This document shows, piece after piece, positions 1-37,172 of a stretch of DNA of 37,172 nucleotides. Source of the stretch: a virus; the IMG/VR virus record IMGVR_UViG_3300046010_005105, positions 1-37,172 of that record; one strand, given 5' to 3'. Under the pieces are notes generated by a model that worked only from the letters and a program-made list of their open reading frames with translations, was not told the origin of the DNA and did no database searches. The stretch's first letter is position 1, and every line of letters starts with the position of its first letter. The position numbers and the translations under genes are program-made.

Positions 1-129
1 AAAAAAATGAAAGTTACAATATCGCTAGATTTTGACGCATTGAAAGACGATATCAAGAATGAATTGGTAAACCGATTGATTGATTTGGATTATACGGAGG
101 CACAAATATCGGCTTTGGAAGATTCATTC
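1..129. repeat. Terminal overlap of a circular assembly
   Basis: Bases 4-129 are identical to 37047-37172. Extending to 1-129 versus 37044-37172 adds a single mismatch (A at 3, C at 37046). The repeat cuts through the first gene, so it looks like the overlap left when a circular or circularly permuted genome is assembled rather than a biological terminal repeat. The unique unit is then about 37,043 bp. A true short direct terminal repeat is possible but less likely, because its edges fall at no gene boundary. Confidence 0.9.
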
Positions 130-228
130 GATAGCAATATTGACGGCGGATTTATGGATGCAACATTTGAGATTGAGTTCAACAAAGATGAATCAGAAGT
201 AACAAGCTGTATGCTGGTTGGGGGATAA
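7..228 (+). CDS. Small acidic phage protein, unknown function
   Basis: A 73-residue acidic protein with no family I recognise. The N-terminal third looks like a beta strand followed by helix. The gene is complete here and its first 123 bp recur at 37050-37172 because of the circular overlap. Across the junction its ATG overlaps the stop of the upstream 52-aa gene (ATGA), so it is a translationally coupled member of the early rightward string. The next gene starts 4 bp after its stop. Confidence 0.75.
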   Translation: MKVTISLDFDALKDDIKNELVNRLIDLDYTEAQISALEDSFDSNIDGGFMDATFEIEFNKDESEVTSCMLVGG

Positions 229-232
229 GCAC

Positions 233-385
233 ATGACCAACCCCAAAGACGAATCGCGCTTGGCGTTTGAGAAGTGGTTCGCACAAGGATTTAATATTGG
301 AGAACTGCCGGTGCGTGAGGGGGATTATTATAGTGACCCTCCTGCAACATATTCTTGGTGGGCATGGCAGGTGAATTTGCAGTAA
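233..385 (+). CDS. Small Trp-rich phage protein
   Basis: A 50-residue protein starting at ATG 233 with GGGGATAA upstream and TAA at 383-385. It begins with a T-N-P-K-D-E-S-R motif and ends in a Trp/Tyr-rich stretch (YSWWAWQVN). Short phage proteins with an 'AFEKWF...W..W' pattern are common in proteobacterial phages and have no assigned role. It lies between two genes of the same string with short gaps. The DNA encoding KDESR is nearly identical to the start of the gene at 36676. Confidence 0.65.
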   Translation: MTNPKDESRLAFEKWFAQGFNIGELPVREGDYYSDPPATYSWWAWQVNLQ

Positions 386-404
386 TCAATAAGGGTGATT
401 CGTT

Positions 405-710
405 ATGAAATTAAACAGAAAACTCATGCGCGATTTTGCTAAAGTGGTGTTGCCGGGGTATGTGCTTCAATCCAACAGATGTTTATTTGTAAAAGGACTG
501 CTTGGCTACGATTTAATGGAATGGCAAACCGTCATCGAGCTTGCACAAAAGTGGTCAGAAGATGGTTTGGTTTTACAACATTTACCAAGCAAAAAATGGC
601 GGGTATTTATTGGTTTTCATCCCATTAATATCGGTGAAAATGACCACGGGGATTTACCCACCGCCATTATGAAGGCGGTCGTAGCAGCAGCAAAGAGTGA
701 GGAGAAATGA
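405..710 (+). CDS. Hypothetical protein (101 aa)
   Basis: No family is recognised. It is a mildly basic 101-residue globular-looking protein without membrane segments, with an internal W-Q-T-V-I-E-L helix and a K-K-W-R-V-F-I strand. The ATG has an AAGGGTG ribosome binding site about 8 nt upstream. Its end overlaps the next gene by 4 bp (ATGA), so the two are probably translated together as the last genes of the rightward early transcript. Confidence 0.7.
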   Translation: MKLNRKLMRDFAKVVLPGYVLQSNRCLFVKGLLGYDLMEWQTVIELAQKWSEDGLVLQHLPSKKWRVFIGFHPINIGENDHGDLPTAIMKAVVAAAKSEEK

Positions 711-1030
711 TTATTGATTTACATTTTATTGAAGGTGACGCTTTTGTAGGTGATAAAATAAAACTAGATTATAAAATATGTGAGCATGACAAAAATGCAA
801 ATTTTCAAAAAGACTGGATGCAAACAGAATTTACAATTATCAGCATACACCCCGATTATGTGAACCCTGATGATTTTAAGTATATTACTCCGGCACAGCA
901 TGGAAAACGATATGAATTATCAAGGGGAAAATCCACAATAACTTACACATATTTGTATAATAACGCTATACGAAAAACCAAGGAAATACCACACAACGAC
1001 TGGTATTTGCATCTTGGAATTGAAGAATAG
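707..1030 (+). CDS. Hypothetical protein (107 aa), last gene of the early string
   Basis: A 107-residue protein of unknown function. It is rich in aromatic residues and alternating strands (ITYTYLY, EFTIISIHP), which suggests a small beta fold. It overlaps the previous gene by 4 bp. It is the last sizeable rightward gene before the convergent leftward lysis genes, whose final stop is at 1160. Confidence 0.65.
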   Translation: MIIDLHFIEGDAFVGDKIKLDYKICEHDKNANFQKDWMQTEFTIISIHPDYVNPDDFKYITPAQHGKRYELSRGKSTITYTYLYNNAIRKTKEIPHNDWYLHLGIEE

Positions 1031-1159
1031 ATAATAAAAGGAATTAATTTAATGTGCAACGCTGATTTATCTACCCTACCTCCGCTTAGAAAATACAGTC
1101 GTTAATCCTTACCCCATTCGTATTGCTGTGAAATCTTATCCCAAGGAGCGGGCCTACAG
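1031..1159. other. Convergent intergenic region with a possible 17-aa ORF
   Basis: This gap separates the end of the rightward early string from the end of the leftward late operon. A terminator is expected here, but I see no convincing hairpin with a T tract on either strand. It holds one plus-strand minicistron, 1052-1105, encoding MCNADLSTLPPLRKYSR. It has AAAAGGA about 9 nt upstream of the ATG. It is too short to call a gene with confidence. Confidence 0.4.
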
Positions 1160-1402
1160 CTACTTACAAGAATCAGGCTCAGGATAGCCGCAATTAGCAC
1201 GAATCGTCTTTTGCTGTGCAGATAGCCTGAATATCCAATCTTCCACATAATCAGGTTTGTCCTGTGCTTTGAGCCATGATTTTACCTCACAACCAGTTAC
1301 TAGTGGTAACGGACAAAACCCTGCTACCCTTGGCGATGGGCTACAGCTTATCAATGATGTCATTGACGCTACCACGAGGAGCAGCATATTCCTTGGCTTC
1401 AT
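1160..1402 (-). CDS. Outer-membrane spanin lipoprotein candidate (Rz1-like)
   Basis: From ATG 1402 this is an 80-residue protein. A lysine-arginine start and a hydrophobic segment lead to a lipobox ending L-I-S-C near residue 20, so the mature protein would be a lipoprotein. Its 5' end overlaps the 67-aa i-spanin candidate in another frame (1341-1402), the usual Rz/Rz1 layout. The first ATG in the frame (1435) would put ten extra charged residues before the signal, and AGGCG precedes the internal ATG, so 1402 is preferred. Outer spanins join inner spanins across the periplasm to disrupt the outer membrane at lysis. Three cysteines follow the lipobox, which is unusual. Confidence 0.65.
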   Translation of the reverse strand: MKPRNMLLLVVASMTSLISCSPSPRVAGFCPLPLVTGCEVKSWLKAQDKPDYVEDWIFRLSAQQKTIRANCGYPEPDSCK

Positions 1403-1544
1403 TTTGACGCGCCTTTTCTGCGTTGATAAAATCATTTAGTTTTTCACCTTCAAGGCGGCGATACTCCCTATAATCGCGGGTTAGAATCCACCCTACCCAT
1501 CCAATTAGTGCGGATATAATTGCACCCGCTACAGCCCATTCCAT
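1341..1544 (-). CDS. Inner-membrane spanin candidate (Rz-like), short
   Basis: A 67-residue protein with one N-terminal transmembrane segment (about residues 4-21, A-I-I-S-A-L-I-G-W-V-G-W-I-L) followed by a charged, helix-prone periplasmic tail rich in E, K and R. That topology is the i-spanin signature. Lambda Rz is roughly twice as long, so this is a short version. Its ATG shares a base with the stop of the holin candidate upstream, and its 3' end overlaps the lipoprotein gene in another frame. It is the last-but-one gene of the late operon, where lysis genes are expected. Confidence 0.65.
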   Translation of the reverse strand: MEWAVAGAIISALIGWVGWILTRDYREYRRLEGEKLNDFINAEKARQNEAKEYAAPRGSVNDIIDKL

Positions 1545-1720
1545 TACTTCTTACCGTTACGGAATACGTTGATAAGGCCAATTAAGCCAATACCAGCAGC
1601 AACAATATGATCTGCCTGCTCAGGCGTAAACGTAACACCAGCAGCCGTAATCAGGGCAATAATACCGCGCCAAGTGCTGTTGTCTGATAACTTTTCTGTA
1701 ATCCAATCAATGATTTTCAT
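1544..1720 (-). CDS. Small two-segment holin candidate
   Basis: A 58-residue protein starting at ATG 1720 with TAACGAGGATATT upstream (GAGGA ribosome binding site). A short amphipathic N-terminus (IIDWITEKL) precedes two hydrophobic stretches: W-R-G-I-I-A-L-I-T-A-A-G-V around residues 18-30, and an A-G-I-G-L-I-G-L-I stretch around residues 42-51. The C-terminus is basic (RNGKK). Similar small proteins with a T-W-R-G-I-I-A-L core sit in lysis cassettes of many Gram-negative phages. Its place between an XhlA-like gene and the spanins supports a holin role. I cannot tell from sequence whether this or the 101-aa neighbour makes the lethal hole. Confidence 0.6.
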   Translation of the reverse strand: MKIIDWITEKLSDNSTWRGIIALITAAGVTFTPEQADHIVAAGIGLIGLINVFRNGKK

Positions 1721-1730
1721 AATATCCTCG

Positions 1731-2036
1731 TTAGTTAATGGTTCTGGTAAACAAATAGCCGAGCACTTTACTGATTAACGCTCCAACCGTTCCAGCCGCC
1801 ATTAGAGCAACGGCAAAAGCCCCCTTGCCCTTGTTCATAACGGCGGTTAGATCGTCTATTTTAACGCCTAAGTCTTTGAATGATTCCTGTGTTGATGTGT
1901 GGTGGGATTTCTGTTGCTCCCTAACACCATCAAGTTCAGATTTCACTACTTTAATATCGCCGCGTAAGTCGGCAATAGATAGGGCGTTTTCTAGTTCTTG
2001 CTTGACTATTGAAACGACTTTTTCAGACTCAGGCAT
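1731..2036 (-). CDS. XhlA-like membrane protein, holin or antiholin candidate
   Basis: A 101-residue protein with a long charged coiled-coil region (residues about 1-70) and one C-terminal transmembrane helix (A-F-A-V-A-L-M-A-A-G-T-V near residues 74-95), ending R-T-I-N. Coiled coil followed by a single C-terminal membrane anchor is the architecture of XhlA-type hemolysin/holin accessory proteins. It is the first gene of the lysis cassette after the virion genes and has AGGTG upstream of the ATG. A role as holin partner is inferred from topology and context only. Confidence 0.55.
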   Translation of the reverse strand: MPESEKVVSIVKQELENALSIADLRGDIKVVKSELDGVREQQKSHHTSTQESFKDLGVKIDDLTAVMNKGKGAFAVALMAAGTVGALISKVLGYLFTRTIN

Positions 2037-2047
2037 GTTCGCACCTA

Positions 2048-2293
2048 TTAATTAAATGCGTAAATTACATAGTTGTAAACAGACGTATCACCAGCAACAG
2101 CTCTCACCGTTACGCTTGTGCCATTGGTAAATGCAAATACATAAGGATGTCCGGCTGGAGTGCCGCCGACTGTACGCATTGAAAAATCAATACCGGTTTG
2201 TGTGCTGTTAAAATTTTTATCAGAAATAACAACGCTGGTCGCGCCATTAGCAGTAAAAGTACCTTGAGAGATAGCTCGTTTATATTGTGACAT
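2048..2293 (-). CDS. Small beta-rich virion-type protein
   Basis: An 81-residue protein rich in Thr, Ser, Val and Gly with alternating strands (TSVVISDKNF, TSVTVRAV, YNYVIYAFN). It resembles the small beta-sandwich proteins often encoded among phage tail and decoration genes. The start is supported by AAAGGATTAATT before the ATG. It lies between the ejection/lysozyme gene and the lysis cassette. Function is unassigned. Confidence 0.6.
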   Translation of the reverse strand: MSQYKRAISQGTFTANGATSVVISDKNFNSTQTGIDFSMRTVGGTPAGHPYVFAFTNGTSVTVRAVAGDTSVYNYVIYAFN

Positions 2294-2306
2294 AATTAAT
2301 CCTTTA

Positions 2307-2780
2307 TTAAGCGGTTAAAGTTGATGCTATACGGTTCACGCGATTAGGTGTCTGCGTGGCGTATTTGGATTGCTTCAAAAACTTAGCAGCAAGTTCATAC
2401 TGCCCTTTTTTGATAGCGTTTAGGGTACGCTTGAATTGTGATAGCGTTGGCTTACCAAGCTGGAATGACATTTCAATAATTGCGCTTTGCACGTTTTCAG
2501 GGTGTGTATCGAAGTTTGGAACTAACTTGCGCGCATCTTTCTCAGCCGTTTCCATCGTGACACGAAGTAACGCATCTGAATCCGCTTTTGTAATTGGAGT
2601 TTTACCATTTAGCACATCATCAAAACTGGTCTTGATGCCAGCCGTTTCCCACACCTTACGCGCATTAGGACTATCCATATTGAAGCCAACACCAACGGTA
2701 CGCTTGCCAACGGTATCCTTATAAACCTTAAACCGTTCACCCTCAGCCTTGCGTATGGTGGTTTCCATTTGTGGCGTCAT
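2307..2780 (-). CDS. Nested in-frame GH24 endolysin from an internal start
   Basis: Met701 of the 857-residue protein is preceded by AAGGAGAGGAAAAC, which contains a near-perfect Shine-Dalgarno sequence at normal spacing from ATG 2780. Initiation here would give a free 157-residue protein that is all lysozyme, close to the length of T4 lysozyme. It has the triad Glu13/Asp22/Thr28 and no signal or SAR segment, so it would need a holin for release. The lysis cassette just downstream has holin and spanin candidates but no other endolysin. One gene would then supply both a virion-borne muramidase and the lysis enzyme. The internal start is inference from the ribosome binding site and the missing endolysin. 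Confidence 0.6.
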   Translation of the reverse strand: MTPQMETTIRKAEGERFKVYKDTVGKRTVGVGFNMDSPNARKVWETAGIKTSFDDVLNGKTPITKADSDALLRVTMETAEKDARKLVPNFDTHPENVQSAIIEMSFQLGKPTLSQFKRTLNAIKKGQYELAAKFLKQSKYATQTPNRVNRIASTLTA

Positions 2781-4880
2781 GTTTTCCTCTCCTTGATTGA
2801 TTTGAAAGGGAGTAGTAGGGCTATCAGGAATAGAATTCGCATCGTTTGCACCTTTGTTGTTAAAATACAAATCGTCCAAAATCTTTATCTTTTCTGGTGT
2901 AAGTGCTATAGGGGCCATTGGTTTCATCTCTATTGCTTTTGGTGCGCCCATATTAGGCTTGCGCTCTATTTGAGGCGCAATAACATTTAGTTTCTGCATG
3001 TATTTTACAGGGTTTTTCGCAAGCCCCTTAGGTGCATAAGCAAGCCATTTGATAAACTTGTCATTGGTGAAAAGTCTAGCGGTTACGTTGCCAAGCCCTA
3101 AAATCCCGCTTGTGCTAATAGGGTCAAACCATGCACCAACGCCTGATAATGCGGATAATCCACCGTAAAGAGAACGGCTTGCATTTGTAGTGTTTCTGGT
3201 GTCGCGCATGAGCATAAGCGAATCAATAGCAGCGTCAAACTGTTTAGCAGTTTCAGGCTTGAGTCCAGATTTTAAAGCTGCACGCGCTTCTGGCTCTAAC
3301 CCTTTGTACTTTGTTGCAAAACGTATAGGATCAAACTCGTTTACAGCATCATCTCCCATTTGTTTTATAAGAGAACCACGCACTATTTCACGGTCTTGTG
3401 GTTTAAGCATTCCCATTACGTTTTGTGCTTTACCGCCTATTTTAGAATTTGTGAGAACTTTATTAAAAAGCTCTTGCACATCATCGCGGCGCATCAATGG
3501 GTCAATTTGCTTTTCAACCTTTTCAATGAAACCTTTGTTTACTGCATTTGCTCGATTAAAAGCATCTAATGCAGTCTTTCCGCGTGCTGTAGCTTCTTGT
3601 CTCATGGTTTCAGACAATGCACCGTATAAGCGTGAATAAACCGCCTTATCTGCTGTTTTCAGCATAGTTACATCTTGCAGGTTGTTTCCTATCAAAGTGC
3701 GATAGTTTTTAATTGCTTCATAGGGTAACTTGCCGTTACCTGCGCTTAAATCGCGCATGATGTTGCCAACCAAGCGTCCTGCTTCCGACTTGTTAAATAT
3801 AGATTGCAATTCTGGTGTAGGCTTTTTAGCTATTTCAGATATGGCAAACCCAATAGGACGCGATTCAACCATTGTTTCTTTTGGAACAAACTTATCAAAA
3901 TTATCGTATAGCTTGCCAATTACTTCTTTACCTTTTGCAACATAGTTACCAAGACCCTCGCTAACTGTCTGCCCCGCTTGCGCTGCGCTTTTAGCGTTAG
4001 ATAATCCCGCATTGTTTAAAATATCAGTTGCTTGTTTCAGCGCGTTTTCCTCTGACTTAACAATCACGCCGGATGATAGCGGCACTTCCTTTAATACATT
4101 TTGCGTGGATTTCATGACGTTTGTGTCCGTCACATCGCCAAGCCTAGGTGTTATCCCTGCTTCAACAAAGGATTGCAGCTTTTGCGGATTTACTCCGGTT
4201 GCCATGCTCATTAAGTTTTGTGCTACGCGAGGCGCGTTTCTAGCTACTGAAACAGTGGCCTCTGGTGTGATTCCGCCTAATAGTCCCATGCCAAGCTGTG
4301 CAACTGGATTGTCGGGGAACATCTCTTTGCCAGCTTCAAGCCCTAATCCAGCCGTTCCAAACCCTGCAAGTTGCGTTGCGGTTCTGGGTGCAAGAGCTGC
4401 TATTTCTGGTAGTATGTTAGCCGCTTTTGCATATCCACCACCGGAAGCAAGAAGCTGGCCACCTGTGTCAACGACCTTTTCTAGCTTATTACGTGGGGTG
4501 TACTGACCTTTCGTGACGTAATCAAATAGCCTTTCGGCGGTACGAGAAGGCATGGGTAGCGTTTGGTTTATGTCTTGGCGAGGCGGTAAATCAGCACCAA
4601 GCGCATTAGCAATAGCGCGGCCCCCACTGTATGTTATATCGGCACCGCCCTGCATAACCATGTTTGGCAAATCAAGTATGCTTGCCACCCCTGTCACACC
4701 CATTCTCGTCGCACGCCCTAATGCGCGATCAACATCACTTAGAAAACTGCCCTCTTCTATTTTTCCAATTGGTGTCATTGTTGAAGCGGGTGGCGTAAAT
4801 GGTGCAGGTGGCGGTGGTGAAGGTGCCTGAACTCCGTATAAATTATCAAGTAATGCTATTTTTTCAGGGCTTAAAGGCAT
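2307..4880 (-). CDS. Ejection protein with C-terminal GH24 lysozyme
   Basis: An 857-residue protein, the last and largest of four genes that look like virion-internal DNA-ejection proteins. Residues 1-90 are Pro-rich. Residues about 90-240 contain Gly/Ala-rich hydrophobic stretches that could cross membranes. Residues about 240-620 are long charged helices. The C-terminal 157 residues are a T4-type muramidase (GH24): from Met701, Glu13, Asp22 and Thr28 have the spacing of the E-D-T catalytic triad of T4 lysozyme (E11, D20, T26). A murein hydrolase on an ejection protein would open peptidoglycan during DNA entry. The motif L-x-P-E-K-I-x-x-L-D-x-L-Y occurs at residues 3-15 and again at 660-672, just before the enzyme. 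Confidence 0.85.
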   Translation of the reverse strand: MPLSPEKIALLDNLYGVQAPSPPPPAPFTPPASTMTPIGKIEEGSFLSDVDRALGRATRMGVTGVASILDLPNMVMQGGADITYSGGRAIANALGADLPPRQDINQTLPMPSRTAERLFDYVTKGQYTPRNKLEKVVDTGGQLLASGGGYAKAANILPEIAALAPRTATQLAGFGTAGLGLEAGKEMFPDNPVAQLGMGLLGGITPEATVSVARNAPRVAQNLMSMATGVNPQKLQSFVEAGITPRLGDVTDTNVMKSTQNVLKEVPLSSGVIVKSEENALKQATDILNNAGLSNAKSAAQAGQTVSEGLGNYVAKGKEVIGKLYDNFDKFVPKETMVESRPIGFAISEIAKKPTPELQSIFNKSEAGRLVGNIMRDLSAGNGKLPYEAIKNYRTLIGNNLQDVTMLKTADKAVYSRLYGALSETMRQEATARGKTALDAFNRANAVNKGFIEKVEKQIDPLMRRDDVQELFNKVLTNSKIGGKAQNVMGMLKPQDREIVRGSLIKQMGDDAVNEFDPIRFATKYKGLEPEARAALKSGLKPETAKQFDAAIDSLMLMRDTRNTTNASRSLYGGLSALSGVGAWFDPISTSGILGLGNVTARLFTNDKFIKWLAYAPKGLAKNPVKYMQKLNVIAPQIERKPNMGAPKAIEMKPMAPIALTPEKIKILDDLYFNNKGANDANSIPDSPTTPFQINQGEENMTPQMETTIRKAEGERFKVYKDTVGKRTVGVGFNMDSPNARKVWETAGIKTSFDDVLNGKTPITKADSDALLRVTMETAEKDARKLVPNFDTHPENVQSAIIEMSFQLGKPTLSQFKRTLNAIKKGQYELAAKFLKQSKYATQTPNRVNRIASTLTA

Positions 4881-5953
4881 TATTTTAACCCCTTCATGCG
4901 CTTATATTCCATTAGCTCATCTTGAGATACACCCATTTGCAATGCTTGCGCGTCAAGGCCTGTTGCGTCTGGCTCGCCAAGCAGCTTCCCGCCTCGCTTA
5001 GTGTATTCAGAAACAACATCATCGCCAAACCCTGCGCGGATGTTTTGCACTTTTTGTTTGAGGGTCGTTTCAAGATTACCAACACCTCGCAATAACTGGG
5101 TATCGCCTTTAAGATAACCCTCACCAAGCTCGCTTAAAAATCTTTCTGCTTCTTGTGGAGTTACTGCGCCACCGCTTCGCGCCTTCAATATATTATTTCT
5201 AATTGCCGCAACGGTTTGACGCAATCCCTTACCCTCTTCACTTACCATAAAATCAGGTAGTCCGTAGGTTTGACCATATCCGGGTAAATCCTTAAGACCG
5301 GCCACTTGATTATTAAACATTTGCACACTAGACATTAAATCGTTCATGCCAGAATCGTCTAATCGCTTGGCAAAGTTTTGAACATCTTTATCAAGGGTGA
5401 GTTGTTTTCTTTCCTCTCTAATCAATGCTCTATCGTCTTTTAATCCTTCCTGATTAGCGACTTTTAGGTCGGCCTCTTTTTGGTCAAGGATTGCCTTTGC
5501 TGCTGGTGCTAATGGCGAATCCATGTTTGCTAAAATACGCAGCTTTTCATCTGGTAATTGCTTGAGTTTATCAAGTGTTGCGCCGCTGCCGGAATCACCC
5601 ATAACACCCTGCATCATTTGCGTTTGCGCTTGTGATTTCTGCTGCTCCATAGCATTCTTAACCATCGTAATTGCAAGGCTTTGGTCAATCCCCATAGATA
5701 CAAGCTGTGCAAGTGCTTTGTTTGGGTCGGTGTAATCAATAGACCCTGCAATTTGTGGAAGTGCCTGTTGAAGCGCGGCTTGCTGCTGTTGCTCTTGGCG
5801 TTGGCTAAGCATTTGCTGTGCTTGCGCTAGATTAATAGGCTCACCCATACGCTGCGATTGACGCACCATAAAATAAGGGTCGTTTTGCCCGTAGGAGTTC
5901 GCAGCATTTGCCATGCCCTGCATTATTCCTGCAATGCTTCTCATATCTGCCAT
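4880..5953 (-). CDS. Probable DNA ejection (internal virion) protein
   Basis: A 357-residue protein with a Gln-rich coiled-coil stretch (residues about 45-65) and long amphipathic helices, including a conserved-looking segment A-R-S-G-G-A-V-T-P-Q-E-A-E-R-F around residue 255. That composition and its place between a Gln/Ser-rich protein and the lysozyme-bearing ejection protein match the internal proteins of P22-like phages (gp7/gp20/gp16 group), which leave the head with the DNA. Its stop overlaps the next start. No enzymatic motif is seen. Confidence 0.6.
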   Translation of the reverse strand: MADMRSIAGIMQGMANAANSYGQNDPYFMVRQSQRMGEPINLAQAQQMLSQRQEQQQQAALQQALPQIAGSIDYTDPNKALAQLVSMGIDQSLAITMVKNAMEQQKSQAQTQMMQGVMGDSGSGATLDKLKQLPDEKLRILANMDSPLAPAAKAILDQKEADLKVANQEGLKDDRALIREERKQLTLDKDVQNFAKRLDDSGMNDLMSSVQMFNNQVAGLKDLPGYGQTYGLPDFMVSEEGKGLRQTVAAIRNNILKARSGGAVTPQEAERFLSELGEGYLKGDTQLLRGVGNLETTLKQKVQNIRAGFGDDVVSEYTKRGGKLLGEPDATGLDAQALQMGVSQDELMEYKRMKGLK

Positions 5954-5962
5954 TTATGCCCC

Positions 5963-7321
5963 CTAAAAATAAAATCCACCGGATGGATTAACATTCCCGG
6001 GGCTTGTCCAAGGAAGGTTATTTACCGTAGGTGTTCCAAAATAATTTGCGACTTGTCCTAATGACCCAAGCTTATCAGCCAAATTACTTGCACTGTTAGG
6101 TTGTGGGGGGACATTTACTGAACCTTCTTTAAACGCGCTAAGCAATGACATAAGCTCCTGCAATTTTTGGCTATCATACCCCTCTTTACGGCCATATTCA
6201 CCACTAATTTTATCTGCAAGCTGCTGGTTGTAATCGCGTACATACCCACCCGCGCCAATCTTAGACATAATATCCGCAATAGTGTTTTCGCGTAATGTTT
6301 GTCCTAAATTCGCAATGCCAGAAGCCGCACCTAATCCAGTGCTTGCCGCTTGTAACGCGCCGCTGCGGTCTGAGTTTTGACGGTTTTCAATAGTGCTTAC
6401 CAGATTATTGAATCCTTCATAATTTAATCCAGATGTTGCGCGTGCTACTGCATCCTGCGTGCTGCGTTCAAGTTCGGATAATTGCCTGTCTTGCGAGCTA
6501 CTACCAAACGCAGCCGAACCAGCCATTAGCCTTGCGCGTGCATTGTCTGCATCGCGGCGGATGGATTCAATAGACTGATTAACCACCTGCTGTTGATAGG
6601 GATTTTGATACCTTGCAAGCAAAGCGTTAAAATCGCTATCAGACATTGGCGTAGACGCTTTGTTTAGCTGCTGGCTAATCTGTGCGTATAAATCATTCGC
6701 TTTTTGCAGTAATTCATTTTGTGCGGTTGTACCCTGAGCTAATGCAGAAAGGCCCTCTTTTTCCCAAGGATTAAGAGGTTCTTGTCCAATAGGCATAACC
6801 CCGCCAAGGCCAATTGTAGACCAGTCTGGCTGCTGTCCTTGTTGCATAGATAGAGCAATTTTATTAAACATTTCTTGCATTTTAGGGTCGGATGCCTGCA
6901 CGCGGGTATTTAACAAACCGCCTTGCGCTATTTCATTTGCGCCAAGCAATCCAAGTTTACGACCTATCTCTGTTGCGCTTTGAACATTCCATAAAGATTG
7001 CGGCTGACTGGCGGGTGCAGGCGGGGCTACAGCAGCACCAGCCTGTGCAATAGGCGTTGAATAGCTTGGGGGAGGGTTGCTTTGCGAAAATATATTTGGC
7101 CCCCAGTTATCTTGCAAGCCTATCTGTGGTGGAGCACCGGGATTGACCATAACTGGCTGGTCGGTTGCGCGCTTTTGTTCTGGAACAGGGGTGGAATAAG
7201 ATGAGGTAGATGGTGCGCTATATGTTGGCGTTACCGTTGCGACGGGTGGTGCATCCCCCATTGCCTGCCAGTTTGAGGCGTTCCCCGGAACCCATTGGCC
7301 GTTTTGCTGTGTCCAATACAT
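5963..7321 (-). CDS. Probable DNA ejection protein, Pro/Gln/Ser-rich N-terminus
   Basis: A 452-residue protein. Residues 1-110 are low-complexity, rich in Pro, Ser, Thr and Gln. Residues about 110-400 are helical, with a Y-Q-N-P-Y-Q-Q-Q-V-V-N-Q-S segment near residue 240 and a G-S-A-A-F-G-S-S stretch, a pattern often seen in phage internal proteins. It sits in the ejection-protein block and is followed closely by the 357-aa gene. The first residues (MYWTQQNGQWVPGNASN) are unusually aromatic. Function is inferred from position and composition. Confidence 0.55.
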   Translation of the reverse strand: MYWTQQNGQWVPGNASNWQAMGDAPPVATVTPTYSAPSTSSYSTPVPEQKRATDQPVMVNPGAPPQIGLQDNWGPNIFSQSNPPPSYSTPIAQAGAAVAPPAPASQPQSLWNVQSATEIGRKLGLLGANEIAQGGLLNTRVQASDPKMQEMFNKIALSMQQGQQPDWSTIGLGGVMPIGQEPLNPWEKEGLSALAQGTTAQNELLQKANDLYAQISQQLNKASTPMSDSDFNALLARYQNPYQQQVVNQSIESIRRDADNARARLMAGSAAFGSSSQDRQLSELERSTQDAVARATSGLNYEGFNNLVSTIENRQNSDRSGALQAASTGLGAASGIANLGQTLRENTIADIMSKIGAGGYVRDYNQQLADKISGEYGRKEGYDSQKLQELMSLLSAFKEGSVNVPPQPNSASNLADKLGSLGQVANYFGTPTVNNLPWTSPGNVNPSGGFYF

Positions 7322-7324
7322 TGA

Positions 7325-7960
7325 TTACCTCACACTTAGAAGATATTTACGCATTGCCTCAGATGCGGTTTTGGAGGCCTTTTCTAAATTACTGCTATAT
7401 TCACTAGGTTTTGCAGCCATGAGCTTAGGGAGGTCTAAGGCCTTCATTACATCATCAGCAGCACCAAAGTTTGAGTGCGTCTGAATAATGGCGTTTAGCT
7501 CTCTATTATAATCATCTTGCGGGCTGTCATTGACATTGCGCACGCGTCCCATCCAGTCATTTGCACCAGATTGTTTAAGCTGACTCATCAATATCGTGTT
7601 AAGCACATCCTTGATGCTTGCAGGGATTTCATCTGGGTTTGTAGCTTCTGGTTTTTTCTCTTCCTGTAAGCCAAACGGGGAAAACAAACCGCCCATCTGG
7701 TCACTGTACTGTTGCCATTCGTAAGCGGCTGTGTTTCCAAATGGGTCATCCATTGGGTTTGCCACGCGCTTCATGGGAAAGGGGTTGAACTCCTTGGCGT
7801 AGTTAGCCTGCACGTCAGGCAGGAATGTATTTAAATACGTATCCTGCACCTCGCTAGGCAATGATTGAAACGGCGTTAATTGCGTTCCGGTGCCAGACTT
7901 TTTACCACCCGCAAGGCCGCCAATAAGTGACGCTCCTGCGCTTAGGATGCTTCCAAGCAT
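7325..7960 (-). CDS. Virion-associated protein, possible ejection partner
   Basis: A 211-residue protein. Residues 1-20 are hydrophobic and glycine-rich (ILSAGASLIGGLAGGKK), like the membrane-active N-termini of some ejection proteins. The remainder is mixed helix and loop. The start at ATG 7960 has AAGAGGTTTAT upstream. It is the first gene of the ejection block, just after the tail-hub genes. No known family is recognised with confidence. Confidence 0.5.
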   Translation of the reverse strand: MLGSILSAGASLIGGLAGGKKSGTGTQLTPFQSLPSEVQDTYLNTFLPDVQANYAKEFNPFPMKRVANPMDDPFGNTAAYEWQQYSDQMGGLFSPFGLQEEKKPEATNPDEIPASIKDVLNTILMSQLKQSGANDWMGRVRNVNDSPQDDYNRELNAIIQTHSNFGAADDVMKALDLPKLMAAKPSEYSSNLEKASKTASEAMRKYLLSVR

Positions 7961-7972
7961 ATAAACCTCTTG

Positions 7973-8548
7973 TTAAATTAATGAATCAAACCATTTTACC
8001 GTGAGCATACGCTGCACGATGTCGTTATCGGCTGTAGCCTCGCCTGTGCATTTAAACACTATGGCGGCCTGCTCATTTTCTGTTGTTGCGGTGTAAACTG
8101 CGCGTGTAGGAATCAGCGTTGATGCACTGGTTATTGTTAGTGTGCTGATTTGTGTACTTGTGCCAGTGCGAACCACGCGGAATTTAAACGCTATTGTTTC
8201 ATTATTAGAAGCGACCGCGCCGGAGTCGTAAATAGTCGTTGCGCCAAACTTAACACGTAACCGCTTGTTATTGGCATTAGCGGCTGTCGTGATTACGCCT
8301 TCTAATTCGTAGTACTGACCGGATGCCGTAAATGTCGCAGGGGCTAGTGTGTAGGAAATTAAATCATCCTCACCACCGCCAATATTGCCAACGGATGTAA
8401 TAAAGCTTTGTAGCTGCCTAAAAAACCCCGCCTGCTTTACAAGCTGGTTGACTTCCGCAACGTCACCAAGCCTTTCGCCCTGAACACCCTTAACCCATGC
8501 AATCACCGCTTCTATGGTGTTGCCACTAAGTCGAGGGAGGTTTCTCAT
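7973..8548 (-). CDS. Hypothetical structural protein (191 aa)
   Basis: A 191-residue protein with a helical N-terminus and a Thr/Ala/Ser-rich beta C-terminal two-thirds (TSTQISTLTITS, KRLRVKFGATTIYDSG). The beta-sandwich look is typical of small phage tail or fibre-attachment proteins. Its start overlaps the end of the gp10-like gene by 4 bp, so it is probably made with the tail-hub protein. No specific family is recognised. Confidence 0.55.
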   Translation of the reverse strand: MRNLPRLSGNTIEAVIAWVKGVQGERLGDVAEVNQLVKQAGFFRQLQSFITSVGNIGGGEDDLISYTLAPATFTASGQYYELEGVITTAANANNKRLRVKFGATTIYDSGAVASNNETIAFKFRVVRTGTSTQISTLTITSASTLIPTRAVYTATTENEQAAIVFKCTGEATADNDIVQRMLTVKWFDSLI

Positions 8549-10335
8549 CGTTCAGTTGCCTTGCGTACATGTTCAACGAGTTTAGATATAAAAACATCAT
8601 CGTACTGTGACGCACCGTTAATTAAGTCATACTCAAAACGCCATGAACGATAACGCGCTGTTTTCTTCACTTCTAAGTAATTATTAACCACATCATCGCC
8701 TGTATAAGTGGTGGTGGTGAAGTTTCCGCTAGATGTCGTTGGTGTATATGTGTCTGTGGTTATTAACTTAATGGTTAATTCAGAATCAAAAGCGCGATTT
8801 GTGTGAAGCTCTAACCCTTCAATTTCCATATTGAAATCACCATCACCCACCGCATTAAAGGGGGTTTGATAAATCAATGTATTGTTTGCGGCTGCCGAGT
8901 CTAATTGTGTTGCATTGATTTGATAGACGCGGCCATTAGAGCTATGCGCAAAATACCCACGCACTCCCGTTTGAGTGGAAGCATAAGGATTTAGACCTGC
9001 GCTGAACTCATAACGAGAAAATGCAAACTGTGCTTCTTTGTAATTAAATATTGCCACTCTACTTATTGCGGTTCCAGCGTTGGAATACATAAACCAAACC
9101 TGATCGAGCATTGGCATAGGAATCAGGCTAACAAAGAACCTGTATGTTCTAATTGGAACGGATGCCATTTGCTGCATGAAATCATCCGTGGGTAGTGGAA
9201 TAATTGCAGACCCGTCATAGGCGTACCAGTTATTGATGCCTGACCAGTATATGACGTTTTCAATAGAGCATCGAGCCATAGGGGATGCAATACCATCGGC
9301 CTGCATGATTGTCTCAGGCTCTCCCCATATATCGGGGGTGCCTTTATAGTCCAGTCGGTAACATTTATTCAGCGACCATACCAAAGCAAACCCATCGCCG
9401 GATATTCCACTAATCAGGCGACTTGCACCCTCTATGTCATCTTCATACGCGGTTGAACCTGTTGCGGTCACATCCCAAAGCGTTTCATTGCCACGCGAGC
9501 AAGTTTTGAATCGGTTGCGCTGCCCACCTGCGCCAAGTGTGCAAATAATATTATTATGTACAAATACATAATCAACTGCGGTTGGTGCGTTAGTTAATGC
9601 CGTTGGTGCTATTGCTGTGTCCCCATCCCATTTATATACACCCGTTTGATTACCGGGCGTTAGAATAAGCAGGTTTCCAAACGTATCCATTGACCATATT
9701 CTAGCATCAATCACACCCATAGCAGTTCCAGCCGCTATCTGTTTTTGATACGTTATCGCTCCGCCACCGCCATTTGATACGGTCGATGTCGCATTCGTTC
9801 CGGTGTTCACCGTGAAAGTGTCAGTCGTAATAGCCGTGATGATATGTTCTTTGTTGATGTTTGCAGCCAGAATACCGCCAACGTCCGTTGATCCGTTTAT
9901 TTTTACACGGTCACCTACCGCCTGCCCGTGAGCCACTGCATCCACAACAATCGTGGCAAGCCCGTTTGTCGTATCTATACTGTTTGCAATTGCAGTGGTG
10001 CTGGTTTGTAGCGGTGTGATGTTTATATTATCCGCATATAATCTTGTGTTAGTTCCGGTCATTAACCGAAATGACGTTGCATTATATTGATACAGCATTT
10101 GCGTGGATGGAACGCCTGTGAATCCTGTATAAAGCTGTACGAATCCAAACGAACTATATATTTTACCCGCACGAACAAAGCATTTATCCATATTCAGGAC
10201 TTTATTGCCTTCAAATCCGTATGCGCTGGTGCTGTTTCCAAGGTAATCAATGCCGCTATTATCTACAGACCATGAACTATTAGGCTGACACTGCCCAATG
10301 ATAGGTATCGGAATGCGCTTGGTTGCTGTGGTCAC
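8545..10335 (-). CDS. P22 gp10-like tail hub / DNA stabilization protein
   Basis: A 596-residue, beta-rich protein that follows the gp4-like adaptor with a 4-bp overlap, as expected for the second head-completion protein of P22-type phages. Repeated strands such as L-T-N-A-P-T-A-V-D-Y-V-F-V-H-N and F-A-L-V-W-S-L-N-K-C-Y-R-L-D suggest a propeller-like fold. The C-terminus (WRFEYDLINGASQYDDVF) looks like the conserved end of gp10-like proteins. These proteins form the hub below the portal adaptor and keep packaged DNA inside. It is longer than P22 gp10 (about 470 aa). Assignment rests on order and general fold, not a search. Confidence 0.65.
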   Translation of the reverse strand: MTTATKRIPIPIIGQCQPNSSWSVDNSGIDYLGNSTSAYGFEGNKVLNMDKCFVRAGKIYSSFGFVQLYTGFTGVPSTQMLYQYNATSFRLMTGTNTRLYADNINITPLQTSTTAIANSIDTTNGLATIVVDAVAHGQAVGDRVKINGSTDVGGILAANINKEHIITAITTDTFTVNTGTNATSTVSNGGGGAITYQKQIAAGTAMGVIDARIWSMDTFGNLLILTPGNQTGVYKWDGDTAIAPTALTNAPTAVDYVFVHNNIICTLGAGGQRNRFKTCSRGNETLWDVTATGSTAYEDDIEGASRLISGISGDGFALVWSLNKCYRLDYKGTPDIWGEPETIMQADGIASPMARCSIENVIYWSGINNWYAYDGSAIIPLPTDDFMQQMASVPIRTYRFFVSLIPMPMLDQVWFMYSNAGTAISRVAIFNYKEAQFAFSRYEFSAGLNPYASTQTGVRGYFAHSSNGRVYQINATQLDSAAANNTLIYQTPFNAVGDGDFNMEIEGLELHTNRAFDSELTIKLITTDTYTPTTSSGNFTTTTYTGDDVVNNYLEVKKTARYRSWRFEYDLINGASQYDDVFISKLVEHVRKATER

Positions 10336-10961
10336 ATTATTCTCATCGTTTGCATGCGGGTATTGCTACGGCTGGTTAAATTGTTTTCCCAGCGTATAAC
10401 TTCTTGCTGATATCTATCCACCATAGGGCTATCCGTATCGTGCAGATAATCCTGATACAGCATGATTAGCGAGCGGTAGCGAATCATGTCCTGCGCCTCT
10501 TCAAACATTACAGAAGTGTCGCTATCGCCGCTTGGTAGCGTGGTATCGCCTTTAATGTAATCTATCTTGAGGGTTTGCGCACCGTTGGCGAGGGAGTCCG
10601 TATAAATCTTAGTACCAAACAATGCCCATTTGCTGAATTGTCTTTGCGTGGGTGCCACTTGTTTCCAGACGTTTTGCAACTCACGAAATGTAACCTCATC
10701 GAAGCCGTAACCATCACCATAATCCGTACCATTGTAAGCGTTACGCAAGCAGACAAGCTGCTGAAAATTAGCGGGGAGGCTTACATCGCTTGTGTTATCC
10801 GTCACTGTTAAAGTGCTGGATACCTCCAAGAACCAGAAAGGCCTCCCCTGATAATATCGAATGGCAGACAATAGGGCATTCGTAACGGCGGTTATATCCG
10901 CCGCTGACGAACGATTGATTTCCGCTAATAAGCGGGTTTTCATTTGCCCTAAAGTCGCCAT
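10332..10961 (-). CDS. Head-tail adaptor (P22 gp4 / T7 gp11-like)
   Basis: A 209-residue protein beginning M-A-T-L-G-Q-M-K-T-R-L-L-A-E-I-N-R, followed by I-R-Y-Y-Q-G-R-P-F-W-F-L-E and D-V-S-L-P-A-N-F, a pattern typical of phage adaptor proteins that bind the portal ring. The C-terminal half has helices with A-Q-D-M-I-R-Y-R-S-L. AAGGAG precedes the start. Placement between the capsid genes and the gp10-like gene is where P22-like phages carry gp4. No lysozyme motif is seen. Confidence 0.7.
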   Translation of the reverse strand: MATLGQMKTRLLAEINRSSAADITAVTNALLSAIRYYQGRPFWFLEVSSTLTVTDNTSDVSLPANFQQLVCLRNAYNGTDYGDGYGFDEVTFRELQNVWKQVAPTQRQFSKWALFGTKIYTDSLANGAQTLKIDYIKGDTTLPSGDSDTSVMFEEAQDMIRYRSLIMLYQDYLHDTDSPMVDRYQQEVIRWENNLTSRSNTRMQTMRIM

Positions 10962-10973
10962 TCAAATTACTCC

Positions 10974-11402
10974 TTACTGGTGATTCTGGCAAACGTAGTC
11001 AACTTTGACGTACAGCGTGCCTGCTGCCGAGCCAGTACCCATTGTGCCACCAAGCAAACCAATGAGAGTACGGTTTGAAACGAGCGTTCCAAGCAATGCA
11101 CCATCACCATCTACTCTATACTGCTGCACTGCGCCGCCTGCTGTTTTAGAAGTCAGATAACCGTTTGCGGAATCTGAGTTACCAAAAACAAGCGTTGCGG
11201 TTGGCGATGCGTTAGTGTCTGGCTCAGAACCCCATATAGAAACCGCAATAGGCTCTACTGGGTTTGCAGGCAGTAAGTTAGTGAAAGTAAACGTATCAGC
11301 AGACGCTAGGGTGGAACCCCAAGTGACCGAACCAACTACGCTTTGCACTGTGCCAGCAACAAAAGGTGCTGGAGCAAGTGCGGTTCCATTAAAATTAGGC
11401 AT
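10974..11402 (-). CDS. Beta-rich protein beside the capsid gene, decoration candidate
   Basis: A 142-residue Gly/Ala/Thr/Ser-rich protein with predicted strands throughout (DTFTFTNLLP, SPTATLVFGN, AGTLYVKVDYV). It is encoded 12 bp after the major capsid gene and has a strong TAAGGAG ribosome binding site. Small beta proteins in this position are often capsid decoration or stabilization proteins; that role is inferred only from place and composition. Confidence 0.55.
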   Translation of the reverse strand: MPNFNGTALAPAPFVAGTVQSVVGSVTWGSTLASADTFTFTNLLPANPVEPIAVSIWGSEPDTNASPTATLVFGNSDSANGYLTSKTAGGAVQQYRVDGDGALLGTLVSNRTLIGLLGGTMGTGSAAGTLYVKVDYVCQNHQ

Positions 11403-11414
11403 GTGACTATCTCC

Positions 11415-12533
11415 TTAAGCAACGTAAGTGGTTAAAACGATAGTGCCATTGTCCACACTGTTAAACGTGTGCTTTTTAATACCATGCACACACGAAGCAG
11501 TGATTTGACGGTAAGCACCACCATCCAGAATATCCTCATAGAACGAGAAGCCCGGAGTAGTTTCGCCACCAGCCGAATAACCCATACCAAACGCAATAGA
11601 ACCAGCGTCACGGCCCGTAAATACGGCGCGGCGTGCGTTTGCTTCTGCTGCGGAAGTGCCTGAGTTTACACCGTTTGGAATCTTGTCGGTTGCGACAATC
11701 AAGGTCTGATTGTATTCAAGCGACTGACCAATCAATGCAGCGTTCGTCTGACCGCTTGCGATTTTAGCAAGCATGATCTCGCGGAACTGCTGAGGCGCGG
11801 TGGTGTCCTGAACAATCTGCTTGAACTGGTCAACATGCACGTAGCAATGATACTTGATGTTACCACCTGCAAGCTGTCCAATATAACGACCCGTTGGCTG
11901 GTTTTTATTTGCAGCCGATACAGCATCGTCAATTAGCGACAGTTTGAAGGTTGCAGTTGCATCTGCTGCTACTGCTTGGTCAGTTGCAAGGCCATTTGCA
12001 CGAATGATACGGTTAGTACCAGTCGGTGCAACGGCGGTCTGCATACCAGTCAACTCTATACGGTCAGTTCCAGTATAGGTCAGCCCATCCCAAGAAATAG
12101 ATGTTGCAGTGTAGCCTGCAAGCTGGTTCATGGCGGAAAGCGTCATGCGGTCTGAATACCAGTTACGCAGCATTTCATAGCTTGTATCTGGAAGGTCAAA
12201 CTTAACACGCTGTGCATCAATGGTCCCGGTATTAGGTATATTCACCGCAATACGAAGCCCGTTGATGTCGATGGTGTCCTGATAGAAAGAGAGCGCAACT
12301 TCGTTACCAGTGACAGGCTGCATACCGATAGAGCCTTTGCTGATAATACGGCCAGCAAGGTCAATCTTAATCTGATCGCCCGCGCCTTTGTTAAGTTCTT
12401 CTTTGTTAACCAGAATACCGTTAGAAATAAGTTGACCCACCAGCGTCTTGTCGCTGACTGCGTCATAGTAGAGCGAATCAGCCCAGACCTTAACTGTCTG
12501 CGGATCGCCCGTTAAAAATTGTGTGGAAGCCAT
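11415..12533 (-). CDS. Major capsid protein
   Basis: A 372-residue protein starting M-A-S-T-Q-F-L-T-G-D-P-Q-T-V-K-V-W-A with later motifs N-K-G-A-G-D-Q-I-K-I-D-L and G-R-D-A-G-S-I-A-F-G-M-G-Y. These resemble the N4-gp56/DUF4043 family of HK97-fold capsid proteins. It follows the scaffold-like gene, has a good GGGGATTCCT leader and lacks the long acidic N-terminal scaffold domain found in self-scaffolded capsids. The 124-bp leader contains two matching hairpins, noted separately. Confidence 0.85.
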   Translation of the reverse strand: MASTQFLTGDPQTVKVWADSLYYDAVSDKTLVGQLISNGILVNKEELNKGAGDQIKIDLAGRIISKGSIGMQPVTGNEVALSFYQDTIDINGLRIAVNIPNTGTIDAQRVKFDLPDTSYEMLRNWYSDRMTLSAMNQLAGYTATSISWDGLTYTGTDRIELTGMQTAVAPTGTNRIIRANGLATDQAVAADATATFKLSLIDDAVSAANKNQPTGRYIGQLAGGNIKYHCYVHVDQFKQIVQDTTAPQQFREIMLAKIASGQTNAALIGQSLEYNQTLIVATDKIPNGVNSGTSAAEANARRAVFTGRDAGSIAFGMGYSAGGETTPGFSFYEDILDGGAYRQITASCVHGIKKHTFNSVDNGTIVLTTYVA

Positions 12534-12604
12534 AGGAATCCCCTAGCTAAAATATGTTGATGAAATATGTGGAAGTGCCAGCTATCGCGCTGAACATGCG
12601 AAAT

Positions 12605-12659
12605 GTCCGTGTCGTGGACTAACGGTGTATTAAAAGGCAATAAATCCGTGTCGTGGATT
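12605..12659 (-). repeat. Two matching RNA hairpins between scaffold and capsid genes
   Basis: A 13-bp sequence, TCCGTGTCGTGGA, occurs twice. Each copy forms a short hairpin with the same 7-nt loop (ACGACAC on the message strand): 12605-12619 has stem GUCC/GGAC and 12643-12659 has stem AAUCC/GGAUU. The outer pair changes from G-C to A-U between copies, so pairing is kept. The second hairpin begins at the scaffold stop codon. The gap 12534-12657 holds nothing else. Such elements could bind a protein, set relative capsid and scaffold levels, or mark an RNA-processing site. Confidence 0.5.
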
Positions 12660-13575
12660 AGACGAGGTTGCCTGCGCGATTGCCAATTTTAGTAGCAAGT
12701 TCGCGTATCTTTTTCGGGTCGCTCAAACCTTGACGGCCTACCAGCTTTTTATAATCATAAGCTGGTGCGTCTGTGGTTGGTACGTCCGACGATATATCAC
12801 CTATGCTTCTCGCTTTATCCGCATTGCGGTTAATCGCTGCAAGATTAGGTGAATTCTTTATAACTGCTGGCTTAGCAGCAAATCCCGCTTTCTTTGCAAA
12901 AGCATAAAGCTCTGCGGCGGGGTTTTTATTCTCTTTCAATGCTGTCGTTGCAATATCCCATACCGTTTTTGCACCCATATCCTGACTTGGATACAATGCA
13001 ATCACATGCTGAACGGCCTGTGAGTAATCAGGATTCTGCGCTGCAAATGCGGTTTCGATTTGTTCCATACGACCAAAAGTCTTATCTGCGCTAGTGGTTT
13101 GAACAATCTGGCCTAACTGATTGCGTAGCTGCTCGTTTTCTTTCTTGATTGCAAACACTTCCTTAGCAAGCTCATCATCAAGATACTTGCTAGTGTCAAT
13201 TTCAGGTTCGCTTTTAGGTGCTGCTTTTTGCATATTCTGCTGAATATACTGCGCCATTGCTAGGTTTTGTTGGCGCAACTGTTCGGCTTCCTGCTTAGCT
13301 GTCAAAGCACCTTCTTCTCGCGCTTTCTGCACCATCTCATCCACGCGGGGCTTGGGGATGTATGGCGTTTTAGGCTTAGGCTGCGCTGCCTGTTCAATTG
13401 GTTGTTCAACCTCACCATCTTGAGGGGCTTCTGTAACCTGTTCTTGTGCAATTTCCTGCGGTGCATCGTTAACAGGTTGTGGCTGTTCAGATGCCTCTAC
13501 TTTGGGCTGGTTAAATGCAGCATCCGCTTTAGCGCGAATATCTGCGGGTTTCAGAAAACCAGTGGTTTCAGTCAT
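12658..13575 (-). CDS. Scaffolding-type protein
   Basis: A 305-residue protein rich in Glu, Gln, Ala and Lys. The N-terminal 85 residues are acidic and disordered-looking (QPQPVNDAPQEIAQEQ), and a coiled coil follows (residues about 80-165). It has no enzymatic motif. A Gln/Glu-rich coiled-coil protein immediately upstream of the major capsid gene is the usual signature of a phage scaffold that directs procapsid assembly. The ATG is preceded by AAAGAGGATTTGA. Confidence 0.75.
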   Translation of the reverse strand: MTETTGFLKPADIRAKADAAFNQPKVEASEQPQPVNDAPQEIAQEQVTEAPQDGEVEQPIEQAAQPKPKTPYIPKPRVDEMVQKAREEGALTAKQEAEQLRQQNLAMAQYIQQNMQKAAPKSEPEIDTSKYLDDELAKEVFAIKKENEQLRNQLGQIVQTTSADKTFGRMEQIETAFAAQNPDYSQAVQHVIALYPSQDMGAKTVWDIATTALKENKNPAAELYAFAKKAGFAAKPAVIKNSPNLAAINRNADKARSIGDISSDVPTTDAPAYDYKKLVGRQGLSDPKKIRELATKIGNRAGNLV

Positions 13576-13599
13576 TCAAATCCTCTTTTGTTGTTAAAA

Positions 13600-13941
13600 T
13601 CAGTTCTTTTTGTAAAAAGCCGCCGTGACAGTTGCACTAGTAACGGGAATCACACTAATGTTTGCTATGGGTGTTCCGTCTGTTCTTGGTTCAAGAGAGA
13701 ACCAATATTCTTTTTGTGTTGCACAATAGAATGAAGCCGTGCCATCCGTTGTGTCGCCCGGAGAGGATGCCGTACCAAAGAAATTTACAAGGAAATTTCC
13801 TGACCCACTTATTAAAACGTGTGTTGCTCCTGCTGGTACAGGTATGTTTTCTGCTGTGGCAGTAGCCATAGCAACTGCGTTTACATATTCAGGACGCGGA
13901 TAAATTGGGTAGTTTATTGATATAAAGCTAGATACTGCCAT
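13600..13941 (-). CDS. Small beta-rich protein, unknown
   Basis: A 113-residue protein with alternating strands (THVLISGSGNFLVNFF, SVIPVTSATVTAAFY) and few charges. It resembles small virion-surface or decoration proteins of phages. AAAGGAGAAAACA before ATG 13941 gives a strong start. It lies between a 71-aa gene and the scaffold gene. No family is assigned. Confidence 0.6.
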   Translation of the reverse strand: MAVSSFISINYPIYPRPEYVNAVAMATATAENIPVPAGATHVLISGSGNFLVNFFGTASSPGDTTDGTASFYCATQKEYWFSLEPRTDGTPIANISVIPVTSATVTAAFYKKN

Positions 13942-13952
13942 TGTTTTCTCCT

Positions 13953-14168
13953 TTAATCGTCTAATGTAGCAAGAATGAGCATTTCTTCCTCATCCAAGCG
14001 GTTTTTTTCCATCATATAGATATAGTTTGGTATTCCTAACTTGCGAGCCTGTGGTACGCGGCCATAGCGATTTACTATTGACGCAATCGCAGGTGGTGTG
14101 CTTGGTATTGGCGGGTCAATCTGAAACGCATTAGGCTGTAGCGCGTTGGGCTGAAAGGCCGTTGTCAT
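13953..14168 (-). CDS. Hypothetical protein (71 aa)
   Basis: A 71-residue protein with a repeated N-terminal pattern (FQPNALQPNAFQ), a Pro-rich linker and an acidic C-terminal helix ending D-E-E-E-M-L-I-L-A-T-L-D-D. Its start overlaps the methyltransferase stop by 4 bp. Unknown function; probably a structural accessory given its place among head genes. Confidence 0.5.
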   Translation of the reverse strand: MTTAFQPNALQPNAFQIDPPIPSTPPAIASIVNRYGRVPQARKLGIPNYIYMMEKNRLDEEEMLILATLDD

Positions 14169-14683
14169 TCAGGTTTCTTTTTAATAATAGTTGCGTGTAA
14201 ATCCTGCGCCGCTTCTTTGTAAAACGCTAGTGCGCGAGTTTGATGTTCGGGAGTGCGCGTCAAAAGCTCAGGGTGCATTGAGTAACCCCATGATGCATCA
14301 AAATTGCATTGATAATCTTGATTGTGAGGTGCGTTAATCGCTCTCCACTCTTTGTTTAAATAGTAATACCACATTTCACATACAGGCGGCCATTGGTGGG
14401 TTAAGTCACCATAAGCGCGGGTAGATGCCCAGTGTGGGGTGATAATCGTACATTTAGCACCATCTTTAAGAATACGATAACACTCATTTACAAACGCAAT
14501 ACGCTGTGGTGCTGTGAGATGCTCTACAAAGTGCGAAGCGTGTATTTCATCAACAGAATTATCTTCAAAAGGCCAAGGTGTTTGCGTGAGGTCGTGAACA
14601 ATATCCACACCTTCAAACGCGATTGAATCCACACCTATAAAACCTTCTTTTTTGTTCTTTCCTGCGCCTAGGTCTAATTTCAT
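14165..14683 (-). CDS. SAM-dependent methyltransferase, class I
   Basis: A 172-residue protein from ATG 14683 (an upstream TTG at 14713 is less likely). Residues 1-6 give M-K-L-D-L-G-A-G, the glycine-rich SAM-binding loop; G-V-D-S near residue 17 is the acidic motif II; D-E-I-H-A-S-H-F-V-E-H-L near residue 46 is the 'EHL' segment common in small methyltransferases. It directly follows a glycosyltransferase gene, with 1 bp between stop and start. The pair may modify a sugar attached to a virion protein, or a host surface glycan. The substrate cannot be told from sequence. Confidence 0.75.
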   Translation of the reverse strand: MKLDLGAGKNKKEGFIGVDSIAFEGVDIVHDLTQTPWPFEDNSVDEIHASHFVEHLTAPQRIAFVNECYRILKDGAKCTIITPHWASTRAYGDLTHQWPPVCEMWYYYLNKEWRAINAPHNQDYQCNFDASWGYSMHPELLTRTPEHQTRALAFYKEAAQDLHATIIKKKPE

Positions 14684-14684
14684 A

Positions 14685-15404
14685 TTACCAATTTTCCCCC
14701 GTGGTTGAATCAAAGTGACCGACTAACACTGATGTATCTATAGCGCACCTGTATCCGTGTTTTCTAGCATCCATCCAAAAATATAAGTCCTGTGTAAAAA
14801 TACCATCGGTTTGACTTGCGCAGGTTTTAAACCAAGGCTTGCGAAGTTTATCATCTCTAAACATATCCATGCGAAATACATTAAACCCCATTCCAGTTCC
14901 GTTGCACTCTTGCAGCGTGTTAGGAATAGGCGTTTGCGGTCTAAAATTCATAACAGGGTCTTTAGGGTCGCCCCATATCTGAGGTTGTCCGGCAAAACCC
15001 TTCGTATAATATAGGCCGCCTATGCAAGCATATTCTGGGTGCGCTTCCATTTGAGCGAGTAATCTTACAAGCCCGTCAGGTTGCGGGGTGTTGTCATGCT
15101 CCATCGTCACAATGTACTTCCACTTGCCTAAATCAGGATGCGCAAGGATAGATTCAATGCACTTACTGTAAGCGTCACCCACTTCCATACCAATAGGAAA
15201 CAAGCGGCAAAACTTCTGATTAGGCGGAGCATATAGTGATAACCATGATGCGACTACCATCGTTGGTACTGTACCAAATCCCGGCACTATCATCACGCAT
15301 GACAGGTCTTTATAAGCACATTCTTTATCAAGGCGGCTTATGGTTTTATTCAGGTCGATATTATGTCGACCCATTGCATAGTCTGATATAATTTGCGGTT
15401 CCAT
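14685..15404 (-). CDS. GT-A-fold glycosyltransferase (GT2-like)
   Basis: A 239-residue protein with a GT-A look. A conserved strand C-V-M-I-V-P-G-F-G leads in; Y-I-V-T-M-E-H-D-N-T-P near residue 97 provides a DxD-like metal and nucleotide-sugar motif; G-G-L-Y, G-T-G-M-G-F-N-V-F-R and T-Q-D-L-Y-F-W-M follow in the usual order. It would move a sugar from a nucleotide donor. It sits between structural genes with a methyltransferase, close to a Ser/Thr/Asn-rich repeat protein that could be its acceptor. Acceptor and sugar are unknown. Confidence 0.7.
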   Translation of the reverse strand: MEPQIISDYAMGRHNIDLNKTISRLDKECAYKDLSCVMIVPGFGTVPTMVVASWLSLYAPPNQKFCRLFPIGMEVGDAYSKCIESILAHPDLGKWKYIVTMEHDNTPQPDGLVRLLAQMEAHPEYACIGGLYYTKGFAGQPQIWGDPKDPVMNFRPQTPIPNTLQECNGTGMGFNVFRMDMFRDDKLRKPWFKTCASQTDGIFTQDLYFWMDARKHGYRCAIDTSVLVGHFDSTTGENW

Positions 15405-15682
15405 TAACCCCTGCGGATGTTTGGTTGGTAAATATCGTTATTCTGCCAAGTCTGGCCGCTTACTTCTTCCGAGCGTTTCTTAGCAGCGTTACGGATTGCG
15501 ACTTCAATCTGGTCTGCAGTTGCGTTCAAATTAAACATCACATTGAACTCAATATCTTCCTGAATCGGCTGACCTAATTCGTTATTCCACATTGCAAGGC
15601 CTGTGTAAATAGCCGAAACAACATTAGGGTCTGCAGTTTCATCACTGCGTTTGATAGTTTGTACGATAGTTGCTCTAGCCAT
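15404..15682 (-). CDS. Hypothetical protein (92 aa)
   Basis: A 92-residue protein with a central N-V-M-F-N-L-N-A-T-A-D-Q-I-E-V-A-I-R segment and a basic C-terminus (NIRRG). It is encoded 7 bp downstream of the repeat-rich fibre-like gene and shares a base with the glycosyltransferase start. The position suggests a virion accessory or chaperone for the upstream product, but no family is recognised. Confidence 0.55.
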   Translation of the reverse strand: MARATIVQTIKRSDETADPNVVSAIYTGLAMWNNELGQPIQEDIEFNVMFNLNATADQIEVAIRNAAKKRSEEVSGQTWQNNDIYQPNIRRG

Positions 15683-15689
15683 AAATCTC

Positions 15690-17702
15690 CTATGCTCTAA
15701 ACATTAATGCAATATTAGCCCTTGCGGGGTTAGTTCCGGTTGCAGCCATTCCGGTTAGGTTAATCGTCGCAGGAACGGCGCTTGTCGTAGTTAAGTAAAT
15801 GCCCTGCCCAGTAAAGAACTCGTTGACAGTAGCATTAGTTCCCACACCCATAAGTGCATAGTTATTCTGCGTAAGGAACGCACCACCGTCCAGCGTCATG
15901 TTCATAGCTGCAACCGTTTGAGAGCTGGTTGAAGTAGAGATAGCGCGGAATGATAATATGTTAGCTATGTAGTACAATCCCTCTGTTAAATTCACATTGA
16001 ACGGCATTGTCAGTATACGCTTGGAGTTCGCGCTGTTTGTGGCATTTGACGACCAAGTTCCAAGCGTAGTAGCGATTGATGCACTAGAAACACTTGATAA
16101 CGTGCCTGCATTATTCGTATAAATCCCGCACCAATGCGAATACACAAAGCTAAATGTCCGGTTATCAGCACTAGAAATTGGCGACATTGACGCCAAGATT
16201 CCCATTCTAGTGGCTGAATAGTTTGCATCAGCAAGTAATAACTGTACTGACATTGAACCATTCACAGGGGCAGAAATAGCCGTGATTAGCCTGTCTCGCG
16301 GATACCAGAAGGTTGATTGCGTTGCTCCTGCACCACCACCCCCTGCGCTTGCCGTAATGGTAGAGCCGTTCAATCCAAATGACACGTTGTTTGAGTTGCT
16401 AAATACTACGTTAGCAAGCCCATTGCTCGTTGTACCAGCGCTGAATGTCACATTGCCTGCCGCTGCGTTTGGAGCCGATACCACCCACGAGCCATTGGTA
16501 AAGCCCACCGATGCCGCCCCCGCCCCTTGTATGGAGAAGCTACGGGCGTCAACGGTAGAGCTCGAACTTGCACCTGTAGTGTTACCTACCGCGTAGCCAC
16601 CAATGGTTTGATTTGTTTGCGTCGGTACGGTGTAGCTTGCTACTACTGAGCCGTTGCTATTGCTAAAGGTTAACCCGTTGCTGTTAGCAAAGTTTAATGT
16701 CTGAAACGCACTTGAGCCGCCCGATGCGCTAAAAGCCTGATTGCTTTGGCTTGTTAAACCATTATGCGAAGCAGTGATAGTCGATGCGTTAAATCCGAAA
16801 GTTACACCGTTTGAATTACTAAACGATATGTTCCCAGTGCTTCCTTGCACGGATACTAAATTCTGCGTTTGCACTGACTGAGCATTGACCGATGCAGTCA
16901 TAATGCCACCGGCACTTGTGCCAAATGTCACGTTGTTGGCATTACTAAAATTTAGCGTCTGAAACGTAAAACTTCCGTTTGATGCGCTTAATGCTTGGTT
17001 GCTTTGCGACGTTAGTCCGTTATGGCTTGCAGTTACAGTAGAAGCATTGCCACCAAACGTAATGCCGTTAGAGTTGGCAAAGCTGATATTGCCTGTGCTG
17101 CCAAGTACCGATACGAGATTTTGTGTCTGTACGGATTGACTAGTGATTCCATTGTGCGAGCCTGTGATGGTATTTCCATTTACCCCAAAGCTCATGCCGT
17201 TGGAGTTGCTAAAAACCACCTCACCAGTGGTAATGCGGGTTGTACCACCACTGATTGATTGAATCGCTGGTTGCACAGACTGCGCCGGAAAGCTCGCCGA
17301 TGCAGTCATCACACTGGAGTTGTTCATCCCGAACGTGACATTATTGGCATTGCTAAACAGCACTGTGCCAGTTGTGTTGGCTGTCTGAGTGCCAGCGGCT
17401 AGAACATTGCCACCATCACCACCGCCACCGCCGCCGCCGCCGTGAACGCTGAATATAATCGTGTTGCTGGTGCCAGATAATGTAATGTTATGACCACCCT
17501 CATAAATAATGTTCGTGCCGGATAGCGTGCTGTTACCAGCTACGTGGCCAGATAGCGTTACCTGCTGAATGTGCTGGCTGTTCCAATCTGTTGGCCTGAC
17601 AATATCGGTTGCCGCAACAGTTGCTGTTGTCGCGCCATTCCATACCGTGAGCGTACCAGTAGCATTGGGGATGTTATTGGTAAACGCATGGTATAATGCC
17701 AT
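15690..17702 (-). CDS. Repeat-rich fibre or head-appendage protein
   Basis: A 670-residue protein of very low charge, rich in Ser, Thr, Asn, Gly and Val. Residues about 100-460 are imperfect tandem units with the core pattern F-S-N-S-N-G-V-T-F-G followed by T-I-T-A-S-H-N-G-L-T-S-Q-S, suggesting a long beta-repeat fibre. A run of eight glycines lies near residue 90. The C-terminal 200 residues are a distinct beta-rich domain. No peptidase or depolymerase motif is seen. It lies between portal and glycosyltransferase genes rather than with the tail genes, so it may be a head fibre or decoration. Internal DNA repeats make it a likely site of recombination and length change. Confidence 0.65.
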   Translation of the reverse strand: MALYHAFTNNIPNATGTLTVWNGATTATVAATDIVRPTDWNSQHIQQVTLSGHVAGNSTLSGTNIIYEGGHNITLSGTSNTIIFSVHGGGGGGGGDGGNVLAAGTQTANTTGTVLFSNANNVTFGMNNSSVMTASASFPAQSVQPAIQSISGGTTRITTGEVVFSNSNGMSFGVNGNTITGSHNGITSQSVQTQNLVSVLGSTGNISFANSNGITFGGNASTVTASHNGLTSQSNQALSASNGSFTFQTLNFSNANNVTFGTSAGGIMTASVNAQSVQTQNLVSVQGSTGNISFSNSNGVTFGFNASTITASHNGLTSQSNQAFSASGGSSAFQTLNFANSNGLTFSNSNGSVVASYTVPTQTNQTIGGYAVGNTTGASSSSTVDARSFSIQGAGAASVGFTNGSWVVSAPNAAAGNVTFSAGTTSNGLANVVFSNSNNVSFGLNGSTITASAGGGGAGATQSTFWYPRDRLITAISAPVNGSMSVQLLLADANYSATRMGILASMSPISSADNRTFSFVYSHWCGIYTNNAGTLSSVSSASIATTLGTWSSNATNSANSKRILTMPFNVNLTEGLYYIANILSFRAISTSTSSQTVAAMNMTLDGGAFLTQNNYALMGVGTNATVNEFFTGQGIYLTTTSAVPATINLTGMAATGTNPARANIALMFRA

Positions 17703-17705
17703 TTA

Positions 17706-20312
17706 TCATCCCTTTCTCTTTCTGGTTTTCTTCATGCCCTTGAGTTCACCTGTGAGAGGGTCTTTGATTTTTTCAATCTCGTATTCAATTTCATCATCAT
17801 CTTCTTTTTCAGGTTTTTCTTTGACTTCCTGCTTTTGAATGATGACTTGTGGTTGTGAAATCTCTTTGAGCTTATCTACAATTTTATTCTGTGAATCAGC
17901 TAGTTTACCCACACTCCCTGCAATACTGGTGATTGCGGCAAACATTGGCGCATCATCGCGCTCCTTAAGCTTAGGCTCAGGCTTGTTGCGCAACTCTTTG
18001 ATGGTGCTTTCAAGCGATTCAATGCGCTTTGAGCTATCTGACTGCGTAGATTCAAGCAGCTTTGCCAAACCTTCCAGCACTGGCTTCATATCTTCTTGCG
18101 TGACCTTCTTAACAGTCTTACCCGTCAATACTTCCTGAATCATGCCAACATCTTCAGGAGATACAGGGGCAGTTCCAAATGCGGTTTTAGGTGCCATTGC
18201 ATCCGCTAACATTCTAGCCGCTTCAATGCGTGTTTTCTCACGTTCAATTTCTGAATTAGCCTCTTTAATTGCTAGTTCTTTTTCGCGTGCGTTCATTTCT
18301 CGGTTACGGAACGCATTATCAGATAGCATCTGCGCTTCTTTATTATCCATTTCGCGCTCTTTAAGCTCAATATTGCCAAGCATTTCCGCAAGCTTCATGC
18401 GGTCTGCCTGAGTTTCTGCAACTTCCGGCGTTTGAATGGCTTTCAGTTTTTCCATCGTTTCAGCTTTAGTCTTGTCAGCATCGGCCAATTGTTTCGCCGC
18501 GCTTGCTTCTTTGCTTGATGCTTCCGCTGCCAGTAACCGCTGCGTCATAGGGTCAGGCTGTGGAGGGGGAGGAGGCATCATTAATTGGCGCGCTTGGTCA
18601 AGCTGCTCTTTATTGAACGGCGCGTATTCTAAAGCAAGGCCAATGAATTTAGGGTCTTTAGCTGCGAGGTCGAGGAACTTCTCAAATATCTTCTGACGCT
18701 CATTCTGCGTCTGTGGTGACTGCTCTACCTGTACGTCATACTCAGCAGCGATACCATCCACTAATGATTGAATATTAATTTGTGCGTCTTTAGGCAAGAA
18801 GCGGGTAGCAAAATATGGGTTATTCTCAAGCAAGATACCAAGCAATGATATGTACAGCTTACCCTGCTTTTGCATCTTAAAGCGTTTGGCATCAAAGTAT
18901 GGCGCAAGGATAGTCATCCCTTGACGCACTTTGGCTTCGTATAAAGTCGCAGCCTGCTGTGGTGCGCTATCAGACATCCCCATAAAGTCCATTGTCACAC
19001 CTGAAACAGACATGAACGATGTATCACTAATCGAAAATGCCTGAGGTATGCTTTCAGGTAAACCGCCATATTGTTTAGGACGGGCTTTTTGTGCAGCTAA
19101 TGAACCCGGCTTAAACACCGTAAGGAATCGAGCCTTACGCGCTGTATCCCTAAACGCATTCAGATCATGCACCGCATCTTCTTCAATATCATACCCACCA
19201 AGCGCGGCGGTTTCTTGATGCGTCATCAGGTTGCTGATTGTGCGGTTATACACCTGCTGCGGGTCTTGCAATGAACGACATACGCCATAGTAAAACTGGT
19301 TTGCTTCGTCAAACTTACCAGTCATGAACAGGATACTAAATGCATCTTGTGTGTAGTTTTCTGACTTAGATATAACCTTGTTGCCGCCAATGATAGCGCG
19401 ATAATACACAAACTTCTTGTGCTTTTGGTATTCTAATTGACCACCAAAGCCCTCAATGTCCTTCTTGAGCTTATTGAACATTGCCGGACGCATTGAGAAT
19501 GAATCAAGCTGCGGATCAATCCCATAATCATTCATCGCCTCGTTCATGTAAATCATAGCGAACTGATTGTTTTCCTGCCCCATGAACGGATTGCGTACAC
19601 GGTAGAAGGTTTCTTTCTGCCGCCACTGAAACTCAAATATAATTCTAGGGCGTTGATAAGCAGCCGAACGATACCCACCAAAGAATTCTATGAAGTCATT
19701 TTCAGGGATAGACATGTTAGAAATTGAGCCGTTTTCTTCGCCAACTTCTTCCGCAAATCTTTCAGGCGATAACAGCTTTGCTTCAAACACGAAGTTACTA
19801 TCAAGGATGTTCTTTGCGCGTGATGTTGGTTCCCATCCTAAGTAGCCGGGGAATACACGGCGCATTTGCGCATCCCCATCGGGGTTTTCATCGTATGATA
19901 TGTAAGTATTAGTACCACCTACCCCACAAATTAACATGTCCTTAAAGGATTCAGAATCATGAAAGCCAGCGTAGCAGTTATCTTCAATGCAGTTTACACC
20001 TAGCTCAATAATCTGCGTTATTTGTTCGTCTTGCTTGGCGCGTGGTGAGTACGTAACCTCTGCGCGATTCTGCGTTTCAAAGCCAGCAATTGCATCAATA
20101 ACAGGGGCAGTCCGGTTAATCGTAAGCGTTGGCAATCCATCCGCTTTGCGCTCGTTATATTCTTTCTCTTCCCACTGGCTACTAGCAACCAGTAAATAAC
20201 CATTCTTTAATATCGTATTGCGCCATTGCCTTGTATTCGGGGCGTTAGTAAACCTTCTTATGCACTCGCTTGCGTATTTGATAATTGCGGTGTCATCATT
20301 CAGTTTTATCAT
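17706..20312 (-). CDS. Portal protein (P22-like)
   Basis: An 868-residue protein. The N-terminal 500 residues look like P22-type portals (motifs L-T-I-N-R-T-A-P-V-I-D-A-I-A-G and F-P-G-Y-L-G-W-E-P-T-S-R). Residues about 590-870 are a long charged coiled coil with repeated E-K and K-E stretches ending K-M-K-K-T-R-K-R-K-G. P22 portal is about 725 residues, with a C-terminal barrel; here a longer coiled-coil tail replaces it. Portals form the dodecameric DNA channel and measure headful packaging. The ATG overlaps the terminase stop (ATGA). Confidence 0.85.
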   Translation of the reverse strand: MIKLNDDTAIIKYASECIRRFTNAPNTRQWRNTILKNGYLLVASSQWEEKEYNERKADGLPTLTINRTAPVIDAIAGFETQNRAEVTYSPRAKQDEQITQIIELGVNCIEDNCYAGFHDSESFKDMLICGVGGTNTYISYDENPDGDAQMRRVFPGYLGWEPTSRAKNILDSNFVFEAKLLSPERFAEEVGEENGSISNMSIPENDFIEFFGGYRSAAYQRPRIIFEFQWRQKETFYRVRNPFMGQENNQFAMIYMNEAMNDYGIDPQLDSFSMRPAMFNKLKKDIEGFGGQLEYQKHKKFVYYRAIIGGNKVISKSENYTQDAFSILFMTGKFDEANQFYYGVCRSLQDPQQVYNRTISNLMTHQETAALGGYDIEEDAVHDLNAFRDTARKARFLTVFKPGSLAAQKARPKQYGGLPESIPQAFSISDTSFMSVSGVTMDFMGMSDSAPQQAATLYEAKVRQGMTILAPYFDAKRFKMQKQGKLYISLLGILLENNPYFATRFLPKDAQINIQSLVDGIAAEYDVQVEQSPQTQNERQKIFEKFLDLAAKDPKFIGLALEYAPFNKEQLDQARQLMMPPPPPQPDPMTQRLLAAEASSKEASAAKQLADADKTKAETMEKLKAIQTPEVAETQADRMKLAEMLGNIELKEREMDNKEAQMLSDNAFRNREMNAREKELAIKEANSEIEREKTRIEAARMLADAMAPKTAFGTAPVSPEDVGMIQEVLTGKTVKKVTQEDMKPVLEGLAKLLESTQSDSSKRIESLESTIKELRNKPEPKLKERDDAPMFAAITSIAGSVGKLADSQNKIVDKLKEISQPQVIIQKQEVKEKPEKEDDDEIEYEIEKIKDPLTGELKGMKKTRKRKG

Positions 20313-21736
20313 CTGTTATAAAAAGCCCTATAATCGAATGCGGTTGTTTTGCTTGATGCATGTCGCAGCATCATCATCGCGTAGCGCGTTGCGCTCATAA
20401 TATCGTCGTTCAATTTAACTATTAACCCATCCTTGCGGTGGTATTGTCTGAATTCATCACGCCAATCTGACAAGTGATTGAATACTTTGAAACGGCCAGT
20501 CTGCATACGCTCTAGCATTTGAGCAATTCCTGCCTCCAATCCATTGCTTCCGTCCTCGAACGTAGCCCTGTCAGGCAACATCTTTAAGCCGTGCTTTGCG
20601 TACATATCGCGCAGCGTTTGCCCTGACCCCTTATCGTGCTGCAATCCGTCATGAGGCCATGCTACAGGATAATCACCCTTAGACTTAATACTAGCAGCAT
20701 GAAATAAGGGGGTTTGTTCTTTAACACGGTAAGTGTCGTATATGTAAATCGTATCAGTATCGCGGTTCCACGCTAACCAAGCAGCAGCAGTAGGATGCTC
20801 CCACCCAAAGTCCAGCCCTACTATCTTAGGCCATGCATCCGGTATCTTGAACGGTTCAACGAATATAACTTCTTCTGCAATCGGGAATACCTTACCAGAA
20901 CCAAGCATAGGCACGCCATGCGCCCTAGCTTCACGTTCATGTACGGGGTAACTGTTAATAATTTGATTGCGCTGCTCTTCCGTATAGTGAAGCGCGTCTG
21001 ATATATCCATCCGCGTTACGTCACGATCAGGGCTAGGCTCCATTAAGAACCGATGCACTACCTGCGACATACCCAGTAATGGGGTGAACGTCATAAAGAC
21101 AAAGCCGTGCGTTGCATTAGTTCGCGTTAACCCTTCGGTGTATATCTCAGGGGGAGGCTCCTCATCAAACCAGATATAATCAATGGTTTCTGCCTGCCAT
21201 TTCTCGCGGCCTTGTTCGTATGATTTGAAATAGATGTAACTTACATCATAGTCTGCATGAAGTATATCTACACGGTCAACCGCATCCGGTACGCCCCGCG
21301 CATTCTTCACATCTAGGATTTTCTCTTTCGGTATGTAACCAGTCCCATATTGACCGGGGAGGCCAAGCAATAAACGCTGCGCTGTATCGCGTGTTGTGAG
21401 TGACGTAGGTGATGCCACCCATGCGCGGTTATGTTTAGGGATTCTTCGACCCTCCCACCAATCAGGATAAAGGCCTGTAGAGTGCATAGCGGATTCAGCC
21501 GATGCAGATAAAGACTTGCCTAGCTGGTTGCCAGCCATTAACAAGCGTTCGCGGTATTTACTCCCCGCTGTGTGGAACTGTATTTGTTTCGGATAGGGCT
21601 TGTAATTCTTGAGTTTCGTTTGCGCTATCACCTGACTGTTGAGCTTGTTCAAGCTGTCGCTTACGCTCTGCAAGGCGAGTGGCGAGTTCAGCAATAAGTC
21701 CAATTCCTTCGGCTCCAAGAGATTCAATAAGCTCAT
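20309..21736 (-). CDS. Terminase large subunit
   Basis: A 475-residue packaging motor from ATG 21736, preceded by CACAGGAAACA. A TTG at 21766 is an alternative. Near residues 68-75 A-G-N-Q-L-G-K-S is the Walker A loop; I-D-Y-I-W-F-D-E-E-P near residue 190 is Walker B with the catalytic Glu; V-G-L-D-F-G-W-E-H begins the RNase H-like nuclease domain. It cuts concatemers and drives DNA into the portal. The N-terminal 60 codons overlap the 3' end of the small-subunit gene in another frame (179 bp), far more than the usual 4 bp. Confidence 0.9.
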   Translation of the reverse strand: MSLLNLLEPKELDLLLNSPLALQSVSDSLNKLNSQVIAQTKLKNYKPYPKQIQFHTAGSKYRERLLMAGNQLGKSLSASAESAMHSTGLYPDWWEGRRIPKHNRAWVASPTSLTTRDTAQRLLLGLPGQYGTGYIPKEKILDVKNARGVPDAVDRVDILHADYDVSYIYFKSYEQGREKWQAETIDYIWFDEEPPPEIYTEGLTRTNATHGFVFMTFTPLLGMSQVVHRFLMEPSPDRDVTRMDISDALHYTEEQRNQIINSYPVHEREARAHGVPMLGSGKVFPIAEEVIFVEPFKIPDAWPKIVGLDFGWEHPTAAAWLAWNRDTDTIYIYDTYRVKEQTPLFHAASIKSKGDYPVAWPHDGLQHDKGSGQTLRDMYAKHGLKMLPDRATFEDGSNGLEAGIAQMLERMQTGRFKVFNHLSDWRDEFRQYHRKDGLIVKLNDDIMSATRYAMMMLRHASSKTTAFDYRAFYNR

Positions 21737-22025
21737 TGTTTCCTGTGCTATCTGGTGTTCCGTCAAGTCTATCCATGATTTCAGTTATGGCCTGTAAGTT
21801 TCCTTCCATACCCTTGCTAATCAAAACATGTGTTAGCTTTTCTTTCTTCGTAACACTCTCACCTTCATGCTGTGTTTTCATGTCCAGCATTTCATTGAGC
21901 AGTGTCTTAAATGTCTTTTGCCCCTTAGCCCTTCCTTTGGGGTTTCCCGATACGCCTTTAGGCCACATATTCAGTGTTCCGCCGTACTTGCCTTTGCGCT
22001 GTATATACTGCACATCTGGGTTCAT
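21558..22025 (-). CDS. Terminase small subunit (DUF5681-like)
   Basis: A 155-residue protein. Residues 18-50 contain W-P-K-G-V-S-G-N-P-K-G-R-A-K-G, the signature of the DUF5681 family that precedes large terminases in many phages. A charged helical C-terminus (TRLAERKRQLEQAQQ) follows. It would recognise the pac site and load the large subunit. The ribosome binding site is weak. Its last 59 codons overlap the start of the large subunit gene. Confidence 0.75.
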   Translation of the reverse strand: MNPDVQYIQRKGKYGGTLNMWPKGVSGNPKGRAKGQKTFKTLLNEMLDMKTQHEGESVTKKEKLTHVLISKGMEGNLQAITEIMDRLDGTPDSTGNNELIESLGAEGIGLIAELATRLAERKRQLEQAQQSGDSANETQELQALSETNTVPHSGE

Positions 22026-22038
22026 TGCTTAAACTTTG

Positions 22039-22437
22039 CTAGTGTGATGTTACACCTTGTTTCAACTTATAAGCACGCCATAGCGACCATACATCATCAT
22101 AACCGCATTGCTGGTTTGATTCATTCCAGCATAAACGGTCTAATGCCTTCTTGGGGTTCTTCTTGCTGAATATGGCAATAAAGAACAGTGTCATGACATG
22201 GCCTATACCTGCCTGCTGGCTTTCCATAAAAGCCTCTTGCTGGCTATATGCGTGTACGTCCATTTCACCACCCACATGCGATATAATGCGGTGAATGATC
22301 TTTGGGGCTATGTCCTTTGCAAATCGCTCAGGCTCCATTGTCTGTAATGGGAATGCCAGTATTGCCTTTGGAGTGCTACCAAAGCGTATCTTGGCTTCGT
22401 CGTAGAATTTCTCCTCAGGTGCGCTATACTTAGGCAT
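22039..22437 (-). CDS. Hypothetical protein (132 aa)
   Basis: A 132-residue protein with no recognised family. It has a hydrophobic segment near residues 80-92 (IGHVMTLFFIAIFSKK) that is more likely a buried helix than a membrane span, and a C-terminal W-S-L-W-R-A-Y-K-L-K. It overlaps the upstream 189-aa gene by 8 bp and precedes the terminase genes. Possibly a packaging accessory; that is only a guess from position. Confidence 0.55.
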   Translation of the reverse strand: MPKYSAPEEKFYDEAKIRFGSTPKAILAFPLQTMEPERFAKDIAPKIIHRIISHVGGEMDVHAYSQQEAFMESQQAGIGHVMTLFFIAIFSKKNPKKALDRLCWNESNQQCGYDDVWSLWRAYKLKQGVTSH

Positions 22438-22999
22438 TGCGCTTTACTGATTCTGTTGCAACATCAATAACCGTCTGTGCGCGGCGGGCAAGTTTTGCCT
22501 GCTCAGAAAGCAGCTTTTCACGCATATAATCAATATACTGCTTTTCTGCTTCACGGTGTGGCCATGTGGTCACGCGGTTGTTAGCCAGAATATCCTGTGT
22601 TTGCTTCAAAGAGCGCATCAGGTAGATATTCACAAAGCGTTCAATGCTTCTATGCTCTTCCTCGTTATACTCAGGCTCGTTTAACGTGATGTTAAAGCGG
22701 TGTACAGGGTTTAATCTGCGGCCCTTGCTTTCCTCACGTAGGGAAAGATTTTCAGGGGCACCCCATCTAGGGGGGTTTTCTGGTGAGTGCCTATCAGGGG
22801 GATAGGTTTCTATAGTGATAGACCCGTCCTCGTTTTCAATGAGTTTTCTTACGTTTGTATCGTAAGGCTCGCCAAGCTCAGGGTGAAACCCATCTGCTCT
22901 CAGCATGTGTAAAACAAGATCACGATAGGAAGTGATGCTTTTTTGCGACTCTACGGGAGAAGCAGCCGTTGCGTTTAAGCGCAATGTAGAATTAGTCAT
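22430..22999 (-). CDS. Hypothetical protein (189 aa), early in the late operon
   Basis: A 189-residue hydrophilic protein with a helical C-terminal half (SIERFVNIYLMRSLKQT; YIDYMREKLLSEQAKLARRA) and a Pro-rich loop near residues 72-85. Translation starts at ATG 22999 after AAGGGTTTTGC. It is the second gene behind the late promoter, upstream of terminase. No family is recognised. Confidence 0.6.
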   Translation of the reverse strand: MTNSTLRLNATAASPVESQKSITSYRDLVLHMLRADGFHPELGEPYDTNVRKLIENEDGSITIETYPPDRHSPENPPRWGAPENLSLREESKGRRLNPVHRFNITLNEPEYNEEEHRSIERFVNIYLMRSLKQTQDILANNRVTTWPHREAEKQYIDYMREKLLSEQAKLARRAQTVIDVATESVKRNA

Positions 23000-23013
23000 G
23001 CAAAACCCTTGGG

Positions 23014-23100
23014 TTATTTACCTTTGCCTTTGCCGCCCTTTGCTTTGCCAGCATCGGAAACCATTGGCTTGACTGGCTTACATTTTCCACCTTTAGACAT
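23014..23100 (-). CDS. 28-aa Lys/Gly-rich peptide, first gene of the late operon
   Basis: A 28-residue peptide, MSKGGKCKPVKPMV followed by a Gly/Lys-rich tail (AGKAKGGKGKGK). ACTGAGGATTTT gives a good ribosome binding site. It is strongly basic with one Cys. It is the first reading frame after the late terminator (23122-23157), 21 bp downstream. Similar tiny basic proteins next to terminase genes occur in other phages and are usually unannotated. Confidence 0.55.
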   Translation of the reverse strand: MSKGGKCKPVKPMVSDAGKAKGGKGKGK

Positions 23101-23121
23101 AAAATCCTCAGTTTTTGGGTT

Positions 23122-23157
23122 AAAAAACAAAAACCCCTTAAGCCTTAGCTGTAGGGG
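23122..23157 (-). terminator. Intrinsic terminator directly behind the late promoter
   Basis: On the minus strand, CCCCUACAGC pairs with GCUUAAGGGG around a UAAG loop (5 + 3 pairs with a 2x2 internal mismatch), followed by TTTTTGTTTTTT. The hairpin and long U tract are a textbook Rho-independent terminator. The transcript from the promoter at 23179-23207 would reach it after about 15 nt. It also ends transcription from the upstream replication block. Late genes begin 21 bp beyond it, so their expression needs read-through. Confidence 0.8.
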
Positions 23158-23178
23158 CAAAAATAACATCTTATCTAA

Positions 23179-23207
23179 ATTGTAACATTTCATGCATATT
23201 GGTGCAA
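23179..23207 (-). promoter_or_regulatory. Sigma70 promoter of the late operon (PR'-like)
   Basis: Reading leftward: TTGCAC, a 17-bp spacer, TACAAT. Both boxes are close to the sigma70 consensus with ideal spacing. It begins 4 bp past the stop of the Q-like gene. A terminator follows almost at once. This arrangement (Q gene, promoter, terminator, late genes) is that of lambdoid PR'-tR'. Confidence 0.75.
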
Positions 23208-23211
23208 GCGA

Positions 23212-23727
23212 TTATTTTTGTAGCTTACTTTTGCTAGCTATTTCACAAATCACATCAGATAAATCATCAAGGCCAGTGTACAGCATTACACGCGCTTTAT
23301 TGCGATCATGCTTGAGCTTTCTTGCGGCCTGTACCATGGTGTAATCCTCGCAGCATATCAACACCAAAAACTCAAAGTGCTTTTTGTCCATCATGCTTGC
23401 AATGCGTCTGTAAAAATCACCATTCTGAAAAGTATCTACGACATAAATCTCAGTGGATGCTGACCCGCGGTCTTGCAGATTCAAACATGAACGTATGCTG
23501 CTATGTATGGTTTCCCAGAAGCGTCTTAGCTTAACCGCTGCAACGTGCTGAGATGCGTCAATTACGCCCTTTTCGTATAGTCTGTCAATGTAGTACGGAT
23601 GCCGTATCTTTGCCTTAGGTAGGCCGCTTTTTTCCATACCACCATATGCAAATTCATGGTGCTGTCTGTAGAATTTATCGGGAAGGTTTTTATAAGCCGT
23701 TCTTTTTATTGAATCGGTTGTTTCCAT
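23212..23727 (-). CDS. Candidate late antiterminator (Q-like), sigma4-type HTH
   Basis: A 171-residue basic protein. The C-terminal 60 residues contain a helix-turn-helix resembling sigma region 4: E-D-Y-T-M-V-Q-A-A-R-K-L-K-H-D-R-N-K-A-R. The N-terminal half has a G-L-P-K-A-K-I-R-H-P-Y-Y-I-D stretch like those of DUF6456-type phage regulators. It is the last gene of the leftward early block and ends 4 bp before a strong promoter with an immediate terminator, the position of lambda Q. It would bind promoter DNA or RNA polymerase to allow read-through. No zinc motif is seen. Function is inferred from location and the helix-turn-helix. Confidence 0.55.
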   Translation of the reverse strand: METTDSIKRTAYKNLPDKFYRQHHEFAYGGMEKSGLPKAKIRHPYYIDRLYEKGVIDASQHVAAVKLRRFWETIHSSIRSCLNLQDRGSASTEIYVVDTFQNGDFYRRIASMMDKKHFEFLVLICCEDYTMVQAARKLKHDRNKARVMLYTGLDDLSDVICEIASKSKLQK

Positions 23728-23791
23728 AACATCCCCATTTCTATATTGACAATTTACAAACTAGCTTATTTGTTTTTCTTCTGCAAGCTCT

Positions 23792-24046
23792 CTAATCGTT
23801 CTGGTTTTCTATGTATTTTGTAAAATCAAAATTTTGAGAATGATAAATTATATCTTTTGCTTGTTCTGCTTGAGCTTGTCGATAAGCTTTCCATAGTAAT
23901 CCATTTAGCTCCTTTAATGTTTCCGGTAGTTTTTTCTGCTTTTTAAAAATATCAAATTTGTCTTCGTCATTGAAAGTTGCGATTCGATGTTGGTCGGATA
24001 AAACCATCTTAATTGCAGCTTTCCATCCCTTTATAAAATCATCCAT
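23792..24046 (-). CDS. Hypothetical protein (84 aa)
   Basis: An 84-residue charged, helical protein (KAAIKMVLSDQH; LKELNGLLWKAYRQAQ) with no recognised family. AAGGGAATTAT gives a good ribosome binding site. It lies between the P-like loader and the Q-like gene. The stretch between it and the Q-like gene (23728-23791) holds nothing further. Confidence 0.55.
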   Translation of the reverse strand: MDDFIKGWKAAIKMVLSDQHRIATFNDEDKFDIFKKQKKLPETLKELNGLLWKAYRQAQAEQAKDIIYHSQNFDFTKYIENQND

Positions 24047-24120
24047 ATAATTCCCTTATAGTTCTGGTTAAAATGTAAAACATTGCTTGCTGTGATTGCT
24101 TTCCGGTGCTTGCAAATTCA

Positions 24121-24708
24121 TCAACTGGGTTGTTCTGTTTCCCCACCATCCGCCGATCTAACTTCTGACTTGCCTTCGAAATACGCCTTGTCAAACGCCT
24201 TCGCTTCTTTGATTTCGGTTTTTTCTGGCTGGTCAACTCGTAAGTTTTCATAAAGCCCCTTGAGTATTTTATCAACAGTTGCAGGGTCAGCACGCTCTGG
24301 CTGTGAAAGCTGCCTTGAAGTATCAATGTAATACAATTTTTCGCGAACAACGTGTAATTCATGTCTTGTATTTACAGCCGCCCTTACAGCCAATTCCTTA
24401 AGCTCTGCAGCCCTTGGAAAAAACTGGCTTTTAATGTCCTGCCTGTACATTCTGCAAGCGGCCTCCAATGTAAAAAATGATATGTTTGAAAGATCATCGC
24501 AATAATCATCCATTAACATTTTTAACTCAGTTTGGTTCGCGTTTCCCAATGAGTAATGCAGGGATAGCCTCGCTAATAGGCTGGCTATTTCCTCCCGCTT
24601 GGCTGGTGATAATTTCGTAAGCAGTTGGCTCTCTCTTTCCTTCAGCAAGGCCACTTGCTGCAAATGCTGCTTTGATTTGTTTTGTTCTAAATCCTTCTGG
24701 TTTTCCAT
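24121..24708 (-). CDS. Helicase-loader-like replication protein (P-like)
   Basis: A 195-residue protein from ATG 24708 with AAAAGAGGACTACA before it. The central segment L-M-D-D-Y-C-D-D-L-S (near residue 60) followed by L-E-A-A-C-R-M-Y-R-Q-D and F-F-P-R-A-A-E-L matches a family found after replication initiators in many proteobacterial phages, thought to load the host DnaB helicase. Position after the O-like gene supports this. The first 60 codons overlap the 3' end of the O-like gene in another frame (24527-24708). No ATPase motif is seen, as with lambda P. Confidence 0.6.
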   Translation of the reverse strand: MENQKDLEQNKSKQHLQQVALLKERESQLLTKLSPAKREEIASLLARLSLHYSLGNANQTELKMLMDDYCDDLSNISFFTLEAACRMYRQDIKSQFFPRAAELKELAVRAAVNTRHELHVVREKLYYIDTSRQLSQPERADPATVDKILKGLYENLRVDQPEKTEIKEAKAFDKAYFEGKSEVRSADGGETEQPS

Positions 24709-25315
24709 TGTAGTCCTCTTTTGGTAAATAAACATTTTTCCATGAATTAATAATTGCCATTTCCACCAACTTGCAGGGGTCGTGACCTTGGTTTAAAAAC
24801 TGCTCTAGCCTTTTTATCAGCCCCACTTGCGCTCGATATGAGTTAACCGCCTTCATGGTTTTTCTAACTTGCATCCATGAATCCCATAAATCTTTCGGCA
24901 TCCAATCAGGTAATACCAAAAAGGGGGTAGGGGGTTTCTTCTCTGTCTCTGTCTCTGTCTCTGTCTCTGGTAGTACGGTTTCGTTACGGTTTAAGTACGG
25001 TTTCGTTACGGATTCGTTACACGATTGTTCTATAACAATAAATCCAGATTGTGAAATTTCCTTAATTCCACTTTCTACATCTGATAGGTTTAACCGTAAC
25101 CTAAATGATATTTCTTCGTAACTAATCCGTATACGACCCGATACGGGGTCTTCGTCTTCACTAGCAAGAAGCCATAGCATAGGTAAAAGAGCGCGAGCAT
25201 TAGCACTCATTCGCTGAAAGTTATAATTATCTAACATTGTTCGGTGAAACCGTATCCAAGGCGGTCTACGGTCTTTATAGGATTGATATGAATCCCAGTT
25301 CTTAACTAATATCAT
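24527..25315 (-). CDS. Replication initiator (O-like), winged-helix N-terminus
   Basis: A 262-residue protein. Residues about 30-100 form a winged-helix DNA-binding domain (ISYEEISFRLRLNLSDVES then a GFIVIE wing). Residues about 103-130 are a linker with four consecutive ET dipeptides. The C-terminal half (W-M-P-K-D-L-W-D-S-W onward) resembles the C-terminal domain of phage initiators. In the linker DNA there are two exact 18-bp direct repeats, like the origin inside lambda O. AGGAGGACAGGATTTTAA precedes the start. The role is to bind those iterons and recruit the loader. Confidence 0.65.
   Translation of the reverse strand: MILVKNWDSYQSYKDRRPPWIRFHRTMLDNYNFQRMSANARALLPMLWLLASEDEDPVSGRIRISYEEISFRLRLNLSDVESGIKEISQSGFIVIEQSCNESVTKPYLNRNETVLPETETETETEKKPPTPFLVLPDWMPKDLWDSWMQVRKTMKAVNSYRAQVGLIKRLEQFLNQGHDPCKLVEMAIINSWKNVYLPKEDYNGKPEGFRTKQIKAAFAASGLAEGKREPTAYEIITSQAGGNSQPISEAIPALLIGKREPN
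24940..25020. repeat. Candidate replication origin: iterons plus a TCTCTG tract
   Basis: AGTACGGTTTCGTTACGG occurs exactly at 24972-24989 and 24994-25011 (period 22 bp), with a degenerate third unit TTCGTTAC at 25013-25020 and an inverted AACCGTAAC near 25091. Five copies of TCTCTG lie beside them at 24940-24969, and the other side (25021-25080) is AT-rich. Because 22 is not a multiple of three, the two copies are read in different frames and encode different residues, so the repeat is conserved as DNA. Iterons within an initiator gene recall lambda ori. Confidence 0.65.
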
Positions 25316-25597
25316 TTAAAATCCTGTCCTCCTGCCCTGTGTGAAAATGGTGGGGAGGCACTCTATACCGGACAGGTATGAACAGAGACAAGGGCTTGCA
25401 AACCCCGCCCCCCATTCAATACATACATCTTTACGGCATCTTTATCAAATAGATTTATTATCTTATTGCTTCTTTATATCTATGAAGCTACCATGAAAAT
25501 ACTTTAGGCTTATTTTGTTACTAGCGATTATGATTAAGCGACTCTGGTTATAAAATTAGGGAGGATTTGTGTTGGAAGCACGCCTCCCACTTTTTTA
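25316..25597 (-). promoter_or_regulatory. Untranslated region upstream of the initiator gene
   Basis: This 282-bp gap has no gene. At 25365-25379 there is a perfect short palindrome, ATACC-ggaca-GGTAT, a possible operator or small hairpin. At 25559-25588 there is a GGGAGG/CCTCCC hairpin with an inner GTG/CAC pairing, flanked by a T6 run on the plus strand (25591-25596) and TAATTTTAT on the minus strand, which may stop transcription in either direction. The AT-rich stretch at 25440-25540 could hold a leftward promoter, but I see no convincing pair of boxes. Confidence 0.45.
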
Positions 25598-25804
25598 CTA
25601 ATGCCTTTTTGCTAGAAATTCATACATAAGTTCATCCATTATGGCTTTCTTGTATAATTCCATAGCCTGTTCGTGGGCTAAGAACATGTGCAAATAAAAT
25701 GGGTCGTCGTTTTCTTCAGCTAAGAACCTAGCGGCCTCAGTGTGAGCGCATAGCTCATAAAATGTGTATTGTTGCACAAAGGTGTTTGGAACAACCAGAT
25801 TCAT
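25598..25804 (-). CDS. Hypothetical protein (68 aa)
   Basis: A 68-residue acidic helical protein with several His (FYLHMFLAHEQAMELY) and no recognised family. Its ATG overlaps the stop of the upstream gene (ATGA), so it is coupled to it. It is the last gene before the untranslated region preceding the initiator. Confidence 0.6.
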   Translation of the reverse strand: MNLVVPNTFVQQYTFYELCAHTEAARFLAEENDDPFYLHMFLAHEQAMELYKKAIMDELMYEFLAKRH

Positions 25805-26154
25805 GCTGGCTTTTTTCTGGTGTGCGCACCGCGTGTTGTAGCGCGTGTGTGTGCTAATTTCTTTTGGGATTCAAAAAGGCCATTGTAAAATGATTCATGA
25901 TACTTGCGTTGCACGTAATCATAGTTAAAGCCTGCATATTCACACACCAAACGAAAATCATCCGGCGCAAACATAAACCAATGTCTAGCCCTGCGCGTAT
26001 CAATGCCGCGCGCAATCGTGTTTTTATGCTGCCCCTCCACGGGGTGCCAAGCTGCATCCATAAACGCTTGCTGTATCACCGCGCACCACAAGGCTCTGCA
26101 TGGGTCGCTTTTGGGGCTGTGTACGTTAAGAGTCGATGCTGCAACAGTTTTCAT
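25801..26154 (-). CDS. Conserved phage protein, unknown role
   Basis: A 117-residue protein with the pattern A-L-W-C-A-V-I-Q-Q-A-F-M-D-A-A then R-R-A-R-H-W-F and F-R-L-V-C-E-Y-A-G-F-N-Y-D-Y-V. This organisation recurs in many proteobacterial phages next to replication and nuclease genes, with no known function. The C-terminus is strongly basic (TRGAHTRKKPA), suggesting nucleic-acid contact. Its start overlaps the DUF1064 stop by 4 bp. Confidence 0.6.
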   Translation of the reverse strand: MKTVAASTLNVHSPKSDPCRALWCAVIQQAFMDAAWHPVEGQHKNTIARGIDTRRARHWFMFAPDDFRLVCEYAGFNYDYVQRKYHESFYNGLFESQKKLAHTRATTRGAHTRKKPA

Positions 26155-26507
26155 GATTCATACACATCAATGTCATAAAACCACTTCATTAGGGCTTTTT
26201 TAAGCTTGTACACAGGGGTGTGGAATCCCTTGCAATCCTCGACCACGATTTCATAATGTGAGCCGTTTGAGTGTAAACGCTCGTAAACAAAGTCTGCAAT
26301 ATAGCCAACGTTCCTGTTACCTTTGCCGGATGCCGTGGTGTATTTTAGAGGTTTGTGATAGTTTCGATCAGATGCAGAAAGACCGGAAAGAACAAAATCA
26401 TACTTCTTTTGGAGTTGTAGGTTTCTAATCAACCCAGCCTTTTCCATAATCTTCAGGTCGTTGTAACGCTTTGCCTCGCGTTTGCATGGAACATCTTTCC
26501 ATCGCAT
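26151..26507 (-). CDS. DUF1064 nuclease-fold protein, damaged N-terminus
   Basis: A 118-residue protein. K-R-E-A-K-R-Y-N-D-L, then Y-I-A-D-F-V-Y and V-V-E-D-C-K-G-F, are the DUF1064 signature with PD-(D/E)xK-type acidic and lysine residues, probably an endonuclease or Holliday-junction enzyme acting in replication. The usual N-terminus of the family (NKY...DG..F.S) is present just upstream but in other frames: MSTGNKYKK from ATG 26546 in frame up to an A6 run, then RFTECDGKMFH in the +1 frame, then a return to frame at KREAKR. Two compensating indels would explain this. ATG 26507 has no clear ribosome binding site, so the true start is uncertain. Confidence 0.65.
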   Translation of the reverse strand: MRWKDVPCKREAKRYNDLKIMEKAGLIRNLQLQKKYDFVLSGLSASDRNYHKPLKYTTASGKGNRNVGYIADFVYERLHSNGSHYEIVVEDCKGFHTPVYKLKKALMKWFYDIDVYES

Positions 26508-26562
26508 TCAGTAAATCGGTTTTTATATTTATTCCCTGTACTCATGCCACCCCGTATTTTTC

Positions 26563-26611
26563 TCCCCTGACCGGAACCGCTCTTTGTCAAACGGCTCCGG
26601 CTACAGGGAGG
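26563..26611 (-). other. Long imperfect hairpin between repressor and DUF1064 genes
   Basis: Bases 26563-26611 fold into about 15 pairs: CTCCC/GGGAG, then TG/CA after a bulged C, CCGGA/TCCGG, an A-C mismatch and CCG/CGG, around a 12-nt loop. No T tract follows on either strand, so it is not an ordinary terminator. In the leftward message it would sit 17-65 nt upstream of the ATG at 26546. It could be an attenuator, an RNA-processing site or a protein-binding site. The rest of the gap (26612-26682) shows nothing clear. Confidence 0.5.
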
Positions 26612-26682
26612 TCTTTAACAACGCACCATTTTACCGATTCACAGGGCTGGCTCGACCCCATACTAAGAAGCACCCTAGCTTG

Positions 26683-26919
26683 CTAGGATTTCCGAATCGG
26701 CACGGAATTTTTTTCTGGCGATTTTTTCTTTTTTATTCTCTCCACTGCGTCTTGTATTTTTAATACGGTACGCACATTAGGGCTAACACCCCCCACCCAT
26801 TTACGGTGATTTGTGTTGCTGATACCAGCCTCTTGGTAAATTTCAATCATGAAAACCCCAAGCTTTTTGGCTGATTCCTTAATATACAAGGCTAAGTTAT
26901 TATGGTTTGTGTCTATCAT
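26683..26919 (-). CDS. Small HTH repressor (Cro/CI-like)
   Basis: A 78-residue basic protein from ATG 26919 (a GTG at 26925 is possible). Residues about 7-55 look like an XRE-type helix-turn-helix (LALYIKESAKKLG, then IYQEAGISNTNHRKWVGG, then VRTVLKIQDAVERI). The C-terminus is very Lys-rich. At this length it is Cro-sized with no cleavable domain. It is divergent to the early rightward genes, and the space between carries promoters in both directions. A minus-strand -10 box ends 7 nt before the ATG, so the message may be leaderless. Confidence 0.7.
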   Translation of the reverse strand: MIDTNHNNLALYIKESAKKLGVFMIEIYQEAGISNTNHRKWVGGVSPNVRTVLKIQDAVERIKKKKSPEKNSVPIRKS

Positions 26920-26926
26920 ACGCACT

Positions 26927-26956
26927 ATTAAATATGATTTGAGTCTTAATAGTCAA
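26927..26956 (-). promoter_or_regulatory. Leftward promoter for the repressor gene
   Basis: Reading leftward: TTGACT at 26956-26951, 18-bp spacer, TTTAAT at 26932-26927. Transcription would begin around 26919-26920, at or next to the A of the ATG. No Shine-Dalgarno sequence fits in that space. This would give a leaderless message, as for lambda cI from PRM. Confidence 0.6.
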
Positions 26957-26999
26957 GTAAAATAAATAATATTATAATCTTATTTTAATGTTGACTTAT
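26941..26999. promoter_or_regulatory. Candidate operator cluster between divergent promoters
   Basis: Short related elements crowd this AT-rich gap: AGTCTTAAT at 26942-26950, AGTCAA at 26951-26956, AATCTTATT at 26976-26984 and the oppositely oriented TTGACTTAT at 26991-26999. AGTCAA...TAAAATAA and TTATTTTA...TTGACT are an interrupted inverted repeat. Similar AGTCTTATT lies within the second rightward promoter at 33666-33674. These could be repressor sites, but the AT-richness makes chance matches easy. Confidence 0.4.
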
Positions 27000-27018
27000 G
27001 ATATTTTCGGCTTATTGT
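26991..27018 (+). promoter_or_regulatory. Rightward early promoter P1
   Basis: TTGACT at 26991-26996, 16-bp spacer, TATTGT at 27013-27018. The segment CTTATTGTG is placed identically relative to the -35 box in the promoter at 33649-33676. It drives the early string beginning at 27043, opposite the repressor promoter. Confidence 0.6.
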
Positions 27019-27042
27019 GTGTATATCAATAACGGAGGTCTT

Positions 27043-27183
27043 ATGGATAAATATTCAATCGCTTGGTGGTTTGCAAATGGTGTTCATTCTCGCAAACAGG
27101 GTTACTCATCAAAAAGTCACGCACGTTTTATTACAGCAAAAATTTCCTACGCTTTAGGATTTTATATTGGGAGGGCACTATAA
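27043..27183 (+). CDS. Hypothetical 46-aa basic protein, first early gene
   Basis: A 46-residue basic protein, MDKYSIAWWFANGVHSRKQG then a C-terminal A-L-G-F-Y-I-G-R-A-L. ATG 27043 is chosen because GGAGG stands 4 nt before it; the upstream ATG in the frame lies inside the promoter. It is the first gene behind P1. TAATG overlap couples it to the next gene. Function unknown; early phage genes in this place often take over or inhibit host functions. Confidence 0.6.
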   Translation: MDKYSIAWWFANGVHSRKQGYSSKSHARFITAKISYALGFYIGRAL

Positions 27184-27557
27184 TGTCTATTGATCCAAAT
27201 GAACGAGAGCTTAGCAACGAAGAAGTACAGGACATTTACAGCCGCGCTATGGATGCAGTATCAGAGGATTTTGAGGGCTATATGGATGCTCTCAATCTTT
27301 GCACCGAGGATGATGGCTGGACGGATGAGGATATAGCTATGTACGGTTGTGTGGATGACGTAAAACGTACGGTCACTGCATGGTGCAATAACATGAAACG
27401 CGATTCAGCCTATGCCGCAAGCAATACGAAATCAGAAATGCACACGGTATTACTGAAGCGATTTGAGTATTTCTATAACCGGATTGTTGATGGTTATGGT
27501 GACGAACTGGCAGGCAATGCAGCAGATGCTTATGTCGATGAAAGAAAGGGTTATTAA
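27183..27557 (+). CDS. Acidic hypothetical protein (124 aa)
   Basis: A 124-residue, strongly acidic helical protein starting MSIDPNERELSNEEVQD. ATG 27183 overlaps the previous stop and has GGGAGGG 8 nt upstream. Asp and Glu are concentrated in residues 10-60, so DNA mimicry is possible but unsupported by any motif. Second gene of the early string. Confidence 0.65.
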   Translation: MSIDPNERELSNEEVQDIYSRAMDAVSEDFEGYMDALNLCTEDDGWTDEDIAMYGCVDDVKRTVTAWCNNMKRDSAYAASNTKSEMHTVLLKRFEYFYNRIVDGYGDELAGNAADAYVDERKGY

Positions 27558-27558
27558 T

Positions 27559-27729
27559 ATGCAGATACAGATCAGCACAGAGGGTTTCATTGCCCTGCAA
27601 GAAAAGCAGCTTGAGGTTAGATCATGGTTAGCAGCACATCAACGCTACAGCCCAGCAACCCGCGCTTGGTTTAAAAAGCTAGAAATTGAGCGCGATAGGA
27701 ATTTTCACATAACACATAATCAGGATTAG
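27559..27729 (+). CDS. Hypothetical 56-aa protein
   Basis: A 56-residue protein from ATG 27559 (AAAGGG upstream), starting MQIQISTEGFIALQEKQ. It is charged and helical with W-L-A-A-H-Q-R-Y in the middle. The open frame reaches further upstream, but that part runs through the preceding gene. No known family. It precedes the recombinase gene by 8 bp. Confidence 0.6.
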   Translation: MQIQISTEGFIALQEKQLEVRSWLAAHQRYSPATRAWFKKLEIERDRNFHITHNQD

Positions 27730-27737
27730 GGGGTTTT

Positions 27738-28580
27738 ATGAATCAGGTAGTACAATCGCGTGACAAGGGCGCAATAATGGAATCAGTATTGCTTAAGGGG
27801 GATATATCTAAGCTAACACCAGAAGAACGCAGCGCATATTATTTGCAAGTGTGTGCAAGCGTGGGTCTGAATCCATTAACCAAGCCGTTAGAGTTTATCG
27901 TGCTTAATGGCAAAATGACGCTTTACGCATTGCGTGGGTGTACAGATCAATTACGCTCTATTTACAACGTATCAGTTGAAGAAATGACAGAATCAGAGCG
28001 TGAAGGTGTTTATGTTGTCACGGTGAAAGTGCGTAACGGTGAGGGCCGTACAGATATGGCAAAGGGAGCGGTTAATATTGCCAATTTAAAGGGCGAAAAC
28101 TTAGCTAACGCCATGATGAAGGCCGAAACGAAAGCCAAGCGCAGGGCTACGCTGTCACTGTGCGGGCTTGGTGTATTGGATGAAACGGAAGTTGAAACCA
28201 TGCCAACAGAGGCAATGCAAAAACCAGTAGAAGCAAAAAGCGTGTTTAAAAATGCATCGCTGCGCAATACTTTTGTAAAGAATGTCATAAGCGCATTTGA
28301 AGAAGCGGAAACGCTTGATGATCTGGAAACCAAAAAAGCGTTGTATAACGTCAATTTTGAAGAGATGCGGGCAACAAGTAACGAGCATGATGCATTAGCC
28401 GTTGATGAATGCGCAAGGCGTTATGCGGCGGCAAAAATGCGTATCGAGCAAAATGAAATCAACCGCGCTTCGTTTGGTGATGGGTTTGTTAATACCGTAA
28501 CCAATGATAGACCTGTGTTGCCTCCTAAGCTTCCAGAATGTCAAGAAGTTCCGGCTATGTTTCGTAGGGTAAATGTATGA
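27738..28580 (+). CDS. RecT/annealase-like recombinase candidate
   Basis: A 280-residue protein. Residues 23-170 carry D-I-S-K-L-T-P-E-E-R-S-A-Y-Y, C-A-S-V-G-L-N-P-L-T-K-P-L-E and N-A-M-M-K-A-E-T-K-A-K-R-R-A-T-L-S, a pattern I associate with RecT/Redbeta-like single-strand annealing proteins. It overlaps the SSB gene by 4 bp, and such pairs commonly work in phage recombination. I see no companion exonuclease beyond the DUF1064 protein. The C-terminal 100 residues are less conserved-looking. Family assignment is moderate. Confidence 0.6.
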   Translation: MNQVVQSRDKGAIMESVLLKGDISKLTPEERSAYYLQVCASVGLNPLTKPLEFIVLNGKMTLYALRGCTDQLRSIYNVSVEEMTESEREGVYVVTVKVRNGEGRTDMAKGAVNIANLKGENLANAMMKAETKAKRRATLSLCGLGVLDETEVETMPTEAMQKPVEAKSVFKNASLRNTFVKNVISAFEEAETLDDLETKKALYNVNFEEMRATSNEHDALAVDECARRYAAAKMRIEQNEINRASFGDGFVNTVTNDRPVLPPKLPECQEVPAMFRRVNV

Positions 28581-28993
28581 GCAGCGTAAACAAAGCTATA
28601 ATCATTGGAAACGTAGGCAAAGACCCCGAGGTACGCAGCACGCAGGATGGAAAGCAGATTGCCAGCCTGTCAATCGCGACATCTGAAACGTGGAAAGACA
28701 AGGCCACGGGTGAGCGTAAAGACCGCACAGAATGGCATCGTGTGTCAGTGTTTAATGACGCGCTAGTTAACGTCATTAGTAACTACGTCAAAAAGGGTTC
28801 AAAGCTATATATTGAAGGGGCCATACAAACGCGCAAATGGACTGATAAAGACGGCGTGGAAAAGTACAGCACTGACATTGTATTGCAGAACTATAACGGC
28901 AAGCTGGTTTTGCTGGATAGTAGAAAGCATAACGATCAAGAAGATGCGCAACAAAGCACGCCACAAGACTTAGACGATGAGATTCCATTTTAA
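28577..28993 (+). CDS. ssb: Single-stranded DNA-binding protein
   Basis: A 138-residue protein with the OB-fold pattern of bacterial SSB: V-N-K-A-I-I-I-G-N-V-G-K-D-P-E near the start, then W-H-R-V-S-V-F-N and K-K-G-S-K-L-Y-I-E-G. It ends in the acidic tip D-D-E-I-P-F, the signature SSB tail that binds partner proteins. It coats single strands in replication and recombination and is translated with the annealase. Confidence 0.95.
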   Translation: MSSVNKAIIIGNVGKDPEVRSTQDGKQIASLSIATSETWKDKATGERKDRTEWHRVSVFNDALVNVISNYVKKGSKLYIEGAIQTRKWTDKDGVEKYSTDIVLQNYNGKLVLLDSRKHNDQEDAQQSTPQDLDDEIPF

Positions 28994-29023
28994 CTTTACA
29001 TTTAGGAATAAATTTAATAAATA

Positions 29024-29095
29024 GAATGGGAGTGGTGTAGAGCTGGCTTACTTCTTTGGGATGTAAAAGCTGGATTCGTTTCTTCCCTCCCTTTC
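29024..29095 (+). ncRNA. Structured RNA 1 upstream of the Ro60 gene (Y-RNA-like candidate)
   Basis: Bases 29028-29091 fold with a basal stem GGGAG-U-GG / UC-C-CUCCC, which extends by GAA/UUC across a U-U mismatch (29024-29095). An internal loop (UGUAGA against UCGUUU) follows, then an apical stem CUGGCUU/AAGCUGG (29043-29049 with 29067-29073). No coding frame covers it. A second copy at 29104-29164 has the same plan with compensatory changes. It lies 97 bp before a Ro60/TROVE gene, whose bacterial relatives bind Y RNAs. I do not see the reported bacterial Y-RNA core motif, so the link is inferred from position. Confidence 0.65.
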
Positions 29096-29103
29096 TGAAT
29101 ACT

Positions 29104-29164
29104 GGCAGTGGTGTAGATTAGAGTTACTTATGCTAATAGAAACTCTTATCGTTTTTCCCCTGCC
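29104..29164 (+). ncRNA. Structured RNA 2, paralogue of RNA 1
   Basis: This copy has basal stem GGCAG/CUGCC with the same U-C mismatch and inner GG/CC, internal loop UGUAGA/UCGUUU, and apical stem AGAGUU/AACUCU (29120-29125 with 29141-29146). Against RNA 1 the third basal pair changes from G-C to C-G, and four apical pairs change while staying paired. GGxAGUGGUGUAGA (5' side) and UCGUUU...CC (3' side) are shared. It ends 27 bp before the Ro60 ATG. The RNA may be a separate product or part of a leader. Confidence 0.65.
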
Positions 29165-29191
29165 TTAATATTAACTTAGAAAGGTATTATT

Positions 29192-30496
29192 ATGGCTTCG
29201 TTAAATAAAAAACAAACTATCTACACATACGAAGGCGCTGTTGCTAAACACATCCCCCCAAAACAGCAGCTTGAACGCTCTGTCATGTCTTGCATGTTGT
29301 GGGAAGGTGAATTTTATGAAGATGGCGTTACGATTGCCAAGCGCATTGCTGGATTGATTGCACAGATTCCAGCAAAAGACGTTGCAGAAATAGCAACCAA
29401 AGCAAAAACCGAAATGCATTTGCGTCATACGCCATTATTTATGGCGCGTGAACTTGCGCGTACTATTGATGGTCGCAAACAATTGGCAGAAGCGTTTGCT
29501 GCGTTGATAACACGCCCTGATGACATAACAGAGTTTTTGTCAATTTATTGGAAAGATAATTCCGAGGAACCGCTTGCTAAACAGATTAAAAAACATTTAG
29601 GCGCTTCGTTCGCACGTTTTGATGAATATCAATTGCAGAAATATAACGGTGGCAAGAAAGCGGTTAAGTTGCGCGATGCTATTAGAATTCTGCGCCCTAA
29701 GCCTGCTAACCAAGAGCAATCAGAGTTATGGCGCAAACTTGTCAAAGATGAGCTTGCAACGCCTGATACATGGGAAGTAGAAATTTCAGCGAGCAAAGAT
29801 AAAAAATTATCTTGGGAACGTTTGCTTAAAGAATCAAAACTTGGTGGTTTGGCAATGCTTCGTAATATTCGTAATATGAAACAAGCGGGTGTTGATAGTG
29901 ATTTAATTAAACATGGTATCGCAACGCTCAAATCTGCAAAACTATTGCCTATGAATTTTATATCAGCGGCAACGCATAATCCTGAGTATGAATCAGATAT
30001 TGAGGTAAAATTTCTTGAGTGCTTTGCGGGTAAACCAAAAATGTCAGGTAAAACAGCAATATTAGTTGATGTATCTGGTTCAATGCGAGGTGCATTATCT
30101 GGTAGGTCTGAACTTCAACGCAAAGATGTTGCATGTGCATTAGCTATGATTGCGCGTGAAACTTTTGAGGATTGCAATATTTATAGCTTTTCTGACAAAT
30201 TGGCTATTATTCCTGCACGTCATGGATTTGCTTTGAAAGATGCAATAATTAATTCTCAGCCACATTCAGGCACTCAATTAGGTGAAGCGGTGCGACATGT
30301 GGTTAGCGCCCTAACTCCTGACCGTATTATTGTCATAACTGACGAGCAAAGCTCCGACCCTGTGCCGGATGTTAAGGGAGGTTATATGATTAATGTGGCA
30401 TCTAATAAAAACGGCGTTGGATATGGCGCATGGTTCCATATTGACGGGTGGTCTGATAAAGTGATTAATTATGTCTATGAGCATGAAAAACAATAA
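29192..30496 (+). CDS. rsr: Ro60-like TROVE/vWA RNA-binding protein
   Basis: A 434-residue protein. The N-terminal 250 residues have the helical TROVE repeat character (R-H-T-P-L-F-M-A-R-E-L-A-R). The C-terminal domain is von Willebrand A-like with a full MIDAS: D-V-S-G-S-M near residue 291, a Thr in S-G-T-Q-L-G-E-A near 361, and V-I-T-D-E-Q near 381. Ro60 rings bind misfolded RNAs and Y RNAs; in bacteria the Rsr protein works with PNPase and Y RNAs in RNA decay. Two tandem structured RNAs stand immediately upstream. AAAGG precedes the start. A role in phage RNA handling is inferred. Confidence 0.9.
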   Translation: MASLNKKQTIYTYEGAVAKHIPPKQQLERSVMSCMLWEGEFYEDGVTIAKRIAGLIAQIPAKDVAEIATKAKTEMHLRHTPLFMARELARTIDGRKQLAEAFAALITRPDDITEFLSIYWKDNSEEPLAKQIKKHLGASFARFDEYQLQKYNGGKKAVKLRDAIRILRPKPANQEQSELWRKLVKDELATPDTWEVEISASKDKKLSWERLLKESKLGGLAMLRNIRNMKQAGVDSDLIKHGIATLKSAKLLPMNFISAATHNPEYESDIEVKFLECFAGKPKMSGKTAILVDVSGSMRGALSGRSELQRKDVACALAMIARETFEDCNIYSFSDKLAIIPARHGFALKDAIINSQPHSGTQLGEAVRHVVSALTPDRIIVITDEQSSDPVPDVKGGYMINVASNKNGVGYGAWFHIDGWSDKVINYVYEHEKQ

Positions 30497-30515
30497 CTTA
30501 ACAGTAGGATACAGT

Positions 30516-30683
30516 ATGAAATACATCATTGCAATAACCTTAATGCTAGTAGCCAGTTCAGCTAGTGCTAACCCATACTTGAGCTGTGGATTGCCACCAC
30601 TAAAGCCCTTGGGGTGTAATGTGCAACCAACCTGTGTTTGTGATCAGCAGGGGAATTGCACGTATGTCTTTATAGGGTGCTAA
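30516..30683 (+). CDS. Secreted Cys-rich small protein
   Basis: A 55-residue protein from ATG 30516 (AGGA 8 nt upstream). Residues 1-18 form a signal peptide (MKYIIAITLMLVASSASA) with a likely cut after Ala-Ser-Ala. The mature part has six cysteines in 37 residues, enough for three disulfides in the periplasm. The family is seen in other phage early regions but has no known job. TAATG overlap couples it to the next gene. Confidence 0.65.
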   Translation: MKYIIAITLMLVASSASANPYLSCGLPPLKPLGCNVQPTCVCDQQGNCTYVFIGC

Positions 30684-31051
30684 TGAAGCGAGTCTATCAC
30701 CGATACGAAAAATGGGAAGAATACCATGCTGGCATGTGGAATAAATTACCACCAGAACGGGAGGCGGAATTGTTAAAGCAAGCTATAGAGTTTACTGGCA
30801 ACCCGCCCCTATACGGTTCGTTTATGATGCGGGTTATTAAAGAATGGCCTATATCATGTGAACACAACCTAACCTGCAAGGGAATGAATAGGCAAGCATG
30901 GATAGGTCACGCCGCTGCTTGCATTGCCATTGGATGCCCAGAGCATATTACACGTGAAGCATGGGCATATTTAACGCAAGAGCAACAAGACTTGGCAAAT
31001 GCAGAAGCGGACAAAGCAATCGCGCAATGGGAGCTAGAATACAATGCCTAA
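30683..31051 (+). CDS. Conserved phage protein preceding the IbrA-like gene
   Basis: A 122-residue protein from ATG 30683, starting M-K-R-V-Y-H-R-Y-E-K-W-E-E-Y-H-A-G-M-W. Later segments are R-V-I-K-E-W-P-I-S-C-E-H-N-L-T and N-R-Q-A-W-I-G-H-A-A-A-C. This family is recurrent in phages and I recall it beside PAPS-reductase-like genes. It overlaps the IbrA-like start by 8 bp, so it belongs to the same unit. Function unknown; the paired Cys/His positions could bind a metal. Confidence 0.65.
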   Translation: MKRVYHRYEKWEEYHAGMWNKLPPEREAELLKQAIEFTGNPPLYGSFMMRVIKEWPISCEHNLTCKGMNRQAWIGHAAACIAIGCPEHITREAWAYLTQEQQDLANAEADKAIAQWELEYNA

Positions 31052-32255
31052 AACTGGACTTGGAATAGATGTTTATAAAGCAGCACAAGAGCGTATTGAA
31101 TATACGTTTGATAATTTTGAGCGTATTTATGTGAGTTTTAGCGGAGGGAAAGACTCTACTGTAATGCTTCATATGGTTATGGATGAGGCGATAAGGCGAA
31201 ATCAAAAAATTGGCGTTATGTTTATTGATCTTGAAGGGCAATACAAACTCACGATTGACCATATCCAGCAATGCTACGACATGTACGCGGATAATATAGA
31301 GCCGTATTGGTGCTGCCTTCCTATTCACTTGCGCAATGCTGTTAGCGTGTATGAGCCACACTGGATTGCTTGGGAACAAAGCAAACAAGAGGCATGGATT
31401 AGAACTCCCCCCGATATGGCAATTACTGATTTAAAATATTTTCCGTTTTTTCATGACGGAATGGAGTTTGAAGAATTTGTACCGCTGTTTGGGCAATGGT
31501 ATGGTCAAGGTAAACCATGTGCGTGTTTTGTAGGTATCAGGGCAGACGAAAGCTTAAACCGTTTTCGCTCTATTGCTCGCGATAACAAGCAGATGTTTGC
31601 GGATAAGAAATGGACAACGCTTGTTTTGCCAAATGTTTACAATGTTTATCCGGTGTATGATTGGAAAGTCATTGATTTGTGGGTGTACCACTCAAAGAAT
31701 CGGAACAAGCCACATAATCGCTTATATGACATGATGCACAAGGCTGGATTAACCTTAAGTCAAATGCGCATTTGTCAACCATACGGTGATGACCAGCGCA
31801 AGGGGTTGTGGTTGTTTCATCTTATTGAGCCGGAAACTTGGGCGCGAATTGTCGCAAGGGTAAATGGTGCTAACGGCGGGGCTTTATATGTTCAAGAGTC
31901 TGGCAATATTACTGGTTACAGACGCGTGAGTAAGCCTGCGCATCATACATGGCAAAGCTTTTGTGATTTATTGGTTAATTCTATGCCGCCAAAAACAAAA
32001 GAGCATTTTGAAAATAAGATTTTGCTTTTTAATCGTTGGTGGCAAGAGCGCGGGTATCAGGATGGAATACCCGACGAAGCGGACTACCGCATGGAAGCGG
32101 AGCGCAAAGCCCCATCATGGCGCAGATTGTGTAAGTCGCTTTTGCGAAACGATTATTGGTGCAAAGGCTTAGGGTTCACACAACATAAAAGCGCAGCTTA
32201 TCAAAAATATTTGGATTTAATGAAACGGAGGAAAGAAAAATGGAATCAAGCTTAA
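31044..32255 (+). CDS. ibrA: IbrA-like PAPS-reductase-fold protein (DUF3440)
   Basis: A 403-residue protein. S-G-G-K-D-S near residues 33-38 is the pyrophosphate loop of the PAPS reductase/ATP-pyrophosphatase superfamily. The C-terminal half has the DUF3440 look (T-G-Y-R-R-V; W-C-K-G-L-G-F). IbrA is known from E. coli, where with IbrB it activates prophage-linked eib genes; the reaction is not known. Related folds transfer sulfur or adenylate, for example DndC in DNA phosphorothioation. Here it is coupled to an IbrB-like gene (16-bp overlap). The function in this phage is open: gene control, nucleic-acid modification or counter-defence. Confidence 0.8.
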   Translation: MPKTGLGIDVYKAAQERIEYTFDNFERIYVSFSGGKDSTVMLHMVMDEAIRRNQKIGVMFIDLEGQYKLTIDHIQQCYDMYADNIEPYWCCLPIHLRNAVSVYEPHWIAWEQSKQEAWIRTPPDMAITDLKYFPFFHDGMEFEEFVPLFGQWYGQGKPCACFVGIRADESLNRFRSIARDNKQMFADKKWTTLVLPNVYNVYPVYDWKVIDLWVYHSKNRNKPHNRLYDMMHKAGLTLSQMRICQPYGDDQRKGLWLFHLIEPETWARIVARVNGANGGALYVQESGNITGYRRVSKPAHHTWQSFCDLLVNSMPPKTKEHFENKILLFNRWWQERGYQDGIPDEADYRMEAERKAPSWRRLCKSLLRNDYWCKGLGFTQHKSAAYQKYLDLMKRRKEKWNQA

Positions 32256-32929
32256 AACATAAAATAGTAGAATCCGCAAAAACCGTGTTTTGGAATTTAA
32301 ACGACTTGTCGTTTGAAGATAAAATTAACGCTATTAATGAAATAAAGCTTGCGCTTCATGCGGCAAGCCCAATGGTTAATGAACCCGTTGATTGCGTTTT
32401 GTGGGTAAAAAATGAGGAAGTAATAGCAAATGACTACAATCCAAACTCAGTTGCTCCACCAGAAATGAAACTGCTGGAAACCTCAATAACAGAAGATGGG
32501 TACACACAACCTATCGTGACCTATCCGAATAACGATATTAGGGAGGTTGTAGACGGGTTTCACAGAAGTCGCGTAGGAAAAGAGTCTGATGTAGTTAGAG
32601 AGCGTGTATTTGGTTATGTGCCAGTTGTAACCATCAAGCCATCGCAAGAAGATAAATCAGATCGTATGGCGGCAACCATTAGGCATAACCGAGCAAGAGG
32701 GAAGCATCGTGTTGATTCAATGTCTGAAATTGTTTTAGAATTAAAGCGCAGGAATTGGTCAGATGCAAAGATTGCCAAAAACCTTGGCATGGATGCGGAT
32801 GAAATTTTGCGCCTGTCTCAAATTGGCGGCCTTGTAGATATGTTTGCGGACAAAGAATTTAGCGAGGCATGGCAAGCTGATTCTATTAATGAAACCGATA
32901 ATCTTAATGTGGAGGAAGAAGCGGCATGA
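32240..32929 (+). CDS. ibrB: IbrB-like ParB-fold protein
   Basis: A 229-residue protein. Residues about 50-160 hold the ParB/sulfiredoxin fold: N-D-Y-N-P-N, then S-I-T-E-D-G-Y-T-Q-P-I-V, then V-D-G-F-H-R in place of the ParB G-x-R-R motif, then R-H-N-R-A-R-G-K-H. A helix-turn-helix follows (WSDAKIAKNLGMDADEI). GGAGG precedes the ATG, and the gene overlaps the IbrA-like gene by 16 bp. IbrB-like proteins act together with IbrA. DNA binding is likely; CTPase or nuclease activity cannot be told. Confidence 0.8.
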   Translation: MESSLKHKIVESAKTVFWNLNDLSFEDKINAINEIKLALHAASPMVNEPVDCVLWVKNEEVIANDYNPNSVAPPEMKLLETSITEDGYTQPIVTYPNNDIREVVDGFHRSRVGKESDVVRERVFGYVPVVTIKPSQEDKSDRMAATIRHNRARGKHRVDSMSEIVLELKRRNWSDAKIAKNLGMDADEILRLSQIGGLVDMFADKEFSEAWQADSINETDNLNVEEEAA

Positions 32930-33624
32930 CCCAACCATTCACATGCTCATTTACCAATTTCAAGCCAGTTACTAGCCGCAAGACAGTGCAACTTGTGTTT
33001 GAAGCTCCAATTGAGCAATTGATACCAATATTGACCTATTTAGGCAATCCTACGGATTCCGGTGGAGGATTAGTAGCTATAGCGCGGCTGGATACGTCTA
33101 AAACCGATTTTAATGCCATTTCTAGCGATGTTGAGGCTAAACCGCATACTGACAAGCCCAAAGGTGGTAACTATGCTCAGAGGCTCTATAATAGCTTCTT
33201 CATGCGCAATGATAAGGTGATAGACGCTATTTGTGCGGGGGATGAGGAGTACTACTTAAAATGGATACGCAAGCAACCAAGCGCATTAAATGACGATACA
33301 CACAATATTGAGGCTTGCCATGTGAGGGCTGTAGAGTTTGGAGCTGGTACGGGTAGAAAACCACCTTATGCGGCTATTCCCATGACGCACGATCAGCACA
33401 AATTACAACACAACAATGGTGAAAGCGCATGTTTGAAGGCGTTTAACATAACTCCAAAGGGAACGGCTCACGAATGGTTTAAGGATAAGGCCATGCAGTA
33501 CAGGGAGGAGTTCGTTAAGCTGTACTTAAGGGATGTATTGTTGGTAAGCTCTTTAAGCGGCGTTACCAGAGAAATGTTGTTGCCTTGGGCAGAAGAAAAC
33601 GGCCTCTTGGATATTCTCCCATAA
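32926..33624 (+). CDS. HNH/DUF968-like phage protein
   Basis: A 232-residue protein. The N-terminal 65 residues (RKTVQLVFEAPIEQLIPIL) form a beta-alpha domain recurrent in phage recombination-region proteins. The C-terminal part contains E-A-C-H-V-R-A-V-E-F-G-A-G-T-G and P-M-T-H-D-Q-H-K-L-Q-H, which has the spacing of a DUF968/HNH-type endonuclease with zinc-binding Cys and His residues. It overlaps the IbrB-like gene by 4 bp and closes the first early block. Nuclease activity is likely but not shown. Confidence 0.65.
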   Translation: MTQPFTCSFTNFKPVTSRKTVQLVFEAPIEQLIPILTYLGNPTDSGGGLVAIARLDTSKTDFNAISSDVEAKPHTDKPKGGNYAQRLYNSFFMRNDKVIDAICAGDEEYYLKWIRKQPSALNDDTHNIEACHVRAVEFGAGTGRKPPYAAIPMTHDQHKLQHNNGESACLKAFNITPKGTAHEWFKDKAMQYREEFVKLYLRDVLLVSSLSGVTREMLLPWAEENGLLDILP

Positions 33625-33648
33625 TAGAATAAAAGCTTATTATTGTTG

Positions 33649-33676
33649 TTGACAAGTAAGATTAAAGTCTTATTGT
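33649..33676 (+). promoter_or_regulatory. Rightward promoter P2
   Basis: TTGACA at 33649-33654, 16-bp spacer, TATTGT at 33671-33676. The -35 box is consensus. CTTATTGTG is positioned exactly as in P1. An inverted TAAGA...TCTTA lies within the spacer and could be an operator. It would start the second early segment at 33708. Confidence 0.65.
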
Positions 33677-33707
33677 GAGGATGTAATTAATCACAACAGG
33701 GGTTTTT

Positions 33708-33836
33708 ATGAAAGCACATGTAAGACTGAATATCAAAGACATACGCAGGGCTAGACGCATTGATCTTGCTAAAGATGTATTATTCATAGCTGTGTTAGTG
33801 TCTATGGCTTCTGTCACTATTTACGTAATAGGGTAG
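33708..33836 (+). CDS. Small single-span membrane protein (42 aa)
   Basis: A 42-residue protein with a basic N-terminus (IRRARRIDLAKD) and one C-terminal transmembrane helix (VLFIAVLVSMASVTIYVIG). AGGGG stands 5 nt before the ATG. It is the first gene behind P2. The positive-inside rule places the N-terminus in the cytoplasm. Small early membrane proteins in phages often serve superinfection exclusion; no motif shows that here. Confidence 0.6.
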   Translation: MKAHVRLNIKDIRRARRIDLAKDVLFIAVLVSMASVTIYVIG

Positions 33837-33840
33837 TGAC

Positions 33841-34047
33841 ATGCATCCATCCACACAACGAGTCCTGAGCTTACTCAAGAAGAAAAAGAACAAAGGTGTG
33901 ACGTTTCATGATTTTGGAACTGGGTTTCGTCTTGGTGCGCGTATTAAGGACTTACGCGATACAGGATTAACCATTGTTACACATAAAGAGCCGTTGCCTA
34001 GTGGTAACTGGCATGGGCGTTATGTGTTGATTAAGGAGGAAGCGTAA
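33841..34047 (+). CDS. Winged-helix-like small protein
   Basis: A 68-residue basic protein with the pattern T-Q-R-V-L-S-L-L-K, then F-H-D-F-G-T-G-F-R-L-G-A-R-I-K-D-L-R-D-T-G-L-T-I (continuing to a G-R-Y-V-L wing). Such small winged-helix proteins are common in phage accessory regions. It probably binds DNA. The stop overlaps the next ATG (TAATG). Confidence 0.65.
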   Translation: MHPSTQRVLSLLKKKKNKGVTFHDFGTGFRLGARIKDLRDTGLTIVTHKEPLPSGNWHGRYVLIKEEA

Positions 34048-34421
34048 TGACAGCCGAACCAAAGCATATGCTGTTAAAGCCATGTCCGTTTTGCGGAAGG
34101 CTTCCTGTATACGAACAGCTTAATTATTCTCCACCTGTGCATTCGGTTGGCTGTGAAAGATGCAATATATCCTTTCAGCACAATAGCGAATTAAACGTGG
34201 TATCTAGTTGGAATAAGCGCGTTAAGGTGGTTAAGAATGGTAAATACGATTATAATTCGCGCCCAATCAAAACCAGTTTTGAATATCCGCCTATCCCTGA
34301 CCGTAACAGCGACTGGAGCGCAATATTTGAGGATACATACGATTATGATTCTTATGTAGGACGCGGTGCAACGGAAGTTGAGGCCGTGATTGATTTAATT
34401 GAACAAGTGGGGATGTCATGA
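34047..34421 (+). CDS. Lar-like restriction-alleviation protein, zinc ribbon
   Basis: A 124-residue protein. Residues about 8-50 form a Lar-type zinc ribbon: L-K-P-C-P-F-C-G, then G-C-E-R-C-N about 20 residues on, ending with a W-N-K-R motif. Lar of the Rac prophage modulates type I restriction in E. coli. The C-terminal 70 residues are an unrelated acidic domain rich in Asp and Tyr. A counter-restriction role fits the accessory position but is inference from the ribbon. Confidence 0.6.
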   Translation: MTAEPKHMLLKPCPFCGRLPVYEQLNYSPPVHSVGCERCNISFQHNSELNVVSSWNKRVKVVKNGKYDYNSRPIKTSFEYPPIPDRNSDWSAIFEDTYDYDSYVGRGATEVEAVIDLIEQVGMS

Positions 34422-34783
34422 ACGAAGCAACAAAAGCGGTTGTAAAAGCATTAGAGGAAGTGCGAGCGCGTTACAAAATGCGCCAAAAGATGGATAAGTC
34501 TGGATGGGAGATAGTGGATACCGGCGAACTGCTTGGTGATGATTATAGGGTTATTGTTGAGGCGGATGAACATAACGAGGTTGCTCGCAAGTGGCATGAG
34601 CAATGCGCTGAGCATATAGCATATGCAGCAAACGAATCCCTGACAGGGCTGGTGGGTGAGCTGGTGGACAAACTTACTAACGCTGAAATAGCCTTATCTC
34701 AATATGGCGATAGCGAATTACTTTACGATATACGGACCATCCTCACCAAAGCCAAAGCAGTCACAAATAAGGATAGTGTATGA
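34418..34783 (+). CDS. Hypothetical helical protein (121 aa)
   Basis: A 121-residue acidic helical protein without a recognised family. It has a motif E-A-D-E-H-N-E-V-A-R-K-W-H near residue 50. It overlaps its neighbours on both sides by 4 bp, so it is part of a tightly coupled string. Confidence 0.6.
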   Translation: MNEATKAVVKALEEVRARYKMRQKMDKSGWEIVDTGELLGDDYRVIVEADEHNEVARKWHEQCAEHIAYAANESLTGLVGELVDKLTNAEIALSQYGDSELLYDIRTILTKAKAVTNKDSV

Positions 34784-34965
34784 GCGATGTATTAAAGCAA
34801 AGGGCGCGACAACTTAGAGAAACCATGCGTTGCAATTGCGACTTAGATAATTGGGTGCCAGAGCCGGAAACCGGTCACTCTTGGGTATGCCGCATCCATA
34901 AATATGTAATGAATGAACATCGCTACGGCAAAGCCAAAGCACTACAACCAGCAGAGGGTAAATGA
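34780..34965 (+). CDS. Small Cys/His protein (61 aa)
   Basis: A 61-residue protein with C-N-C-D near residue 18 and V-C-R-I-H about 20 residues later, which could hold one zinc ion. The pattern 'C-x-C...G-H-S-W-V-C' recurs in small phage proteins. It overlaps the previous gene by 4 bp. Function unknown. Confidence 0.6.
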   Translation: MSDVLKQRARQLRETMRCNCDLDNWVPEPETGHSWVCRIHKYVMNEHRYGKAKALQPAEGK

Positions 34966-34966
34966 T

Positions 34967-35143
34967 ATGGCCGCAATGGTAGAGGTTGAATGCAAACGCT
35001 GTAAACGCCTATTTGTGGCGCGTGTAGCCGATAGAAAACGAGGTTGGGGGAAGTTCTGCTCAAAATCCTGCAAAGCTATTAAGCAAACATACGGCAAATA
35101 TTCCTACATTCCAAACAACAAACAACCAGCAGCGGGGGAGTAG
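34967..35143 (+). CDS. Small zinc-finger protein (58 aa)
   Basis: A 58-residue basic protein from ATG 34967 (a second ATG at 34976). C-K-R-C near residue 10 and C-S-K-S-C near residue 31 make a four-Cys zinc site, followed by a Lys/Tyr-rich tail. This type, with F-C-S-K-S-C-K, is frequent in phages. It probably binds nucleic acid. It starts 1 bp after the previous stop. Confidence 0.6.
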   Translation: MAAMVEVECKRCKRLFVARVADRKRGWGKFCSKSCKAIKQTYGKYSYIPNNKQPAAGE

Positions 35144-35764
35144 ATGAGATACGTTTTAGAAGGCACATGGAGCGGTTATCATTCAGGGCAACGGCGTGTG
35201 GTACATCGTGAAGTTATCCGCAAGCCAGTAGAGCTTTCCTGTATTCAATACAGCGATGGAACTACGCTACAGATTTATGTTCGTGAGGCAGAACCCCGCG
35301 AGCGTGTGCAGGAAATAAATGGCTATGGAAGCCTCATTCGTCAGGCTCTCCGGTTAAATAAGTCGTTTGTTACCGTTAATGAATTGCAAGATAGGAAACC
35401 TCACATGACTAACCCCTCGATTAGAGCCGCTTTTGATATATGGCATGCAAGGCAACTGTTTTACGCCAAGCAAGAATGCAAGGAATTCGCATACAAGGCA
35501 TATTTAGAAGGTCAGCAAGCAGCAACCAGCGCGGTTATGCAGTGGATGCCGATTGATACATTCCCAAAATACCAACTAGACACCACCGTATTATTATTTG
35601 ACGGTAAAAAGGTTGTTGCCGGATATTTTAGGGATGAAGAACTGAGCGGGTTTTATTATCACGATTATCCTGATGATTATAATCTGGACGGTATCAAGCC
35701 TACCCACTGGATGCCACTCCCCGCACCCCCTGCACCGCCATCTGAAACTAACGAGGAGAAGTAA
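35144..35764 (+). CDS. Two-part accessory protein with C-terminal DUF551-like domain
   Basis: A 206-residue protein. Residues 1-75 (YVLEGTWSGYHSGQRRVVHR, Y-S-D-G-T-T-L-Q-I) match a small stand-alone phage family. Residues 88-206 start M-T-N-P-S-I-R-A-A-F and end W-M-P-L-P-A-P-P, the mark of DUF551. In-frame ATG 35405 has AGGAAA 8 nt before it, so a separate 119-residue product may be made. This looks like a fusion of two neighbouring genes. Both domains lack known function. Confidence 0.65.
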   Translation: MRYVLEGTWSGYHSGQRRVVHREVIRKPVELSCIQYSDGTTLQIYVREAEPRERVQEINGYGSLIRQALRLNKSFVTVNELQDRKPHMTNPSIRAAFDIWHARQLFYAKQECKEFAYKAYLEGQQAATSAVMQWMPIDTFPKYQLDTTVLLFDGKKVVAGYFRDEELSGFYYHDYPDDYNLDGIKPTHWMPLPAPPAPPSETNEEK

Positions 35765-35772
35765 AAATTTAT

Positions 35773-35897
35773 GGGGTGCTTGTGAAAACACCGGAGATGA
35801 TACGAGGTAGGCGGTTACGTCTAAAAAGTGATGACGATCACGTTCCTGTGTTCGTGAGCATGGTCTTACGGCTCCGATCCGACGGGAGAAGCACCCC
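35773..35897 (+). ncRNA. Candidate structured RNA closed by a 9-bp stem
   Basis: GGGGTGCTT at 35773-35781 is perfectly complementary to AAGCACCCC at 35889-35897. Inside lie hairpin GUG-AAAA-CAC directly after the first strand, CGGAG/CUCCG closing a large domain, and GUGAU-GACG-AUCAC. The stretch is GC-richer than its neighbours. It matches no RNA family I can name. A 51-codon frame (35782-35937) covers most of it, so the RNA may instead be a message with structure, or the pairing may be chance. Confidence 0.4.
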
Positions 35898-35937
35898 GCC
35901 AACATTAACCAATAAACAGCCGTCTGAACAGGAGTGA
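35782..35937 (+). CDS. Possible 51-aa protein from a GTG start
   Basis: GTG 35782 opens a 51-residue basic frame beginning M-K-T-P-E-M-I-R-G-R-R-L-R-L-K. GGGG stands 5 nt upstream. A 4-codon minicistron (ATG 35771, M-G-C-L) has a good GAGGAGAA site, and its stop overlaps the GTG (GTGA), which would allow coupling. Arginine codons here are CGA, AGG and CGG, unlike the surrounding genes. Its stop lies in the ribosome binding site of the next gene. It may be a real small gene or a chance frame across a structured RNA. Confidence 0.4.
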   Translation: MKTPEMIRGRRLRLKSDDDHVPVFVSMVLRLRSDGRSTPPTLTNKQPSEQE

Positions 35938-35939
35938 GT

Positions 35940-36134
35940 ATGCCATACAAAACTTACGAACGATATTATAGCGGCTCGCGGGAGGTTCATCCTTTTACGG
36001 CTGATGACATTAACAAAGGACACGCCTCTTTGTATACGGATTACGAGTGCAATAAATGCGGTTTTGTTCAAAGCGTTGCAAACATGGGCGGCTACGGTGC
36101 TCCGTGTATGCGATGCAGTCATAAATCACCATAA
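35940..36134 (+). CDS. Small zinc-ribbon protein (64 aa)
   Basis: A 64-residue protein from ATG 35940 (AGGAG 5 nt upstream; a GTG at 35934 is also in frame). C-N-K-C near residue 38 and C-M-R-C near residue 57 form a zinc ribbon. It begins M-P-Y-K-T-Y-E-R-Y-Y-S-G. Unknown function, accessory region. Confidence 0.6.
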   Translation: MPYKTYERYYSGSREVHPFTADDINKGHASLYTDYECNKCGFVQSVANMGGYGAPCMRCSHKSP

Positions 36135-36167
36135 TTTAACCACCACAAGCAACATAGAGGATAGGGT

Positions 36168-36437
36168 ATGACGATAAATAAGAAGGCGCTGGAAATTGCT
36201 ATAAGAAATTGTGACACATTAGATGGTGCTGATGTACGGGCAGTCATAACAGTATACCTCAACGCGCTAGAGCCTGTAAGGGATGATGAGTTGGTTAAGC
36301 AAGTTTACAATGTAATAACACCAATGATTGCGACGCATGATAGCACATACGCTGGTTGCAAAGACATATCGGAAGCAGCTACAGAGACCGTGTTGCAAGC
36401 ACTCCGTTCACGCGGAATCATAGTGGGGAAAGTATGA
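36168..36437 (+). CDS. Hypothetical protein (89 aa)
   Basis: An 89-residue helical protein without a recognised family (ALEIAIRNCDTL; EAATETVLQALRSRGI). GAGGATAGGGT precedes the ATG. It overlaps the next gene by 4 bp (ATGA). Confidence 0.6.
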   Translation: MTINKKALEIAIRNCDTLDGADVRAVITVYLNALEPVRDDELVKQVYNVITPMIATHDSTYAGCKDISEAATETVLQALRSRGIIVGKV

Positions 36438-36670
36438 TAAAATTATTAATCTGCATGTACGGGATTTGCTTTAATCCAAATACAATTACCCACCTTGATA
36501 CAGTTCAGAGTTATACATTTGGGAAACCATATTGTGTAATACATTTTCAATCTGGGGATATACATTCTCTTGCTGATTACCCTGAAAAATCATGTGCTGA
36601 TGTGGCAAAAGAGATTAATGGCGTTAGTCTTTTTATGTATAATATGTGGCTAAATAAAACAAAGGGTTAA
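36434..36670 (+). CDS. Hypothetical protein (78 aa)
   Basis: A 78-residue protein from ATG 36434 (GGGGAAAGT upstream), which overlaps the previous stop. It starts with a hydrophobic M-I-K-L-L-I-C-M-Y-G-I and contains Y-C-V-I-H-F-Q-S-G. It looks like a small alpha/beta domain. The frame is open further upstream but that part runs through the preceding gene. More AT-rich than its neighbours. Confidence 0.6.
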   Translation: MIKLLICMYGICFNPNTITHLDTVQSYTFGKPYCVIHFQSGDIHSLADYPEKSCADVAKEINGVSLFMYNMWLNKTKG

Positions 36671-36675
36671 ATTAA

Positions 36676-36894
36676 ATGGACAACACTGTTACCAAAGACG
36701 AATCGCGAACGCTAACCACCCGCGAAAAGCAACTGGCGGATGCTTTGCGTAATATCGCTTCTATTGTTACCACAAGGCCGCCGGAAGATGGAAACATACC
36801 TTTTGGGGAATGGTACTATAATCAGTTGATGTTGGCGCAGTATGAGGCCAACCAAGCACTAAAGCTATCCGGCGTGACGGATGAGGGGGAGTAG
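36676..36894 (+). CDS. Hypothetical protein (72 aa)
   Basis: A 72-residue protein with an N-terminal T-K-D-E-S-R-T-L-T-T-R-E-K-Q-L-A-D-A-L helix and a W-Y-Y-N-Q-L-M-L-A-Q-Y segment. AAGGG lies about 9 nt before the ATG. Its first codons share CAAAGACGAATCGCG with the gene at 233. Unknown function. Confidence 0.6.
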   Translation: MDNTVTKDESRTLTTREKQLADALRNIASIVTTRPPEDGNIPFGEWYYNQLMLAQYEANQALKLSGVTDEGE

Positions 36895-37053
36895 ATGATG
36901 AACACTGAGCTTAATAAACAGGTGCAAGGATTATCTGATGCTGAGCGCGATGGTGTTGAAGCAATAGTTAATTCTATGATGGAGTTGATTGAACCTATTA
37001 TTCGTCACCGCTGCACACAATGGCTACAATTCATAAAGGAGCAAACAAAATGA
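36895..37053 (+). CDS. Hypothetical protein (52 aa)
   Basis: A 52-residue helical protein, starting at ATG 36895 or 36898 with GGGGG before it, containing L-S-D-A-E-R-D-G-V-E-A-I-V and M-E-L-I-E-P-I-I-R-H. It begins directly after the previous stop and its own stop overlaps ATG 37050. Unknown function. Confidence 0.6.
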   Translation: MMNTELNKQVQGLSDAERDGVEAIVNSMMELIEPIIRHRCTQWLQFIKEQTK

Positions 37054-37172
37054 AAGTTACAATATCGCTAGATTTTGACGCATTGAAAGACGATATCAAG
37101 AATGAATTGGTAAACCGATTGATTGATTTGGATTATACGGAGGCACAAATATCGGCTTTGGAAGATTCATTC
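37050..37172 (+). CDS. Second partial copy of the gene at 7-228
   Basis: The first 41 codons of the 73-residue gene, cut by the window edge. The copy results from the circular overlap and is not a duplicated gene. It does show the true upstream context of that gene: TAAAGGAGCAAACAA before the ATG, a strong ribosome binding site. Confidence 0.9.
   Translation, partial: MKVTISLDFDALKDDIKNELVNRLIDLDYTEAQISALEDSF

Follow-up and report, generated by a model that had tools for sequence, protein, structure and literature searches.

The window analysed here, a whole virus record of 37,172 nucleotides, quite probably carries a Q-type switch for phage late-gene antitermination that a GafZ-like factor would operate. 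What the sequence shows directly is the gene order, the presence of elements resembling a promoter and a terminator, the protein homology and the return of the layout in relatives. Promoter activity, termination at the hairpin, protein binding and antitermination are all inferred, and there are no transcript or biochemical data for this phage. Under the proposed mechanism, drawn by analogy with GafZ, Q proteins and AlpA, RNA polymerase would start at a promoter that directly follows the regulator gene and, if the regulator is absent, would halt approximately 40–50 nt later at a hairpin and U-tract. Expression of the early operon would supply the 171-aa regulator, which might bind the promoter and load on the promoter-proximal polymerase; by travelling with the polymerase, it would allow the terminator to be read through into approximately 22 kb of late genes. 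The terminator behind the last early gene could also serve an ordinary role. On our best reading, the new elements are a remote GafZ relative in a phage, without a GafY partner, and Q-like working outside the Q families.

Gene order and putative regulatory elements

The features on which this reading depends are as follows, all on the minus strand.

24527–25315, minus: early-operon gene with a replication O-like product, upstream of the regulator (phrog_26426, E = 1e-17; phrog_678, E = 5e-16)
23212–23727, minus: regulator gene, last of the early operon, encoding P0001 (171 aa), a proposed GafZ-like antiterminator
23202–23207, minus: −35-like TTGCAC, 4 bases past the TAA stop codon, matching the consensus at 3 of 6 positions
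23185–23201, minus: 17-nt spacer with ATGCAT only, where relatives have inverted repeats
23179–23187, minus: putative extended −10, TGTTACAAT (TG-T-TACAAT), with the hexamer TACAAT at 23184–23179
23133–23158, minus: putative terminator hairpin GCCCCUACAGCUAAGGCUUAAGGGGU (26 nt, GCCCCU...AGGGGU), folding at −12 to −13.6 kcal/mol
23122–23133, minus: U-tract TTTTTGTTTTTT, read from the sequence
approximately 1160–22999, minus: run of ORFs behind the terminator (from the ORF list), a presumed late operon whose operon status is inferred
20309–21766, minus: P22-type terminase large subunit, at the start of the late region that would be under control of the switch (PF03237, E = 2.5e-32; PF17289, E = 1e-19)
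17706–20312, minus: P22-type portal protein (PF16510, E = 6e-58)

The initial annotation had placed TTGCAC-17-TACAAT on the minus strand 4 bp past the regulator stop codon, and these coordinates were confirmed (23207–23179). The GC hairpin and U-tract described about 15 nt into the transcript were found at the expected distance, with +1 near 23172 and the hairpin (23158–23133) beginning near +15. Likewise, the approximately 22 kb of late genes assumed to lie behind them correspond to minus-strand ORFs from 22999 to about 1160, including the terminase and portal genes. An 84-aa ORF upstream of the regulator gene matched nothing in Pfam, and its best PHROG hit (E = 0.06) was not significant.

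The putative promoter was the top minus-strand candidate in the 840 bases from 23240 to 22400, and the offset of TTGCAC from the stop codon (+4) was the same as or similar to that of TTGYCC in the relatives L117, L130, L201 and L297. Taken alone, it did not exceed chance (shuffling of its interval gave P = 0.30), and neither of its elements passed a generic scan. The hairpin was the best minus-strand terminator outside genes, with about 0.5 such scores expected per strand in a random 37-kb sequence, and its folding energy was by itself unremarkable (z = −0.82). Neither the promoter nor the hairpin energy was accepted as evidence by itself; since each element is near chance in the window, the claim had to be tested on relatives. 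A −10-like TG-T-TATTTT is also present behind the promoter, at a position that is not exactly that of the lambda sequence for a sigma-dependent pause.

Directly behind the U-tract and ahead of the first late gene, a possible 28-aa Lys/Gly-rich ORF (MSKGGKCKPVKPMVSDAGKAKGGKGKGK; 23014–23100, minus strand) with a good ribosome-binding site was observed. A 10-aa Lys/Arg-rich ORF (MAKKRKGGRC) occupies the matching position in L035.

The regulator and its remote relation to GafZ

The best family match of P0001 was phrog_21451, a family without annotated function (E = 2e-6; residues 47–159, i.e., 113 residues, against profile positions 48–162 of 169). Even with the window left out of model building, the family model recovered P0001 at E = 3.6e-11 for a search space of 40,000. 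No close homologues were found by DNA or tblastn searches of phage records, nor by peptide patterns in IMG/VR and GTDB contigs. The AF2 model of P0001 was all-helical and confident over approximately residues 46–170 except for a loop near 80–92, with residues 1–42 disordered, and it predicted a helix-turn-helix (HTH) near the C-terminus resembling sigma region 4. A sequence search of solved structures with P0001 gave no match. In the comparison of the model with PDB structures, the weak fold matches listed (50 of 208) were mostly to sigma factors and other HTH regulators; the sigma-factor matches were best over region 4 (rmsd 1.3–2.9 Å over 52–61 columns), with E values that were not significant.

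A comparison by hhalign of 12 phrog_21451-like proteins with 11 chromosomal DUF6456 proteins gave a probability of 97.8% (E = 1.2e-12), whereas shuffled or reversed controls gave 0.5% or less. By these profile comparisons, the family of P0001 is remotely homologous to DUF6456/GafZ. P0001 itself scored 12.6 bits against DUF6456 (PF20057), under the Pfam cut-off of 26.3, and hence is not filed as a member. Three of the compared DUF6456 genes were located directly behind a GafY-like (DnaA-domain) gene, which is the gafYZ arrangement; this likeness was judged by eye.

GafZ, a DUF6456 protein that corresponds to the C-terminal half of Rhodobacter GafA, was shown in 2024 by Tran and Le to be an antiterminator of the gene transfer agent of Caulobacter crescentus (PMC11150451). 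Its activity depends on an inverted repeat located between −35 and −10. Together with RNA polymerase and Nus factors it spreads along the cluster, and it passes the terminators terGTA and rrnB T1 (PMC11150451). The phage system resembles it in the remote protein homology, the sigma-like HTH of the predicted fold, the terminator downstream of the promoter (PMC11150451) and, in several phage relatives, an inverted repeat between −35 and −10. Unlike gafZ, however, the phage gene directly adjoins the promoter and terminator that it would control, and no GafY gene adjoins it. Moreover, the terminator lies approximately 15–45 nt into the transcript in the phage but behind the first gene for GafZ, and GafZ works with GafY and IHF, whereas no phage counterpart of either was found. 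No description of phage members was found in the open-licence literature on GafA/GafZ.

The arrangement also recalls the Q–PR′–tR′ region of lambda and phage 21, in which the regulator is the last early gene and is followed directly by the late promoter, an early terminator and the late genes. The initial annotation had inferred this logic with a short leader, and the inference was supported by the same order behind divergent homologues. The leader in the window is much shorter than that of lambda, the length of the latter being taken from general knowledge. The regulator was also said to be unlike lambda Q, which agrees with the absence of any match between P0001 and the Pfam antitermination families, including Q, at E up to 0.5, and of any Q or AlpA structure among the 50 of 208 weak fold matches listed. 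Pseudomonas aeruginosa has an antiterminator outside the Q group, AlpA, whose binding element sits between −35 and −10 and whose target promoter is followed by an intrinsic terminator (PMC7969949, PMC9371919); in loading position within the promoter, Q proteins and AlpA agree with GafZ. In contrast to AlpA, which controls host lysis genes, the proposed switch would control phage late genes; no match to AlpA was seen for P0001, and the AlpA element GGGACGN5GGTA was absent from the window spacer. P0001 is best read as not being a member of the Q families while being Q-like in its working, antitermination itself being inferred. The suggestion of a distinct antiterminator class holds for the protein as a proposed antiterminator, with the qualification that the class is not wholly unknown, given its remote homology to DUF6456/GafZ. 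We propose late-gene antitermination as the function of phrog_21451.

Recurrence of the layout in relatives

Relatives were reached through the terminase, in P22-type prophages of Rhizobiales that have strong phrog_21451 members upstream of the terminase gene. In the family search, members were found in 73 of 397 sampled genomes of the order Rhizobiales and in 41 of 395 of the sampled family. Relatives often precede a terminase gene, and as these terminases fall into at least four types, the module is not bound to a single phage lineage.

Members for the test were picked by a terminase (or portal) gene no more than 6 kb downstream and reduced at 60% protein identity (n = 27), and 385 other genes from the same loci served as controls. 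An earlier test set had been chosen partly after the sequences had been viewed, so the test was rerun on these terminase-selected members; the terminase models themselves were nonetheless seeded from previously inspected loci. A promoter-like site plus a terminator behind the stop codon was found for 15 of the 27 relatives versus 11 of the 385 control genes (p ≈ 1e-13), and an exact TTGACA for 10 versus 6, respectively (p = 1.5e-9). Terminators were present behind 18 relatives versus 81 control genes; by the rule used, the remaining 9 relatives lacked one. One locus, L213, was excluded from the final counts; at 2396–3561 on its plus strand, the family model matches each of two overlapping ORFs, which may be a split or duplicated regulator.

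In L130 (from Pseudochrobactrum kiredjianiae), L117 and L201, the stop codon is followed by TTGYCC-17-TATATT and then by a hairpin with a T-run. Between L117 and L130, conservation spans the interval from the gene to the terminator, and the DNA diverges directly behind it. More distant members also have a terminator behind a promoter-like site, for example TTGACA-GGGTGCACCCTCAAGGG-CATGGT in L226 and TTGACA-17-TATGTT in L231. The order of gene, promoter, terminator and late genes recurs behind divergent homologues. As far as sequence comparison can decide, the arrangement in the window is supported by its relatives and not by its single elements. Its recurrence behind distant relatives, in many alphaproteobacterial phages, suggests that the gene encodes a late-gene antiterminator related to GafZ and not to lambda Q.

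For a conserved binding element between −35 and −10 in relatives, which the initial annotation had proposed as a check, several relatives offer possible candidates. Their promoters contain perfect inverted repeats that coincide with the −35 or lie just behind it in the spacer (combined P = 5e-4, 19 promoters): CCGCTTAAGCGG in L297, CACGTGCGCACGTG in L203, AGGGTGCACCCT in L226, GTTACGCGTAAC in L012 and TGACAGGTGTCA in L212. The window spacer, however, contains only ATGCAT, so this element is not established in the window.

Two other motifs were observed near the regulator genes. The octamer GATTTGCG lies between promoter and terminator in L130, L201, L202, L222, L273–L276, L278, L281 and L282 and recurs despite differing surrounding DNA; it might act in the initially transcribed region as a site of pausing or loading. 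Its counts were not relied on because a redundancy filter at 62% DNA identity had merged unrelated regions. In two separate genomes, L206 and L208, the interval from the regulator gene to the terminator contains a 20-bp inverted repeat, CGATATGCTAGCGCATATCG, 26 nt past the regulator stop codon.

Two groups of candidates were set aside. A 205-aa Ensifer/Rhizobium phage protein (phrog_15385) that appeared similar by eye was not homologous (profile–profile comparison, 5.9%), and its genes were without the promoter–terminator pattern. Bradyrhizobium chromosomal homologues that adjoin a GcrA-like gene also lacked the pattern and were not counted as support. The group of chromosomal regulator homologues in L179, L181, L182, L184–L188, L190, L192–L195 and L200, several of them beside a GcrA-like gene, is without the pattern and possibly forms a domesticated branch.

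Alternative explanations and possible significance

The 171-aa protein might instead bring polymerase to this promoter as a sigma-like factor or late-gene activator, with a leaky terminator ending the early operon and no antitermination. Such a role would fit the sigma-4-like HTH predicted for P0001, the poor −35 of the window, the proposal that Rhodobacter GafA is an alternative sigma factor or activator (PMC9638019) and the approximately fourfold reduction of a terminator-free reporter upon GafZ deletion (PMC11150451). Against it stand the promoter-like sites between gene and terminator in 15 of the 27 relatives, many of which have the consensus TTGACA and should need no activator. Given also that terminator read-through by GafZ was shown (PMC11150451), this possibility is regarded as unlikely, although it cannot be dismissed. 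Slightly less likely is a chance promoter. The hairpin would then simply close the early operon, and late transcription would come from another promoter or by read-through from the early one. The window alone would permit it, given that 30% of the interval shuffles score equally high, that generic scans list neither element and that operon-end terminators are common (81 of 385 control genes); but relatives are followed by the layout far more often than control genes are, and the distance of the window site from the stop codon is as in the L117/L130/L297 group.

The short terminated transcript could also be the product itself, a phage small RNA (sRNA). Terminated late-leader RNAs act as sRNAs in other phages, and a leader of approximately 50 nt that closes with a hairpin and U-tract is shaped like one. 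Nevertheless, no Rfam match (nor any tRNA feature) was found in the window and the leader sequences of distant relatives are dissimilar, making this explanation very improbable; a small RNA could, moreover, coexist with antitermination.

Late-gene antitermination by a GafZ-like factor thus remains the preferred reading. A broader proposal is that phrog_21451 and related proteins serve as the standard late-gene antiterminators in many phages of alphaproteobacteria, across several types of terminase. They would be independent of lambda Q, 21Q and AlpA, and GafA/GafZ would descend from such a phage Q module, one whose own promoter and terminator were split off on domestication. We hold this tentatively, as a serious possibility that falls just short of what we would favour. 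The preferred reading, if right, would assign a function to an unannotated protein family that occurs in 73 of the 397 genomes sampled from one alphaproteobacterial order, and late promoters and terminators would become predictable from sequence alone in dozens of prophages. A phage-borne class of Q analogues with a very short leader would also be added, and the control of gene transfer agents would be tied to that of phage late genes.

Elsewhere in the window, plus-strand genes at 29192–32929 encode a phrog_850 RNA-binding protein, a PAPS reductase (an auxiliary metabolic gene) and a ParB-like protein. Within the late region, a 155-aa ORF (phrog_26239; 21558–22025, minus strand) shares approximately 200 nt with the start of the terminase ORF, and similar overlaps were observed in the relatives L006, L007, L013 and L021.
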